A stretch of 64,000 nucleotides of DNA, taken from Calothrix sp. NIES-4105 (GTDB taxonomy: Bacteria; Cyanobacteriota; Cyanobacteriia; Cyanobacteriales; Nostocaceae). The position numbers were made by a program, and so were the translations under genes. A model generated the notes under the pieces. The model saw nothing but the letters and a program-made list of their open reading frames with translations. It searched no databases and was not told where the DNA came from. Shown in pieces: positions 1 through 64,000 of the stretch (its first letter is position 1; each line of letters begins with the position of its first letter). The DNA lies in contig NZ_AP018290.1 in the NCBI RefSeq assembly GCF_002368415.1, positions 7,927,717 to 7,991,716 of the forward strand, given 5' to 3'.

Positions 1-158
1 TATCACAAATTGTTTACGGCGCCTCGATTAAAGATTTAATGGAAGTAAAACAGTCGCAAATTGATATATCTTGTGAAGAAATAATTGCCAAAAGCTTTAA
101 AAATATTACAGTCACGCGCGGAGTTCTACGCTCTGAATGTATGGAACTGTTTGGTTAG
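1..158 (+). CDS. Nucleoside deaminase, C-terminal end (partial)
   Basis: An open frame enters from the left edge (first full codon at base 3) and stops at TAG 156-158. The roughly 51 residues (ending ITVTRGVLRSECMELFG) resemble the C-terminal tail of cytidine/guanine/tRNA-adenosine deaminase-type nucleoside deaminases, where a VYG-ASI segment and a final GGIL-x3-C-x2-LF helix are usual. The zinc-binding HAE and PCxxC motifs would lie outside the window, so the substrate cannot be judged. A hairpin terminator follows directly. Confidence 0.55.
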   Translation, partial: SQIVYGASIKDLMEVKQSQIDISCEEIIAKSFKNITVTRGVLRSECMELFG

Positions 159-163
159 ATTCC

Positions 164-202
164 CTAGATTCCTGACTTCTTAAAGAAGTCGGGAATCTTA
201 AA
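164..202. terminator. Bidirectional hairpin terminator
   Basis: AGATTCC-TGACTTC pairs with GAAGTC-GGGAATCT around a short TTAAA loop. It lies between the convergent ends of the partial deaminase (+) and the response regulator (-), where a shared terminator is expected. Confidence 0.6.
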
Positions 203-848
203 CGCTGTCTTCTAAAAAAGATAAATATGATTTGGCGAATAAAGCTGCTTGAGTACGGTCGCGCAAGTTCAATCTATTTAAAATGTTTGTAACATGATTT
301 TTAACTGTCCCTTCGGATATATATAGTTGGCTGGCTATTTCGCGGTTACTGGCGCCTGAAGCAATTAAACGTAACACTTCCTTCTCGCGCGGGGTCAGTT
401 GTTCTAATGCAGGTGGAGGTGCTGGTTCTTCATTAGTTGAAAATGCAAACAGTTTTTTAACAATTCCTGGCCCCAACTGTGTGTAACCTTTATGTACTGC
501 ACGAATTGCTACAGCTAACTCCTCAGATGGAGTATCTTTGAGTAAATATCCCATTGCCCCATACTGTAATGCCGTAGCTACATACTCTGTATCGTCGAAT
601 GTTGTTAATACTAGTGTTCTTGTATCACTAAATCTTTTCTGGATTTCTCGCTGGGCTGCTACTCCGTCCATGATTGGCATCCGCATATCCATTAATACTA
701 CGTCTGGATGCAACTGAGCAATTAAATCAATCGCTTCTCTGCCGTTTTCGGCTTCCCCAACAATTTCTAAGTCTGATTCTAATTCTAATAAAGCCCTTAA
801 CCCTTGACGTATCAAGTATTGGTCATCTACCAGCAGCACTTTTATCAT
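198..848 (-). CDS. NarL/FixJ (LuxR)-type response regulator
   Basis: This is a two-domain transcriptional response regulator. The receiver domain covers residues 1-120, with the acidic pair D8-D9, phospho-acceptor D54 (VVLMDMRMP) and K104 (GYLLKD). A LuxR-type HTH covers about 151-210 (LTPREKEVLRLIASGASN... TVKNHV). I chose the start MIKVLLVDD at 848 because receiver domains begin there; an in-frame upstream start at 878 would add ten atypical residues. No kinase is directly adjacent on the same strand. The divergent GAF/PAS kinase at 1283 and the other kinases within 7 kb are possible partners, but the pairing is inference. Confidence 0.9.
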   Translation of the reverse strand: MIKVLLVDDQYLIRQGLRALLELESDLEIVGEAENGREAIDLIAQLHPDVVLMDMRMPIMDGVAAQREIQKRFSDTRTLVLTTFDDTEYVATALQYGAMGYLLKDTPSEELAVAIRAVHKGYTQLGPGIVKKLFAFSTNEEPAPPPALEQLTPREKEVLRLIASGASNREIASQLYISEGTVKNHVTNILNRLNLRDRTQAALFAKSYLSFLEDSV

Positions 849-878
849 ATTTTTATCATCACGTTTAGGAGTTCGCAC

Positions 879-1282
879 TCTATTTTATAGTTTATATAAC
901 CAGCAAGTATCAAGTTAATTGAGTGTTGATATTTGACCTTTACATAATGTCAGTAAACCAGCAAGTAATAATAAAATCCTTAGTGTCCTTAATATATTTT
1001 TATTTTTTAACACAAAAAAAAAGAAACAATAAAGAATCAAATAAATATATTATATTCATCTTAAGCAAATCTAATGTATTTTTTAGAACACCAAGTGCAA
1101 AAATGTTTGCTAGATAATAGAATAAGAATAATTTGGCTGCGTTAGTCAAACCTTATAGGACTAGATTTTTGTCTCAGTGGTGTATAAACTTATATTTAAG
1201 ATACTTATGCTTTTGTGAGGGAAGTGTTTTCAACTGTCTCCATGTAAACAATTTTTAAGACAGCAGGCTTGAGAAGGAGTAG
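879..1282. other. Intergenic region between divergent regulator and kinase
   Basis: About 400 bp of AT-rich sequence without a convincing gene. It must hold the divergent promoters of the response regulator and the kinase. A purine-rich AGAAGGAG at 1270-1277 serves as ribosome binding site for the kinase. The open frame at 923-1117 has low-complexity, K/N-rich content and no homology I recognise. Confidence 0.4.
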
Positions 1283-3481
1283 ATGGTGAATCAAGCGTTG
1301 CAGGTACTGCTATTACAATCCGGGACACATGCGGATTTAGTGTTTGAGCAACTAAAAAACGTCCGGTCGTATATAACAGTTAGACAGCAGGTAGATACAG
1401 TAGTGATGGATGAGAATCTTCTATTTTCAAGCAATTGGGATGTGATTATTGCTCATTACGGCAGTACTAAGTTGTATTATGAAGAAATATTACAAATTTT
1501 ACGCGGAGCAAAATTAGAGATACCGTTAATTCTGATTGCAGACCATATTGCTGCTGCTGATGCCGTTCGTGCGTTGAAAGCTGGGGTAAGTGATATTGTT
1601 TTTACGAGCGAAATTGGTCGGTTGCACGAAAGTATAAATTTTGAAATACAGTCTGCAAAATCACGACAGCTACAGTTACAACCAGTTAGCTCTCGACATG
1701 CAGAAGCGATTTTAGTTGGACAAAACCATGTCTTAGAATTAATCGTGCGTGGAACTCCTCTTCCAGAAGTGCTTAATGCATTGGCTTTAGTAATTGAACA
1801 GTTATCTGAGTTTCAAAAGTGTTCGTTTCTACTGTTAGACGCTTCACACAATCAGCCCTATGATGGCGCCGTAATACCAAATACATACAATCAAGCAATG
1901 AACGGTATTAATGTTGGTATATCCGGATGTTCTTGCACTATGACTGGCAGGACTTTTGAGTCAGTGGCTGTAGAGGATATTGTACAAGACCCATTCAAGA
2001 GTCAAAATCTCGATTTTGCTCAAAAATATGGGGGACAATACTGCTGGTCATTGCCCATTTTGACGAAAAGCGGGGAATTACTGGGGATGTTTGCTGTTTA
2101 TTACGACCAACCTTGTACTCCTAACGATGCTGATAAACAGCTAATCATCAAAGCGGTTCATTTGGCAGCAGTTGCAATTGAACTCGCGCGCACGGAAGAC
2201 GCTCTCAGGTTAACGCAGGCACAATTCCAACAGCTTGCTGCGAATATTCCAGGCGCCATGTATCAATTTTTGCTATCTACAGACGGTTCTTACAAGTTTC
2301 CGTTTGTAAGTCCTAGCTGTTATGAAATATATGAACTAACTCCTTTTGAAATCCAGCAAAATCCACAAAAGTTATTTGATATTGTCCGACATCAAGAGCG
2401 GTTAAATCTTCAAATTTCAATTCAGCGTAGTGCGAATAAATTAGAACCTTGGGAATGGGAAGGCAGAATTGTGACTGCTTCGGGTAAAGAAAAATGGATA
2501 AAAGGTGCTGCTCGTCCTGCACGACAACCAAATGGTGATATTCTTTGGGATGGATTAGTAATGGATATCACCGAATCGAAGCGTACTCAAGAAGCTCTTG
2601 AACAAGCGCTGCACAAATTGCAGCATACTCAAAAGCAACTTATCCAAACTGAAAAAATGTCATCGTTAGGGCAATTAGTTGCAGGTATTGCTCATGAAAT
2701 CAATAACCCTGTTAATTTCATTTGCAATAATATCAATTTTGCTAGTGAGTATGCGAGTAATCTGCTTGCTATTCTCAATCTTTACCAAAAATATTATCCT
2801 AATCCTGTAAAAGAGATACAACAACAAGCTGAAGCTGTTGAACTCGATTTTCTCAAAGATGACTTTCCGAAAATCCTGGCTTCTATGCAAACGGGAACTG
2901 ATAGAATTGATGAAATTATTCAAGGTTTACGATGCTTTTCGCGCATTGAAGAGACGACCGCGCAAAATGTCAATATTCACTCTATTATTGACACTGTGTT
3001 GCTAATTTTGCATCATCGAATTAAGCCAAATGGTCATAAACCTGGTATTAATATTATTAAACAATATAGTACTCTGCCTTTAATTAAATGTTATCCTGGT
3101 CAACTTAATCAAGTTTTTATGAATTTGATTGCTAATGCTATTGATGCGTTGGAGGAATCATTCTTGGTTAGTCTTCACAAGGTGCCACATCTATTAGATA
3201 AACTAACTATTCAAATTTCTAGTTATTTATCTAATGATAACTCATATGTAGGAATTAAAATTAGTGATAACGGCCCGGGTATTGCACTTGAAAAGCAAGA
3301 CCAAATTTTTAATGCATTTTTTACTACTAAGCCAGTTGGTAAAGGTACTGGACTTGGGCTGGCAATTAGTAAACAAATTATTGTTGAAAAGCATAATGGA
3401 AAGCTAGAATGTATATCTCAACCAGGACAAGGTACTGAGTTTGTGATTGAGATTCCAGTCGGTTTGGATGAGAGTTATTGA
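1283..3481 (+). CDS. Multi-domain sensor histidine kinase (REC-like, GAF, PAS, HisKA, HATPase)
   Basis: The 732-residue protein is soluble, with no membrane segment. Domains in order: a receiver-like fold (1-130, VLLLQSG... PLILIADH... AGVSDIV) without a clear phospho-acceptor; a GAF domain (about 150-305); a PAS domain with PAC (about 320-445); a coiled coil; HisKA with phospho-His near 473 in [10 protein letters not shown]; and HATPase with N box [14 protein letters not shown] and [11 protein letters not shown]. This arrangement is common in filamentous cyanobacteria. The ATG follows AGAAGGAG. Its last 7 bases overlap the 3' end of the convergent HD gene. The ligand and the partner regulator are unknown. 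Confidence 0.9.
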
Positions 3482-4113
3482 TTATAATTACTTAAACTTG
3501 TAATTTCGTTCTTGATATTATTACGCGCGACCAATTCTAACTGATTATATAACTCCGAGGTTGAAAAGATTCTCGCACGCTGTAAAAAAGTTTGTAATAC
3601 TTGACTTCTAAGAGCATTGTATTCATTGTCTTGCACCCAAGCGTACTCTCGACGAATACCCAACATATACTCGCGATATCGTTGTGCGTCACTTCCTAAT
3701 ATCGATAAATCTGCATCGAGGAATATTTGACTTTCAATGTCATCCTCAAAAACTTTGTGATGTTTCGTTGTTAAAATCAAACGACAGATATTATTTATCG
3801 TTGAGTCAGGAATATTTAGTAACGATAATAAGTCTCGCACGTAATTAGCACTTTTTTCTTCGTTATCATGCGCTTGTGTATCGTAAACAATATCGTGAAA
3901 CCAAACAGCAAACTCTAGTGATGATTGTTCTAATCTATACTTACTATTTAAGTTCTCTACGATTTGTAACATTTCTTGAATATGCTTCAGGTTGTGGTAA
4001 TAACGTTTTTGACACTTATATATTGCTACGATTTCAAGAAAAGTCTGATTGATTATTTTTTCATCTATGTCAAATGACTTGAGCAGGCGCCGCCACTTAT
4101 TTTGTAGTAACAT
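3475..4113 (-). CDS. HD-domain predicted metal-dependent phosphohydrolase
   Basis: This 212-residue protein has the HD-superfamily signature HNLKHI ... FAVWFHDIVYD (HD pair near residue 73) and a later DADLSILG segment. These are typical of the small cyanobacterial and proteobacterial HD proteins annotated as predicted metal-dependent phosphohydrolases (COG4339-like). The substrate is unknown; related HD proteins hydrolyse nucleotides. It converges on the kinase at 1283, overlapping by 7 bp, so the two are not an operon. Confidence 0.8.
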   Translation of the reverse strand: MLLQNKWRRLLKSFDIDEKIINQTFLEIVAIYKCQKRYYHNLKHIQEMLQIVENLNSKYRLEQSSLEFAVWFHDIVYDTQAHDNEEKSANYVRDLLSLLNIPDSTINNICRLILTTKHHKVFEDDIESQIFLDADLSILGSDAQRYREYMLGIRREYAWVQDNEYNALRSQVLQTFLQRARIFSTSELYNQLELVARNNIKNEITSLSNYNQ

Positions 4114-4307
4114 TAAGGTTTATTGATATAATCGATAATTATTTCTTATATATTACTCCAAACCTAGAGTCCCGGCAACTTTTACGAAAACCGAATTCTT
4201 TATTAGTAAATTTGCTGATTAAGTTTCATGAGTTATAATTAAAGTTGATAATACTTAATAAAAGTTAATAAATATTTAATATTTGATGTCTGAAGTATTG
4301 AACAGAT

Positions 4308-5441
4308 ATGACAAACTTTCAACCAATAGGAGACACCGAAGCTATAGAACGAATAATGGAGCTAGAGGATGAACTTCAAAGGACGCGCGAAAACCTGCAA
4401 GCAGTTATTGATGAGTTGGAGACAACAAAAGAATCAGCTCAAGTCGCAAACCGTGCGAAAAGCGCTTTTATTGCTAATATTAGCCATGAACTGAAAACAC
4501 CCTTAAATGCGATTTTAGGGTTTGCACAAATATTGCAACGCACAACAGCCATAGATTATGATAACCACTCACCGCATCAAGAACTTGAAATTATTTATCA
4601 GTCTGGGCAGCATTTACTGACACTTATCAATGATATTCTTTACTTAACAAAAAGCGAAGCGGCTATCGAATTAAAAGTTAATGATTTTCATTTTCTCGCA
4701 TTTCTTGATAATTTAATTTCGATGGTAAGATTGCGCGCGCAGCAAAAAGGTCTTGATTTTAATTATCAAGCGCTTTCGCTTCTACCTGTGATTATACGCA
4801 GCGATGAAACTCGGTTGCGGCAAGTTCTCCTCAATTTGTTAGGCAATGCCATCAAGTTTACAAACTTTGGTAGTGTATTATTTAAAGTTGGTTACATCCA
4901 AGCTTTTGAACAATCGGAACAAGTTACAAGTATATTTGTAAATAAGAGTACCAAAATCCGGTTTCAAATCACAGATACAGGTGCTGGGATACCTAGCAAT
5001 AAATTAACCGATATTTTCTTACCTTTTGAGCAGTTGAATGAAAATAGCTCTTTTCAATCTGGTACTGGACTTGGTTTAACTATTAGTCAAAATATCGTCC
5101 AACAAATGGGTGGAGAGATTAAAATTAGTAGTACTCAAGGGGAAGGAAGCGTATTTTGGTTTGATTTAGATTTATTAGACTATAACACTGCACGACAATT
5201 AGACAACGAAAAGCATATTGGTTATCAGGGTGCCACACGAATCGTTCCACCCAGTATAGACAACCTGACTCAACTCTACGAAACAGCAATACAAGGTGAC
5301 ATCCGAGCTATTCTACAACAGGCATCTATCTTAGAACAAGAAGGCGCCCAATTTATACCATTCGTCCAAGAGTTGCGACAGCTAGCAGAAAACCTGCAAG
5401 TAAACCAACTCCAACATTTCCTTTTTCAATTTTTAACGTAA
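4308..5441 (+). CDS. Sensor histidine kinase (HisKA-HATPase) with C-terminal extension
   Basis: The 377 residues begin with a coiled coil (about 10-50). HisKA follows with the phospho-His near 59 (FIANISHELKTPLNAILGF), then HATPase (about 165-285) with NLLGNAIKF, DTGAGIPS and SGTGLGLTIS. There is no sensor domain. The last 85 residues (after FDLDLLD) form a helical tail similar to linkers that precede receiver or Hpt domains, so this may be the kinase part of a split phosphorelay. A MITE-like repeat begins just after the stop. Confidence 0.88.
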   Translation: MTNFQPIGDTEAIERIMELEDELQRTRENLQAVIDELETTKESAQVANRAKSAFIANISHELKTPLNAILGFAQILQRTTAIDYDNHSPHQELEIIYQSGQHLLTLINDILYLTKSEAAIELKVNDFHFLAFLDNLISMVRLRAQQKGLDFNYQALSLLPVIIRSDETRLRQVLLNLLGNAIKFTNFGSVLFKVGYIQAFEQSEQVTSIFVNKSTKIRFQITDTGAGIPSNKLTDIFLPFEQLNENSSFQSGTGLGLTISQNIVQQMGGEIKISSTQGEGSVFWFDLDLLDYNTARQLDNEKHIGYQGATRIVPPSIDNLTQLYETAIQGDIRAILQQASILEQEGAQFIPFVQELRQLAENLQVNQLQHFLFQFLT

Positions 5442-5454
5442 CACTTGTGCTTCA

Positions 5455-5667
5455 TGTCATTAAATTTGGCTGGTTGGCTGGCAACGGATACAACGGATTT
5501 AACGGATGAGTTATTCGTCAAACATATAGATTTTGTTATTTAAAATTACTTATCCGTTACATCCCTTCGAGTTCGGCACTTTGCTTATGCCGGGAAACCC
5601 GTCCACCGCAAGTGCCTCACCGCTCTTCATCCGTTGCTAATATTTCTACCCCCCAAATTTAATGACA
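5455..5667. repeat. MITE-like element with 15-bp terminal inverted repeats
   Basis: The ends are TGTCATTAAATTTGG (5455-5469) and its exact reverse complement CCAAATTTAATGACA (5653-5667). The interior holds short repeats of the type CAACGGAT and a GCCGGGAAACCCGTCCA motif that recurs near 17793. A shorter element with nearly the same ends lies at 37103-37210. There is no coding capacity, so it would have to be mobilised in trans. It accounts for the first half of the 490-bp gap at 5442-5931; I see nothing further up to the next gene except a possible promoter. Confidence 0.6.
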
Positions 5668-5931
5668 CAAACCACTAGTAACAGATGTAATAAATCACCC
5701 GTTACATCCGTATTAATGGCTGAGAGTACTAAGTTTTGTAACTTTTATATAAGATTTGACAATTTAGATAAATTATGTATAATCAAGTTCGATACCTGTG
5801 AAATACAAAAATAATATTAAGAAATTTATTTTTGCGGTACATTAATGATAGACGGATTTATTTGGAACCACGCCGCCAAAATCAAAGTACCACATAAGCG
5901 GAACACAATTAAGGTAAGCTGAGGTTTCGCG

Positions 5932-7614
5932 ATGAACTCGAACAATGCCAATGTCAAGTCAAACAGTGCTGACACAATTTTGGTTGTGGATGACTATCCT
6001 AGTAATTTACAGGTCTTGTTTGCTTTACTGGAGAATTACGGGTTTCGAGTCTTAGCGGTGCAAAATGGGGAAAATGCGTTAAAAATAGCTGAGTCTATCC
6101 TTCCTGATTTAATATTGTTGGATATTCTAATGCCTGGTATGGATGGTTTTGAGGTTTGTCGCTTGTTGAAAGCTAAAGCTTCGACTCAAGATATTCCTGT
6201 AATCTTTTTGACGGCACTTTCAGAAACGGTCAACATAGTTAAGGGTTTTGAGTTAGGAGGAATTGATTATGTAACAAAACCGATTGAACATCAAGAACTT
6301 TTAGCACGTATTCAAACGCATTTGACGCTCAAAAAAATGCGCTACTCGTTAGCAGTGCAAAACGAAGAGTTACAACAAGAAATATCTGCACGCGAACGAA
6401 TCGAGCGTCAACAAGCCTTGGTCAGAAGGTTAACAGAGAAGATTCGCGATAGTTTAGATGAAACTCAGATTTTACAAACCGTTACAGAAGAATTAGTCAA
6501 AGTTTTAAAAACAGATAGTTGTTTGATAGAGCTTTACGACGAAAAGCTTGCAATGGCGACTATTGTATATGAGTACAAAAATACTTGTCAGTCAAGTTTT
6601 CTAGGGATGGTGCAAGAGCTTACAACACCTATATATCAACAGCTATTGCAGAAAATTCCCTCGCAATTTGTTGATGTGAGTCCGGAGTTTAGTTTTGAGA
6701 TGCAGTTTACAAAACTAGCTTGTCCAATTTTTGACAACGGCACCAGTTCGCGCATTCTTGGTAATATTTGGTTATTCAGACCTTCCGAAGCTGTATTTGA
6801 AGAGTTGGAGGTAGAACTTGTACAGCAAGTAGCTAGTCAGTGTGCAATTGCGATACGTCAAGCTCGACTTTACGAAGCGTCTCAACAGCAAGTTGAAGAA
6901 CTCGAAAAGCTCAACCGTCTCAAAGATGATTTTCTTAAGACTATTTCTCATGAGTTGCGGAGTCCGATGACGAGTATGCAGCTTGCGATGCAAACTTTAG
7001 AAAAGTTGATTCATTCAGAATATCCTTACTATAAGTCTCCGAAATTTACGCGCGTGTTAGAAATTTTTACAAATTCTGCAAAGCGTCACAATCGGTTAGT
7101 CGAAAATTTACTGATGTTATGTTATTTAGATGTTAAATCTGAGACGTTAACGTCAGAAATCATAAATTTACAAATCTTGATTTCTGAAATTCTCCAATCA
7201 TTCGAGCCATCTATTCAACATCAACAGCAGCATTTAGTGGTTGACTTACCTTTATGCTTACCGCTACTAAGTTCTCATGCTGCAACTCTAGAACGTATCT
7301 TGGTTGAACTGCTAACTAATGCCTGTAAATACACTCCCGCAGGAGAAACCATTGCATTGCAAGCTGCGTTTACTGACAAAGTTATAGAGATAAGTGTTAT
7401 TAACTCTGGTATCGTAATTCCACAAAAAGAACAGCATCGTATTTTTGACCAGTTTTATCGTATCCCCAACAATGACCCTTGGCAACATGGTGGAAGTGGA
7501 TTAGGGTTAACATTAGTTAAGAAAATGGTCGAAGTTTTAGGCGCCTCTCTGGAGTTAGAAAGTAAAGCGGGTCAAACAAAGTTTACAATTAAATTGCAGA
7601 GAGGAATATTATGA
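5932..7614 (+). CDS. Response regulator-GAF-histidine kinase hybrid
   Basis: A 560-residue protein in the order receiver, coiled coil, GAF, HisKA, HATPase. The receiver (about 14-135) has D20-D21, D64 in ILLDILMPGMDG and a KP motif (YVTKPIEH). The GAF domain covers about 165-315. HisKA has its phospho-His near 338 (FLKTISHELRSPM). The HATPase has ELLTNACKYT, a weakened G1 box (NSGIVIP instead of DxGxGI) and GGSGLGLTLV. An N-terminal receiver suggests it sits downstream of another kinase in a phosphorelay, possibly the one ending at 5441. The altered G1 box could lower kinase activity. Confidence 0.88.
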   Translation: MNSNNANVKSNSADTILVVDDYPSNLQVLFALLENYGFRVLAVQNGENALKIAESILPDLILLDILMPGMDGFEVCRLLKAKASTQDIPVIFLTALSETVNIVKGFELGGIDYVTKPIEHQELLARIQTHLTLKKMRYSLAVQNEELQQEISARERIERQQALVRRLTEKIRDSLDETQILQTVTEELVKVLKTDSCLIELYDEKLAMATIVYEYKNTCQSSFLGMVQELTTPIYQQLLQKIPSQFVDVSPEFSFEMQFTKLACPIFDNGTSSRILGNIWLFRPSEAVFEELEVELVQQVASQCAIAIRQARLYEASQQQVEELEKLNRLKDDFLKTISHELRSPMTSMQLAMQTLEKLIHSEYPYYKSPKFTRVLEIFTNSAKRHNRLVENLLMLCYLDVKSETLTSEIINLQILISEILQSFEPSIQHQQQHLVVDLPLCLPLLSSHAATLERILVELLTNACKYTPAGETIALQAAFTDKVIEISVINSGIVIPQKEQHRIFDQFYRIPNNDPWQHGGSGLGLTLVKKMVEVLGASLELESKAGQTKFTIKLQRGIL

Positions 7615-7640
7615 TAAATAAGATTTCCGACTTTTTAATA

Positions 7641-8768
7641 CTATGTTTGTAAAAGTTTTTGAAATCGCTTATTGTGACGTACAGCCTCTAAATCTGGGTC
7701 GGTTTTTGCTGCAGGTAAATATTTACTGGGATTTATTTTAATTGCTTGGGCAATCCAATCGACAGCCAAGCTTGTTTTTCCCTGACATGCATAACAATAG
7801 CCTTTGTTATACATGCCATTTGCGTGGTTGGGTTTAATTTCTAATGAACGGTCAATATTTTGATGTGCTTCATGATATTTACCGAGTTTGGTCAGAGCGT
7901 AACCTCGGTTATCCCAAGCTTCGTAGTTGTTTGGGTCTATTTGAACAGATTTTGCGTAAGAGTCTATTGCTTCTTTGGTTTTGCCTAGGCGCCGCAAAGT
8001 TATGCCGCGATTATACCAGGTTTTAGTATCATTTGGTTCGATTTTTACTGCACGGTCGTAGCAAGCTAATGCTTCAAATTCATTTCCCATTTGACTTAAC
8101 ATCAGTCCACGGTTAACCCAAGCTGGTGAATATGTAGCATCAACTTCAATCGCTTTATCAAAACTTTCGATAGCTTCTTTTAGTTTTCCCCAAACCATGA
8201 AAGCACAACCACGATTAAACCATACTGCTGGGTCATCTGGTTGAATGCTTATTGCTTGGTCGTAGCTGCGAATAGCTGCTTTGAAACGTTTTAAGTTTGT
8301 TAAAGCATTGCCTCGATTTGTAAAAGCTTTATAATAACTTGGGTTAAATTCAATCGAACGCTCATAAGCGTTTAAAGCTTCGGTATGGCGCCCTAGTTCA
8401 AATAGCGAGTTACCTTTTGAGTCCCAACTTTCGTAGTCATAAGGATATAATGTAAGCACTTGGTCAAAACCTTCGATTGCTTCAGAATGCTTACCTAATT
8501 CGGCTAATATTAAACCGCGATTAAACCAGGCACTACGGTCTTTTGGGTTGAGTTCCAGAGCGCGATTAAAATTTTCTACTGATTCGGTGTGACGCTTTAG
8601 GTGTCCTAGAACTAAACCTCGACAACACCAAGCATCACCATAATTTGGGTCATGTGTGATAGCTGCATTCAAGGGTTCTAGTGCTGCTGCAAATTCCCGC
8701 GCTTCAAGTAGACGGACGCCTTCAGAAAGTAATTTTTCAGCGATTAAATGGTGTTCGTTCATAAGCAT
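7641..8768 (-). CDS. Tetratricopeptide repeat protein
   Basis: The 375 residues are built almost entirely of about ten 34-residue TPR units, each with the W-x-N-R-G / A-x-x-x-F-D-x-A-L pattern (for example AWFNRGLILAELGKHSEAIE). There is no signal peptide or catalytic domain, so it is a protein-interaction scaffold. It runs convergent to the kinase at 5932 and has no obvious operon partner except the coiled-coil gene upstream on the same strand (40 bp gap). Confidence 0.88.
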   Translation of the reverse strand: MLMNEHHLIAEKLLSEGVRLLEAREFAAALEPLNAAITHDPNYGDAWCCRGLVLGHLKRHTESVENFNRALELNPKDRSAWFNRGLILAELGKHSEAIEGFDQVLTLYPYDYESWDSKGNSLFELGRHTEALNAYERSIEFNPSYYKAFTNRGNALTNLKRFKAAIRSYDQAISIQPDDPAVWFNRGCAFMVWGKLKEAIESFDKAIEVDATYSPAWVNRGLMLSQMGNEFEALACYDRAVKIEPNDTKTWYNRGITLRRLGKTKEAIDSYAKSVQIDPNNYEAWDNRGYALTKLGKYHEAHQNIDRSLEIKPNHANGMYNKGYCYACQGKTSLAVDWIAQAIKINPSKYLPAAKTDPDLEAVRHNKRFQKLLQT

Positions 8769-8808
8769 CGACTTGATTTAATGCCATATGAATAATTATA
8801 GTACTATT

Positions 8809-9360
8809 CTACACGAGCGATTTACGATAATTAGTTACTTCTTCTTGAATTTTATTTACAATAGCTTGAAAACGAATAAATCTACAACCCAACTCTTGAT
8901 ATTGAAGTCGCGTTTGTTTGGAAATATTCCTAATTTCCTTTGATTTCACAATAATTTCATTAACAAGCTGATTGCGAGTTGGGTTTGTTTGAATGTTAGA
9001 CCTTTCTATTTTTTTCAATTCTTCTGGTTTAACTGATAAGCCATAGATAACATTAAGCAACTTTGCTACCAACTCACTGCCACCTTCTTCATCCTTCAAA
9101 ATTGTTTTAGCTATTGCTTTAGCTTCATCATAGCTTACACCTAACATCAGTGCCTTAGCCAATTGGTCATTTATAATTTCTAATTCCTGGCTGACCTCAA
9201 GCAATTCGTTTTCTAATTTACATGTATGTAATTTTTGACTCTCTACTAACTCGCGTAATAATTCTATCTCTTCTCTTGCAGCTAACAATTCTTCATTATT
9301 TTCTTGATTTCTTAATCCTGGAGAATCACTTATTTGAGTTATGTCATTATTTTTATACAT
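8809..9360 (-). CDS. Coiled-coil protein of unknown function
   Basis: 183 residues, with a long predicted coiled coil at about 22-75 (AAREEIELLRELVESQ...) and a second helical part at 125-183. I do not recognise a family. It lies 40 bp upstream of the TPR gene on the same strand, so the two may be co-transcribed. It was kept because the reading frame is intact, the composition is protein-like and the ATG is followed by a sensible N-terminus. Function is unknown. Confidence 0.6.
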   Translation of the reverse strand: MYKNNDITQISDSPGLRNQENNEELLAAREEIELLRELVESQKLHTCKLENELLEVSQELEIINDQLAKALMLGVSYDEAKAIAKTILKDEEGGSELVAKLLNVIYGLSVKPEELKKIERSNIQTNPTRNQLVNEIIVKSKEIRNISKQTRLQYQELGCRFIRFQAIVNKIQEEVTNYRKSLV

Positions 9361-9562
9361 ATATTTAAGTTTTGTGTAGTCATGCTTATAAACTATCTTA
9401 ATAGTATACGTCTTTTAGCGGGTTGAGTAATTTCATGTGTATCTAGTTGTAGTTAATTTGTATGGTGGGCTTCGGGCTACCCTACTATAGTAGGTTATTA
9501 TCTGCTTGCGGGTTTGAATTTAAAATTCGAGTTATCTACGATACAACCACGGGAGAAATGCG

Positions 9563-10657
9563 ATGTCCACCTCGTCTCAACTGGAAAGATTCGGCAACCA
9601 CCTGCTAATTGGTATTTCTGCTACTCACTTAAACGACGATGATAAAAGGTTACTTAGTACTGTAAAACCGATAGGAATAGTATTTTACGGTAAAAACTTT
9701 CAAGCTGGGCGCCACTATGAAGTTTGGTTACAAACTTTTAAAGAGTTAAGCGCGCAAATACGTTTGTATGCTGAACGGGATGCGATGTTTATGACGCTTG
9801 ACCATGAAGGAGGTCGTGTTCATCGTCCCCCGTTTCCCATTACTCGTTTTCCTGAAGCTTATTTAGCTTCTTCTCATGCACGTGAAGTTGCTGTATGTGC
9901 TGCTATCGAACTCAAATCGATGGGTATTAATGTTTCATGGGCGCCTGATGCTGATATTTATTCTAATCCCAATAATCCAATTATTGGCACGCGCGCTTTT
10001 GGAACTACCCCTGACTCGGCAACTCTAGGCGCCTTATCATATTTAGATGGACTTCGCAGTGAAGGTATAATTGGTTGTGCAAAACACTTTCCGGGACATG
10101 GTGACACAAGTACCGATTCGCATTTAGAGTTACCTGTACTTCATTTAACTAAAGAAGAATTACAAACGCGCGAACTTTTACCTTTTCAAGCTTTAATTGG
10201 CGCCAAGGTTCCAATGGTAATGACGGCACATATTTTATTTCCTAAGATAGATGCGAATGTTCCAGCAACATTATCAAAAACAATATTAACAGGAATATTG
10301 AGGGAAGAATTGGGATTTGAAGGGGTAATAGTATCTGATGATTTAGATATGAAAGCTGTTGCTGATATGTATGCAAAACCAGGAACGGTAACACAAACAT
10401 TTAATGCAGGCTGTGATTTACTAATGGTATCGCGTAATTTACCGTCATCATCAATAGAAAGAACAATTGCAATAGCACAAGATTTTGCCGACTCAATTAA
10501 TAATGGTAGTCTTGATGAAGAAATTGTAGAAAGCGCAAAAATACGAGTTGATAAGCTTTTGGCTATGACTGGACAATATGAAGCACATCTATTAGATAAA
10601 GAGATTTTACGGCGCCATGCTGAGTTAGTGATTGATTGTGCCTTTACCAACCAATAA
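9563..10657 (+). CDS. Glycoside hydrolase family 3 beta-N-acetylhexosaminidase-like protein
   Basis: 364 residues matching single-domain GH3 enzymes of the NagZ type, which remove N-acetylglucosamine during peptidoglycan recycling. Visible signatures are DHEGGRVHR, the catalytic loop KHFPGHGDTSTDSHLELP (about 173-190) carrying the family's His/Asp acid-base dyad, and the nucleophile segment VIVSDDLDMKAV near 260. There is no signal peptide, which fits a cytoplasmic recycling role. Four GGCGCC palindromes lie inside the frame. A hairpin repeat follows the stop. Confidence 0.85.
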   Translation: MSTSSQLERFGNHLLIGISATHLNDDDKRLLSTVKPIGIVFYGKNFQAGRHYEVWLQTFKELSAQIRLYAERDAMFMTLDHEGGRVHRPPFPITRFPEAYLASSHAREVAVCAAIELKSMGINVSWAPDADIYSNPNNPIIGTRAFGTTPDSATLGALSYLDGLRSEGIIGCAKHFPGHGDTSTDSHLELPVLHLTKEELQTRELLPFQALIGAKVPMVMTAHILFPKIDANVPATLSKTILTGILREELGFEGVIVSDDLDMKAVADMYAKPGTVTQTFNAGCDLLMVSRNLPSSSIERTIAIAQDFADSINNGSLDEEIVESAKIRVDKLLAMTGQYEAHLLDKEILRRHAELVIDCAFTNQ

Positions 10658-10664
10658 AATGTAG

Positions 10665-10725
10665 GGTGCGTGAAAGCTTTAACAAACTTGAAATTAAACG
10701 TCAAGTTTAAGTACTTTCACGCACC
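10665..10725. repeat. Palindromic element with GGTGCGTGAAA ends
   Basis: It starts GGTGCGTGAAA and ends with the exact inverse TTTCACGCACC; an inner ACTTGA/TCAAGT stem adds a second hairpin. A copy with the same ends lies at 46953-47011 after the helicase-like gene. It could be a short palindromic repeat or act as a terminator. Confidence 0.6.
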
Positions 10726-10801
10726 TTCAACTTGTAGTTGCTTATAAAAACTTATAACTTATAATAGGTCATATGCATACACTCATTCCAACTAAACTCC
10801 G

Positions 10802-11068
10802 ATGACTGACGAAGAACTTAAGCAATTAATTGAAAGTAACGCTAGAACCGCTCAAGCGATGCTTGACTCAATGGCAGAAGATAGGTTAGAGCGTCAAGAA
10901 CTTCGCTTAGGGGTCGCAAGACTTGAGAAAATTGCTGAAAGATTGACTTTTGTACAAGAAGGTATGCTTAACTTGCTAGCATCACTTGATAGCGACCGTC
11001 CAACAGTGTTGAGGAAGTTTACTAGTATCCAAAACCTTACTATACTTCACTATACCTCTTTATCTTGA
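10802..11068 (+). CDS. Small helical protein, possibly C-terminally altered
   Basis: 88 residues, N-terminal three quarters highly helical and charged (DEELKQLIESNARTAQAM). It resembles small cyanobacterial coiled-coil proteins that begin MT-[DN]-EEL-x-LI-x-SNARAI and end in an LxxIExKVDxLL helix. Here the end reads IQNLTILHYTSLS, which looks like a switch to another frame or a truncation. No function can be assigned. Confidence 0.5.
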   Translation: MTDEELKQLIESNARTAQAMLDSMAEDRLERQELRLGVARLEKIAERLTFVQEGMLNLLASLDSDRPTVLRKFTSIQNLTILHYTSLS

Positions 11069-11216
11069 GTAGGTTCTGATTTCCAACTTTCCCTAATCCA
11101 GAAAACTGACTTCGATAGAAAATAAAGTGGATAGAATTTTGCAGAAAAGCGAAGAAGCGGAAATCAATAGCTGAAGGTTGCTAAGATAGATTAAATTATC
11201 TTTTGTGAGAAATGGT

Positions 11217-11561
11217 ATGCCCGAATCGGTACGTTATATTACTAATGAACGTGGGGAGCGGGTTGGTGTTTTGTTGGACTTGGATGTTTACGAACGGTTA
11301 GCCAATCCCTTAGCACTAGATGCAGATTGTTTAGTTGGCTTAAGTGTCGATGAGTTGCGCGCGTTGGCAAATTCTAAGTTGTCTACGGTAGAGCAAGCTC
11401 ACTTGGATGATTTGCTAGCTAGAAATGCAGAGTCGCAGTTATCTTCTAGTGAGGTGGCTGAACTGGATCGTATGTTAGCGGATGCGGACTATTTAATGGT
11501 ATTGAAAGCGCGCGCCCTATATACGCTTAAATGTTTGAATGCATTGGCATCTGTTGCATGA
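11217..11561 (+). CDS. Small protein encoded upstream of HNH endonuclease
   Basis: About 114 residues from the ATG at 11217 (MPESVRYITNERGERVGVLLDLDVYERLANP); a GTG at 11205 would add four residues. The N-terminus resembles the antitoxin-like proteins that start with an ITNExGExVGVLLDLxxYxRL segment. The rest is helical with two copies of a SxxExAxLDxLLAxxxE pattern. Its stop overlaps the ATG of the HNH gene (ATGA), so the two are translationally coupled. The pair looks like a modifier/antitoxin plus nuclease module, but that role is inference. Confidence 0.7.
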   Translation: MPESVRYITNERGERVGVLLDLDVYERLANPLALDADCLVGLSVDELRALANSKLSTVEQAHLDDLLARNAESQLSSSEVAELDRMLADADYLMVLKARALYTLKCLNALASVA

Positions 11562-11986
11562 GCGCTTATATTCCAGTTGAGTTGCAGCGACAAATTCGCA
11601 CTCGCTTTTTTAATACCTGTGCTTATTGCCGAACGGCTGAAAGGCTAACTGGCATGACGTTTGAGTTTGAGCATATTATACCTAGAGCGCTTGGTGGTGA
11701 AACACGATTTGAGAATCTCTGTTTCGCCTGCCCAAATTGCAATCGATATAAGGCAGATCGCCAAACAGAGGTTGATCCCTTGACTGAACAAATTGTGTCG
11801 TTATTCCACCCACAATTGCAGGTCTGGAATGAGCATTTTGCTTGGAGTGATGATGGGCAGGAGCTTGTGGGACTATCTCCAATTGGACGGGCAACAATTG
11901 TGGCGTTAAAGATGAATCGTTCGCAGCTGGTGTGGGCGAGAGGTTTGTGGGTGAAGTTAGGTGAGCATCCGCCAAAGTGGGAGTAA
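11558..11986 (+). CDS. HNH endonuclease
   Basis: About 142 residues from the ATG at 11558 (MSAYIPVELQRQIRTRF). It carries a complete HNH/McrA-type zinc nuclease motif: CAYC (first zinc knuckle), EFEHIIPRALGGETRFENLCFACPNCNRYKADR, with the second CPNC knuckle. The start was chosen for the 4-base overlap with the upstream gene rather than the earlier in-frame ATG at 11531. Such pairs are frequent in filamentous cyanobacteria. The target DNA is unknown; a selfish or toxin-like activity is possible. Confidence 0.85.
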   Translation: MSAYIPVELQRQIRTRFFNTCAYCRTAERLTGMTFEFEHIIPRALGGETRFENLCFACPNCNRYKADRQTEVDPLTEQIVSLFHPQLQVWNEHFAWSDDGQELVGLSPIGRATIVALKMNRSQLVWARGLWVKLGEHPPKWE

Positions 11987-12079
11987 GTTATGTGTTTTTT
12001 GCACGGGCGAGGACACCCATCCGACAATATGCTTTTTAAATGTTATGGCTTTTACTTACTACCCAAGTAAAATTTATAA

Positions 12080-12202
12080 TTATAAAAGTTTTTGGAATTG
12101 CTGATTATTCTTATCTTCAATTAAGCTTCTTGCTCTATTACTAAGACTTGAGTTGCCTTCAATAAACCATAAAAATGTATGTGTATCAAGCAACAATTTT
12201 AT
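12080..12202 (-). pseudogene. VapC-like PIN-domain toxin remnant
   Basis: The reverse strand encodes IKLLLDTHTFLWFIEG followed by NSSLSNRARSLIEDK. This is the canonical N-terminus of a PIN-domain ribonuclease toxin (MKLLLDTHTFLW), which is usually about 130 residues. Here it ends at TAA 12080-12082 after about 40 residues, so three of the four catalytic acids are gone. The expected initiation codon is ATA rather than ATG. It directly overlaps the end of the antitoxin-like frame, the normal phd-vapC arrangement. Confidence 0.75.
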
Positions 12203-12426
12203 GGAGCGTAGTCCTCTAAGTCCTCTAAGGGTTCATCAAAATCATCTGATATTTTAATCAGATGCTTGGCACTTCCGAATTTAGGACGCGGTTCTTCTGT
12301 TGTAATAGGTATGATTTGAAATGATAATTCATCGCTGCGGGTAATGACAACATTTTCACTATCGGCAACTTCTTCAATAAGCTCAACAAGTCTGTTTTTT
12401 GCGTCTTTTAAATCAATTTTATGTAT
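12199..12426 (-). pseudogene. Phd/YefM-type antitoxin with a lost start codon
   Basis: A 75-codon frame reads KIDLKDAKNRLVELIEEVAD followed by VVITRSDELSFQIIP and then the KFGSAKHLIKISDDFDEPLED tail typical of Phd antitoxins paired with VapC. The full length is present. The codon at the expected start is ATA (12424-12426), preceded one codon earlier by TAA, and no ATG, GTG or TTG lies at the right place. The antitoxin is therefore probably silent, although initiation at ATT or ATA cannot be excluded. Confidence 0.7.
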
Positions 12427-12521
12427 TGTTTATATCCATTGAAACCTTTTATAACTTTTAGGGCATATATAATTAGAGTAGCAAATTCCAAAGCTTGTGT
12501 TTAGACTCTAGAGGATGCCCG

Positions 12522-12557
12522 TTCCACAAGACATTCCACAAGACATTCCACAAGATA
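12522..12557. repeat. Three tandem copies of a 12-bp repeat
   Basis: TTCCACAAGACA occurs three times head to tail (the last copy ends ATA), just beyond the 3' end of mutL. No coding role. Confidence 0.7.
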
Positions 12558-12572
12558 TTCTAGAAGAAGTTT

Positions 12573-14351
12573 TTAAATGCCGTGGCTTTTGCCTACTACC
12601 CAGTGTCTTTTGAAGTATTTGGATAGGGAAGATTCTAGTAGTGATAAGCAGATGGGGCGCCCGTGGGGACATGTGTGGGGGTTACGGGTACGTTGCCATT
12701 GTTCAATTAAATTTTGCATTTCGTCTAGGTTTAAATGGGTGCCGTTACGAATGGCAGTGCGACATGCTACAGCAACTTGTGCTGCTTTTAAGTCTCCTCC
12801 AGTACTGAGTTCGAGGATGGCTTGGTTACAATCTTCGCGCGCTTTAAGCATTGCGGGAACGGTGCGAACTGCCCAAAGGTTTTCTCCAAAGGGTTCTATA
12901 TCTAGTCCGATGCGTTGTAGTTGTTCAACGTTGGTAAACGATAGTTGATATAGAATTAGTGGTGGTTCAATAGCAACTAACTGCCAGTTATCACATATTT
13001 GTTCGTATAATACTCGTTCGTGGGCGATGTGCTGTTCTACTAACCACATTCCTCCAGGATGTTCCACAACTATATACATGTTGCTAACTTGGGCAACGGC
13101 TTTTAGAGAGTTCTGAGTGCTGAGTTCTGAGTGCTGAGTGGGGAGTTGTGAGTTCTGAGTGCTGAGTTCTGAGTGCTGAGTTGGCGCCGAAGTATCTGTT
13201 TTTGGATTAGGTTGAGGTTGAATGGAACGATTTGTACGATAGGGTTTTTGTTGTTCTGCTGCTTTGATGAGTTTACTAACTCGACTTGTTTGAACTGCTT
13301 CTGGGAGAGTATCAGAGTTTATACGCAGCGCTTGTTCGATAGCTTGGTTGATTTGCTGTTGCCAGTAAGTTAGGTTGTTGAGATATATTTCGGTTTTGGC
13401 TGGGTTGCGGTTCCAGTTGATTTGTTCCGGAGAAATTGTTAAATGCAGTAAACAAACTGGGTAGCGGTCGCGCGGTAATGTTCGATGAAATGCTGAAAAC
13501 ACCGTCTGTTCGAGTTCGGTTGCTTTGACCATGCGTTTGTTGATCGCAAACCTCACCCAGTCAGGACGATGACGATGACATCTATCTGGTAATCCTATGA
13601 CTATATATATATTCGATTTGAACTTTGAGTCGAGCTGTTTGTTTTCTACAAAATTATTTTCTGATAACTCTAATAACGTTAATTCGTGTAAATCACCTTG
13701 ACGAACTCGACTTAGTATTTGCGGTAATAACTTGCCCATTGTTGGCGCCGGACTAATATTAATCCAAATCCGCTCGTTTTGCCAAACTTGCCAAGCTACA
13801 TGTGGATGACATAATGCTATTTGATGAATTGTTTCTTGCACTGCTTTCATCTGTTGTGCAAAAGATGGCAAACCTTGTCTGCGTACAGGACAATTACCAA
13901 ACAAATTTGAAACTGTTATAACGGTACCTGGCGCCATTGCAACAGCTTCGATTTGTGATATCTTTCCCCCATTCCCATATATAACTCTAAATCCACAGTT
14001 GTGAGAAGCACGACTCATGATTTCTAAGTCTGCTAGTGTCGTTAAACTGTGTAACGCTTCTCCACGAAATCCTAAACTGTGAATCCGAAACAAATCGGCG
14101 CCGCTATGTATTTTACTCGTACTGTGGGCACTTGCTGAAAGCTGTAAATCATCGTAGTTCATTCCGCAACCGTTATCGGCTACGCGAATTCGCCACTGTT
14201 CAGGATATAAATACACTACTATTCGCGTTGCGCCCGCGTCGAGAGAATTTTCTACAAGCTCTCGCACAACAGCCGCAAACGAGTCAATTACTTCAGAAGC
14301 CGTAATCAGATGTACGACTTCTTGGGGTAAAGTTTGAATCGTGGTTGCCAT
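12573..14351 (-). CDS. mutL: DNA mismatch repair protein MutL
   Basis: This 592-residue protein couples MutS mismatch recognition to strand excision. The N-terminal GHKL ATPase shows ELVENSLDAGA, VADNGCGM and GFRGEAL; the transducer domain follows. The C-terminal dimerisation domain keeps the metal-binding motifs EQHIAHERVLYE, ACRTAIRNG and CPHGRP, which in MutH-less bacteria mark a MutL with its own nicking activity. The linker between the domains contains four seven-residue repeats (TQHSELS/TQNSQLP type). They are encoded by the same TGAGTGC/TGAGTTC heptamers that fill intergenic regions in this genome. Confidence 0.95.
   Translation of the reverse strand: MATTIQTLPQEVVHLITASEVIDSFAAVVRELVENSLDAGATRIVVYLYPEQWRIRVADNGCGMNYDDLQLSASAHSTSKIHSGADLFRIHSLGFRGEALHSLTTLADLEIMSRASHNCGFRVIYGNGGKISQIEAVAMAPGTVITVSNLFGNCPVRRQGLPSFAQQMKAVQETIHQIALCHPHVAWQVWQNERIWINISPAPTMGKLLPQILSRVRQGDLHELTLLELSENNFVENKQLDSKFKSNIYIVIGLPDRCHRHRPDWVRFAINKRMVKATELEQTVFSAFHRTLPRDRYPVCLLHLTISPEQINWNRNPAKTEIYLNNLTYWQQQINQAIEQALRINSDTLPEAVQTSRVSKLIKAAEQQKPYRTNRSIQPQPNPKTDTSAPTQHSELSTQNSQLPTQHSELSTQNSLKAVAQVSNMYIVVEHPGGMWLVEQHIAHERVLYEQICDNWQLVAIEPPLILYQLSFTNVEQLQRIGLDIEPFGENLWAVRTVPAMLKAREDCNQAILELSTGGDLKAAQVAVACRTAIRNGTHLNLDEMQNLIEQWQRTRNPHTCPHGRPICLSLLESSLSKYFKRHWVVGKSHGI
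13110..13183. repeat. Heptamer repeats inside mutL linker
   Basis: Tandem copies of TGAGTGC and TGAGTTC variants lie within the coding sequence. Three heptamers make 21 bp, so the array translates into seven-residue repeats and keeps the frame. Confidence 0.85.
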
Positions 14352-14482
14352 AACGTATAGTGTACGCTACATGTAACCCACAATACTCTTTTTTCAATTG
14401 TTAATTTTAGTTACAAATAAAAATTTACATTTTGTTACTAAACGCAATACTTAATTGTGTATTTTTAAGGAGAACTGGAAAA

Positions 14483-14845
14483 ATGACCCTTACTTTTGAC
14501 CCAAGAATAATTAGGAATGAAGAAGAAAATGAGAAAGCTTTAGCGGTTGTTGAAGAGTTAATGCATCGTCGCGATAGAAGCTTAGAAGAAAATGAGCTTT
14601 ACGATTTACTAATTACTTTAATTGAAAAATTTGAACAAGAGTATTACTCTCCAGGTAAAGCTTCTACCCCTCATTCAATGCTACTTTTTTTTATGGAACA
14701 ACAAGATATTCAGGAATCAGACTTAATTGATGTTATCGGCTATAATGATATTTCTGAAATTGTTGATGGTAAGCGAGAAATCACTAGAGAAGAAGCAAAA
14801 GCTTTGGGACAATTCTTTCATGTTGACCCTAGTTTATTTATATAA
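14483..14845 (+). CDS. HigA-like HTH antitoxin/regulator without a toxin partner
   Basis: 120 residues from the ATG at 14483, which is preceded by AAGGAG at 14467-14472; an earlier in-frame start at 14432 lacks a binding site. The N-terminal half is helical (ENEKALAVVEELM... YDLLITLIEKFEQEYY). The C-terminal half is a degenerate Xre-type HTH (SMLLFFMEQQDIQESDLIDVIG ... REITREEAKALGQFFHVDPSLFI), the pattern of COG5499 antitoxins. Their toxin gene normally lies just upstream, but 14352-14482 holds none. It is an orphan, perhaps protecting against a related toxin elsewhere. Confidence 0.8.
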   Translation: MTLTFDPRIIRNEEENEKALAVVEELMHRRDRSLEENELYDLLITLIEKFEQEYYSPGKASTPHSMLLFFMEQQDIQESDLIDVIGYNDISEIVDGKREITREEAKALGQFFHVDPSLFI

Positions 14846-14896
14846 ATATATAGTATATTTCTGGTTAATGAGGTACACGCATAATGCCCAAAAACC

Positions 14897-14924
14897 TGTA
14901 GAGACTAACATGTTAGTCTCTACA
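14897..14924. repeat. Perfect 28-bp palindrome
   Basis: TGTAGAGACTAACA is followed directly by its reverse complement. It lies between the HigA-like gene and the adenosine deaminase-like gene (convergent), where it could act as a terminator. Confidence 0.65.
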
Positions 14925-15022
14925 TGTACCGCATGAACACGCTGCGGTGCTGTATATTATGGTAAACCTAAATTATTCGTAAAAATCCCTGCTCTTAAAC
15001 CTCTGGTTTACGCACGTTGTAT

Positions 15023-15043
15023 AGACGCGATTAAATCGCGTCT
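15023..15043. repeat. AGACGCGATT inverted repeat
   Basis: AGACGCGATT and AATCGCGTCT flank a single A. It is the second strong palindrome in the same 240-bp intergenic gap; this motif type is dispersed in filamentous cyanobacteria. Confidence 0.6.
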
Positions 15044-15085
15044 CTACCAGATCGCATTTTTTACAATTTATATAGCAATTTGAGA

Positions 15086-16120
15086 TTATGCAAGAATTGG
15101 CGCCGGTTGAGTATTTAATATCCCATTTAATAAGGATGCAGGACGCTGACCGTAAGGCCAAGCAAAAGCGTGTTTAAATGCTGCGTCTTGACATGCTTGT
15201 AGCTGTTGGAAGTTGATGATGTCGTAGGTCAACAAGTTTTCATATTCAAACGGTAAGCGCACGTTATGTAGTCCTGCGTTATCTGTACAAATCGCTATAT
15301 CTACTCCTGCGTCAAAACAGCGGTCAAATACTGTCTTTAATTGGCGGATATCTTCTAATGTACCTGTTTTAATGTAGGTTGTTGGACATACTTCTAAACA
15401 TTGCCCACGCTGTGCTAGTTCGGGTAATAACTCAGGATGTAGTAAGGGTACTTGGATACCGTGTCCGATACGCATTAAACAAGGTAGTAGTTCGGGGTAA
15501 CAACCTGCTGTTGTTTCATATAAGTGTCCGGTAGTTTTTACGCCTAATGACAAGGCATAATTATAAAGTTGAATCCACTCGTCTAATCTTTCTGCATAAT
15601 AACTATCTCCTCCTGCCACATCTACCCCACACACGAAGTTCTTGTTTTGTGCTGCGAGATCTACTATTGCTTTGTTTACTTCATACGGTAAACGCGCGTG
15701 CATACACAATATTTGGCTTGTGACTATTGGGTACTCAGGTATTTGACTCGCTTTACCTACTACCTCAACGATTTCTCTCATTTTGTCAATTCGTTCTGAT
15801 TGACTGAGGTGTTCTGGTGTGCGTAGATATGGTGTATAACGCAATTCTAAGTAAGCGAGATTTTCAAATATATAGGCGCCTCTTAGTAAGCGATAAATAA
15901 AATAGGGCAGAGTTTCTACAGTTTGAACACTTTCAACTAATGTGTGTAATTCCAGATATTCATCTAGGGTATTACGAGGCTTTGTATAAAATTCTTCAAA
16001 CGTTGGATAGTCATTAAAGCGGGATACCATGTCCTCGGAATGACGCTGGAAATATCGCCATAGAATGCGAGGTACTACTGAACCTCCTAGATGCCGATGC
16101 AATTCCGCATATAATGTCAT
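15086..16120 (-). CDS. Adenosine deaminase-like metal-dependent hydrolase
   Basis: 344 residues of the amidohydrolase TIM barrel. Metal ligands appear as ELHRHLGGS (H-x-H on strand 1), GHLYET (replacing HAGE but keeping His and Glu at the same spacing), RIGHG and CTDNAGL. Classical adenosine deaminases read STDDP, so the second Asp, which contacts the purine N7, is Asn here. LEVCPTTY replaces LExCPxSN. These changes suggest a purine-related but different substrate. The following heptamer and palindromic repeats do not enter the frame. Confidence 0.75.
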   Translation of the reverse strand: MTLYAELHRHLGGSVVPRILWRYFQRHSEDMVSRFNDYPTFEEFYTKPRNTLDEYLELHTLVESVQTVETLPYFIYRLLRGAYIFENLAYLELRYTPYLRTPEHLSQSERIDKMREIVEVVGKASQIPEYPIVTSQILCMHARLPYEVNKAIVDLAAQNKNFVCGVDVAGGDSYYAERLDEWIQLYNYALSLGVKTTGHLYETTAGCYPELLPCLMRIGHGIQVPLLHPELLPELAQRGQCLEVCPTTYIKTGTLEDIRQLKTVFDRCFDAGVDIAICTDNAGLHNVRLPFEYENLLTYDIINFQQLQACQDAAFKHAFAWPYGQRPASLLNGILNTQPAPILA

Positions 16121-16255
16121 AGTGGCACTTTTGGATTAAAATTTTACTAATCTTAACAAATTTCTAACGTACTGGTAACATTCACGCCATCCATCAATGG
16201 CGCCAATATATTACAACTAGCAGCAGATACTCCTCAAGATAACGCTATTTTTCTA

Positions 16256-17716
16256 TCACTGAGAATTAATTAATACTTTATTCATTAAATCTTTAGAGAG
16301 AATTTTAAATGGTAGAGTGTCTATCTGTTTGCTTGTAAGTGCAGGTAAATAGACTTTGAAAGATGTACCTTCACCGACTTTGCTGCAAACGTCAATGAAC
16401 CCACCATGATTTTTGATGATGGTTTTTGTAGTCGAAAGTCCTAAACCAGTCCCTTTACCAACTTCTTTGGTTGTAAAAAATGGTTCAAAGATACGCTCAA
16501 TTATTGATGGTGGTATCCCTATTCCAGTATCCGTTACTGTGATGACGATGAAATTACTCTCTTGATCTTCGATGATGTGACTAGCAGTTAAAGTTAATTT
16601 ACCACCCTGTGGCATCGCATCACGCGCGTTTACAAGCAAGTTCATCAGGACTTGGTGTATTTGAGTCGTATTTCCAATCACACATCCTATATATGGAGAT
16701 ATACTGATTTTAGTTTCGATAGATTTAGGAAATGTTTGAGTGATAAAAAGCTCAACCTCGCTAAGTATTGTTTTTAAGTCAATTACAGTTTGTTTATCAA
16801 CACCACGAGCAAATAATAATACCTGTTTAATTAGGTTTGCTCCACGTTTGACGTTATTTTCTAGGGTGGTTATTAAGTTCTGATATTGATTGTTTGGCAA
16901 CTTCATTCGCAATAGCTGTACTGACAAAAGAATTGCAGAAAGCACGTTATTTAAGTCATGAGCAATACCACCAGCTAAACAACCAATAGTATCGAGACGC
17001 TGAAAACGCAACAGTTGCTCGAATAGTTGCTTTTCTTCAGTAATGTCGCGCGTCACCGACAAATTAAGAAAAGTTCCATCTTCGTCAAGTAATGGTACCG
17101 CGCGAGTTTTTACCCAACGACGTGTCCCTTGAATGTTAATCTCAAACTCTAATGTTTCTGAGTTTCCTCTACATACACTTTCATGCAACGCAGTAAATGC
17201 AGTCACGTACTCATGCTCTACCCTTGTATCAACTCGTTTGCCAACAAGCTCATTCGCATTGTCAGCTTTCATCATTTTGATTCCATTTGCATTTATTTCC
17301 AGTAGCGTAGTGTCTTTTGCTATCAACTCGACACACTCACTTACATCAATAAGCGCTTGTAAACGATTCTCAGTTCTAGCTAATTTACGTTCTGTCAACT
17401 CTAAATGTATTAATGTTCGCAACAGCAAATAAAATAATACTAGTATCCCCACATTTCCAAATGTGACAATTAGAAGATTTTGTTTAAGTAAATTTATATA
17501 CTGAAAATCATTGTGATTAAAAGATATTTGGGTATTATTAAACTCCTGACTAATAAATTGTAAAGCTTGGTTTACAACAACTGAAGCAGCTACCCCAAAA
17601 ACAGCCGTCAGTTTTTTCAGTTTAGATAACTTTTTCATGCGTCCGCTGATACTCCAAATTCGGGGAAGATAACAATAGCTACTTCTTAACGACTGTTGCT
17701 GTATCAAAGTACTCAA
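16256..17716 (-). CDS. Membrane-associated PAS histidine kinase
   Basis: 486 residues. One or two hydrophobic segments near the N-terminus ([17 protein letters not shown] at about 38-54; [19 protein letters not shown] at about 83-101) are followed by a PAS domain (about 115-230). A HisKA variant ([17 protein letters not shown]) and an HATPase with [21 protein letters not shown] and [10 protein letters not shown] complete it. The [11 protein letters not shown] box is typical of the HWE-like/NtrB-type kinases usually found with a receiver domain, absent here. An alternative start at 17638 would remove 26 residues. Confidence 0.88.
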
Positions 17717-19545
<1,829 letters not shown>

Positions 19546-19580
19546 CTAAGATTTGCTGCAAAATCGAAAAGAAAATTGAT

Positions 19581-19880
19581 ATGCCACTGACTGTTGAATG
19601 TAAAAAGCGACCCGAAGGTAGCAAACCTAATGCCTTACGTCGTTCGGGATTATTACCTGCTAATTTGTATGGTCACAACGGTACCGAATCTGTATCGCTT
19701 GTGATTGATACCAAAACGGTTGAAACACTATTGAGAAAAGCGCGCGTAAACGATACACCAATTCAACTCAAGATAACTGACGGAGAATGGACTGGTAATG
19801 CCGTGATTAAGGAAGTACAAACACATCCTGCAAAAGGTACATTGTATCATTTGAGCTTCTTCTCTCTTGCCCAAGGTTAA
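19581..19880 (+). CDS. rplY: 50S ribosomal protein bL25 (short form)
   Basis: 99 residues that match the 5S-rRNA-binding core of bL25: [20 protein letters not shown], then [14 protein letters not shown], then [20 protein letters not shown]. It lacks the C-terminal CTC domain, which is usual in cyanobacteria. It follows purA on the same strand with a repeat cluster between them. A clear rho-independent terminator follows the stop. Confidence 0.93.
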
Positions 19881-19939
19881 TAAAGATACTAGATATCTGT
19901 ATTTTCCGCTATTTGAAGTTTCTACGAAGTATTTGTTAG

Positions 19940-19966
19940 ACCAGGGTTAATGCCCTGGTTTTTTTT
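19940..19966 (+). terminator. Rho-independent terminator of rplY
   Basis: ACCAGGG-TTAATG-CCCTGGT hairpin followed by a run of eight T residues. Confidence 0.85.
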
Positions 19967-19984
19967 GTTAAGCTATCTAGGTTT

Positions 19985-20488
19985 GTAAAAACAAAATCCT
20001 GTAAGGGCAGGTTCACGAAATATTGAACACTGCCCTTGCGGATATCTGTAAAAACAACATTCTGTAAGGGCAGGTTTACGAGATATTGAACACTGCCCTT
20101 GCGGATATCTGTAAAAACAACATTCTGTAAGGGCAGGTTTACGAGATATTGAACACTGCCCTTGCGGATATCTGTAAAAACAAAATCCTGTAAGGGCAGG
20201 TTTACGATATATTGAACACTGCCCTTGCGGATATCTGTAAAAACAAAATCCTGTAAGGGCAGGTTTACGAAATATTGAACACTGCCCTTGCGGATATCTG
20301 TAAAAACAAAATCCTGTAAGGGCAGGTTTACGAAATATTGAACACTGCCCTTGCGGATATCTGTAAAAACAAAATCCTGTAAGGGCAGGTTTACGAAATA
20401 TTGAACACTGCCCTTGCGGATATCTGTAAAAACAAAATCCTGTAAGGGCAGGTTTACGAAATATTGAACACTGCCCTTGCGGATATCT
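19985..20488. repeat. Eight tandem copies of a 63-bp repeat
   Basis: Unit starts lie at 19985, 20048, 20111, 20174, 20237, 20300, 20363 and 20426, exactly 63 bp apart, with only scattered substitutions (ACAACATTC versus ACAAAATCC; a few C/T and A/G changes). Each unit contains TAAGGGCAGG and, after about 17 bp, CTGCCCTT, so each can form a hairpin. There are no unique spacers, which excludes a CRISPR array. The array ends about 25 bp before the next ATG. Confidence 0.95.
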
Positions 20489-20514
20489 GTTAACCTGCCC
20501 CTACTAAAATCATC

Positions 20515-22059
20515 ATGTCTGACACTTCGCTTCCTGCTTTAATCTCACAAATGCAACAACCTGGTTTCTATCCGCATGGGTGTAAGGAACCGATACAACT
20601 AATTCAAACGCACTGTTCGTATGTTCTATTAACCGGAGATTATGTATATAAGTTGAAAAAGCCTGTAGATTTTGGCTTTTTGAATTATTCGACTTTAGAG
20701 TTGCGACAACATTTTTGTAATGAAGAACTACGTCTTAACCAGCGAGCTGCTGCTGAGTTATATTTGGAAGTTCTGCCTATATATCAATCTGGGGAACAAT
20801 ACCAATTCGGCGCCACGGGTGATCCTGTAGAATATGCTTTGAAGATGCGACAGTTCCCTGACGAGGGATTATTCAGCACAATGTTTGAGTCGGATACAAT
20901 TAACGAGTCGTATATTGAAGATTTGGGCGGGGTGGTCGCGCGCTATCACAGTAAAACTGAGACTAATGACTATATTAGTAGTTTTGGTGAGATTCCGAAA
21001 GTTAGAGAAGCGTTTGACCAAAACTACGAACAGACTGTTAATTATATAGGTGGTCCGCAAACGCAGCAGCAGTTTGACGAAACTAAAGAATATACCGATA
21101 AGTTTTTTGAACAGGAACATCAATTATTTCAAAGTCGCATTGCAAATAACTTCATCCGTGAGTGTCATGGTGATTTACACATGCGGAATATTTGTTTGTG
21201 GCATAACCAAATTTTACTCTTTGACTGTATTGAGTTTAACGAACCGTTTCGTTTTGTTGATGTCATGTATGATGTCGCGTTTACTGTTATGGATTTGGAA
21301 GCGCGCGGTCGTAAGGATTTAGCAAATGTGTTTTTAAATACTTATATTGAACAAACGGGTGATTGGGAAGGTTTACAAATACTGCCTTTGTATTTGAGTC
21401 GGCAAGCTTATGTACGCGCGAAGGTAACTTCATTTTTACTCGATGACCCCGGTGTTCCTGCGGCAGTTAAGGAAGAATCATCGAGAACTGCTGCAACATA
21501 CTATACTCAAGCGTGGGAATATACGCATAAGCGAACGGGTAGATTAATTTTGATGTCGGGGGTATCTGGGTCGGGTAAGAGTACAACCGCGCGTTATTTA
21601 GCAAGACAAATTGGCGCCATTCATTTACGTTCGGATGCAGTAAGGAAGCATTTGGGTGGTGTCGGGTTGTATGAGCGTGGTGGCAGTGATTTGTATACTG
21701 AGGAAATGACGGCGAAAACCTACGCGCGATTATTAGAATTGGGAGCTATGCTAGCTCTTCTTGGTTTTAATGTGATTTTAGATGCCAAGTACGACCGAGT
21801 ACAGTTACGCGGTGATGCTATAAGTAAAGCTACTCAACTCACAATTCCCATACAGATAATTCAGTGTACGGCGCCAGTCGAAGTATTAAACGCACGGTTG
21901 AGTAGTCGCACTGGTGATATAGCGGATGCAACAGTCGATTTACTGTCATCGCAGTTACAATCATCCGAAGCATTTACAGCAAGCGAAAAAAGTTATATAA
22001 AAATTTTGGACACAACTCAACCATTAGCGTCACAATTAGATGACGTAATTGGCCAATAG
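20515..22059 (+). CDS. Aminoglycoside phosphotransferase-like kinase fused to P-loop ATPase
   Basis: 514 residues. The N-terminal two thirds is an APH/choline-kinase fold (LTGDYVYKLKKPVDFGFL nucleotide site; catalytic loop CHGDLHMRNICL with LLFDCIEFNE metal site). The last 170 residues are a P-loop kinase or zeta-toxin-like domain with LMSGVSGSGKSTTARYLA (about 345) and a later LDAKYD segment. This matches the widespread COG2187/COG0645 bifunctional proteins of unknown substrate. It lies 10 bp upstream of a membrane-protein gene and likely forms an operon with the next two genes. Confidence 0.85.
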   Translation: MSDTSLPALISQMQQPGFYPHGCKEPIQLIQTHCSYVLLTGDYVYKLKKPVDFGFLNYSTLELRQHFCNEELRLNQRAAAELYLEVLPIYQSGEQYQFGATGDPVEYALKMRQFPDEGLFSTMFESDTINESYIEDLGGVVARYHSKTETNDYISSFGEIPKVREAFDQNYEQTVNYIGGPQTQQQFDETKEYTDKFFEQEHQLFQSRIANNFIRECHGDLHMRNICLWHNQILLFDCIEFNEPFRFVDVMYDVAFTVMDLEARGRKDLANVFLNTYIEQTGDWEGLQILPLYLSRQAYVRAKVTSFLLDDPGVPAAVKEESSRTAATYYTQAWEYTHKRTGRLILMSGVSGSGKSTTARYLARQIGAIHLRSDAVRKHLGGVGLYERGGSDLYTEEMTAKTYARLLELGAMLALLGFNVILDAKYDRVQLRGDAISKATQLTIPIQIIQCTAPVEVLNARLSSRTGDIADATVDLLSSQLQSSEAFTASEKSYIKILDTTQPLASQLDDVIGQ

Positions 22060-22068
22060 TACTTTCTC

Positions 22069-22563
22069 ATGGCAAAAAATAATAGTCCGGTACCAATTTC
22101 TCCAAACTTTTCAAACCAACTAATATTTGGCTTGTTTTTGACGCTCGTGCTGTCACTATCAGGGTTACCATATGCCTGGAGTATATTTCTAGGTATTTTG
22201 GGTGGTTTTGCAATTGGTTGGATTAGCGAAACGAACAAAAGTGGTCCTCAGCAGTCGAATGTTGCGACTTCGGAAGGTATCGACGCTGGGTTAAAATACT
22301 GGTTATTTTTCCTGGCTGGTTTTATGGTATTGAAAGTGTTTCCAGCACCGTTAAATATTTTGTTAAGTGGACTAGGTGGTTTAGGTGGTGGGTTGATTAT
22401 CGCTTGGTGGGGAAGTCGAGAAGCAACTCAAACTGAATTACCACCTGAGTTAACCGAAGACGAAAGTGCCGAACTGCCCAAACAAACTTTTGGTCGTCGC
22501 AGAAAAGAAACTCGTCGGTTTCGTCGTCCGCGCGGCAGAATCAATTTTCGATTTTGGGAATAA
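22069..22563 (+). CDS. Small membrane protein of unknown function
   Basis: 164 residues. Three or four hydrophobic segments (about 18-52 and 75-110: LIFGLFLTLVLSLSGLPYAW; YWLFFLAGFMVLKVFPAPLN; glycine-rich LSGLGGLGGGLIIAWW) are followed by an acidic stretch (PPELTEDESAELP) and an Arg-rich cytoplasmic tail (RRRKETRRFRRPRGR). No family recognised. The ATG lies 10 bp after the preceding stop, so co-transcription is likely. Confidence 0.7.
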   Translation: MAKNNSPVPISPNFSNQLIFGLFLTLVLSLSGLPYAWSIFLGILGGFAIGWISETNKSGPQQSNVATSEGIDAGLKYWLFFLAGFMVLKVFPAPLNILLSGLGGLGGGLIIAWWGSREATQTELPPELTEDESAELPKQTFGRRRKETRRFRRPRGRINFRFWE

Positions 22564-22616
22564 ATTAAAATCTGGGGAAATCTACTTCCACTCCTTTTCC
22601 CTATCTCCTACTCCTT

Positions 22617-23405
22617 ATGTTTCTTTATCTTTCTAAATTGATACCACTATTTTTCTACCCGCTTGGACTCAGTTGCGTGGTGTTAATAGTGGCTTTTTTG
22701 ACTGTTTGGAGGCGCCCGCGTACTGCAGCGTTTTGCATTGCTTTTGCACTAATACTACTGTTAGTTAGTAGTAATGGTTGGGTATCGCGCTATTTTGTGC
22801 GTTCGCTCGAATGGCAAAACACTCCAAGTCAGTTACCAAATGCTGAAGCGATTGTAGTACTTGGTGGTGCTACTCGCTCGGCATTTTTACCGCGACCAAC
22901 GGTAGATTTACAAGAGTCAGGAGACAGAGTTATTTATGCCGCACAACTTTATCGCCAAAAGAAGGCGCCTTTTATTATATTAAGCGGTGGTCGAATCGAG
23001 TGGTTTGGTAAAGGTACCCCCGAATCAGAAGACATGGCAACAATTTTAACTTCGATTGGTATACCTAAAGAAGCGCTGATTCAAGACCCAGATTCGCTTA
23101 ATACCTACCAAAACGCAGTTAACGTCAGAAAAATTTTAGAACAACGCAATATTAAGCGTGTGTTACTTGTTACATCCGCAATCCATATGCCGCGTTCGCT
23201 GCTAATCTTTCAAAAGCAAAATATAGATGTAATTGCGGCGCCGACCGATTTTTTAGTTAGTAACGGCGAACTACAAGAATTAACAAGTACACCAAAGGCA
23301 GCTATTTTAAATTTATTACCTGATACAGCTAATATTGACCAATTTACTTCAGCGCTTAAAGAATATATTGGTATTGTTATATACAGATTAAGAGGTTGGT
23401 TGTAA
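22617..23405 (+). CDS. DUF218/YdcF (ElyC-like) membrane protein
   Basis: 262 residues. Two N-terminal transmembrane segments (FYPLGLSCVVLIVAFLTVW; FCIAFALILLLVSSNG) are followed by a DUF218 domain with EAIVVLGGA, FIILSGGRIEW, ESLDMA-type ESEDMA, DSLNTYQNA and VLLVTSAIHMPRS. Members such as ElyC and SanA affect envelope and peptidoglycan homeostasis. It lies 54 bp after the preceding membrane-protein gene on the same strand. Confidence 0.85.
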   Translation: MFLYLSKLIPLFFYPLGLSCVVLIVAFLTVWRRPRTAAFCIAFALILLLVSSNGWVSRYFVRSLEWQNTPSQLPNAEAIVVLGGATRSAFLPRPTVDLQESGDRVIYAAQLYRQKKAPFIILSGGRIEWFGKGTPESEDMATILTSIGIPKEALIQDPDSLNTYQNAVNVRKILEQRNIKRVLLVTSAIHMPRSLLIFQKQNIDVIAAPTDFLVSNGELQELTSTPKAAILNLLPDTANIDQFTSALKEYIGIVIYRLRGWL

Positions 23406-23412
23406 AGTTGAA

Positions 23413-23455
23413 AGTGCGCTCGTGCGCTCGTGCGCTCGTGCGCTCGTGCGCTCGT
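23413..23455. repeat. Five tandem copies of an 8-bp repeat (GTGCGCTC)
   Basis: GTGCGCTC is repeated five times without interruption just after the DUF218 stop; the same octamer is mixed into the heptamer array after purA. Confidence 0.9.
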
Positions 23456-23471
23456 GTTGAGGAGAGTTGAG

Positions 23472-24554
23472 CTATCTGTTTTCAATAGTATTTAGGTTTT
23501 TAGAGATAATAAGTGTATTTGGATGATGTTCTCCTAGAACTGTAAGAGCGGTTTCTAATGCGTTGATTAGTAAAACGGAAGCATCGGTATACTTTTTTTG
23601 CGAGTAGTACAGTAAAGCCAAATTATTTAAACTTTTTATATAGTCAGGGTGGTCTTCTCCAAAAATACGCTTTGTTATCTCTACAATTTGAATTAGGATT
23701 GATTCAGCTTCAATGTATTGACCTTGAGATTTGTAGAGTGCAGCTATTTTTTCTAAACTGATTATAAGTTCGGAGTCAGAGCCGATTTTATTTTGTATAT
23801 TTATTGCTTTAGTCAAATATTCAATTGCTAAGTTTAATTCTTTAGAATAAATATTACTTGCTTGTATGTACAAACTTGCTAACATTGCATCGCTGTTATT
23901 TCCAGATGCTTCAATTTGTTCAATTAAAGCAAGTAAGTCTGGCAATGGCAAAAAATACTCTTGACTTTGATTATTATTCTCAAAAAAGTCTTCAATAGGA
24001 ATCAGAGTTTCTGCACTTGGTGTAACTTTATTTACCTTACTAAGAAATCGGAAAACACCCGCGCGCCAACTCCAAAAATCAGGCGCCTTTCTAATTACTT
24101 TTTCTGATAAACTATATGTCAACCATAATACGATAGAAAACGGATGATGGCGTAAGGCTTCGCGTGTCCACTGTAAATAGCCAAAAAATTTCTCTAGCTC
24201 AGTTTGGTCGTCGTATTCGTGAAACTTTATAGGAAGCAGTTTCTCGGCGCCTATAACGGTAATAACTGCTTGATTGTTATGATTGTGTAAATACTCTTCT
24301 TTCTCTGCTAGGTCATCAAGCGCACTTCTAAGACTAGGTTCATCGCGCGCTAAAGTTGTGCGGTAGCAGCGAATATCAGGTTCAACCTCAGTTTCATATC
24401 GTTTAATAATTCCGGAGCGAAATTCCAAATCATCGCATACTGCTATCAGAATATTTAATCTACCAAAACTAGCTTGAATTGATACTATTAAATCATCATA
24501 TGCGTCTTGATTTTGTTGGTCAATACTGTCTACAGTAGGGTCTTGATTAATCAT
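23472..24554 (-). CDS. TPR protein with N-terminal P-loop-like/adaptor region
   Basis: 360 residues. The first 190 (LNILIAVCDDLEFRSGIIKRYE... SIVLWLTYSLSEKVIRKAPDFWSWRAGVFRF) resemble the degenerate NTPase-like region found in cyanobacterial TPR and effector-associated proteins; I see no intact Walker A. The last 150 form Kinesin-light-chain-type TPRs (AESILIQIVEITKRIFGEDHPDYIKSLNNLALLYY contains the LG-x-x-HP signature). Its ATG overlaps the stop of the upstream gene by 4 bp, so the two are translationally coupled and their products likely interact. Related modules occur in NTPase-based conflict systems, but that role is inference. Confidence 0.75.
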   Translation of the reverse strand: MINQDPTVDSIDQQNQDAYDDLIVSIQASFGRLNILIAVCDDLEFRSGIIKRYETEVEPDIRCYRTTLARDEPSLRSALDDLAEKEEYLHNHNNQAVITVIGAEKLLPIKFHEYDDQTELEKFFGYLQWTREALRHHPFSIVLWLTYSLSEKVIRKAPDFWSWRAGVFRFLSKVNKVTPSAETLIPIEDFFENNNQSQEYFLPLPDLLALIEQIEASGNNSDAMLASLYIQASNIYSKELNLAIEYLTKAINIQNKIGSDSELIISLEKIAALYKSQGQYIEAESILIQIVEITKRIFGEDHPDYIKSLNNLALLYYSQKKYTDASVLLINALETALTVLGEHHPNTLIISKNLNTIENR

Positions 24555-24967
24555 GATATTAAACCTTCATCGCGCAATAACTCCACAACTACTGGATGTA
24601 CGTCGTACCAGATTTGACGGTTACGATATTCTAAAACATATAAACCATGCAGTAAGTCTAGAAATTCTCGTTGTTTTGGGTCTTCTGGTTTAAAGTTTTG
24701 GTATGTTACTTGTAAAATTTGATAGTCTGCTCGACCAAGTGACATAGCAAAATCATTACGAATGTTATTAATTGCTTCGTCTAAAATATTATTGTCAATT
24801 ATAATCTTTTTTCCAGGTTGTCTGCGAACTAAGCGTAAACATATGCGGCAACATTCATTTGTAATACAGTCAACTCGAAACCTTTCTAAATCTCTTTCTT
24901 CCAGCAGAGGTAAAACTTCTAAATTTCGGTAAGCCTCTTGGAAGTTTTTTAACAAATCGTTTGACAT
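24551..24967 (-). CDS. Helical protein of unknown function coupled to TPR gene
   Basis: 138 residues from MSNDLLKNFQEAYRNLEVLP (start at 24967; an in-frame ATG at 24979 adds four residues). It is all-helical, with a conserved-looking RFRVDCITNECCRICLRLVRRQPG block and an aromatic C-terminus (WYDVHPVVVELLRDEGLIS). No family recognised. The 4-bp ATGA overlap with the TPR gene indicates a two-gene unit. Confidence 0.65.
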   Translation of the reverse strand: MSNDLLKNFQEAYRNLEVLPLLEERDLERFRVDCITNECCRICLRLVRRQPGKKIIIDNNILDEAINNIRNDFAMSLGRADYQILQVTYQNFKPEDPKQREFLDLLHGLYVLEYRNRQIWYDVHPVVVELLRDEGLIS

Positions 24968-25105
24968 TAAATAGCACACCTAAACTAACTATTGTAATCT
25001 GCACTAAGCGGCAGGCACCAAGATTTCTAGCTTTTAAGTCCTAATACGCGCGCCAGTTATGCATTCGTTAACTGTAGCTAGAATATATAAGTAGGGCAAA
25101 TTTAA

Positions 25106-25303
25106 CTCCTAAGTACGGGCGGGTTCACCTGAATTCCCCGTTATCTACTAGGATGTAGGTAAACCTGCCTCTCCTAAGTACGGGCGGGTTCACCTGAATT
25201 CCCCGTTATCTACTAGGATGTAGGTAAACCCGCCTCTCCTAAGTACGGGCGGGTTCACCTGAATTCCCTGTTATCTACTAGGATGTAGGTAAACCCGCCC
25301 CGA
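25106..25303. repeat. Three tandem copies of a 65-bp repeat
   Basis: Copies start at about 25111, 25176 and 25241 (period 65). Each has CGGGCGGGTTCACC near its start and AAACCCGCC at its end, giving a hairpin around the unit. The design (hairpin plus GGGC[AG]GGTT[CT]AC) is like that of the 63-bp array at 19985, but the sequence differs. It fills most of the 345-bp gap before the next gene. Confidence 0.92.
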
Positions 25304-25324
25304 CTAACTCTTAATTTTATTTTT

Positions 25325-25546
25325 ATGTCAAAAGATTTTCCACATATTATACCTTCGGCGCCTGCTGAGGTTGAAGAGGTATTTGGGGCAGCGCAGGTAA
25401 CGAGGGAATATTATGATGAGATTAAGGTTCGCTCTGAACATAAACAACACTGTGACTGGTACCACGCGACCGCCGCGCGTCACCGTCAAGAACTGGAAAA
25501 AATGCGCGGCGAACTGAATATTTTTGCGTGGTTTCGCCGGCGTTAA
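25325..25546 (+). CDS. Small conserved-looking protein of unknown function
   Basis: 73 residues, a proline-rich N-terminus (FPHIIPSAPAEVEEVFGAAQ) then a charged helix (HKQHCDWYHATAARHRQELEKM) ending in AWFRRR. I do not recognise a family. The frame is intact, contains a GGCGCC palindrome and is not overlapped by a better candidate. Confidence 0.55.
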   Translation: MSKDFPHIIPSAPAEVEEVFGAAQVTREYYDEIKVRSEHKQHCDWYHATAARHRQELEKMRGELNIFAWFRRR

Positions 25547-25564
25547 TTTGTTATAGTTAGGCGC

Positions 25565-25789
25565 CTATTGAATGGCTTCTAGTTCGTTTTCACGTAGATG
25601 TGCCTTAAATTTTTTAGTGAACTGAACTAGTATCGGCAGGTTAGCACTAACAGGCCTACCATGCCACTCGGTGACAATACGTTCAACTTGCCCTTCTGTG
25701 CCTTTGAGGTCAAAGGCTTGACCGCGATGTTCGGGATGATGGTAAATTATAACCGACTCTTTAACACGAACGCGATCGCCTATTTTCAT
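25565..25789 (-). CDS. ftrV: Ferredoxin-thioredoxin reductase variable chain
   Basis: The variable (alpha) subunit of ferredoxin-thioredoxin reductase, which pairs with the [4Fe-4S] catalytic chain to pass photosynthetic electrons to thioredoxin. The 74-residue SH3-like barrel shows MKIGDRVRVKESVIIYHHPE, then FDLKGTEGQVERI, then EWHGRPVSANLPILVQF and the C-terminal AHLRENELEAI. I chose the Met at 25789 because family members start M-x-[IV]-GD; an upstream in-frame ATG at 25846 would add 19 residues. The single GCGATCGC (HIP1) I found lies in this gene. Confidence 0.92.
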   Translation of the reverse strand: MKIGDRVRVKESVIIYHHPEHRGQAFDLKGTEGQVERIVTEWHGRPVSANLPILVQFTKKFKAHLRENELEAIQ

Positions 25790-25979
25790 ATCAGCACTTA
25801 CACCTAACTTTATTGTTTGCACTTCTACTAGTGTCTCCACACTCATCCCTCATCGATATGACTAAGACAACAAATTAGCCACTTGCTTGCTATAAATTGA
25901 GTTAAAGTCCTTTCTGTAATAATCCTTTTTGTAATAAGTAGTACTGGTATGTCAGGACTTTGAGATGTTCTTAGACGAA

Positions 25980-26005
25980 CAAAAGCCTGCTGGTGCAGGC
26001 TTGAG
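25980..26005 (-). terminator. Hairpin terminator downstream of PP2C gene
   Basis: Read on the minus strand, AAGCCTGC-ACCA-GCAGGCTT is followed by TTGTTCG. It sits about 130 bp after the PP2C stop and before ftrV. A second, weaker hairpin (CCCACTT/AAGTGGG) lies near 26108. Confidence 0.65.
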
Positions 26006-26133
26006 TTATCCAACTAACTCTATGGAAACTATAAACGAGTTTAAATAATAAAATCGTTTAGATATAGCAAGAGGTCTAATCATTTTCTAATTCTCACACA
26101 ATATTGTCCCACTTAAAAGTGGGGAGTAAAGCC

Positions 26134-28095
26134 TCATTTTCGATTTGGGCATACACGCACTAACGTCGTTGGTAGCTGACGACACAACGAGTTAAATGTC
26201 CGGGGACTGTAACGCCACCACGCAATTAGTCCAACTGCACTACCTAGTAGTAGCAGCAGTGTTAAACTTATTAGCCAGATCAAAGGTTTACGGCGCCCTT
26301 TTTTAGTTAGAGGTGTTTCTTCAACTAGGTTGACAGGTTGCGCTTCTTCTGGTATTTCTAAATCTGACTCTGGTTGCGGTGCTACGTCTAACTCGCTATT
26401 ATCAACTAACTCAGATTGAATCGTAATAACTTCAACTACTTCCTCTTCTTCCGGTGCTTCGATGTTAGTCTCAAATATATGAAGCGGCGCCAGTGATGTT
26501 GCCGAAACATAATCTGGTGAAACCTTAAAGTAATTTAGTACTAACGAAATATTATCGTGACCATTGATTTGATTTGCCTTATTTACCCACGCATCAACGG
26601 CATCAGATACCGTCATATATCCGTTTAATACGGCAGGTGCAAAAGATTGCCATGTTCTTTCTACTAAATTATTATCGCTAAATCCATCCGAACATAGTAT
26701 AAGTAAACCATCTGATTCGATGATAAAGCGTTGGATATAAAAGTGTAAATTTTGAGCTTCTTTTGTTCCTAGGGCTTGTGTTAATGCACCAGCATCCGGG
26801 CGCGAGCGTGCAGTACGATATAAACTGCGACCATTACGTGCTTCGCGCGCTGCAATATCATCATCTAAAGTTAGTTGCTGATAACCGTCGCGAGTTATCC
26901 AGTACGCGCGACTATCACCGATACTTGCTATATATAGTTCGTGGGAATTTTCTGCATCCCATCCCATCGGAGTTTGAATAGCTTGTGCGACTTGTAGTGC
27001 CATTACCAGCGTTGTTCCCATACGCTGTTTACCTGAGCGGTGTTGCTGGTCGTTAGCGTTACATATCAAGTTATTAACAACACGTAAACTTGCTTCGAGT
27101 TGAGACATTAATAAGTCAGGGGGAACAGGTTCGTTTGAAAGTGCCGCTTCGGTAAGTAAAGCGCGTACTTGTAGCTTTATAGATTGAACCGCGAGTTGAC
27201 TGGCAACTTCTCCTCCCTCGTGTCCACCAATGCCATCACAAACAATTGATACCCGTGAAGAGTACACATCTGGGATATCAGCACTCGTTGGAAAGCAAGC
27301 ATCTTCGTTTTGTTTTAACTGGGTGCCTGCACTCGTTGTACCTGCTGTTTTTATACTAAGTGGTAATTCTGAAGCTGCTGAAAGCAATAGATGATTAAGT
27401 TGAATTTGTATATTTTGTATATCTTCTACTAATTCTAGTCGGGTTAACTGTAGAACAATTGATTGTAATTGGTCGTGAACTGATGGGTGTGCCGTTGGTA
27501 CTAAATGCGAAAAGAATTCACCTAGTTGTTGTAATGAAGCTTCTGTTGCAACTAGTTCGAGTAAACGTAGGCGCCAACCTTGAACCCGTAAGTTATTTGA
27601 TAGTAATAAACTACCATGCACGCCTAAAGAAGATAAAGGTTGCCACAGTTGCAGAATTTGCCATAGCCAGTAAACTTGACGAACCCCTGTTGCTTGTTCC
27701 CATGCATCGCTCATCTCTGGGTAAAGTTTCGCGTTGTCGTCTATTGGCACATTTTCTAGTAACAGAATTTTGCTGGCTGTATTTGCTCCAATCAAATCAT
27801 AAACTTGAGGTATGTGTAAATAGTGACTATATAACTTTGAGTAAGCAGTAATTTCTACAGGAGCCTCAGAGTCAAGCAAACCTGGTTTAGTATCAAGCCA
27901 AATAGATGGCGCCACTACTTCATATCTATCTGCGATTATTTCACAAACAGGTATTTTTGCCGCTTCACCTGTTGCCCAAACATATTTATAAACTAACGGT
28001 GTTTGACAAGCTGCACATTCACGACTCCCAACAGGATTTATTGGTGCTGTGCAAGTCGGATTTGTACAGTGAATTATACTTGAAGTCGAAATCAT
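26134..28095 (-). CDS. PP2C-family protein phosphatase with zinc ribbon and membrane anchor
   Basis: 653 residues. The N-terminus is a four-Cys zinc ribbon (CTNPTC ... CAACQTP). Residues of about 45-240 look like a degenerate kinase-like or adaptor domain without catalytic motifs. The PP2C phosphatase domain (about 255-520) keeps CDGIGGHEGGE, ASIGDSRAYW, LILCSDGFSDN and GHDNISLVL, so the metal-binding Asp residues are present. A Glu-rich linker leads to one transmembrane helix (LIWLISLTLLLLLGSAVGLI) near the C-terminus. It likely opposes Ser/Thr kinases at the membrane. Confidence 0.88.
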   Translation of the reverse strand: MISTSSIIHCTNPTCTAPINPVGSRECAACQTPLVYKYVWATGEAAKIPVCEIIADRYEVVAPSIWLDTKPGLLDSEAPVEITAYSKLYSHYLHIPQVYDLIGANTASKILLLENVPIDDNAKLYPEMSDAWEQATGVRQVYWLWQILQLWQPLSSLGVHGSLLLSNNLRVQGWRLRLLELVATEASLQQLGEFFSHLVPTAHPSVHDQLQSIVLQLTRLELVEDIQNIQIQLNHLLLSAASELPLSIKTAGTTSAGTQLKQNEDACFPTSADIPDVYSSRVSIVCDGIGGHEGGEVASQLAVQSIKLQVRALLTEAALSNEPVPPDLLMSQLEASLRVVNNLICNANDQQHRSGKQRMGTTLVMALQVAQAIQTPMGWDAENSHELYIASIGDSRAYWITRDGYQQLTLDDDIAAREARNGRSLYRTARSRPDAGALTQALGTKEAQNLHFYIQRFIIESDGLLILCSDGFSDNNLVERTWQSFAPAVLNGYMTVSDAVDAWVNKANQINGHDNISLVLNYFKVSPDYVSATSLAPLHIFETNIEAPEEEEVVEVITIQSELVDNSELDVAPQPESDLEIPEEAQPVNLVEETPLTKKGRRKPLIWLISLTLLLLLGSAVGLIAWWRYSPRTFNSLCRQLPTTLVRVCPNRK

Positions 28096-28625
28096 ATGTA
28101 TATTAATTATTGGTGACTTTTTTGACTAATATATACGTAGAAATAAATTTAATTTCGTTTCGGTAAAAAATAATAGACAAATGCATGAGTGTATATAAGC
28201 ACAAAAATGCATTTTGTGGAATGCCGCGCGTCAAAACTTAAAATCCCGATTTTTCAAAACCGGGATTTCAGAGATTCTAATATTTGTTTGGTAAATTTAA
28301 GTCAACACTAAAAGTCTGAGGAACGTTGATTCTCGCATGAAGAGAAGGGTAAGTGTAAAGGGTAGAAACTTTTGCTGATTCTAGACTTACATCTTACGCT
28401 TTTTACTGGAGCTTTCGGTTCCCCATAAATACTAGCTGCTAAGATAGGGGGTTAATTATTGACTGGTTGAAAGTTACATTCTAATACTTCTGTATTAAAA
28501 AGTAATACCAGAGTAACAAAACCAAGCCACTATACATCCATTACTTTGTCAATTCAATAGTTAGCGCGTCAACATGCTTCACGCGTATACTTTATACTCA
28601 GCACTCAGCACTCAGCACTTTTAAC
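28096..28625. other. Intergenic region with hairpin and heptamer repeats
   Basis: 530 bp without a gene. AAATCCCG ... CGGGATTT (about 28240-28270) forms a hairpin. Near 28596-28620 are ACTCAGC heptamers at the 3' end of the zur gene. The stretch 28300-28470 has no coding frame; a small RNA is possible but I recognise none. Confidence 0.4.
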
Positions 28626-29036
28626 TTAACTTACTGACGCGCGTTGTGCAGCTTGTGCTAATTGACACTGACTACATAGACCAAAAAATTCAAGAGTGTG
28701 GTAAAAAATCTTAAATTTGTGAGCAGTTTGGAGTTCAACTTCAAGGTCATGTGCGGGACATTGGTTAATGGGTATCGAAGTGCCGCAGGATAGGCAAGTC
28801 AAGTGATGCTTGTCTTGTTGTGCCAAGCTATATAGAGCTTCACCATTTGGAAGCGTTCGCATTTGCACCATCCCTTCGAGCTTTAACGCTTCGAGTGAGC
28901 GATAAACGGTAGCTAAACCCATACTCTGGTTACGACTACGTAACTCTACATACATGTCCTGGGCTGAAATACCTAGTTTAATAGTTTTGAGCAGGGTTAA
29001 AATCCGCTCTTGACTGCGGGTGCGTGAGGCTTTCAT
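28626..29036 (-). CDS. zur: Zinc uptake regulator Zur (FurB type)
   Basis: 136 residues from MKASRTRSQERILTLLKTIK (start at 29036; an ATG at 29063 would add nine). The winged-helix part (GLATVYRSLEALKLEGMVQ) and the dimerisation part with two CxxC pairs (CLSCG; CSQC) and the HHLTCLSCGTSIPINQCP block closely follow the FurB/Zur of Anabaena rather than FurA or PerR. It would repress zinc-uptake genes when zinc is bound. It is divergent from purS, and a near-consensus Zur box lies between them. Confidence 0.88.
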   Translation of the reverse strand: MKASRTRSQERILTLLKTIKLGISAQDMYVELRSRNQSMGLATVYRSLEALKLEGMVQMRTLPNGEALYSLAQQDKHHLTCLSCGTSIPINQCPAHDLEVELQTAHKFKIFYHTLEFFGLCSQCQLAQAAQRASVS

Positions 29037-29097
29037 GACAGTTTTTTCGCGTGTCGATATCATTTAAACTTTAATAGTGACTATGATGTAGCTTAAC

Positions 29098-29112
29098 TTA
29101 TACTTATTATCA
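29098..29112. promoter_or_regulatory. Candidate Zur box in the zur-purS intergenic region
   Basis: The reverse strand reads TGATAATAAGTATAA, which matches 12 of 14 fixed positions of the 7-1-7 consensus TGATAATNATTATCA. It lies 62 bp upstream of the chosen zur start, suggesting autoregulation. Confidence 0.45.
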
Positions 29113-29175
29113 ATACAAACAATGAACCCCGTGAAGATGTAATATTAGCTTCAAGACTCACTTAATTGAAAGCCA

Positions 29176-29451
29176 GTGCTAATAAAATACAAAGCCAAAA
29201 TTTTTGTAACGCTGCGTCCATCAGTATTAGACCCAGCAGGGACAGCAGTAACATCAGGACTTACGCTTCGGGGATACACTAACGTTGAGTCCTGTCGCAT
29301 CGGTAAATATATTGAACTTACTCTCACTGCTCCTGATGAAAACTCTGCACGTCAAGATTTAGACAAGATATGTGACTCTATGTTAGCAAATCCTGTGATT
29401 GAAAATTACCGCTTTGATTTAATCGAAGTTGAATCTCAAGTTGGTGTGTAA
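29176..29451 (+). CDS. purS: Phosphoribosylformylglycinamidine synthase subunit PurS
   Basis: 91 residues. This small subunit bridges PurL and PurQ in the fourth step of purine synthesis. The signature KAKIFVTLRPSVLDPAGTAV and the following GLTLRGY-x-NVESCRIGKYIEL and LANPVIENYRFD are typical. The start is GTG at 29176, where the family N-terminus begins. It lies 43 bp upstream of purQ in an operon; purL is not in the window. Confidence 0.95.
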   Translation: MLIKYKAKIFVTLRPSVLDPAGTAVTSGLTLRGYTNVESCRIGKYIELTLTAPDENSARQDLDKICDSMLANPVIENYRFDLIEVESQVGV

Positions 29452-29494
29452 GGTAGAAGACGGGAGATAGAAGGAAGGTTAAAGGAGATAAAAT

Positions 29495-30169
29495 ATGAAA
29501 TTTGGGGTTGTAGTCTTTCCTGGTTCTAACTGCGATCGAGACGTTGCTTATGTCACGCGCGATATTCTCTCTCAACCAACGCGAATGGTTTGGCACCAAG
29601 ATACTGATATTTCTGACTTGGATGTGGTAATCCTTCCCGGTGGGTTTAGTTACGGTGATTATTTACGATGTGGCGCCATTGCCAAGTTCTCACCCGTGAT
29701 GCAGTCGGTAATTGCACACGCTTCTTCTGGTAAACTAGTGCTTGGTATTTGTAATGGCTTTCAAGTATTAACCGAAGCCGGACTTTTACCGGGAGCATTA
29801 ACGCGAAATCGCGATTTACATTTCATCTGCGATAGAGTTCCGCTACTTGTCGAAAATAACACTCTCGCTTGGACACAACAATATAATAAAGGTGAAATTA
29901 TCACTTTACCTATCGCTCACGGTGAAGGCAGATTTTACGCTTCTTCTGACACACTTAAAGCAATTGAAGATTCTGGGCAAGTTGTATTTCGTTACGAAAA
30001 CGATAATCCCAACGGTTCTTCCAATAATATTGCTGGTATTTGCAATTCTACTGGTAATGTTGTAGGTATGATGCCTCACCCCGAACGCGCGTCTGATTCA
30101 ATGTTAGGTAACACTGACGGTTTAAAAATGTTCGCAGGATTACTCGAAAAAGTTGCCGCGATGGTCTAA
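29495..30169 (+). CDS. purQ: Phosphoribosylformylglycinamidine synthase, glutaminase subunit PurQ
   Basis: 224 residues of the class-I glutamine amidotransferase that feeds ammonia to Pur[15 protein letters not shown] opens the protein; [15 protein letters not shown] is the oxyanion region; the nucleophile Cys lies in [10 protein letters not shown]; the His-Glu pair lies in GMMPHPERA near the C-terminus. It is the second gene of a purS-purQ operon, with an AAAGGAG-like binding site about 9 bp before the ATG. Confidence 0.96.
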
Positions 30170-30227
30170 TGGCAACGGATTATAAACAGATGTAACGGAT
30201 AATTGATTTTTGGCACCGTTATATCTA

Positions 30228-30268
30228 TCGTAGGTTGGGTGAAGGCTTTGCGTAACCCAACTTACATA
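30228..30268. repeat. GTAGGTTGGGT palindromic repeat
   Basis: GTAGGTTGGGT and ACCCAACTTAC flank a short loop (GAAGGCTTTGCGTA), downstream of purQ and the convergent Uma2 gene. It is a common dispersed palindrome and likely a terminator here. Confidence 0.55.
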
Positions 30269-30834
30269 ACTTTTCCCAAATCTAATACAAATCCAGGCAA
30301 AACATCTTCTCCCGATAAAGTGCTAGGATTTTGAAGAATCTCAACATCTTGATTAGGACGATAGATTTCTACTCGCTTATTTTTACGGTCAATCAACCAA
30401 CCTAGCCTAACACCATTATCAATATACTCTTGCATTTTTTCCTGCAATTCTTTAAGTGAATCACTTGGAGAACGTAATTCTATAATAAAATCGGGACATA
30501 TTGGCGCAAAAATAGCTTGCTCTTTTTCAGTTAAAGCATCCCATCTTTCACGCTTTATCCAAGAAGCATCTGGACTACGCTCCCCACCATTGGGAAGTTT
30601 AAAACCAGCAGGACCAAATACCTCACCCAAATCATTTTGCTCGTTCCATATATCAAGTTTTGTAGTGATTTTTACGTTACGTCTGTCTGTATGACTCCCT
30701 GATGGTGACATGATTAACACTTCCCAATGGTGCGGTTCGCTCAATTGATAATCACGGTTTCTTTGACATAGCTCGAAGAACTGCTCATCAGTTAAGTCTA
30801 TTTTCAGCTTAAAAGTTTGTGCGGAAGGACTCAT
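30262..30834 (-). CDS. Uma2 family (DUF820) endonuclease-like protein
   Basis: 190 residues from MSPSAQTFKLKIDLTDEQFF (start at 30834; an upstream GTG at 30858 adds eight). It has the PD-(D/E)XK-like Uma2 core: DASWIKRERW, CPDFIIELRSPSDSLKELQEKMQEY and GWLIDRKNKRVEIYR, with Asp, Glu and Lys-like residues at the usual spacing. These families are multi-copy in cyanobacteria, and their target is unknown. Confidence 0.88.
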   Translation of the reverse strand: MSPSAQTFKLKIDLTDEQFFELCQRNRDYQLSEPHHWEVLIMSPSGSHTDRRNVKITTKLDIWNEQNDLGEVFGPAGFKLPNGGERSPDASWIKRERWDALTEKEQAIFAPICPDFIIELRSPSDSLKELQEKMQEYIDNGVRLGWLIDRKNKRVEIYRPNQDVEILQNPSTLSGEDVLPGFVLDLGKVM

Positions 30835-30858
30835 GGCGCCTGCATAAATCAACAACAC

Positions 30859-31292
30859 TTATGGATATTACCATATTATAATATCTTGAACTCTGTAAAG
30901 AGGTTACTTGTAACGTTTCTCTGTGAACTCTGTGTCTCTGTGGTAATAATACTCTTAGTAATTATACTTGAATTAATAATTATTTTAGATTATAAATTTT
31001 AAGTACAATAGCGGTGGTAATTTGCTATACAAAAAGATTATTACTAAATTACTACTTTACCGTATTTATTTCAATTAACAACACGAAGTGTGAATCGCAC
31101 TTCTTTAGCTAATACAAATTAGCCACTCTCAACATTTATACGGTGAACTAGTAATGTTCATGTCCACTTTGTTTTGATAAAAAGGAATGTGCGGCAACTT
31201 CTTGTGGTCGTGCATTTCTTTTATATCGATACAGACTAGCCTCCTAGTTTTTATTTATCACTGCGTTTAATATTTACCAGGGAGTTATACCG
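30859..31292. other. Intergenic region upstream of gene A
   Basis: 434 bp. It contains the CTCTGTGTCTCTGTGGT repeat remnant near 30930, AT-rich DNA, a GAAGTG...CACTTC hairpin at about 31085-31103, and an AGGGAG binding site about 10 bp before the TTG start at 31293. No further gene seen. Confidence 0.4.
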
Positions 31293-34200
31293 TTGAATAA
31301 TATTTCATCCGATAATAATTTAGTATATTTAGATTATACTGATTTATTGACTCAAATTTTACAAGCACTTCATAATCAGCAAATATTTGAACTATCTTCC
31401 CAAGGCTTACATTTACAAGTTCATATTGATAAAATTGCTACCCGTGTTGCAGAAAAACAGGTACAAAACCCTTTAGGCGCCTTGGGAAGAAGCGCGCGTT
31501 CTGCTACTGTTAATATTAGTCCGGGTTCAGATGCACGCTTTCAAGAACTAATTAATAAAATTAGTTACAGCATTGGGCAACAGCTATCTAGTTTATTGGG
31601 TAACACCCCAGTTGAGGAATTTGTTGCGGGGATGATGACTAGTTTACAAGCATTGACTGGTAAACCTAGTTTGAATTTTACTTACAATTTCTCTCCATAC
31701 CAAGGGTTACAAAAGCAGCGTTTGACTTTGAATGATACAAGTAAAGGTTCTAAGACACAACCTGAACTACTGCTCAAATTTCACAAGTTGACAATATCTG
31801 TACAAAATATTCGTGATTTTAATCGACATTTACAGCAGGGAATCAATCATTATATAGATTTAAATCAAAACAATGCAACTTCTGCTGAACGTGAAGACTT
31901 AGAATATATTTTAGAGGATTTAGAGAAAGACCCAAATTCTGACTTTTATCGGTTGCAAAAGATTGTTGATACAGAAACGTTAGGAAAGCTCAAAAAACAA
32001 GCGCAGGTTAATTATTTAGAGTTTTTGTTGGAGAATGTTAGTACTAATGGTAGTAGAAACGAGAAAGCTATAGTTTATTTACAAGATTTAATTCGACGAC
32101 TCAAGCTGATTGAAGCATATATTGGTGATAGTGGGAAACCAGATGGAGACTATTTGGTTAGTTACGGTGGTGTCTCAATTAATTACAGAGACATGTTTTC
32201 CCGCGCGGAAGTTTATGAGATACTGCCAATTATCCCCATCATCGAGGGATATTTAGGAGAAAATAAGGATGAGGAGAAGGGAGAAATCGAGTTTGTTTTC
32301 GGTATCAAGTTAAAATTTGATGGTAAGGTGCAAGCACTTGGTGGTAAAAATGTGTTTGAATACCATTTAAATTTACTCAACCCCGATAGTGCAGAACATA
32401 AAGCTGGGTTAGCAAACGAAACTGGAAAGGAAACTTTTGTTCGCAAAGTTCTAAAAATCGCGTTTTTATATTACTTTGTTTTCGCTTCACGTCAAAACCC
32501 CACCAAAAAAGACTATAATTTCCACCAAGAGCTTGAATATGACCCGGTAGCATCTTTTGATCAACGTGTACTAACTAAACTTCAAGCTAGTGATGAAGTT
32601 GTAAAACAAAAGTTGTTCCGAGATATGTATAAGTCTTTCCAAGACTTCAAAATCCAAGTTAAGATTAATTCGCTCAAGGTTCTATTACGTAACCTGCTCA
32701 GATACAAATCTAATTTTAGCACGCGCGAGTTTCCTCTACATATATCTATTAAGCAGGGTATCGTCGAAGATAACATTGAGTCATGCTTTAAAAACAATAC
32801 TTTATTCAAACCTATTTTAAGAGGAAACCCCAAAGAAAACCTCAAATACATCGCACTCGGTGAAGCCCAATCTAATACAAATGCATTATGCACACTACCA
32901 GGAAAGATAACTTTTAGCGATATTCATTTTTTTGCCACCGACGACAAGCAGACTTTTACAATGGAGTATGACTTGCGGGGTATCAACGCTTTACCTATTT
33001 TAATGGCGCCTATCAATAATCCTAGCTGTAAGCGTTTGTACGAGCAAGAATTTTCAAAACGTAAGTTAATTGTATTTCCCTACAGCGAAGAAACCAACAA
33101 GTACGACTCAATTCGAGCATTCATTCATCAATTGACATACAGCTTGCTAGCGTACATTTGTATGTATGCGCTGTTAGAACACCAAAAAATGTTGTTCGTT
33201 CCGATACTGCGATTACATCTACATAATAAACAAGATGAGGCGCCGACTGAAAAATTCCTCGTTTCGTTGTCGAATGTACTCTCGCATCTACTCAACGAAA
33301 CGCATCGTTCCAATTCACAGGGAGTAGATATTCGCGATTTACAAGGTAAAGGTCAGTATAAAATACCGAATGTGATGAGTTCGCTGTATTCTATACTTCC
33401 CAAAAAGTTTACTTTTACAAATACGAACTATACACCGCAGCTAGATAAGCTGGCAATTATTGTAGTTTCGAGTCGTGAAAGCGATAGAAAGTGGGGTGCA
33501 AAAGACAAAATATCAAACTTGATGGGGGAGATTATTGGGTTACGACTGATGAACAACTCGGTACGAGTCCAGTTACTTACCACCTTTTCAGATAACTACG
33601 ACAACCAACAGTTATTTACCCACCCTGCTGTTATCGTCGAAAACGTTGCCAAACTGTATAAAATGGGATATCGGCATTTTGCTTATATAGCCAAAGCACC
33701 TTATACGAGTACTTTGCATATGACGCAAACCGAAGAAGACGACGGGTTGTTCTTCATGTCGAAGGATGTTGTTAGAGCATTGAAAGCAGAACATGACGAT
33801 ATCAAGATTTACCCAATGTTCTTTGATAAGTACTATGCCATCAAACCCGAAGAAAAAATCAAAGCTAGTTCGCTATATGTACAGGATACGGCAGAACTGA
33901 CGAATTTAGTCGAAGACACGAGTAAACAGTCAGTAGTTTTCTTCAACTTGTTCAACGGTATTAGTGTGGCAGGCGCCGAAAAGTATTACAATGGCGTAAT
34001 TTCATATGCGACGCTGTTGAATATCTATAAAGGGATACTTGATGATGAGGATATTCGGACTGGTTTGATGTACGAAGGGTCTTTGAAAAACGATATTTTA
34101 CAGTATTTAACTTTATTCCACTTCTCACGCTATCAAAAAGCGAAGGAAATTCACCTCAAGCTTGACCCATACGATAATTTGATTGGTGATAACTCTGTTG

Positions 34201-34298
34201 GAAAGTTGGCAACATTTAATCATATGCAGGGTAAAACCGAATTTAACTCTCTGGCATTTTTGACGTTGGTGAGAAAAGTGTTGAATGTGAAAGAATGA
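31293..34298 (+). CDS. Gene A: large protein of unknown family, ancestral neighbour of the helicase-like gene B
   Basis: 1001 residues, TTG start after AGGGAG. I recognise no family. It is soluble, helical in the first 450 residues. The last third begins LAIIVVSSRESDRKWGAKDK (about 716) and looks like an alpha/beta domain: RVQLLTTFSDN, MGYRHFAYIAKAPYTSTLH, EEDDGLFFMSKDVVRALK, IYPMFFDKYY. A PIWI- or nuclease-like fold is imaginable, but I can show no catalytic set. GGCGCC palindromes inside it suggest long residence. 95 bp after the stop lies the opening of gene B as a fragment, the key evidence that A and B once stood together. Confidence 0.7.
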   Translation: MNNISSDNNLVYLDYTDLLTQILQALHNQQIFELSSQGLHLQVHIDKIATRVAEKQVQNPLGALGRSARSATVNISPGSDARFQELINKISYSIGQQLSSLLGNTPVEEFVAGMMTSLQALTGKPSLNFTYNFSPYQGLQKQRLTLNDTSKGSKTQPELLLKFHKLTISVQNIRDFNRHLQQGINHYIDLNQNNATSAEREDLEYILEDLEKDPNSDFYRLQKIVDTETLGKLKKQAQVNYLEFLLENVSTNGSRNEKAIVYLQDLIRRLKLIEAYIGDSGKPDGDYLVSYGGVSINYRDMFSRAEVYEILPIIPIIEGYLGENKDEEKGEIEFVFGIKLKFDGKVQALGGKNVFEYHLNLLNPDSAEHKAGLANETGKETFVRKVLKIAFLYYFVFASRQNPTKKDYNFHQELEYDPVASFDQRVLTKLQASDEVVKQKLFRDMYKSFQDFKIQVKINSLKVLLRNLLRYKSNFSTREFPLHISIKQGIVEDNIESCFKNNTLFKPILRGNPKENLKYIALGEAQSNTNALCTLPGKITFSDIHFFATDDKQTFTMEYDLRGINALPILMAPINNPSCKRLYEQEFSKRKLIVFPYSEETNKYDSIRAFIHQLTYSLLAYICMYALLEHQKMLFVPILRLHLHNKQDEAPTEKFLVSLSNVLSHLLNETHRSNSQGVDIRDLQGKGQYKIPNVMSSLYSILPKKFTFTNTNYTPQLDKLAIIVVSSRESDRKWGAKDKISNLMGEIIGLRLMNNSVRVQLLTTFSDNYDNQQLFTHPAVIVENVAKLYKMGYRHFAYIAKAPYTSTLHMTQTEEDDGLFFMSKDVVRALKAEHDDIKIYPMFFDKYYAIKPEEKIKASSLYVQDTAELTNLVEDTSKQSVVFFNLFNGISVAGAEKYYNGVISYATLLNIYKGILDDEDIRTGLMYEGSLKNDILQYLTLFHFSRYQKAKEIHLKLDPYDNLIGDNSVGKLATFNHMQGKTEFNSLAFLTLVRKVLNVKE

Positions 34299-34299
34299 T

Positions 34300-34368
34300 G
34301 AACCACAAAGACACAAAGGACACAAAGGTAAGACTTCTTTCTTTGTGTCCTTTGTGTACTTTGTGGTT
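34300..34368. repeat. ACCACAAAGACACAAAG palindromic repeat
   Basis: ACCACAAAGACACAAAGG and CTTTGTGTACTTTGTGGT form a long imperfect hairpin directly after gene A. Related copies lie at 43217-43262, 60167-60195, 61755-61850 and near 30930. Here it can serve as terminator. Confidence 0.75.
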
Positions 34369-34393
34369 ATTCATATAAACCCACGGAGTATTA

Positions 34394-34480
34394 TGTCATC
34401 TAAAATTGCCGAACATTTATGGCGCCTATTCGAGGTAGAATTTGATATTGGCGCCCCGTTATCGATAAATCAGTATAAAA
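34394..34480 (+). pseudogene. Fragment A of gene B start
   Basis: The ATG at 34394 opens a frame reading MSSKIAEHLWRLFEVEFDIG then APLSINQYKK, against MSSKIAEHLGRLFEVGFNIG then ALSSIKQYN in the intact gene B at 43314. Homology fades after about 87 bp, and the frame stops at TAA near 34502. It sits where gene B would be expected if A and B were an operon. Confidence 0.85.
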
Positions 34481-34563
34481 AAATACAAATATTATATTAC
34501 AGTTAAAACAGCTATAGTAAATAGTGGTATCCTAAAGAGAACTCAACCTGTATATCAAGCAGC

Positions 34564-37095
34564 TTGAGTGCTACATGTATAATGCAGAACGAAAAATTAT
34601 TTTCTAATCTACCTGTTAACACAGGATGCAATAGCGAGCAGCTAGTTAATGAGCAAACAATCGAAGGTAGCTATCGAACGGTTTTAGTTATTGATGATTG
34701 CCTTGAAGATAGAGAAACTTATCGACGTTATTTGCTCAAAAATACAGAATATAATTATATAGTAGTTGATGCCAAGTTGGGAAAACAAGGAATCGATCTT
34801 TTTCAACGTCACAATCCAGATTTGGTATTGCTCGATTATTTGCTGCCTGATATGGATGGGTTGGAATTATTTACGGAATTAAAAAAACTACATAATCTTT
34901 TTGACACACCTGTAATTGTACTGACAGGGCAAGGAAATGAAGAAATTGCCGTACAAGCTATGAAGTTAGGCGCCTCTGATTATTTAATTAAGGGGGAGAT
35001 TTCTTTTGATAAACTGCGGTTAGCTGTTAATAATGCGGTTGAAAAAGCGCAGTTACAGAGGCGCCTTCGACAAAGTGAAACTAGATTAAAATTAGCTTTA
35101 GACGCAGTTCGTATGGGTACTTGGGAGTGTGACATTCAAACGAATGCGATGATTTTCTCCGAGTATGTAAGACCAATGTTAGGGTTGAGTGCGGGTGAAT
35201 TCCTACCAGATAATTATAACATATTTTTAAATATTGTACATTCTGCTGACCGTGAGCGGGTGAATAATGCAACAAGTAACGCCATTGCATCTGGAGAAAA
35301 ACAAGATGTCGAATTTCGGGTTGTTTGGAAAGATGGTACTGAGCGATGGTTACAAATACTAGGAAAATTATATACATATCTCAATGGGGAACCACGTAGT
35401 TTAATTGGGACAGTGCTTGATGTTACTGAATCTAAACAGGCTGAATTAGCACAGCGTTTAGTTGTGGAGCGAGAGCGGATTGTAACGCAAATAGCAGCTT
35501 CTATACGACAATCACTTAATTTAGATGTAATTTTAGACACTACAGTTCATGAAGTACGGCAATTTTTGCAAACCGACCGTGTACTGATTTTTCGTTTAAT
35601 GCCAAATGGTGGTGGTACTGTTGTAACTGAGTCAGTAGGAAGTGAGTGGGCGCCAATTTTATCAACAACGATTTGTGACCCCTGTTTTGCTGAAAACTAC
35701 ATTGAAGCTTATCAGCAAGGATTAGTTACTGCTAAAAGTGATATTTATACTGCTGATATTAAGCAGTGTCATTTGGAATTACTTAGTCAGTTCTCTGTGC
35801 GCGCTAATTTAGTAGTGCCAATTTTACAGAGCGAAAAGTTGTGGGGATTATTGATTGCCCATCACTGTTCGGAACCAAGAGAATGGCTTTCTGTTGAAAT
35901 CGATTTACTCACGCAACTGACAACGCAAGTAGGAATTGCGATTCAACAAGGAGAACTATTGGAAAGCGAAAAAGCTGCTCGTGAGTTAGCAGAAAAAGCT
36001 AATCGTATCAAAGATGAATTTTTAGCAGTACTTTCTCACGAATTACGCTCACCCCTGAATCCAATTTTAGGTTGGGCAAGCTTACTTCAAAATGGTAAGC
36101 TCGACTCGAAAAAAATAGCTCATGCGGCAACGGTTATTGAACGCAATGTTCATTTGCAAGTCGGTTTAATTGACGATTTGCTTGATGTATCGCGAATTTT
36201 ACGTGGTAAACTTGTACTCAAATGCTTACCTGTGAACTTGGAGTCAATTATTACCTCTGCTTTAGAGGCAGTACAATTATCAGCAAAAGTCAAAGCTATT
36301 CAAATTAATACAATTTTAGAACCAAATATCAAACCAGTATTGGGCGATAGCGTGCGTTTACACCAAGTCGTTTGGAACCTACTTTCTAACGCTGTGAAAT
36401 TTACGCCGCAATCCGGATGTATTACAGTGCGGCTTGAAGAAATAAATAGAATGGCGCAAATTACTGTGAGCGATACAGGTAAAGGAATTAAACAAGAATT
36501 TTTACCTTATATATTTGATTATTTTCGTCAAGAAGATAGCAGCACTACAAGAAATTTTGGTGGGTTAGGGTTGGGATTAGCAATTGCTCGGCACCTAATA
36601 GAATTAAATGGTGGAACAATATGTGCAGAAAGTGCAGGTATTGGACAGGGTGCAACTTTTACTATTTGTTTGCCATTAATGGCAAGTACACACGATGTAC
36701 ATAGTGAAGTAACAAATAACTCTTCAGATTTAAATGGCATCAATATTTTAGTTATTGATGATGAAGTTGATTCGCTTGATTTTATCACTTTTGTCTTGGA
36801 GCAAGCGGGTGCAAAAGTTACCGCTGTATCATCATCCATGCAGGCACTTGAAATTCTCGCGCGATGGCAACCTGATATTTTGATTAGTGATATTGGAATG
36901 CCTAAAATGAATGGTTATATGTTGGTACGCGCGATTCGAGAACAAGGAATAACGATACCAGCAATTGCTTTAACAGCTTATGCAGGGGAGTTTGATAAAG
37001 AGCAGGCCCTCGCTGCTGGGTTTCAAAAACATCTTCCTAAACCAATTGAAGTTGATACTTTGATTCAAGCAATTGGGAGTTTACTTAAAAAGTAG
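34564..37095 (+). CDS. Hybrid sensor kinase (REC-PAS-GAF-HisKA-HATPase-REC)
   Basis: 843 residues from TTG at 34564; the ATG at 34582 (MQNEKLFSN) is an equally good start. Order: receiver (about 38-160, D in LVLLDYLLPDMDG), PAS with PAC (about 168-290), GAF (about 305-470, close to phytochrome-type GAF but the Cys/His pocket residues cannot be judged), HisKA (FLAVLSHELRSPLNPILGW), HATPase (NLLSNAVKF, DTGKGI, GGLGLGLAI) and a second receiver (ILISDIGMPKMNGY, KHLPKP). It is the first cassette after fragment A. Confidence 0.88.
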   Translation: MSATCIMQNEKLFSNLPVNTGCNSEQLVNEQTIEGSYRTVLVIDDCLEDRETYRRYLLKNTEYNYIVVDAKLGKQGIDLFQRHNPDLVLLDYLLPDMDGLELFTELKKLHNLFDTPVIVLTGQGNEEIAVQAMKLGASDYLIKGEISFDKLRLAVNNAVEKAQLQRRLRQSETRLKLALDAVRMGTWECDIQTNAMIFSEYVRPMLGLSAGEFLPDNYNIFLNIVHSADRERVNNATSNAIASGEKQDVEFRVVWKDGTERWLQILGKLYTYLNGEPRSLIGTVLDVTESKQAELAQRLVVERERIVTQIAASIRQSLNLDVILDTTVHEVRQFLQTDRVLIFRLMPNGGGTVVTESVGSEWAPILSTTICDPCFAENYIEAYQQGLVTAKSDIYTADIKQCHLELLSQFSVRANLVVPILQSEKLWGLLIAHHCSEPREWLSVEIDLLTQLTTQVGIAIQQGELLESEKAARELAEKANRIKDEFLAVLSHELRSPLNPILGWASLLQNGKLDSKKIAHAATVIERNVHLQVGLIDDLLDVSRILRGKLVLKCLPVNLESIITSALEAVQLSAKVKAIQINTILEPNIKPVLGDSVRLHQVVWNLLSNAVKFTPQSGCITVRLEEINRMAQITVSDTGKGIKQEFLPYIFDYFRQEDSSTTRNFGGLGLGLAIARHLIELNGGTICAESAGIGQGATFTICLPLMASTHDVHSEVTNNSSDLNGINILVIDDEVDSLDFITFVLEQAGAKVTAVSSSMQALEILARWQPDILISDIGMPKMNGYMLVRAIREQGITIPAIALTAYAGEFDKEQALAAGFQKHLPKPIEVDTLIQAIGSLLKK

Positions 37096-37102
37096 TGGTT
37101 CA

Positions 37103-37210
37103 TGTCATTAATTTTGAGGAGTTAGGTACGTAGTTGGGCTTTAGCCCTCTAAACATTTTTAATACTTTTTGCGCTAAAGCGCTACTACGTACCCATCAAA
37201 TTTAATGACA
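37103..37210. repeat. MITE-like element, short version
   Basis: It begins TGTCATTAATTTTGA and ends TCAAATTTAATGACA, matching the ends of the element at 5455-5667. Inside is a second inverted pair, GGTACGTAGT and ACTACGTACC, around a GCGCTAAAGCGC palindrome. Like the other copy, it lies immediately after a histidine kinase stop. Confidence 0.6.
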
Positions 37211-37275
37211 CAGAGTAATAGTTATTGAAAATCAACCATCCGTTATATGCGTTTATCATCCGTTGCCAATCTTAT

Positions 37276-37725
37276 TTATAAATTAAAAGGCAGCATTGTA
37301 ATTTCAAACCAGTAGTTCAACAATCCCTCGACACTTTGCTTTAATAAACTAATGTCCATAGGTTTGATGATATAACTGTTTACTCCTTGTTGATAACAAG
37401 TTTCAATATCTTTAGGGTTGCTAGATGTGGTGAAAACAACTACGGGAACGGTTTTTAAATTGTCATCCTGCTTAATTTGCCGTAGCACCTCTGGGCCATC
37501 CGTTCCCGGTAAGTTAAGGTCTAATAAAATCACTCCCGGACGCGGGGAATTTTTTGGGTCGGTATAACGATTCCGACGGTAGAGAAACGCTAGCGCTTGA
37601 TCACCGTTAGTGCAGCGATAGACTGGGATAATTGACCCATACTGATTTAGATAGCGTTGGAATGCTTCATAGTCTTCATTGCTATCTTCAATAATTAACA
37701 AAGGTGGGAGTGGCACGGTAGGCAT
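37276..37725 (-). CDS. Rcp1-type single-domain response regulator
   Basis: 149 residues made of one receiver domain: LLIIEDSNEDYEAFQRYL, D in VILLDLNLPGTDGPEVLR, VFTTSSNPKDIE and YIIKPMD. The RNRYTDPKNSPRP insertion before the phospho-acceptor is characteristic of the Rcp1-like regulators encoded next to cyanobacterial phytochrome-type kinases. Its likely partner is the truncated kinase 24 bp upstream, which has lost its sensor part, so this regulator may now be uncoupled. Confidence 0.85.
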   Translation of the reverse strand: MPTVPLPPLLIIEDSNEDYEAFQRYLNQYGSIIPVYRCTNGDQALAFLYRRNRYTDPKNSPRPGVILLDLNLPGTDGPEVLRQIKQDDNLKTVPVVVFTTSSNPKDIETCYQQGVNSYIIKPMDISLLKQSVEGLLNYWFEITMLPFNL

Positions 37726-37749
37726 AATAAATAATTTATCATGATTTTA

Positions 37750-38076
37750 CTAGGGCGCCGCAGATAAAGTGAAGTAAAACGTGCTGCCCTCATCTAGTAT
37801 AGATTCTACCCAAATTTTTCCCCCGTGTCGCTCTACAATTTTTTGAACTATCGTTAAACCTGCCCCTGTGCCACCTCCGTATTCATCTTGTGCATGAAGC
37901 CGCTTAAATATCTGAAAAATTCGTTCTAAATGTTGCTGGGGAATTCCAATACCGTTATCGCGAACATAGAAGGTGTAGAAAATAGGGTTTGTAGTACTTT
38001 CTGTTTTTGATTCGATAAAGCCAATTTCAACCCATTTCTCGGTTTTATCGTTGTATTTAATACGCCCTTTCATCAA
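37750..38076 (-). pseudogene. Histidine kinase HATPase remnant, N-terminally truncated
   Basis: Only the ATP-binding end of a phytochrome-like kinase remains: [55 protein letters not shown]. The sensor, HisKA and first N box are missing. The apparent start (MMKGR) is encoded by the reverse strand of a gene B fragment (38055-38093), so the break point lies at about 38055-38062, within the shared ATTTAATA. Confidence 0.85.
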
Positions 38077-38093
38077 TAAATCAGTATAAAATC
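38055..38093 (+). pseudogene. Fragment B of gene B start
   Basis: The bases ATTTAATACGCCCTTTCATC followed by AATAAATCAGTATAAAAT align with gene B at about 43361-43402 (ATTTAATATTGGCGCCCTTT then CATCGATAAAGCAGTATAATAT). It joins directly to the truncated kinase. Confidence 0.65.
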
Positions 38094-38127
38094 AAAATCC
38101 GCTTTTCCTTGTAATTATCCCATTGAT

Positions 38128-39217
38128 TTAACGCGCGACTTGTTCCAAGAAAGGATAATCTGTATACCCGTTCTCACCACTACCGTAAAATGTTTTGAAA
38201 TCAGGTTCATTCAATGGTGCATTTAACTTAAAACGTTCTGGTAAATCTGGATTTGCCAAGAAGAATTTTCCAAATGAAATTAGCTCTGCCTCGCCATTTG
38301 CTAGAGCATAATTTGCTGTTTCATAGGTGTAGTTTCCGTTAGAAATTAGCGTTCCTTGATAGCGGGGACGAAACAAAGGAGTGACAGGATGAAGTACGTC
38401 TCGATTTTTCATATCAACTTCATTGGGTTCCATTAGATGTACATAAGCTAAATTGGCCGAACTTAAAGCTTCAAGCACATAACTAAATGTCGCTTGAGGA
38501 TTTGAGTCAAACATGCCATAGAAGGTGTTACTGGGTGAAAGCTTGATACCAACTCGGTCTGCTCCCCAAACGCTAGAGACTGCTGCAATCACCTCTAGGA
38601 GAAATCTTGCTCTATTTTCTATTGAGCCACCGTACTCATCTGTTCGCTGGTTTGAGCCGTCTTGCAGGAACTGATCAATGAGATAACCTTCATGCGCCAT
38701 GCAGTTCAACGCCATCAAATCTAGCGACTTTTGCGTTTTCAGCACCAAGGCGAAACTGCTCGACGATTTCAATAATTTCATGCTTTTCGAGAGCGCGCGG
38801 TGTTTCCATTGCCACTTTCCCTATTGGTGTGTGCAATTCACCCACAGCCGCGATAGCACTGGGCGCCACAGGCTGCTTTCCTCCTAGCAAAGATGAATGG
38901 GAAATTCTACCGCAGTGCCATAACTGTATAAAAATCTTTCCACCTGCACTATGTACTGCGTCTGTTACCTGCTGCCATCCTTGTATCTGCTCAAGCGAAT
39001 AAATACCTGGACAGTTCATATATCCCTGACTGAGGGGGGAAACCATCGTGCATTCGGTGATGACCAGACCTGCGGATGCTCGTTGAGCGTAGTAAGTTGC
39101 CATCATAGGTTGGGGGATGCTGTCGATAGCTCGTAGTCGAGTCATTGGCGCCATCACCAGTCTATTAAGGAGATTGTTGGAACCTAGCTTAACGGGTGAG
39201 AAAAGATTAATGTCCAT
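38128..39217 (-). pseudogene. Old yellow enzyme-type alkene reductase, frameshifted
   Basis: The N-terminal half (38690-39217: LFSPVKLGSNNLLNRLVMAP, QLWHCGRISHSS, ALEKHEIIEIVEQF, FDGVELHGA) and the C-terminal half (38128-38690: GYLIDQFLQDGSNQRTDEYG, RVGIKLSP, LISFGKFFLANPDLPERF) together make a full FMN-dependent ene-reductase of about 365 residues. At 38690-38697 the frame shifts: after HGA the sequence reads TGA instead of continuing to NGYLIDQF, one base too many. It is either a recent pseudogene or a sequencing error. Confidence 0.85.
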
Positions 39218-39305
39218 ACCTTGATTTCTAAATACTTAAAAATCGTAGGACAAATTAAGCCTTATTGTCTTGGATGATCTTGCTTTTGAAGAGTACGTTC
39301 TTGCC

Positions 39306-40199
39306 CTAAGCGCGGAACTGGCTGGGGGAAACACCAACATGACGCTTGAAATGGCGATTAAGATGACTTTGATCCACAAAACCGACCTGCAACGCAATGT
39401 CAGCTATGGATAGATTTGTAGTTTTGAGTAGCCGTTTCGCTTGATTAGTCCGGCATTTAAGTAAATATTGATGTGGAGTTAATCCTGTAGATTGTTTGAA
39501 CAAACGGCTAAAATAATAAGGACTCATCTGCACTATTTCAGCCATTGTCATTAAGCTAGGATTTTCTGCCGAATGTTCATTAATATATTCAGTTATCTGT
39601 CGTAATCGAGCCTGTGATAATCCATCAGAACAACTTTGAATTTTGGGCTTTTGTGTTGAGTAGTGCTGTAGCAAGTGAGCAGAAAGTGCTGTTGCCATTG
39701 ACTCAGCATAGAGGCGATTACACACTTTTTCGGACTCAAGATTTGCTTTTAGAGCAATACCTATTTGATAAATCAACGGGTCATTTAACTTAAATTGCGG
39801 TACAACTTCAAATCGGTCTGCATCAGTAACTTCAGCCGCAATCTGCCTAATAAATGTTGGCTCAAGGTATAGAGAAATCAACTCGATTGAATCGTGTAAA
39901 CGAACAGATACAGGGACAGTTGCTGGAGTTAAACAAATATCGCCGTTTCTGAAGTGAGCGCATTGCAGACGACCATCGAGCAATTGCTCTTTCATCACTT
40001 CGGTGTGATTAAGATGAATTGTAATTAGGTGTTGTAAAAAACAATGTTCAGGGGTTTCAAAGGCGGTATGGTAATTGTAATAGCTGACTTTAACTCCATT
40101 CCAACATGCTTGACTAGAGAGAATTGGCGCACTCGGACTAATTTTTGAAGTTGATTCGTCGCTGGCAGCATCAAGAGTTAAAGGCTGTTCTCTAGTCAT
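39306..40199 (-). CDS. AraC-family transcriptional regulator
   Basis: 297 residues. The last 100 hold the two helix-turn-helices of AraC/XylS: SLMTMAEIVQMSPYYFSRLFK with TGLTPHQYLLKCR, and SIADIALQVGFVDQSHLNRH with VGVSPSQFRA. The N-terminal part is a cupin-like effector domain without a known ligand. It lies 89 bp upstream of the ene-reductase on the same strand and probably controls it. Confidence 0.9.
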   Translation of the reverse strand: MTREQPLTLDAASDESTSKISPSAPILSSQACWNGVKVSYYNYHTAFETPEHCFLQHLITIHLNHTEVMKEQLLDGRLQCAHFRNGDICLTPATVPVSVRLHDSIELISLYLEPTFIRQIAAEVTDADRFEVVPQFKLNDPLIYQIGIALKANLESEKVCNRLYAESMATALSAHLLQHYSTQKPKIQSCSDGLSQARLRQITEYINEHSAENPSLMTMAEIVQMSPYYFSRLFKQSTGLTPHQYLLKCRTNQAKRLLKTTNLSIADIALQVGFVDQSHLNRHFKRHVGVSPSQFRA

Positions 40200-40307
40200 G
40201 GCTCTTCTACAGGCTATTGAGGTTTCACCAAGTTAAACAAGTACTTTAATCGAAAAGCATTTTTTACTCATAAATATAATAACGCTAATTATTGAGCTTA
40301 CATAATA

Positions 40308-40409
40308 GCCCCTATTCAAGGTCGGATTTAAAGAAGGCGCCCTCTCTTCGGTAGAGAAGTATTAAATAAAGCATAATTTTTATAGCTTATACTGGGATGA
40401 GTTAGAAAA
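40308..40409 (+). pseudogene. Fragment C of gene B start
   Basis: GCCCCTATTCAAGGTCGGAT at 40308 through GGATGAGTTAGAAAA aligns over about 100 bp with gene B from GGCGCCTATTCGAGGTAGGAT to GTGAGGAATTAGAAAA (43343-43444). The start codon region is absent and stop codons interrupt it. Confidence 0.75.
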
Positions 40410-40460
40410 CCCCTTTTTCCTTTACCCTTTACCCCTTACCCTTTACCCCAAAAAACTACC

Positions 40461-40524
40461 ATGTCATCTAAAATTGCCGAACACAAGCGGGCGCCTATTC
40501 GAGGTAGGATTTAAGGAAGGCGCT
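40461..40524 (+). pseudogene. Fragment D of gene B start
   Basis: ATGTCATCTAAAATTGCCGA at 40461 matches the start of gene B. After GAACA, an ACAAGCGGG replaces TTTAGGG, adding one base and breaking the frame. Homology ends at about 40524. A pyrimidine-rich TTTACCCCTTACCCTTTACC tract precedes it, as it does fragment E. Confidence 0.85.
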
Positions 40525-40632
40525 TTTTTCTCTGAGTTAAAATTCTAACGTTTTTTATTTTATTTGTTAATTTGCAGCCAGATTTTTGATAACCTGTTCT
40601 GATGGATAAAAATATGAAAATATTTGAAAAAT

Positions 40633-41235
40633 ATGTCTAATGTAGAAGTTGTAGCAAATATTCAAGATTTAGTGTCCAATCTTGAACCAGTAATTGCTAC
40701 ACAGATAATGGCAAATATTGATAGAGCTAATTATTTAAAAAAAAATGCTGAAGAAATATATTCGCTTCTGACGAGTGGTAGATTGGTTAAACCAAAAATG
40801 AATAATCGAAAAACTATTGCGGTAAGTGGTAATATTGCTACCATCAGTGGTTGGGATTCATTAAATTTAAAATGGAAGCAAGCTATCAAACAAAATAAAG
40901 GTATATCTTTAGAGCAAGATGAAAGTAAAGTTAAAGAATATTACAAAAAGTTCATAACGGTATTTAACCAATATGGCTATTATGTAAAAGTATGGGAATT
41001 AGACCCAAAACAAGACCCAGGCAAGCACTATCGCTCACATGCAGAAAAACAAATCTCGGTTATTCAGCCTGATTCTTCTATAGGTGTGTCAAGGGGTGTG
41101 TGCGAGGAAGATTGTTATCCTTATTTTTACGCATTAGCGCAAATTAGACAACAAGATATTGTGATTGCTGACCCTAACGGTATCTGGCTGTTTTATTCTC
41201 ACGGTCAAGTAAAGTTCGTTTATCATGTATCATAG
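40633..41235 (+). CDS. Deaminase-fold toxin-like protein
   Basis: 200 residues from the ATG at 40633; a TTG at 40624 is also in frame. The C-terminal half has HAEKQ (H136, E138) followed by GVCEEDC (C157, C161) and a VIADPNGIWLFY strand. This is the His-Ala-Glu plus Cys pair layout of deaminase-superfamily toxins, though the Cys spacing (x3) differs from the usual x2. The N-terminal half is helical. The next gene looks like an Imm5-type immunity protein, which supports a toxin/immunity cassette. There is no secretion domain. Confidence 0.55.
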   Translation: MSNVEVVANIQDLVSNLEPVIATQIMANIDRANYLKKNAEEIYSLLTSGRLVKPKMNNRKTIAVSGNIATISGWDSLNLKWKQAIKQNKGISLEQDESKVKEYYKKFITVFNQYGYYVKVWELDPKQDPGKHYRSHAEKQISVIQPDSSIGVSRGVCEEDCYPYFYALAQIRQQDIVIADPNGIWLFYSHGQVKFVYHVS

Positions 41236-41264
41236 GTATCTAGGCAAGTAAAGGAAGGTGATTT

Positions 41265-41903
41265 ATGGCGATTCCCTCTGAGCTACAAAATCTGATTCAA
41301 GAGGCTAATAAATCATTGTCTAGTCATCCTCAACATGACTTAAATCTAGGTTATCGTCATGCAATTTGGGTAGTATTTGGTGATACTGGGCATTTAAGAC
41401 GCACAGTACTCGCACTTTCTACAGTTCGTCACGTTCTTCCAATTTGGAATCGGAGATTTCCTAATGACGATAGACCGCAACAAATTCTTAACCTAGCAGA
41501 AAAAGTAATTTCTGGAGATGTTAGTAAAGCTTTTGCAGAAAAAGAAAGCCAAAAGTTTTGGCGAGAAATGCAACAATTAGGTTATGAAGATTCGGGAATG
41601 GCTTTTACTGTTGGATGTGCGGCAGTTGCGTCACTTGATACTGCTATCGTTGATGAGAATTTTGACCTAGATGAGATTGATTTTAATCTGACAGATAATC
41701 GAGATATAGAAGGGAACGATGCTGCTTTCTTTGCTGCTTGTGCATATGCAAATGGTGCTGTTTGGGAAACTGTTTCTGGAAGAGGGGATTCTGCAAAGCG
41801 TTTAGAATTTTGGTCGTGGTGGCTAAATGTTGCTGTTCCCAATGCATGGAAAGTTTTGCAAGAAGATGAGAAGATAAATATTCCTTTGCCTGAAGCTTCT
41901 TAA
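41265..41903 (+). CDS. Imm5-like immunity protein
   Basis: 212 residues, all helical. The segment RHAIWVVFGDTGHLRRTVLA, then STVRHVLPIWNRRFPNDDRP, then QQILNLAEKVISG resembles Imm5 immunity proteins of polymorphic toxin systems (ALxxA-x-VLPIWE-x-x-P-x-DxxP-x-x-L). It starts 30 bp after the deaminase-like gene with an AAGGAAGGTG binding site, the expected order for toxin then immunity. Assignment is from memory of the family pattern. Confidence 0.55.
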   Translation: MAIPSELQNLIQEANKSLSSHPQHDLNLGYRHAIWVVFGDTGHLRRTVLALSTVRHVLPIWNRRFPNDDRPQQILNLAEKVISGDVSKAFAEKESQKFWREMQQLGYEDSGMAFTVGCAAVASLDTAIVDENFDLDEIDFNLTDNRDIEGNDAAFFAACAYANGAVWETVSGRGDSAKRLEFWSWWLNVAVPNAWKVLQEDEKINIPLPEAS

Positions 41904-42376
41904 ATAAAATCTCTAAATCATCTAAATTGCATCATTCACGCGGTTTCTTTAAATCTTACCTCTGTGTCAAGAGCGTCTCTGTAGTAAAAAGATTTTTCCC
42001 TTTATCCTTTCCCCCTTACCCTTTACCCCGAAAAAACTACCATGTCATCAAAAATAGCCGAACACAAGCGGGTGTCTATTCGAGGTAGTATTTAATGTCG
42101 GCGCCCTTGCATCAATAAACCAGTATAATATTAAACATTAAGTAGGTAGTTTATACCGTGAAGAACTAGAAAATCCCAATTTTGCGAAGATACGCTACTA
42201 GAATTGCTTCGGAAGTAGTTAGTTCATTGGATAGGGATATTGCAAAAACTCTGTTGTAAGCTGGTTGAAGCGCTTTACACACCCTACGCTTTATATTCTC
42301 CAGGCATATGAAAATGTGACTCCAAGATTTAAAATGGACTTGAATCCATATGGTTTTAAAGTCATAATATTCAAGT
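41904..42376. other. Intergenic region with fragment E
   Basis: 473 bp. It holds a pyrimidine-rich tract (near 41995-42030) identical in type to that before fragment D, fragment E itself, and about 120 bp of DNA upstream of the HigB-like frame. No intact gene. Confidence 0.5.
42041..42250 (+). pseudogene. Fragment E of gene B start (longest)
   Basis: About 210 bp aligned to gene B 43314-43520, from ATGTCATCAAAAATAGCCGA to TAGGGATATTGCAAAAACT. It carries the same ACAAGCGGG one-base gain as fragment D and soon reaches stop codons. Sharing of that change shows that D and E come from one already broken copy. Confidence 0.85.
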
Positions 42377-42759
42377 ATGGTGTGGGAAGTTTTATTTCAT
42401 GAAAAATTTGAGCTTGAGTTCAATGAACTCCCTCAAGCTGTTCAAGACGAATTACTTGAAGACATGCAAAATTGCTTCAAAGCCAGGGTCCGCATCTTAA
42501 AAGACCTCACGCTGATACACTTAACGGCTCTCGTTATGACAATATGAAGGAACTTCGTTTCAAGGTGGCAAACGGCGTATGGCGAGTAGCATTTGCTTTT
42601 GACCCTAAGCGACAAGCAATTTTACTTGTGGCTGGTGATAAGGCAGGAACGAGTCAAAAACGATTTTATAAACAACTTATAGCAAAAGCAGACGAACGAT
42701 TTGAAGAGCATCTTATTAAATTAAAAAAAGAAGGAGAAGAAGATGGCGAAAAATCTTAA
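42377..42759 (+). pseudogene. HigB/RelE-like toxin, frameshifted
   Basis: The ATG at 42377 opens VWEVLFHEKFELEFNELPQA then VQDELLEDMQN. From 42472 the following frame continues LLQSQGPHLKRPHADTLNGS, KELRFKVANGVWRVAFAFDP and the KAGTSQKRFYKQLIAKADERF tail of a HigB-type mRNA interferase (COG4679/RelE fold). The two parts differ by one base near CAAAATTGC (42467-42475). The shorter frame alone (from TTG 42472) lacks the first 30 residues. Toxin inactivation is likely; the antitoxin stays intact. Confidence 0.75.
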
Positions 42760-43096
42760 TGAAATAATGCAAAAACTTCCACCAGAGCGCGTTCAAAAGA
42801 TTGAAGCACGGGCAAACGAGCTAATTGCCGAACATATGACGCTTCGGGATATAAGAAAAGCAAGGGAACTGACCCAAGAGCGAATGGCAGAATTATTAGG
42901 CATTCGCCAGGATAGTATCTCAAAACTTGAAAAACGTACTGACCTTCTTCTTTCAACCCTTCGTAGTTACTTGGATGCAATGGGAGGTTCACTTCAACTA
43001 GTTGTAGAGTTTCCTGATAGACCACCTGTTGTAATTACTGGATTTACAGAACTCGATGAGGATAATTACGAGAAAGAAGACAAGCATAATTCGTGA
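42743..43096 (+). CDS. HigA-type HTH antitoxin
   Basis: 117 residues. An Xre-family HTH at about 38-90 (LRDIRKARELTQERMAELLG, then IRQDSISKLEKR) is preceded by a helical arm and followed by LVVEFPDRPPVVITGF, the usual layout of HigA antitoxins that bind both toxin and operator. It overlaps the toxin frame by 17 bp. With the toxin broken it may persist as an autoregulator or anti-addiction module. Confidence 0.85.
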   Translation: MAKNLNEIMQKLPPERVQKIEARANELIAEHMTLRDIRKARELTQERMAELLGIRQDSISKLEKRTDLLLSTLRSYLDAMGGSLQLVVEFPDRPPVVITGFTELDEDNYEKEDKHNS

Positions 43097-43122
43097 TTAA
43101 ATTTGTTGGGAGGTGATAAAGG

Positions 43123-43200
43123 ATGGCGACAGAATACGGTTTAGTTGCTAAAAACGTTATGAGTTGTCATGAAGAAATAATTTATGAGTATTACACTTAA
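43123..43200 (+). CDS. Short ORF with strong ribosome binding site (possible gene remnant)
   Basis: A GGGAGGTGA site 9 bp before ATG 43123 opens a 25-codon frame (MATEYGLVAKNVMSCHEE...) that ends at TAA 43198-43200. The good binding site suggests the start of a formerly longer gene cut off at the next repeat. No family recognised. Confidence 0.3.
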   Translation: MATEYGLVAKNVMSCHEEIIYEYYT

Positions 43201-43216
43201 TGTAAAAGAATAATTG

Positions 43217-43262
43217 ACCACAGAGACGCAGAGAACACAGAGGAAAAACTCTCCTCTGTGTG
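43217..43262. repeat. ACCACAGAGACGCAGAG palindromic repeat
   Basis: CACAGAGGA and TCCTCTGTG form a hairpin just upstream of gene B; it is a variant of the repeat that follows gene A at 34300. Confidence 0.65.
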
Positions 43263-43313
43263 GATGTGTCTAATAAGGTAAAAAGATTTACCCCCTTTAT
43301 CTCAAAGAACTAT

Positions 43314-46300
43314 ATGTCATCAAAAATTGCCGAACATTTAGGGCGCCTATTCGAGGTAGGATTTAATATTGGCGCCCTTTCATCGATAAAGCAGTATAAT
43401 ATAAAACACAATTTCGGTAGTTTATACCGTGAGGAATTAGAAAATCTCAACTTTGCAAAAATACGTCAACGAATAGCTTCGGAAGTAGTTAGTTCATTAG
43501 ATAGGGATATTGCAGAAACTTGGAGTACTTTTTTTCTGCAAAAAGGGTTTTTAAGCGGTTTGAATTTTTTTCGTGAGTATCTCAGTGCATTTGGATGGAC
43601 TGAACCACATCGTCTTAAACGTGTAGAAGTCGTTTACTACCATTGTCGGTTTAGCGGTGAGAACAGTCTCGGTACTTACGATACTGAAAATGACCAGCAG
43701 TGGTATAGTCGTGTTTTATCACAGTTGTCTTTAAATTCAAGTGCGTTATCTATATATATAGATAAATATAAAAAAAAGGGTGAGTTCCTCAACGCTGATA
43801 CTTTAGTATTACTCAAATACGGCAAATCATACAGAATACTGTGTTTAGATTTGACGGTGTTTGGAATACGTTCGCAGAATGATATCCAGAATATCGACTA
43901 TGTGGAGATTATTCGGAACTTACTAATGCGGGATGTCAGCTATTTACGTTCCAAAAGCGTATTTTCGCGTTTGCGTCTCGATACTGAGTCAATGGACTTT
44001 GGAATATCACCAAATTTAATTCAATATTTTAACGCTTTCAAATATCGAGACAAAGAAACCGCAAAGTTAATTCAAGCTGGTGGTTATATTTACAGCTTCT
44101 ACCAATTTCTCCAAGAAGCTAAAATCATAGCTGATGCATCAATGGTTTTTAATGCAGTCGGTTACAGTGATAGAGATATCAATGCTATATCTGTAACTCC
44201 TCAAAACCTTGATATTTTAAAGACGTGCTACGAAATCTACAAGCATCATCAAGTTCAGGATATATCATCCGCGCGTTTGGGAGTGTTAAATAAAATCAAG
44301 CGCAGTGCTTATGCGAGTTTTGAGCGAGGTAAAGAATTTGTTGATGCAATATTAGCAGTGACACCAGGCAATATAAATCATATACCCCCACATCGCGAGA
44401 AGATTACAGGGTTTTTTAACTCGGTTGCACAAGTTCCGGATGAGTTTATGCGAAAATTAGGGTTAACTGGAACGCTGAACCTACGAGATGCACATGCTGA
44501 ACTCATCAAAAAATCTTTACTATCACAGGATACGTTTGTATTTTTAACGGGTAATCCTGGTATTGGTAAAACTACCGCAATAGTCGATTTTCTCAAAAAG
44601 CATCTTGATGAGGGTTTTCTGTTTTTCTATGTCAGTCCCAGAAAACAAGTCAACCTCGATATTATCGAAAAATTCAAAGACAAACAAACGCAACAGCTAT
44701 GCGACGATAGGTTATTTACTATCAATTCCAATAGTAACTTAATCGCAGATAATTACGGACATTACACTGTTCAGTATACCAGTAATCGGCGCCAAGATAA
44801 TTTTCCCAAACAAGGTGTTCATTTTTTCAGTAGTAACAATGTTGATATACAATCCAAACGTTCCAACCGACTGGAAAACTCCTCCGATGATACTATCCGT
44901 GATAAGGGTAGAAAAAGCAAAGGTGTTTTAGACAGCGTTTGCGAAGCTATCTCAACCGTCATTGAACAGGGTATTTCTGACCAAATTGTTGCAACCACTT
45001 CAATTCAAGCTTTGAAGAAAACCGGGGTAGGAGACACCTTGAAGCATTTCGAGAAAATCTTTAGACATGCTTATAACCAACGTGAAGCTACTATTTTTCC
45101 CAAGAAGATGCAGCAAATATCAAGACGTATTAAACATTTCTTTGTAATGATTGACGAAATTACAGGGGATGACGGTGGTGTAGAATTTTTAAATGGGATA
45201 TGCGAGATAGTCACAAGATATAAATTAACTAATCCTGAATTTGGGTTCAATACTAAAATCATAGTTGCCGATGCTTCGATAGTTGATAAAAACGTGATTA
45301 TACAGCATTTATCCGAATCGGCGCCTGAACCTGATAAAATATACTTTCGGCGCCCGAATGACGAGTTATGTAATCAACCAATATCATTAGAACACTTTGT
45401 TTTTAAAAACCTACCAGCAACAGTAATTAATACAAATTCATATCCAGCACGTTCTTTAGCGATTACGTATAAACTTTTGATACAATCAGAAAAGTTTAAC
45501 GAACAAACGAATATTAATACTAAAAATGATTTAGAACACAAGCTGCAAACTGAAATTTTGCAAGATATTCAAACACTTTTAAAGAATCCTGATACAGAAC
45601 AGTTTATCGTTTACATTCAACATAAACGAAAATTAGCAGAATTAATCGCTGATATCCAAAAAGAACAAGATTTTGAATTATATACTGATTACTTAGAAAT
45701 ACATGCGAGTATATCCGAAGAAGAAAAGCAAAAAATCCATGAATATCAAAATCAAGTCAAAGTTATATTTATGACTTCTTCGGGGAGTCGTGGTTTATCG
45801 TTTCCCAAAGTTAAACATATCCTAGTGGAAATTCCTAAATACCAAATTGAAAATAACCTAATGGAAATTATTCAGGTTATATATAGAGGACGTGGAAATG
45901 AAATTATCGATAATCAAGATAAAGAATTAACGTTTTATTTAGGTGTTAATTCGCATTATAACTCTGAAGACGACAAGCAAATAGCGCTCCAAGAAAGCGT
46001 ACTAGATATTTTAAATATTTTGTTGATTTTAAAAGCTGCCATTATGACAAGAATATTTGGTTCAGGTCGTATCGGTCGCGATAACTTTATTATTATACCC
46101 ATTGGGGGTAAATCGGTTTTTGCAGCGGGTGAAACGTTTTCGATGCAACTGGCAAATTTAATTTTGTTGTTGAAACAAGAAAGTTACCGAGAACCTAGTA
46201 ACAAACTGATTAAAAATGTATATACCAGCCTAGAAAAATTGTTAAGTTCTGCTGATTTTGTGATTCAAGGCGCCGCTGAGTCTAATTATCTCACACTACG

Positions 46301-46928
46301 CGAAGACTTTAACAGTAAATTTCTCCAAACTTATAACACGCTTGATAAACTCCTAGATAATGGCGCCATCGAATCAGCTTATATAAGTGGTGGCATGTTA
46401 ATTGTACCACTTGAAAATAATACATTAGAAGAAAACTATTTAATTAAATTGGCGGATATAAACGAAATAGCCAACGATGAACTTTGGCGAAACATGCAAA
46501 AAATCAGCCATAGTAAATCATATCCCGAAAACTTGCGCGCGGCAATAAGAGACGCAATCGAACTAATCAAAAAACTACGCACGGGAGTAGAGAAAACACA
46601 ACACTTAGAACTACGCACATCACAACCCGACCAATATTATGCATTCCCACTATTTGCATTTATCTGTGGTGACGCAATGCGCGCGTACTTTGAAACTCAA
46701 CCCGAAGAACCCGAAGATAAAAGCTTTCGCGATATCTTAGCAAGATATATCCGGTCATCTTACTCAGTAGGTAATATATTACCCATTGGGTTGCATTATA
46801 AAGACTTTCCCTTTGTCGTATTTAGAAGCTACAGCTTAAAAGAAACTCGACAGAAAATTTTTACAGATAAGTATTTACTTTCATCCCATGAGTTAAATGT
46901 ACTGAACTTAATTTTGTCAAATAATTGA
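43314..46928 (+). CDS. Gene B: helicase-like P-loop NTPase of unknown family
   Basis: 1204 residues from ATG 43314; an earlier in-frame GTG at 43260 lies in repeat DNA, and the fragments elsewhere all start at the MSSKIAEHL ATG. The first 400 residues are unassigned. Walker A LTGNPGIGKTT is near 413, Walker B FFVMIDEITGDD near 611, a motif-V-like MTSSGSRGLSFP near 820 and a motif-VI-like QVIYRGRG near 853, the layout of superfamily 2 helicases. The C-terminal 300 residues are unassigned. Seven GGCGCC sites suggest long residence. I infer that it worked with gene A, its former neighbour. Confidence 0.75.
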   Translation: MSSKIAEHLGRLFEVGFNIGALSSIKQYNIKHNFGSLYREELENLNFAKIRQRIASEVVSSLDRDIAETWSTFFLQKGFLSGLNFFREYLSAFGWTEPHRLKRVEVVYYHCRFSGENSLGTYDTENDQQWYSRVLSQLSLNSSALSIYIDKYKKKGEFLNADTLVLLKYGKSYRILCLDLTVFGIRSQNDIQNIDYVEIIRNLLMRDVSYLRSKSVFSRLRLDTESMDFGISPNLIQYFNAFKYRDKETAKLIQAGGYIYSFYQFLQEAKIIADASMVFNAVGYSDRDINAISVTPQNLDILKTCYEIYKHHQVQDISSARLGVLNKIKRSAYASFERGKEFVDAILAVTPGNINHIPPHREKITGFFNSVAQVPDEFMRKLGLTGTLNLRDAHAELIKKSLLSQDTFVFLTGNPGIGKTTAIVDFLKKHLDEGFLFFYVSPRKQVNLDIIEKFKDKQTQQLCDDRLFTINSNSNLIADNYGHYTVQYTSNRRQDNFPKQGVHFFSSNNVDIQSKRSNRLENSSDDTIRDKGRKSKGVLDSVCEAISTVIEQGISDQIVATTSIQALKKTGVGDTLKHFEKIFRHAYNQREATIFPKKMQQISRRIKHFFVMIDEITGDDGGVEFLNGICEIVTRYKLTNPEFGFNTKIIVADASIVDKNVIIQHLSESAPEPDKIYFRRPNDELCNQPISLEHFVFKNLPATVINTNSYPARSLAITYKLLIQSEKFNEQTNINTKNDLEHKLQTEILQDIQTLLKNPDTEQFIVYIQHKRKLAELIADIQKEQDFELYTDYLEIHASISEEEKQKIHEYQNQVKVIFMTSSGSRGLSFPKVKHILVEIPKYQIENNLMEIIQVIYRGRGNEIIDNQDKELTFYLGVNSHYNSEDDKQIALQESVLDILNILLILKAAIMTRIFGSGRIGRDNFIIIPIGGKSVFAAGETFSMQLANLILLLKQESYREPSNKLIKNVYTSLEKLLSSADFVIQGAAESNYLTLREDFNSKFLQTYNTLDKLLDNGAIESAYISGGMLIVPLENNTLEENYLIKLADINEIANDELWRNMQKISHSKSYPENLRAAIRDAIELIKKLRTGVEKTQHLELRTSQPDQYYAFPLFAFICGDAMRAYFETQPEEPEDKSFRDILARYIRSSYSVGNILPIGLHYKDFPFVVFRSYSLKETRQKIFTDKYLLSSHELNVLNLILSNN

Positions 46929-46952
46929 GGTAAAAATAAGATAATTTCGTAG

Positions 46953-47011
46953 GGTGCGTGAAAGCACGAAAAATTGCCCTGCAAAACGAAAAAATTGTGT
47001 TTTCACGCACC
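46953..47011. repeat. Palindromic element with GGTGCGTGAAA ends (second copy)
   Basis: Same terminal inverted repeats as at 10665-10725, different interior (AATTGCCCTGCAAAACG). It lies between gene B and the RelE-like gene (convergent). Confidence 0.6.
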
Positions 47012-47025
47012 ATTAACGATTATAA

Positions 47026-47400
47026 CTATAGAGAATTACCTTCTTCTCTATCAAAATTAGCTACAATATCTTGAATTTCATTGGCAGCAATATCTTCTCG
47101 GTCAGACTTAGAATAAATTGTTAATAGCAAAATACATGTAGGTGACTCAACTTGATAAATTAATCTATACCCAGCATTCTTGCCTTTTTTTATATTACTA
47201 TTACGAACCCTCAATTTATAAACAACATATTCTTCACCAATATCCCCTATTCTATCTCCTAAAATATTTCCTTGTTCTAATTGTTCAATAATTAATTGAA
47301 CATCCGAACGAATATTGCGAAATCTCTTAGAAAGGTCGCGCAAATTTCGTTTGAATTCAGCAGTTAAATCAATTATTACCAATGGTCGTTCATTCGGCAT
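47026..47400 (-). CDS. RelE/ParE-superfamily toxin-like protein
   Basis: 124 residues from MPNERPLVIIDLTAEFKRNL (start at 47400; longer frames start inside the partner gene). The fold pattern FKRNLRDLSKRFRNIRSDVQ then IIEQLEQG, YVVYKLRVRNSNIKKGKNAG then YRLIYQV, and LLLTIYSKSDREDI resembles the RelE/HigB group of mRNA interferases (COG3668/COG4737-like). It overlaps its upstream partner by 11 bp. Confidence 0.75.
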   Translation of the reverse strand: MPNERPLVIIDLTAEFKRNLRDLSKRFRNIRSDVQLIIEQLEQGNILGDRIGDIGEEYVVYKLRVRNSNIKKGKNAGYRLIYQVESPTCILLLTIYSKSDREDIAANEIQDIVANFDREEGNSL

Positions 47401-47638
47401 CAATACCCTCCCACATTTGAGATAGTGGTAGACGCTGCCCTGTTTTTGCATCATGTAAAGCTCTTCTCAAGCTAGCTTTAATCTCCTCAACGGGCGTATC
47501 ATCAGGGTCAAGTTCTGCTTCTTCTGGAACCAACACAATCACCCGCACCTGCTCGCGATAAGTTGTTCCTTGAATCGGTTCATCCAATACTAGGTTTCCC
47601 TCTAGGTCAATTTTGCCAGTAACTTCAATCGCTTTCAT
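47390..47638 (-). CDS. Antitoxin-like partner of RelE-type toxin
   Basis: 82 residues. MKAIEVTGKIDLEGNLVLDE then PIQGTTYREQVRVIVLVPEE is the start typical of small cyanobacterial antitoxins (a beta-rich DNA-binding or swapped-hairpin head), followed by an acidic helix (PVEEIKASLRRALHDAKTG) that would wrap the toxin. It is the first gene of a two-gene operon with an 11-bp overlap. Confidence 0.75.
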   Translation of the reverse strand: MKAIEVTGKIDLEGNLVLDEPIQGTTYREQVRVIVLVPEEAELDPDDTPVEEIKASLRRALHDAKTGQRLPLSQMWEGIDAE

Positions 47639-47718
47639 TTTTGTCTACCTTGATTTGTTGAATATCCTAGCATTCAGCAAGCCCTAAATGACTGTCTTAT
47701 TTTACTTGCTAAAAAGAT

Positions 47719-50058
47719 TTATGATGGGCAAGCTGTGGGAGTTATGAAATCTCCATGAATATTTTTTGATGCAGAAGCTATTAACATCACTTCACCAGAC
47801 TTGTTAATTACCCAATTATTCGCTTCCGTAATTTGAGGTTTTGTAAGTTGCAGCTTAAAATTATTATTTTCTGACGCAAGGGGTGAGTCACTGATTGTTA
47901 CCCAAGCAACTTCTTCAGTTTGATTACTGCGAAGTGTTCCTGAAGGTGAAACTGGTAAACCCCCACGTCCAGTAATTACAAATACATTACCTTTATTTAC
48001 CGGACAACTTTGAGCAATTTGCTGACTATGGTCAACCAGACCTACGGGTAATTCAGTTAACCCCCCGGTTGGGTCTACATCAGGTCGATTAATTTGTACG
48101 GTACCATCTAACTGAGAATTGGCGCCACTTGCAGTAATACCGCTTATGTTAGTCGATGCATTCTGGAATCGCAGTCCAAATAAACCAGTTGTATTTATAG
48201 TTACATTACCACCACGAAAACCAGTAGAATTAGCGCTGATGTTGCTATTCTCTTCAGGAATAGCCACTAGACTATCTGTATTAATTTTAATATTACCACC
48301 AATGTTATTACTACCTGTGGCATTAGTCGTAATATTGCTTTGTTGACGCAAGATTAAGTTTCTCGCATTCAAATTAATATTACCGCGACCACCAATAGTG
48401 TCGGCTCTGATAGCTCCAGAATTATCTAAACGAATTAAATCACCATTTATTGTTAAATTCCCTGCTGTTCCCTTACCTGTACTACTGCTAGATAATTGGG
48501 CGCCGTTGGCAACTCTTAATGTTTGAGATTTAATATTTACATTACCGGCGTTACCTATACCTGTATTTTCTACACTCGTGAAAGCAGCACTTGGTCCTCT
48601 AGCACCAACACCGTCAAACAAAACGCCGTTGCGAATATTCATATTAATATTACCCGCCGAACCCTGACCAAATGTTCTAGCAGACAAGCGGGTGCCGTTG
48701 CGAACAGTGAGGTTTGCAGCTTTAATGTTAATATCACCTCCTTTACCAACAGCAGTAGGTGAAGTAATACTGGTTAAAATTGAACTTGCGCTGAAGCTCG
48801 ATATTTTTTTTAGGAACGCAACACCACTCAACAAAACTTCATTTTGGACATCAATAGTTATATTGCCAGCATTGCCTTTTCCAAAAACGAAAGAAACTAA
48901 TGTGCCGCCATTAGTAAGAGATAATGAACCAGCGGTAATGTTAATATCACCTCCATTACCTGTACTTTCAGGATTAACAGCACTTCCCATATAAGTGGGA
49001 AATGCATCATTCGCTCCATCAAATGAAACAGTACCAAGAGCATTTATTTTAATATTACCAGCTGAACCTTGTTTTCCAGAAATGCTGGTAGTTATAAAGG
49101 CGCCATTAGTAACATAAAGTGAACCACGTGTATTAATATTTATATTACCTGCATGTCCAGTTCCTAACTCTTCCACAGTGTTGCGAAATCCACTGCTGTC
49201 TTTTAAATAAACATCTTTAACAGCATTAATATCAATATCGAACGCTTTGCTGTTAATTTCCCCTAACCCCTTTCCAATACCTGCTTTGAGAGTACTCTCC
49301 CCTGTTAATTCTACTGAACCAGCAGCCAGGGCAATACTACCGCCATTATTACCTAATACGTTAACTTCTGCTTTATTGCTTAGATATATATCACCTCCTA
49401 ACTCGACACGTCCAGACGGCGCCAGCAATTTTCCACCGTTGATTAACACATTGTTACCAACAAGTGATAAAGTCTTACCGGGATTTACCTGTAAATTTGC
49501 CCCTAGTACTTCAACATTGCCTGGGTAACTTCCATATTGCAATCCAATTGGTATATTAATACTTAATAATGATGTAGATTGTGGATTTTCGGCACTAAAT
49601 TCTATTGAGTCGCTAAATTTTAGACTGTTGGCTCCAGTGGCAAAAAAAGAACCACCTATGTCGAGCTTTGCTTTATCACCAAATATAATTCCTTTATGAT
49701 TAATTAAGTATAAGTTTGCTGTACCGTTCGCTTTAATTAAACCATTGATATTAGAGATATTATCACCTGTTACGCGGCTAATAATATTCTGAATATCTAG
49801 ACTGTTTTGAAAATGAGTCTCGATATCTGTAGGAACACTAAAGCTACTAAAGCTGTGAAATAAATTATTTCCGGCACGACTGCCACCTTCAATATTGATG
49901 GTGTTGTTGACCTTAGTGACTTGAGAATTACTTGGTAGGGTGTTATCGGGAGTAATTTGAGCTACGGCGCCATAGTTAGAGAAAATAATTGCATTGATAA
50001 TAGTAGCAGCAATTAATAACTCAATGTCGGCGCCTACACTGACGTTGATTTTAGGCAT
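47719..50058 (-). CDS. Two-partner-secretion exoprotein (filamentous haemagglutinin N-terminal domain)
   Basis: 779 residues. An N-terminal hydrophobic segment acts as signal (LLIAATIINAIIFSNYGAVAQ). The TPS domain follows (about 35-180) with NNLFHSFSSFSVPTD, ISRVTGDNISNINGLI and NLYLINHKGIIFGDKAKLDIG. A long series of beta-helix repeats (GNGGDINITAGSL, GSAGNIKINA) fills 230-650. The C-terminus has no toxin domain. A TpsB outer-membrane partner is not in the window. The IsrB element ends about 30 bp upstream of its start, so its promoter may be displaced. Confidence 0.9.
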   Translation of the reverse strand: MPKINVSVGADIELLIAATIINAIIFSNYGAVAQITPDNTLPSNSQVTKVNNTINIEGGSRAGNNLFHSFSSFSVPTDIETHFQNSLDIQNIISRVTGDNISNINGLIKANGTANLYLINHKGIIFGDKAKLDIGGSFFATGANSLKFSDSIEFSAENPQSTSLLSINIPIGLQYGSYPGNVEVLGANLQVNPGKTLSLVGNNVLINGGKLLAPSGRVELGGDIYLSNKAEVNVLGNNGGSIALAAGSVELTGESTLKAGIGKGLGEINSKAFDIDINAVKDVYLKDSSGFRNTVEELGTGHAGNININTRGSLYVTNGAFITTSISGKQGSAGNIKINALGTVSFDGANDAFPTYMGSAVNPESTGNGGDINITAGSLSLTNGGTLVSFVFGKGNAGNITIDVQNEVLLSGVAFLKKISSFSASSILTSITSPTAVGKGGDINIKAANLTVRNGTRLSARTFGQGSAGNINMNIRNGVLFDGVGARGPSAAFTSVENTGIGNAGNVNIKSQTLRVANGAQLSSSSTGKGTAGNLTINGDLIRLDNSGAIRADTIGGRGNINLNARNLILRQQSNITTNATGSNNIGGNIKINTDSLVAIPEENSNISANSTGFRGGNVTINTTGLFGLRFQNASTNISGITASGANSQLDGTVQINRPDVDPTGGLTELPVGLVDHSQQIAQSCPVNKGNVFVITGRGGLPVSPSGTLRSNQTEEVAWVTISDSPLASENNNFKLQLTKPQITEANNWVINKSGEVMLIASASKNIHGDFITPTACPS

Positions 50059-50103
50059 TGCACTCTGTTAATTCGCTCATAAGATTACATGGTAAGTGGG
50101 AAA

Positions 50104-50124
50104 CTCAGACCCTTTAGGGCTGAG
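50104..50124. repeat. Right-end hairpin of IsrB element
   Basis: CTCAGACC-CTTTA-GGGCTGAG; stem identical to that at 51394-51415. Confidence 0.8.
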
Positions 50125-50145
50125 AGGGAAACGACTCAAGCGATT

Positions 50146-51186
50146 TTAATCGCATGTTCTTGTTCGCCAAGAACTGTAAGTTTTGAATTTACAATCAGAC
50201 AGGTTTGCATTTTGAGTTAATCGTTTGCCAGTAGATAAACTATGCAAACTAATTGTTTTTCTATTTGGGTCTTTCTTAGTTGGGGATTCTTGCCATCCAC
50301 CGACATAACAGAAACCATACTTTTTGTGCTTCACTATTGAACCACGCTTAAATCCAGCACTTAGTGTTCCACCATAACGCGGTCTTACATGCCCTTTTTG
50401 ATGTTGCAATCTGTGCAACTGCCTACGGTGGAATTCAAGAGGAATTACTTCTACAAGAACGGTGTTATCGGGCTTGTCGTGCCCTTCTGTATACCAGTTT
50501 GCTAACACCCAAGAATCAACACAATGCGCTTCAAACTTGTTAGATAACTTGTTTTTTAACTTCTTTAATCCCAAGGATTGGCGCATCTCGTATGTGTCTA
50601 TCCCTGTTTTAGTTTCTAGCTGTGCTAACTTTTCTAATTCCGAGTAGAACCACTTTTTACCAACCTCTAAAGGGCTAAACATTACATTGTATTTTCTTGC
50701 ACCCTTCCATGTTTTAGCTTTAATGTCCTCAACGACAAAAATAGTAATGGGAAACATCGAAGCCAACCATGTACAAATACGTAGTTTCCACTGCCATCTC
50801 GACTTAGTTGATGGTGGTAATTTCTGCTTGTTCACAAGTCGATTCTGTCTATTTTTACGACATAGGGTATTGCGGAATCTTCTAGCGCGTCGCATGTTAC
50901 GACGTGTTTCTACATGGTCTTTTACCCAATCAACTGCATGGGTTTGTACGTTTAAATAGGTATGAGCTTTTGACTTAACCGTATACCCTTCACGCTTGCT
51001 ACCTGGGTCTACCCCAACCGCAATTGGTTGATAATTTCTATCACTTGGTTCAACATTTAATCGGACACAAAATACTCCTTTTCTCCAAAATGGTGTAGCT
51101 TTTTTCTGCTTTATCCAACGTCTTGCCCTACTTGGAGTAGTCGGCATTAAAGGACGTTGATTTGAATCTACTACTGGTACAAACAT
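50146..51186 (-). CDS. isrB: IsrB-like RNA-guided RuvC nickase
   Basis: 346 residues. The N-terminal PLMP domain (RPLMPTTPSRARRWIKQKKA, residues 11-30) is followed by RuvC-I GVDPGS (D60), an Arg-rich bridge helix (about 93-116), RuvC-II FVVEDIKAK (E153) and RuvC-III HCVDSW (H221, D224). Only about 65 residues separate RuvC-II from RuvC-III and hold no HNH motif, which separates IsrB from IscB. All RuvC catalytic residues are present, so it should be active. Known IsrB proteins nick DNA guided by an omega-RNA encoded just upstream of the gene; a structured leader is present here. Confidence 0.88.
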   Translation of the reverse strand: MFVPVVDSNQRPLMPTTPSRARRWIKQKKATPFWRKGVFCVRLNVEPSDRNYQPIAVGVDPGSKREGYTVKSKAHTYLNVQTHAVDWVKDHVETRRNMRRARRFRNTLCRKNRQNRLVNKQKLPPSTKSRWQWKLRICTWLASMFPITIFVVEDIKAKTWKGARKYNVMFSPLEVGKKWFYSELEKLAQLETKTGIDTYEMRQSLGLKKLKNKLSNKFEAHCVDSWVLANWYTEGHDKPDNTVLVEVIPLEFHRRQLHRLQHQKGHVRPRYGGTLSAGFKRGSIVKHKKYGFCYVGGWQESPTKKDPNRKTISLHSLSTGKRLTQNANLSDCKFKTYSSWRTRTCD

Positions 51187-51420
51187 TTTTTTTGGAATTA
51201 TAAATCAACTAGTATTGCTACCAATTGTGTGTATTTCCCATCGCTACTGACTGTCAGAGAGGTTAAAAACTTGGGAAGCATTCTTAGCATCTTGTGGGCT
51301 ACCACACCCAGACAGTTCAGTTCAGGCTATTAACCTATAAGCTAGACACTGGTTTAACTCGATGAAGAAAATGGTTAGTTTTCTTATTTCAAGCTCAGAC
51401 CATACGCGGGCTGAGTCAGT
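51187..51420 (-). ncRNA. Candidate omega-RNA of IsrB element
   Basis: On the minus strand the leader contains several hairpins (CTCAGCCC/GGTCTGAG at its 5' side; GTGGTAGCCCAC; CTGACAGTCAG) and no coding frame. Omega-RNAs of IscB/IsrB elements occupy exactly this position, and the guide would come from DNA beyond about 51420. Confidence 0.55.
51394..51415. repeat. Left-end hairpin of IsrB element
   Basis: CTCAGACC-CATACGC-GGGCTGAG; the same mismatched stem as the right end. Beyond it, 51430-51697 is AT-rich with no gene seen. Confidence 0.8.
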
Positions 51421-51697
51421 GACACTATTGGAACTAATAAATATCAGCATACATTACCGATGCTTTTTAAAAGCGTAAGAAAATTTAAAATATTACTTTA
51501 CTTAAGGCTAGTTTATTTATATAAGTCATGGATTATTATAGAGGCAAGATAATACTGTATACTAAAAATGTGGTATTTATATATTAGAATTATACTTATT
51601 TGTGATATTATAGATGATTTTTTAGGTAGTCTAACAGAGCCGCTTATTGTTGTACCGGCTTTAAATGTGAACCAATGGTTCACATTTTGAAAATTAG

Positions 51698-53089
51698 TTA
51701 TTTCGGCGCCCCAAGAGTACTTTGTTTCAATGAAGAACGTAATACTTTATATAACACAGGAAGCGCAAATAAAGTATTTGGACTTTGAATCATATGTGCC
51801 ACTTCAATAAATCTTTTGTAAATATCAGAATCGCTGACTGAAAGTGCGATAATTTTATCCATATATACGTGCATCAATTTAGACATTTTATCTGCTTTAC
51901 CACCTTCAGTTGTTGGATAGCGAAAATCTTCGCCTGTTGCCATTAACCAAGGTGTCTGTAAAATTTTTGCTAATGATAATTGAAACTTAGCTGTTAAACC
52001 TTTTACGTTACGAGGCGAATTTTTAAATTGCTCTTTCAAACAATGTGAGAGCGTTAACGCACCCAATGCTCCTGCTGTCATTCCTTGACCGTAGACTGGG
52101 TTGAATGCACAAACTGCATCCCCAATTGCGACTATACCATCTGGCATGTGTGATTTTTCGTAGTGGCGCCAGCAATTTTCTGTGCGTCGATAACTATATA
52201 CTGGGGATATAGATTTTGCATTTTTGATAGCATCGTAAATTATCGGGCTGCGTAAACTTCGGGCAAATTCTAGAAAACCATCAGAATCTGTAGGTGGGTA
52301 ATCTTTGGCTATACCAGATAATGTAATTGCCCAACGATTCCCTTCTACAGGGAATAAAACTCCACCGCGTAAGTTATTGGGTGGCTTTGCCGTTAATAGC
52401 AGTGCTTTCCAAGGAGCGGAAAACCTATCTGGAACTTCATACCAGCATGTACTGTACCCTAAAAAAGAATTAATAACCGTTGTTTCGGGCGCCTGATAGC
52501 CAATTTCTTCTAAAAATTTGGGTAACTGCGAGTTACGTCCGCTAGCGTCAACGACTAAATCGGCTGTTAGTTCTTTATCAACGCTATTTTTACAGTGTAA
52601 TTTTACTCCAGATACTTGATTATTACTATTTACGAGTAACCCTTTGAATAAGGTTGATGTCACAAATTCTAAGTTTTGGTAACTACTTAATCTTTGACGA
52701 ACAAGCCACTCTAGAAAAACTCGGCTACAAGTATAAGTAACCGCTTCTGAAGATGTAGGCGATATCCATCCACACATGTTCAATGTTGGACAATCATTAA
52801 CCCAATCAACACTAGGGGCGCCTGCGGTTGCTAATTGGTCTTTTATTCCTGGAAAAAGTTGCTCTAAAATTCGTTGCCCTTGTGTTAAGAGTACATGGAC
52901 GTGATGCGTTTGGGGAACTCCTTGACGATACTCAGGCTTTTGGGGAAGTTGGTCACGTTCTACCACAGTTACCAAATCAAAATGTTCTACCAATACTCGT
53001 GCAGCTAACAAACCCGTCATACTGCTACCAATTACTACAGCATGACTACTCGCATCAACTTGCTTACGCTCGTTCTTTAGATAAGGCAT
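51698..53089 (-). CDS. FAD-dependent monooxygenase/oxidoreductase
   Basis: 463 residues of the p-hydroxybenzoate hydroxylase fold. The FAD-binding N-terminus reads AVVIGSSMTGLLAARVL (GxSxxG variant of GxGxxG), with ERDQLP, a mid-chain ADLVVDASGRNSQLP and the FAD-phosphate motif GIVAIGDAVCAFNPVYGQGM. The protein resembles cyanobacterial proteins annotated as FAD-binding monooxygenase or epoxidase. The substrate is unknown. A 22-bp palindrome about 90 bp upstream may be an operator. Confidence 0.85.
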   Translation of the reverse strand: MPYLKNERKQVDASSHAVVIGSSMTGLLAARVLVEHFDLVTVVERDQLPQKPEYRQGVPQTHHVHVLLTQGQRILEQLFPGIKDQLATAGAPSVDWVNDCPTLNMCGWISPTSSEAVTYTCSRVFLEWLVRQRLSSYQNLEFVTSTLFKGLLVNSNNQVSGVKLHCKNSVDKELTADLVVDASGRNSQLPKFLEEIGYQAPETTVINSFLGYSTCWYEVPDRFSAPWKALLLTAKPPNNLRGGVLFPVEGNRWAITLSGIAKDYPPTDSDGFLEFARSLRSPIIYDAIKNAKSISPVYSYRRTENCWRHYEKSHMPDGIVAIGDAVCAFNPVYGQGMTAGALGALTLSHCLKEQFKNSPRNVKGLTAKFQLSLAKILQTPWLMATGEDFRYPTTEGGKADKMSKLMHVYMDKIIALSVSDSDIYKRFIEVAHMIQSPNTLFALPVLYKVLRSSLKQSTLGAPK

Positions 53090-53175
53090 TATGTATTCTT
53101 AACTCTACATAATTGAATTACGTACTTATCTAATTTTTTAAAACATCTACCCAAAGGCTTAACTTTATGTGCTGA

Positions 53176-53197
53176 TACCAAACGGCGCCGTTTGGTA
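53176..53197. promoter_or_regulatory. 22-bp perfect palindrome centred on GGCGCC
   Basis: TACCAAACGGC followed by its reverse complement GCCGTTTGGTA. It lies upstream of the FAD monooxygenase gene and is a candidate operator; it could also just be an extended iterated palindrome. Confidence 0.45.
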
Positions 53198-53421
53198 ATG
53201 TAAAACCTGTGGAGGAACTAAAAGCAACCCCTAGAGCGCCAGAGAGCGTAGAAGTAGTTGACAGAAGAGTCCAATTATGCATCCGGTTATAATCGAATAT
53301 TGAGGCGCCTATTTTTTGATGCGAAAGCTAAATTAGGCTAAATTATTTAATCTAAAAACAAGCGTTTTGCCCCGACACACAAATCAACGCTTTCGTCAAT
53401 ATATATTACTGAACCGACGCT

Positions 53422-53557
53422 CTAGCTTATCATCTCTGTTCCATTTTCCCAGTTAACCGCATGGATTCGCGCTCCTGATGCTGTTGATACCACTAAAAAA
53501 TTCATCAAGTACTAATGTATTAGATGCATTGCGCTCAACCTCTACAGAAAAATTCAT
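53422..53557 (-). pseudogene. Possible small gene broken in a T6 run
   Basis: From ATG 53557 the frame reads MNFSVEVERNASNTLVLDEF. After a run of six T the next frame continues LVVSTASGARIHAVNWENGT and ends at TAG (53422). One base at the homopolymer separates them. No family recognised, so the coding nature is uncertain. Confidence 0.25.
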
Positions 53558-53861
53558 AATTGCCTCTATTGGGGTTTGTAGCCATTATATAGTTAATGCT
53601 TAACGTAATTACTGGAAGCCTCCAATATTCTGAAAGGCTTGTATACAAAGTGCGATGGGCTTGTCCGATTACGCAGCAGGGATGATCTCCAATCTACTAG
53701 TGCAATATCAACATAGTACTTAAATAAATTTACTTATGCTAAATTTGACTAATAACAGTTTGTAAACTGTGTAAAAATAGAAGAATTACGTGAGTTGACG
53801 GATTAAAGTACATTAGTAAGACCTAACCTAGTTCTACAGGCTCTGCCAAAAGAGGGTGTTA

Positions 53862-56800
53862 ATGACCACTGCACTAACTCCGAAAATAAAGGATAAAATA
53901 GATCAATGGAAAGCAAATCTTGCTGAGTTAACGAAGCGTAATCGTTTAGTCTATTTTCATAAGGACAAAGCCCCCGCTACTAAAATCGAGTTACCAGCTT
54001 CTAAGGTTTTTGAGAGGCTTGTGCTTAAGCCTGAAGCAATTTCTGATACTGAACTAGGAATCGAAGAGGATATAGATTTAGGATTCGCTAGAGACAATTT
54101 TAAGAAGCTTCGTAAAGACACTAACTCGATTCTTAAGGAGAAAGGCGTTAATAGTTTATTCATTGCATTAGGTATTCTTACTTGGTATTCCGACAAGGAT
54201 AAATCTAAGGAACCAATTACTTCTCCTATCTTTCTTTTACCAGTTGAACTAGAAAAAACTCCTCGAAAAAATGAATATAAGCTTAATGCTACGGACGAAC
54301 AATTATTTTTGAACCCAGCATTAGCTTTAAAGTTAGAACAAGATCGTGGAATTACTTTAAATCAGAATATTGAATCTGATAATGAGGGATTAGATTTTAA
54401 AAACCTCTTAGATATTTTCCGCAATCACAAAGATATAGATAAATATGTACAACAAGGTAAATGGAAAATTGAAGAGACTGTTTATTTAGCTTTGTTTCAG
54501 AGAATAAAAGCTTCAATTATTAAAGATTTAGAATTTCTTGAGAGTAATCCAGATATTTTGACTCAAAATTCTGTACTTCTTGGATTGGCAAATGATAGAA
54601 GTGAATATGAATTAAATATACCTAAAATTGTTGAAGCTAACAATTTAGATAAAAGCATTGATCCTCAATCTATATTACAAATATTAGACGCAGATTCTAG
54701 TCAGCAGCAGGTTATTGAGGCAGCGAAAGCAGGCATGAGTTTTATTGTACAGGGTCCTCCAGGTACAGGTAAAAGCCAAACAATCGTTAATATGGTTAGT
54801 GAATTAATAGGTCAGAGAAAAAAGATACTTATTGTTGCCGAAAAGCCTGTTGCACTAAAAGTAATTTTCGATAGACTAGAAGAGAGTGATTTAGAAGACG
54901 TTTGCCTTAATTTATCTGACAAAGATATAGGTAGTAAGAAAAACTTGGCAAAAACGATTTATCAAACCAAAGCTTTGATAGAACGAAGAGAAGAAGAGCA
55001 AAAATCATCTGACTTCTTTTATGAACTAATGGAGTCTCGGCAAATATTAAATAAACATCCAGAAGATTTACATAAGAATTGGGAACCACTTAATAAATCA
55101 GCTTTTGAAGTATATGGTGAACTTTTAAAATTTGAGCGTGAACGAATTCCAACAGTTAATTATACTTTTCGTAACATTAACCAATGGTCATATGAGAAGT
55201 TAATTAAAATCAAAACTCTTTTCCAAAATTTGAGTAAATTTTACTCTTTTTTTAAGGGGGATAAAACAACTGTATGGGCGAACAGCCAATTAAAATCTCT
55301 TGAATATGAAAAAAGAGAAGAAATTTATAGAGAAATTGAAGAACTATATCAACAGATTAGATTAATAATGCTTTTAGGAGATAAATTAGCCCAGTTATTG
55401 CAAATAGATAATCCTAAAACACTGGCTCAGTTAGAATTTTTAATTTCTGCTGCACGTCACATTGTAGATGTTCCAATTGAAATACCTCGCTCTCGGCAAG
55501 ATGCTTTACTAGATAATGTAATTGCAAGTGCAATCGAATTTAAAGATACTCCAAAAGTCCCCAAAAGTTGGTTAAAAAGTAATGAATTAAATTTTTTACA
55601 GCATTTATCAAATGAGTTACAGCAAGATTATGAACTTGAACTAACACTGAAAAAATACTTAAATGACAGATATAGTAGTGACTTTTTAAATCAAAATCTG
55701 TCGCCAATGTTAAGGAGATGTAGAGAATGGGGTATTTTCCGTTGGTTTAAAAGAAGCTACTGGGAAGATATAAGACTAATTTTTCAGCATAGAAAAGTTA
55801 AAGGAACTATTTCTGACAAGACAATAATAAAACATTTAGAGAAAGCAGTAGATTTACAGAATATTATAAACAAAATACAAAGTCATAAATATAAACCTAA
55901 TATTGTATTTAAAACATTTTTCATTAGGAGCCAACCTGATTTTTTTAGTATTAAACAAGCATTAATATGGTTAGAGGAATTACAAAATTACCGTCTACCA
56001 AAAGATAGTACTGCTGAATTGATTTACTCTGATAATGGGAGACGCGAATTAATAGACACATTAAATCAATTGAAATGGGAAGAATCAAAAAAAACAATTG
56101 ATGACGGATTTAAAAAATTGCGAAATTATTTTACTTATCCAGAAAATATAATTCATGAAAATAGTAGTTTTTTTCAAAATATTCCATTGGATAAAGTTCA
56201 ATCTTTTCTTCATACAGCTGCGATAGAGTTAAATATATTTCGTGAATGGCTAGATTACCAAAAAAATCTTGATGAGCTTAAAGAAAATGGTCTATATTTA
56301 TTTATAGAAGAGCTTAAATTCATCAATATTAAACCAGATTATTGGGCTTCTGCTTTTGAAAAATCCTTTTATTACTATTGGCTGCAATATATTTATGACC
56401 ATAGTTTTGATTTGCGTAACTTTAGTCCTAAAATACATAATACTAAAATAGAACAATTTTGTGAGCTAGATAAAAAACAGTACGATTTTGCAAAAAATAA
56501 ATTGCGACAAATGCATTTTGAAGAATGGCAAAAATGGTCAGCAGAAGCAACCTCAAAGCCATTAATTGCCGAAATTGACGAAGAATCTCAAAAGCAGAAG
56601 AAGCGTTATGAAATCAGGCAATTAATTGCAAGAACTCACGAGCTTATTCTTTCTCTCAAACCATGCTGGCTAATGAATCCCATAATGGTAAGCGAGTATA
56701 TAGAGCCACAAGCAAAACTTTTTGATGTAGTTATTTTTGACGAGGCATCTCAGATTCGTACAGAGGATGCAGTCTCATCTATTATGCGAGCCAAGCAAGT

Positions 56801-57950
56801 AATTATTGTAGGAGATAAACAGCAAATGCCGCCATCTTCTTTTTTTTCTAGTGTCATTTCTGACGATGATGATGAGGAAGAACAAGAAGATTTATATGAG
56901 AGCTTGCTTGCAGAATCTGGTAAATTTATGAAAGACTTTACTCTTAAATGGCACTACCGAAGCCAAGATGAAAGTCTCATTGACTTTTCTAATCGTAAAT
57001 TTTACGAATCTCAACTTATTACCTTTCCCAATCCTATAAGAGATGGAAGTAGAGGAGTTAGTTTTCATTATGTTGAGAATGGTTTATACGAACCTGGTAA
57101 GAAAAAGCGCTGCAATAAACCAGAAGCCGAAGCTGTTGCTCGACTAGTACTTGAGCATGTTCAAACAAATAATAAATTAACCCTTGGTATCATTGCCTTT
57201 AGTAAACAGCAGGCAAGCACTATTGAAAAAGAAATTGAAACACTTAGTGCAAGCTATCCTTCAATAACAGAATTTTGTCAAGATGATTCAACCAAATTTT
57301 TTGTAAAAAACCTGGAAAATGTTCAAGGTGATGAGCGTGATGTAATTATCCTTAGTTTTGGATATGGCAAAGATGAAAACGATAAATTCGACCGAAGGTT
57401 TGGCCCTTTAAATCAAGAAGGAGGACAGAGACGGTTAAATGTTGCAATTACACGTGCCAAGTATAAGCTTGTATTAGTAGCATCAATTACACCAGATTTA
57501 CTGTCCGGAGTCAACAGTGACGGTGTGCGTTATTTTCAAGAGTATTTTGAGTATGTACAAAATGCTAAAAGTTACGTAAATGTAGATGTAGATAGTAACG
57601 TTAAAAGTAACCATAAGTTTCATTCAGCTTTAATAGAGGATATCTACTATGTTCTGCGAGAACATGGCTATGAAGTAGAAACCAATATTGGTTGCTCAAG
57701 TTACCGTATCGACTTAGCCGTGCTTGAAAAACAGCAACCAAAAGAGTATTTGCTAGCGATTGAGTCAGATGGATTGACTTATAATAAATACCCAACAGCG
57801 CGCGACCGTGATCGCCTGCGGAGAACAGTTCTAGAAAAAAACCTTAAATGGAAAATTTATAGAATTTGGTCAAAAGATTGGTTTCATAATAGATACAAGC
57901 AAATTAAGTTGTTAATAGAGCAGATTGAAAGGCTAAAAGCTGAAAAATAA
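53862..57950 (+). CDS. DUF4011-type SF1 helicase with C-terminal Vsr/MTES_1575-like nuclease
   Basis: 1362 residues from ATG 53862 (a GTG at 53856 adds two). The N-terminus (IDQWKANLAELTKRNRLVYF) is the DUF4011-like head. Helicase motifs: Walker A QGPPGTGKSQT (about 297), Walker B VVIFDEASQI (about 957), GDKQQMPPSSFF, LKWHYRSQDESLI, NVQGDERDVIILSFG and LNVAITRAKYKLVLV. From about 1254 a PD-(D/E)XK Vsr-like domain follows (YEVETNIGCSSYRIDLAV ... YLLAIESDGLTYN ... RDRDRLRRTVLEK). Such proteins are repeatedly found in defence islands. The gene has no GGCGCC at all. The next gene starts 53 bp downstream. Confidence 0.88.
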   Translation: MTTALTPKIKDKIDQWKANLAELTKRNRLVYFHKDKAPATKIELPASKVFERLVLKPEAISDTELGIEEDIDLGFARDNFKKLRKDTNSILKEKGVNSLFIALGILTWYSDKDKSKEPITSPIFLLPVELEKTPRKNEYKLNATDEQLFLNPALALKLEQDRGITLNQNIESDNEGLDFKNLLDIFRNHKDIDKYVQQGKWKIEETVYLALFQRIKASIIKDLEFLESNPDILTQNSVLLGLANDRSEYELNIPKIVEANNLDKSIDPQSILQILDADSSQQQVIEAAKAGMSFIVQGPPGTGKSQTIVNMVSELIGQRKKILIVAEKPVALKVIFDRLEESDLEDVCLNLSDKDIGSKKNLAKTIYQTKALIERREEEQKSSDFFYELMESRQILNKHPEDLHKNWEPLNKSAFEVYGELLKFERERIPTVNYTFRNINQWSYEKLIKIKTLFQNLSKFYSFFKGDKTTVWANSQLKSLEYEKREEIYREIEELYQQIRLIMLLGDKLAQLLQIDNPKTLAQLEFLISAARHIVDVPIEIPRSRQDALLDNVIASAIEFKDTPKVPKSWLKSNELNFLQHLSNELQQDYELELTLKKYLNDRYSSDFLNQNLSPMLRRCREWGIFRWFKRSYWEDIRLIFQHRKVKGTISDKTIIKHLEKAVDLQNIINKIQSHKYKPNIVFKTFFIRSQPDFFSIKQALIWLEELQNYRLPKDSTAELIYSDNGRRELIDTLNQLKWEESKKTIDDGFKKLRNYFTYPENIIHENSSFFQNIPLDKVQSFLHTAAIELNIFREWLDYQKNLDELKENGLYLFIEELKFINIKPDYWASAFEKSFYYYWLQYIYDHSFDLRNFSPKIHNTKIEQFCELDKKQYDFAKNKLRQMHFEEWQKWSAEATSKPLIAEIDEESQKQKKRYEIRQLIARTHELILSLKPCWLMNPIMVSEYIEPQAKLFDVVIFDEASQIRTEDAVSSIMRAKQVIIVGDKQQMPPSSFFSSVISDDDDEEEQEDLYESLLAESGKFMKDFTLKWHYRSQDESLIDFSNRKFYESQLITFPNPIRDGSRGVSFHYVENGLYEPGKKKRCNKPEAEAVARLVLEHVQTNNKLTLGIIAFSKQQASTIEKEIETLSASYPSITEFCQDDSTKFFVKNLENVQGDERDVIILSFGYGKDENDKFDRRFGPLNQEGGQRRLNVAITRAKYKLVLVASITPDLLSGVNSDGVRYFQEYFEYVQNAKSYVNVDVDSNVKSNHKFHSALIEDIYYVLREHGYEVETNIGCSSYRIDLAVLEKQQPKEYLLAIESDGLTYNKYPTARDRDRLRRTVLEKNLKWKIYRIWSKDWFHNRYKQIKLLIEQIERLKAEK

Positions 57951-58003
57951 ATTCACTTTGTTAACCAGTTCCACAACGTAATTAAAAAACTTAAAGATAA
58001 CTC

Positions 58004-60043
58004 ATGAAAGTTGAACAATTACAAGACAATTTGGCAAAGATTGAGCGTTTACAGTCAACAATGATTGATGTAGCTAATCATGGTTTTGATATTCGTGATA
58101 GAGATGATTTATATCAACAACTTTATCAAGAAGTAGATTTATTTATTGAAATACTTCAGGAAGAAGGATTATCTGTTTCTAATCCTAACAACTTTCAATC
58201 TTTATGGGAATGGTATGAATATTGGAGTTCTGAAGCTTTAAAACCTTATGCTAGAGAAAAATACGTTTACGATCTTTACTTAAATATATTTAACATAATT
58301 GAAGATTTATTACAAGATAAATCTATAGATATTTCTATTGAAACTTTGAACATATTATATTTTGAAAATTTGAACAAAACAATAAAACAAATTCAATCAA
58401 TACTGAGTAATGTTGCAACTAAAGAATCAAAAGTTGAAGACAAAGAAGAAAATTATATTACAATTTATAAATATATATCAACGCAGATAAAAAATTTAAA
58501 AGCATTAGGCATACCTATAAATAACCCAAACTATTTTCGGAAGCTTTCTTACTGGAAGGCTTACTGCTTATGTGAACTAAGTACGCATCAGTCTAGACAA
58601 GAGTATATAGAGAAACTTTATATAACTATCACTAGTTCTATTGAAAAAGCTAAGAAAAGAACCAGTTTGAAAGATGCTTCTGTAAAAGAATTTTTAGAGT
58701 ATTTTAAGCGTTATATAATTGAAGCGCAATTAATTCAAAATCCTGTAGTTGCCTCTAAAATTCCTGCTGAGAATATTCAATTGATTGAGCAAAATACAGA
58801 AGCAACATTATTTAGCTTTGATTCTGAAAGTCGAAAACCAGTTACTAATTCAAAATCAATAGAAGAACTATCTCCTCCTATATTTGCAAGTACTACTCAA
58901 TCTTCACAGTCCAATTCATATGATGCTATAATAGACGTTGTAATTATCACAGCTTTAGAAAAAGAACGGGATGCAGTTTTACGTTATTTAGATTCTCCTC
59001 AATTAACACAACGCTTTGGTAAAACCTTTTATACCTCTGTAATTAAAACTTTAAATTCGACCATTGTTTATCAAGTTATAATTGTGTGCTTGGAAGGAAT
59101 GGGAAACTTAAAATCTTCTTTTGCAACTCAGAAAGCAATTACTGAAATAAACCCGTCTCGCATTATTTTAGTAGGTATTGCAGGAGGGGTTCCAAAAGAT
59201 GGTCGATATTTAGGCGATATTATTGTGGGAGAACAGATTCTTTATTATGAATTAGGTAAACAAATTCAGCTAGAACGGAATATTCCCCAAACACAACGAA
59301 GAAATGAAGTTTACCGTCCAGCAAAGGATTTACTTGATGCAGCAAAGAGTCTAAATCCTCAAAATTGGGTTTTTTCAATAAAAGCTCAAAGACCTGATGG
59401 TTCAACAGGGAGAGTAATTCCTAAAGTTCATTTTGGAGTAGTCGCATCTGGCGATAAAGTTATTGCTGACTCAAGTTTTAGAGAAGAATTACAAAGTGAT
59501 TGGTCACAGCTAGTTGGGGTGGAAATGGAATCAGCAGGTGCTGCTTCTGCTGCTTATGAAAGTAATTTTATGCAAGGAATATTTCTTGTCAAAGGTATGT
59601 GTGATTGGGCTGATGGATCTAAAAACGATGTTTGGCAAGAATATGCAGCGGAATCATCAGCTTGTTTTGTAGTTAATTTGCTAAAATTAGCTCCTTTTGA
59701 AAGTAAGCTTAAACTTAATACTCAAAATAGTGGAAGTTCGGTTATTGACAGTAAATTTATAGCAGATGTTTCAAATAATCAAGAGCCTATTTCTTCAACT
59801 ATAAAAATTAGCAAAAATTATTCTGGTCGAGTTAAAGTTCGTGTTTGCGAAAACCTATTTCCTGGCTGGGAACTGTTAGCTGACTACTTTGACATTTCAC
59901 CACGAGAACGTGCTGCTTTTCAACCAGGAAGGCAAGCGCATGATGTTTGGGATTGGTTAAAACAAAGAGACAGACTTGATGAATTAGAAGACGCTCTAAG
60001 AGAAATAGGGCGTGAGGAGGTAGTTCAAGAGCTTTATAAGTAA
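58004..60043 (+). CDS. Nucleoside phosphorylase-domain protein with effector-associated (Death-like) C-terminus
   Basis: 679 residues. Residues of about 20-90 and 145-215 are two related helical units (YQQLYQEVDLFIEIL... NPNNFQSLWEWYEYWS; YKYISTQIKNLKALG... NPNYFRKLSYWKAYCL), an internal duplication. From 311 to 565 is a PNP/MTA-type phosphorylase (DVVIITALEKERDAVLRYL, ILVGIAGGV, GVEMESAGAASAAY, GMCDWADGSKN). Residues 605-679 (LFPGWELLADYFDISPRERA ... DVWDWLKQRDRLDELEDALR) form a Death-like effector-associated domain. In conflict systems this layout marks a nucleotide-cleaving effector recruited through homotypic contacts. It likely forms an operon with the helicase. Confidence 0.82.
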   Translation: MKVEQLQDNLAKIERLQSTMIDVANHGFDIRDRDDLYQQLYQEVDLFIEILQEEGLSVSNPNNFQSLWEWYEYWSSEALKPYAREKYVYDLYLNIFNIIEDLLQDKSIDISIETLNILYFENLNKTIKQIQSILSNVATKESKVEDKEENYITIYKYISTQIKNLKALGIPINNPNYFRKLSYWKAYCLCELSTHQSRQEYIEKLYITITSSIEKAKKRTSLKDASVKEFLEYFKRYIIEAQLIQNPVVASKIPAENIQLIEQNTEATLFSFDSESRKPVTNSKSIEELSPPIFASTTQSSQSNSYDAIIDVVIITALEKERDAVLRYLDSPQLTQRFGKTFYTSVIKTLNSTIVYQVIIVCLEGMGNLKSSFATQKAITEINPSRIILVGIAGGVPKDGRYLGDIIVGEQILYYELGKQIQLERNIPQTQRRNEVYRPAKDLLDAAKSLNPQNWVFSIKAQRPDGSTGRVIPKVHFGVVASGDKVIADSSFREELQSDWSQLVGVEMESAGAASAAYESNFMQGIFLVKGMCDWADGSKNDVWQEYAAESSACFVVNLLKLAPFESKLKLNTQNSGSSVIDSKFIADVSNNQEPISSTIKISKNYSGRVKVRVCENLFPGWELLADYFDISPRERAAFQPGRQAHDVWDWLKQRDRLDELEDALREIGREEVVQELYK

Positions 60044-60303
60044 GTTAAATATACAATTTATAACTTTTTAGGAGAGCATTATGAGCGAAGGGGCGATAGT
60101 TTAACATCGCCTTAGTGGAGTTTTACTATAACTACAAAACAGACGTGATTAATTAAGTCTCTACTCTCTGTGTACTCTGTGCCTCTGTGGTAAAAAAAAA
60201 CACCTCACTGCACAGGCTATAAGCCTATGCTACAATTCTGCAAAATTTTAAGTAATATTAAGATATAAGTAGAGGTGATTTTTGTAAAATTCAGGACATA
60301 TTC
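60044..60303. other. Intergenic region with gene-start remnant
   Basis: A TAGGAGAG site before ATG 60080 opens only seven codons (MSEGAIV), suggesting the cut-off start of a lost gene. The CTCTGTGTACTCTGTGCC repeat arm follows at 60167-60195. It marks the right border of the GGCGCC-free island. Confidence 0.35.
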
Positions 60304-61686
60304 ATGATTACTCAATTGTTAATTACTGAGGTTATCAATAAGCAGCGTCAATTTTTTTACACAGGTGCGACTAGAGATGTTAGTTTCCGCATTGCACAGC
60401 TAAAAAACTTAAAACAAGGGATAATGGAATATGAAAGTGAGATTTCTGAAGCGTTGAAAGCTGATTTAAATAAACCTGAGTTTGAAGTTTATGGTGCAGA
60501 GTTTTCGCTGATTTTTACTGAAATTGCTGATGCTATTAAACACTTAAATAATTGGGTAAAACCTCAAAGAAAGAAGCTCGAATTTACTTTTTTGCCTGGG
60601 TCAGCTTATTTATACCCTGAACCATTAGGTGTTGCTTTAATTATAGGTCCTTGGAACTATCCTTTTCAATTAAGCTTATTACCGTTAGTCGGCGCCATTG
60701 CAGCTGGTAATTGTGCAATTGTCAAACCTTCTGAAATTGCTTCTCATACTTCGCAGGTGATACATAAGGTAATATCAAAGATTTTCCCGCGCGAATATAT
60801 TGCAGTTGTTGAAGGAGGAGTGGAAACTACTCAAGAGTTATTGCAAGAAAAGTTTGACCATATCTTTTTTACAGGTGGTACAGCCGTTGGTAAAATTATC
60901 ATGAAGGAAGCGGCAAAACACCTGACACCTGTCACTCTCGAATTAGGTGGTAAAAGCCCTTGTATAGTTGATACAGATATTAATGTTGAAGTAAGCGCGC
61001 GGCGAATTACATGGGGCAAGTTTTTGAACGCTGGACAAACTTGTATTGCACCTGATTATCTGTTAGTGCATAAGTCTATTAAACATGATTTATTAAACGC
61101 AATAGCAGATAGTATCAAAGAGTTTTATGGCACCCGCCCAATCGACAGCCCGGATTATGCTAGAATTATTAGCCAAAAGCATTACACTAGATTAGTGAAT
61201 TACATTCAAGGAGATATTTATCTTGGTGGGGAATGTAATTCCGATAAATTATTTATTGCTCCAACTGTCATAAATAATGTTTCGTGGCAGGATTCAATAA
61301 TGGAGGAAGAAATTTTTGGGCCAATTCTTCCTGTTATTGAGTACGAAGACATTAATGAAGTTATAACAGCAATAAATTCTCGCCCAAAACCACTTGCTTT
61401 ATACTTATTTACCAATAATAAAAATTTGCAAGCGCGGATATTACGTGAAACTTCATCTGGTGGTGTTGGTATCAATGATACGATTAAACACTGTGGCGTG
61501 GCTACATTACCTTTTGGTGGTGTAGGTGATAGTGGAATTGGTAAGTATCACGGCAAAGCTAGTTTTGATGTTTTTTCCCATTACAAGAGTGTTTTGAAAC
61601 GGGGATTTGCTTTTGATATGAAAGTTTTATATCCTCCTTACGCAGGGAAATTACCTTTACTCAAAAAACTTTTTGGTAAGAATTAA
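60304..61686 (+). CDS. Aldehyde dehydrogenase (class 3 type)
   Basis: 460 residues oxidising aldehydes with NAD(P). The PLGVALIIGPWNYPFQLSLL start, HIFFTGGTAVGKI nucleotide loop, catalytic Glu in VTLELGGKSP and catalytic Cys in NAGQTCIAPDY are present, as is EEEIFGPILPV. The short length and the basic, hydrophobic C-terminal end (AFDMKVLYPPYAGKLPLLKKL) resemble the membrane-associated ALDH3/YwdH group that handles fatty aldehydes. Confidence 0.93.
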   Translation: MITQLLITEVINKQRQFFYTGATRDVSFRIAQLKNLKQGIMEYESEISEALKADLNKPEFEVYGAEFSLIFTEIADAIKHLNNWVKPQRKKLEFTFLPGSAYLYPEPLGVALIIGPWNYPFQLSLLPLVGAIAAGNCAIVKPSEIASHTSQVIHKVISKIFPREYIAVVEGGVETTQELLQEKFDHIFFTGGTAVGKIIMKEAAKHLTPVTLELGGKSPCIVDTDINVEVSARRITWGKFLNAGQTCIAPDYLLVHKSIKHDLLNAIADSIKEFYGTRPIDSPDYARIISQKHYTRLVNYIQGDIYLGGECNSDKLFIAPTVINNVSWQDSIMEEEIFGPILPVIEYEDINEVITAINSRPKPLALYLFTNNKNLQARILRETSSGGVGINDTIKHCGVATLPFGGVGDSGIGKYHGKASFDVFSHYKSVLKRGFAFDMKVLYPPYAGKLPLLKKLFGKN

Positions 61687-61754
61687 AATCCCCCCAACAA
61701 GAACGCGATTTCGCTACCGTGTACATACATCTTTAAATAATATCCTTTCCCCCC

Positions 61755-61850
61755 TTTGTGTTCTTTGTGTCTACCCTGCGGGAAATCCTCCGGATTATGT
61801 GGTTTATATCTTTAAGGAACCACAAAGGCACAAAGGGCACAAAGAAAGAG
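61755..61850. repeat. CTTTGTGTTCTTTGTGTC / ACCACAAAGGCACAAAG inverted repeat
   Basis: The two arms flank about 40 bp; same family as the repeat after gene A. It follows the aldehyde dehydrogenase and may act as a terminator. Confidence 0.65.
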
Positions 61851-61894
61851 AAGAAAAGTAACTTTGAGAAACTTGTGTATACACCGTAGCCTTA

Positions 61895-61956
61895 TTAAGG
61901 GGGCTAAGAGTCTTAATAAAGTCCCCCTTCCACGCGGGGGATTTAGGGGGATTAAT
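61895..61956. repeat. GGGGGCT/CCCCCTAAATCCCCC-type repeat
   Basis: AAGTCCCCCTTCCACGCGGG and GGGGGATTTAGGGGGAT form imperfect hairpins at the 3' end of trpE; a dispersed cyanobacterial palindrome. Confidence 0.55.
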
Positions 61957-61965
61957 TTCAAGTCT

Positions 61966-63468
61966 TTATCTTAAACACCTTATTGCTTCCAACATCCCGC
62001 GCGCTTTATTCAAAGTCTCCTCATATTCTTTTTCTGGTTCCGAGTCTGCTACTAAACCGGCGCCTGCTTGAACAATTACTTTACCGTTACGTGCTACCAT
62101 TGTGCGTATTGCGATGGCACTGTTTAATTGTCCTTCAAAGTCATAATATCCATATACGCCTGAATATACACCTCGACGAGATGGTTCTAATTCGTTGATT
62201 ATTTGCATAGCCCGAATTTTAGGCGCCCCACTAACTGTTCCAGCAGGAAAACAAGCTTTCATTAAGTCCCATGCTGTTTTAGATGGCGCCAGTTTACCAA
62301 TAACGTTACTAACGATATGCATGACATGGGAGTAACGCTCGATTACCATTAATTCATCAACGCATACTGTACCACTTTCACAGGCTCTACCTAAATCATT
62401 CCGCCCTAAGTCTACTAACATGACGTGTTCGGCGACTTCTTTGGGGTCTTGTAATAAATCTTGAGCTAATGCAGCATCTTCTTGTGGGGTTTTACCTCTC
62501 TTCCTAGTTCCCGCAATGGGACGCAGCGTAGCAATATTATTACCGAAGTCGTCTTTTTCAGCTTTGACCATTACTTCTGGACTGGAGCCAATAATCTGCC
62601 AATCCTGAAAGTTAAAATACGCCATGTAAGGTGAAGGGTTTATTTGACGTAATGAACGGTAAAGCGAGAAGGGGTCGCCTGTATACTCGGTTGTTAAACG
62701 CTGCGAAATTACAACCTGAAAAATATCACCTGCTTTAATATATTCTTTGGCTTTTTCTACACTACGGCAAAACTCTTCTTTGCTGAGGTTACTTTGATAT
62801 TGCTCTGATGACGGCGCCTGTCGAGTCGGAGTCCATTCAAAAATTGTTTTGTCAGGGTCGAGCGGTGAAGATAACTTACTTACCATTTGCTTAACACACT
62901 CGGCTGCTTTTTCATACGCTTGTTTTACATCTGAATTGCGTAAATCTGCATATGCTACTGCCCAAATTTTACGTTTAACCTGGTCAAATATCAACAACTG
63001 GTCTACCTGCATCCACAACCCATCAGGTATATTACGGTCATCTTGGGCATGAATTGGCACTTTCGGCTCTATCCAACGTATTAGTTCATAACCCCAAAAC
63101 CCAAATAAACCACCAATTCCTGGCGGTAACTCTGGTAACTTAACTGGTTTATACGGTTCTAAACAGTTTGCCAGTGCTTCAAAAGGGTCGCCATTAAATA
63201 CTTGGAGTACACCATCACGATGCGTTTGCGTTGTTTGTTCTCCGCGCGCTTCTAAAGTCCACAGTGGGTTACAACCTAACAAACTATAACGCCCAATTTT
63301 CTCACCACCTTCAACTGACTCCAGCAAAAAACTATAAGGCTGCCCAGCACATACCTTGTACCAAGCAGAAACAGGTGTATCTAAATCTGCCACCCACTCT
63401 TGGTATACCGGCACAAAATTGCCAAGATTTGCTAATTCAGTAAATTGGGAGAAGTCGGGAAAAATCAT
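61966..63468 (-). CDS. trpE: Anthranilate synthase component I
   Basis: 500 residues, first committed step of tryptophan synthesis from chorismate. The N-terminal SFLLESVEGGEKIGRYSLLG has the LLES-type tryptophan feedback site. The catalytic part shows DIFQVVISQRL, GSSPEVMVK, the IAGTRKRGKTPQEDAALA loop, HVMLVDLGRNDLGR and FPAGTVSGAPKIRAMQII. The glutaminase partner TrpG is not adjacent. psaD lies upstream on the same strand, separated by a heptamer repeat hairpin. Confidence 0.95.
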   Translation of the reverse strand: MIFPDFSQFTELANLGNFVPVYQEWVADLDTPVSAWYKVCAGQPYSFLLESVEGGEKIGRYSLLGCNPLWTLEARGEQTTQTHRDGVLQVFNGDPFEALANCLEPYKPVKLPELPPGIGGLFGFWGYELIRWIEPKVPIHAQDDRNIPDGLWMQVDQLLIFDQVKRKIWAVAYADLRNSDVKQAYEKAAECVKQMVSKLSSPLDPDKTIFEWTPTRQAPSSEQYQSNLSKEEFCRSVEKAKEYIKAGDIFQVVISQRLTTEYTGDPFSLYRSLRQINPSPYMAYFNFQDWQIIGSSPEVMVKAEKDDFGNNIATLRPIAGTRKRGKTPQEDAALAQDLLQDPKEVAEHVMLVDLGRNDLGRACESGTVCVDELMVIERYSHVMHIVSNVIGKLAPSKTAWDLMKACFPAGTVSGAPKIRAMQIINELEPSRRGVYSGVYGYYDFEGQLNSAIAIRTMVARNGKVIVQAGAGLVADSEPEKEYEETLNKARGMLEAIRCLR

Positions 63469-63477
63469 AATTAAGAG

Positions 63478-63590
63478 TGAGTCGTGCTGAGTGCTAAGTG
63501 CTGAGTGGGGGTTAAGAGTTGAGAGTGAGAAGTACGACTCTTTACTCTCTTTACTTCTTTAAACTCAGCACTCAGCACTCAACACTTTTA
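63478..63590. repeat. Heptamer repeat hairpin between psaD and trpE
   Basis: GTGCTGAGTGCTAAGTGCTG on the left and ACTCAGCACTCAGCACTCAA on the right form a long stem with AAGTACGACT-type loop sequence. Same family as the arrays after purA and inside mutL. Confidence 0.75.
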
Positions 63591-63597
63591 ACTAAGT

Positions 63598-64000
63598 TTA
63601 TACGTCGTAAGTATACTTACCGCTGAACTTAACTTGAGCTTGACTGGGGTTTTCACCAATTCTGCGGTCAACGTAACGTACTTTCTCGCGTCCTTGGTTA
63701 ACTTTTTCTGGGAATACGCCGTCTGCTGGGTGAATCTTTGTAGTTTCACCGTTAGGGAGAATCCGGTAAATTTGGTAGTTTGTGATTTTGAATTTCCGGA
63801 GTTGACCACCGAGCGCAATACCGTATTCTTTACGAGCTAAGTACAGCAGGTTATCACCATTACGCATTATAGCGGCGCCACCAGTAGGCATTTCAAAAAC
63901 TTGCTCTTTAGGGCTAGTCCAGGTGATTGCGTACATTTCTTCCTCGGCTGCTTTTGTAAGCAAACCGCCAGTAGAGCCACCGAACACAGGGGCTTGTCCA
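63598..64000 (-). CDS. psaD: Photosystem I subunit II (PsaD), 5' end beyond window
   Basis: The ferredoxin-docking stromal subunit of photosystem [21 protein letters not shown], then [20 protein letters not shown], then [20 protein letters not shown] and [20 protein letters not shown] are the conserved blocks. The frame continues past base 64000 (GQAPVFGG before FGGS), so the GTG seen at 63987 is an internal Val and the true start lies a few codons outside. Compared with other PsaD, the segment after [10 protein letters not shown] is a few residues shorter. Confidence 0.95.

Follow-up and report, generated by a model that had tools for sequence, protein, structure and literature searches.

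The window, a stretch of 64,000 nucleotides from Calothrix sp. NIES-4105, holds two large forward-strand genes. Gene A (31293-34298) opens with a TTG and encodes 1001 residues, which divide by eye into an N-terminal portion (~1-560), a MID-like region (~569-708) and a PIWI/RNase H-like region (~719-1000). Gene B (43314-46928) encodes an SF2 helicase of 1204 residues, in which a conserved N-terminal domain (~1-390) is followed by a P-loop (413-421), a DE pair (614-615) and motif VI (854-861); alignment with relatives places its start at the ATG at 43314, not at the GTG at 43260 of the open reading frame list. Both genes are intact, and in this genome B has been displaced from A by cassettes. 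The segment directly after A (34299-34392, forward) carries a hairpin repeat and follows the order seen in Calothrix PCC 7716, namely A stop codon, hairpin and B ATG; by this likeness, the upstream side of the ATG at 34393 looks like the native A-B junction. The frame that begins there stops at 34504-34506 after 37 codons, read by eye, and is thus a remnant of the 5′ end of B. The earlier note had described such a copy after A, with the intact gene further on, and both are present (at 34393 and 43314). The order it gave stands, with the spacing corrected from 95 to 94 bp (34298 to 34393), and its first 29 codons, called nearly identical, are of the kind described with the degree put a little strongly: in tblastn, 71% of 31 positions are identical (three of the 31 precede the ATG), and the DNA (34392-34488 against 43313-43411) is 88.9% identical over 99 columns (E ~1e-29).

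This fragment of the native junction (34392-34488, forward; B -1 to +97) is accompanied by four more, overlooked in the earlier note, that lie between the cassettes. Cassette 1 (34564-38076) comprises a hybrid histidine kinase on the forward strand and, on the reverse strand, a response regulator together with a short frame at 37750-38076, which by eye resembles a kinase end. A second forward fragment (38063-38097; B +59 to +92) precedes cassette 2 (38128-40199, reverse), with an AraC-family regulator and an OYE-type oxidoreductase lying in two overlapping frames, one of which was scanned, and probably frameshifted. Two further forward fragments (40308-40409, B +29 to +130; 40414-40514, B -21 to +52, with B-like upstream sequence) lead into cassette 3 (40624-41903, forward), which encodes an SsdA_C-like deaminase and an Imm5 immunity protein (Pfam PF24120 at the 27-bit cut-off; PF14423 at 2.4e-37). 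The fifth (41993-42250, forward; B -21 to +206) includes upstream sequence and has a broken reading frame with an in-frame stop, and is followed by cassette 4 (42472-43096, forward), a Gp49/RelE-type toxin and HTH antitoxin pair. Repeated cassette insertion just upstream of B probably pulled the A-B pair apart; with each event a piece of the B 5′ end would have stayed in place while a complete B came to lie downstream, a pattern that would fit recombination anchored in the 5′ end of B. That this sequence is a genome-wide repeat was considered and rejected, as 420 bp of the B 5′ end found other matches only at E 0.36 or worse in the 12.04-Mb genome outside the A-B interval. Separately, a dispersed CACAGAG repeat (118 forward and 107 reverse copies; control 0) sits just upstream of B, with diverged copies at other borders, and may have a part in the recombination.

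The former adjacency of A and B, which the earlier note had deduced, is supported by the PCC 7716 junction and by other cyanobacteria, where the adjacent pairs it had suggested looking for are found: a full-length B lies downstream of A in 54 of 78 named A loci. The two genes overlap in 16 of these and are separated by 1-100 bp in 14, 101-250 bp in 12, 251-1000 bp in seven and more than 1000 bp in five. A few of the 78 hold only a broken B, and four have 3.7-10 kb of contig beyond A with no B. Among 60 near genomes, in counts that leave out genomes with fragments only, degraded copies and clade-2 relatives, A is present in all 21 that have a full-length B (which in G013 and G058 spans two contigs); conversely, B is present in 21 of the 22 whose A is near full length, and in the remaining one, G006, both genes are damaged. 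Protein distances of A and B correlate (r = 0.89 across 48 taxa, shared phylogeny not controlled), and pairwise dN/dS values against three related loci (L068-L070, L068 being that of PCC 7716), which are 0.105-0.121 in A and 0.103-0.107 in B, indicate that both genes are under purifying selection. A distant pair, A2-B2, is found in cyanobacteria as well as on three plasmids of proteobacteria (hhalign, A against A2, E 8.7e-25 over 869 columns; B against B2, E 9.6e-92). Among viral contigs, neither the 242 nor the 40 pattern matches encode a relative.

The earlier note could assign A to no recognised family, and for the family libraries this holds: A matches nothing in Pfam, NCBIfam or PADLOC, six A or A2 members match Pfam at chance level only, and two A2 members have no PADLOC match. 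As a fold, however, A is not an orphan. With its predicted model (mean pLDDT 84.4, pTM 0.81), ranks 1-26 of a Foldseek search of the PDB are all Argonautes (E 2.5e-4 to 3.4e-3), the next match standing at E 0.096. The TM-scores are low (0.18-0.24 by query length) and the rmsd large, so that only the local fold is matched; at that level the prediction contains a MID and an RNase H-like PIWI fold, and the order of elements by eye, a Rossmann-like MID, a three-stranded meander and RNase H-type alternation, is that of Argonautes. At the sequence level, the A profile yields chance matches among PDB sequences and no Argonaute even at E 10, and the Pfam Piwi and RNaseH_pPIWI_RE models give 0 matches to A, and genome searches with these models did not pick up the gene. 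Comparison of A with pPIWI-RE or pAgo profiles by hhalign is not significant and is uninformative, given that the positive control, pPIWI-RE against pAgo, fails too. By predicted structure, A is a very divergent Argonaute/PIWI-like protein. In a mapping made by eye from predicted strands rather than by superposition, the site of the second catalytic Asp of Argonautes (798-806) has no conserved acidic residue and instead has P803 in 60/60 sequences and K or Q at 801 in 59/60. D731, outside this stretch, is present in 60/60. On this mapping A falls short of the DEDX tetrad of active pAgos and is probably catalytically dead, that is, unable to cut.

Judged from its motifs and predicted fold, B is an SF2 helicase-type NTPase, as the earlier note had recognised: Pfam Helicase_C matches at 3e-8 and the best 50 Foldseek matches are mostly SF2 helicases. 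Its profile finds only generic helicases or NTPases among PDB sequences, and PADLOC returns only weak matches to mad8, Csm2 and type IV DinG. The N-terminal domain has no named library match and only chance-level matches in the PDB profile search, and its E14, D162, D179, K214, K247, K251, Q254 and Y258 are each conserved in 51/51 sequences. PD-(D/E)XK nucleases are marked by an acidic pair and a Lys on an alpha/beta core, with a QxxxY motif in RecB-like members. In B, the putative site retains D162, D179 and QxxxY in 51/51, and the usual Lys is Ser or Thr in 51/51. The domain is perhaps a degenerate, PD-(D/E)XK-like nuclease, which may not cut because of this replacement. No PD-(D/E)XK nuclease was recognised at the C terminus by family scans or in the Foldseek search of B.

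An Argonaute-like gene beside an SF2 helicase gene is the combination found in DdmDE and ApsAB. Neither these nor pPIWI-RE could be linked to A-B by any sequence search or within the first 50 fold matches, and nothing named DdmD or DdmE was matched by the A profile (to E 10) or the B profile (to E 1) in the PDB sequence set, which presumably contains DdmD and DdmE chains. DdmDE, a plasmid defence system of Vibrio cholerae, is described as two genes, one for an Argonaute-like protein without catalytic activity and the other for an SF2 helicase partner (PMC12409362); A-B is likewise two genes for an apparently inactive Argonaute-like protein and an SF2 helicase. DdmD, however, has its PD-(D/E)XK nuclease at the C terminus, whereas the conserved, unnamed domain of B is N-terminal. 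ApsAB, an antiplasmid system of E. coli, combines a helicase with an Argonaute-like protein that has a MID-type QG motif (PMC11096173), and a QG pair is kept in the MID region of A and A2 as it is in ApsB. In ApsAB the helicase-nuclease gene leads, the Argonaute-like gene having been sought downstream of apsA, whereas A comes first in A-B; motif VI is printed as QAVGRVER for ApsA (PMC11096173) and is QVIYRGRG in B, and the C-terminal nuclease of ApsA has an intact Lys, in contrast to the Ser/Thr of the N-terminal domain of B. The pPIWI-RE systems also pair a PIWI protein with an SF2 helicase, predicted to target R-loops or hybrids (PMC3702460), yet they have three genes in the order REase-DinG-PIWI, where A-B has two, A then B. 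A and B both miss the pPIWI-RE Pfam models, a profile comparison (insensitive) is also without a match, and when B is compared by hhalign with the DinG-like proteins, the alignment covers no more than 14 columns, around the P-loop; a separate pPIWI-RE operon is present in the same genome. Long-B inactive prokaryotic Argonautes are long PIWI proteins without the DEDX tetrad that often have nuclease or helicase genes in the operon (PMC6299218). A resembles them in length, in lacking the tetrad by our mapping and in its neighbouring helicase gene, but the Pfam Piwi model misses A and has no match in its own genome.

By analogy with DdmDE, ApsAB or pPIWI-RE, we consider it reasonably probable that A-B is a two-gene system in which a nuclease-dead PIWI protein and a helicase act against foreign DNA. 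A would bind a nucleic-acid guide or hybrid, recognise foreign DNA, probably plasmids, and then recruit B as DdmE recruits DdmD; B would unwind or translocate along the target, which its N-terminal domain or host nucleases might degrade.

Several other readings must be weighed against this one. That A is unrelated to Argonaute and owes its Foldseek matches to chance RNase H-like resemblance would agree with the low TM-scores and the absence of sequence-level support, but 26 consecutive Argonautes, a more than 10-fold step in E-value to the next match and the MID-then-RNase H order of elements make it highly improbable. A-B might instead be a divergent branch of the described ApsAB/DdmDE family, and so a further member only, in view of the same two ingredients, the QG pair and the report of ApsAB-like systems in some beta-proteobacteria and cyanobacteria (PMC11096173); the reversed gene order, the N-terminal extra domain of B with no recognised C-terminal nuclease, its different motif VI, the lack of a PADLOC model for A with only weak ones for B, and the failure of the profiles to match any PDB sequence named DdmD or DdmE render this unlikely. 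Of similarly low probability, if slightly lower, is the proposal that a site-specific integrating element inserts into the 5′ end of B and restores it, the B 5′ fragments being its attachment-type sites rather than scars of homology-anchored recombination. It accounts for five partial B 5′ ends parting the cassettes with the intact B last, but the fragment ends differ (-1 to 97, 59 to 92, 29 to 130, -21 to 52 and -21 to 206), Pfam scans of eight open reading frames of the interval contain no integrase, and 16 other gaps show only upstream repeats and 14-31 bp matches to the B coding start.

A role for A-B in the host chromosome, in R-loop or replication-fork handling, decatenation or control of natural transformation rather than in dedicated defence, is a more serious, though still doubtful, alternative. 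The defence-island setting named in the earlier note is not supported for chromosomal copies, whose recurrent neighbours are the housekeeping genes purS/purQ/fur or peroxiredoxin/pheT (a purQ-type gene within three open reading frames upstream in 25 of 78 loci, peroxiredoxin within three downstream in 13). Among the PADLOC families listed (the first 25 each, out of 58 and 51), PDC-S03 alone is commoner in 147 neighbours (one of 148 was left out, being the second half of a broken B in L094) than in 136 control open reading frames. Cyanobacterial Argonautes have, moreover, been reported to aid division or reduce transformation. Against a host role stand the patchy presence of A, which has a match in 43 of the 386 genomes sampled from the phylum, and decay of A-B within the genus (G005, G006). 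A and B also occur together on six plasmid records, all typed conjugative, in one of which the DISARM gene drmD is two genes away. In Trichormus variabilis ATCC 29413 the pair is located on plasmid C.

Within the preferred reading of A-B as a PIWI-helicase system against foreign DNA, a more specific proposal, which we advance tentatively as somewhat short of probable, is that A-B constitutes a third class of immunity by a nuclease-dead PIWI protein and a helicase, of independent origin and apart from DdmDE/ApsAB (compared by description) and from pPIWI-RE. Its effector domain would be N-terminal on the helicase and its Argonaute gene first; it would have a fixed place on the chromosome of many filamentous cyanobacteria, move on plasmids and recur as A2-B2 on proteobacterial plasmids, and the A-B interval would be a recurrent landing place for cassettes, some of toxin-immunity type, stacked via the 5′ end of B. 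The suggestion in the earlier note of an undescribed system survives to the extent that both families are unnamed in the libraries searched and that no paper describing the A-B pair was found in the open-licence PMC literature; Argonaute-like and helicase pairs as such (DdmDE, ApsAB, pPIWI-RE) are of a known kind.

A appears, by predicted structure, to represent an Argonaute-related family that has no name in Pfam, NCBIfam or PADLOC, and from the cassette-laden interval one can read how the two genes of a system were parted while both stayed intact. Should A-B act on plasmids, Argonaute-helicase immunity would reach to a chromosomal locus conserved in cyanobacteria, and the system would bear on the uptake and keeping of foreign DNA by these strains.

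Genes A and B belong together. Among the 60 near genomes, the source of the window included, A is present in all 21 with a full-length B, and B in 21 of the 22 with a near-full-length A, the lone exception (G006) having both genes damaged; the two near-genome searches gave matches in 28 and 25 genomes, with fragments, degraded copies and relatives from clade 2, a distant second clade of the pair, set aside from the counts. The scan of named genomes gave 78 A loci, stemming from the best 80 of 128 stretches encoding a relative; judged by title or genus, every one of them is cyanobacterial. A full-length B lies downstream of A at 54 of these, in line with the earlier note, which proposed that the two genes were once adjacent and named neighbouring pairs in several genomes as support for a conserved system. 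With start codons chosen by script, A and B overlap at 16 of the 54 loci and are spaced by 1-100 bp at 14, 101-250 bp at 12, 251-1000 bp at 7 and more than 1000 bp at 5. B was not detected at 10 of the 78, six of them with less than 1 kb of contig remaining after A; L105, L116, L123 and L124 have 3.7-10 kb remaining and still no detected B. At the other 14, B is broken, upstream or cut at a contig end; they include four tandem A-B-A' loci at which the best A match is the second copy. The tandem order is seen at L088, L089, L107 and L110 (A-B-A'-B' as far as the contig end in L110), and in it one helicase may be shared by two Argonaute-like genes. The A-B gap contains tandem repeats of roughly 115-130 bp at L130 and L135 and also encodes a repetitive frame at L143, these three being from two Okeania and one Microcoleaceae MAG.

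An even sample of the phylum yielded a match to A in 43 of 386 genomes. Distances for A and B are correlated (r = 0.89 over 48 taxa, shared phylogeny uncontrolled). Between the window and loci L068-L070, pairwise dN/dS is 0.105-0.121 for A and 0.103-0.107 for B, so B is not visibly relaxed despite its displacement, although such pairwise values give no date.

Gene A (31293-34298, forward strand; an intact frame of 1001 aa) had been described as matching no recognised family, which holds for the sequence libraries searched (Pfam, NCBIfam and PADLOC, all without a family match) but not for its predicted fold. In a Foldseek search of the PDB with an AlphaFold model built from 60 sequences (mean pLDDT 84.4, pTM 0.81), ranks 1-26 among the best 50 of 260 hits are all Argonautes. 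Eukaryotic Ago chains make up 25 of these (E 2.5e-4 to 3.2e-3), the remaining one is the short-Ago SPARDA complex (E 3.4e-3), and the first hit after them falls to E 0.096. Given the low TM-scores (0.18-0.24, normalised by query length), the model supports MID-PIWI homology rather than an identical overall shape. D731 is conserved in 60/60 sequences. The strand expected to bear the second catalytic Asp, mapped by eye from predicted strands, instead reads Y-I-A-K/Q-A-P, with P803 in 60/60 and no conserved acidic residue at 798-806 in the 60 sequences, which makes A a probably cleavage-dead protein.

Gene B (forward strand, ATG 43314 to 46928; the ORF list begins at GTG 43260) is an intact frame of 1204 aa, and its helicase-like nature, also noticed earlier, is upheld by Helicase_C (E 3e-8), weaker P-loop families and a model whose listed Foldseek hits are mainly SF2 helicases. 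The N-terminal 390 residues match no named family in the libraries searched, and yet E14, D162, D179, K214, K247, K251, Q254 and Y258 are each invariant (51/51), with Ser or Thr at residue 181 in 51/51. In the model D162 lies ahead of one strand, D179 inside the next and QxxxY in a later helix, a layout that we take to resemble RecB/Cas4-type PD-(D/E)XK nucleases, with the usual motif Lys replaced. This domain is a possible PD-(D/E)XK-like nuclease.

In the window the pair is split. The frame near-identical to the start of B that had been reported 95 bp after A is indeed a B remnant, with figures somewhat different from those claimed: ATG 34393, 94 bp past the A stop, opens 37 codons whose DNA is 88.9% identical to the B 5' end over 99 columns. 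This region is very likely the native A-B junction, since in Calothrix PCC 7716 (L068), too, the A stop is followed by a hairpin repeat and then by the B ATG. Further B 5' fragments lie among inserted genes at 38063-38097, 40308-40409, 40414-40514 and 41993-42250, and no additional copy better than E 0.36 was found in the 12.04-Mb genome. The cassettes separating them carry two-component genes, an oxidoreductase and an AraC regulator, an SsdA_C-like deaminase accompanied by Imm5, and a Gp49/RelE-HTH pair. The fragments start and end at differing positions along B, a pattern more in keeping with a proposed recombination anchored in B than with a fixed attachment site. The OYE-type gene at 38128-39217 is split over two overlapping frames and probably frameshifted (one frame scanned). 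DNA similar to the deaminase-Imm5 segment (40624-41903) occurs elsewhere in the same genome and in relatives (G005, G002, G018, G003 and G028); a further match, to the Imm5 part, lies within the A-B gap of another genome, G024. The A-B gap of Dulcicalothrix desertica PCC 7102 (L069, 13039-13395) holds an HTH-antitoxin frame 96% identical in DNA over about 320 bp to window 42743-43096, placing the same cassette before B in two genomes. A CACAGAG-type dispersed repeat (225 genome copies at <=3 mismatches; control 0) borders cassettes at 43217-43263, with diverged copies recognised by eye at 34300-34368 and 41950-41992.

The recurrent neighbours of the pair are housekeeping genes: within three ORFs, a purQ-type gene upstream at 25 of 78 loci, PurS at 24, a Fur-type gene at 22 and a downstream peroxiredoxin at 13, the names being taken from Pfam hits of the window's purQ, purS and fur, which were assigned to clusters by eye, and from those of representatives of the clusters. 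PADLOC, run on 147 neighbours picked at random from 222, gave two PDC-S03 models in 6 and 5 members and each other listed family in at most 2, against at most 3 per listed family in 136 control ORFs (ten stretches, seven genomes), with 25 families listed for each set. Taken together, these counts and neighbours do not bear out a defence-island setting at the named loci scanned. Clade-1 (window-type) A also occurs on plasmids, in six records that are each typed as conjugative. On plasmid C of Trichormus variabilis ATCC 29413 (L184, 6963-23657) two large genes that partially match TmtA come after A-B, with DISARM drmD next in line. Clade 2 (A2 about 1050-1210 aa, B2 about 1270-1335 aa), in cyanobacteria and on plasmids (two Acinetobacter records, one Cupriavidus), likewise has the A-type gene first. 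In hhalign the match between A and A2 spans 869 columns (E 8.7e-25), and that between B and B2 reaches E 9.6e-92. No A2 frame came up at E 10 in an hmmsearch run with A's own profile. The B2 profile matched 49 of 373 phylum genomes at 1e-30, and the 10 scoring above 1000 bits represent clade 2. The window's own genome also carries a complete canonical pPIWI-RE operon of three genes (465, 1163 and 943 aa; L199, contig C4, 1201-8903) and another PIWI-RE match on contig C1; a Piwi-model search of that genome gave no hit.

Several known systems pair an Argonaute-like protein with a helicase. DdmE is described as an inactive long pAgo, guided by DNA, which brings in the helicase-nuclease DdmD to destroy plasmids (PMC12409362); ApsAB, a helicase-nuclease with an Argonaute-like protein bearing a QG motif, is reported to act on plasmids and not on the eight phages tested there, with relatives in cyanobacteria (PMC11096173). 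pPIWI-RE is presented as REase, DinG and PIWI (PMC3702460), and nucleases and helicases are noted as frequent alongside inactive long-B pAgos (PMC6299218). A-B would most plausibly work alike, with A sensing and B acting. It departs from such systems in its gene order, its helicase motif VI and where the extra domain sits, and the sequence searches turned up no link to them, ApsA/B and DdmD/E being compared by description. We therefore call A-B a variant within this known kind of Argonaute-like and helicase pair, a separate class being the bolder reading.
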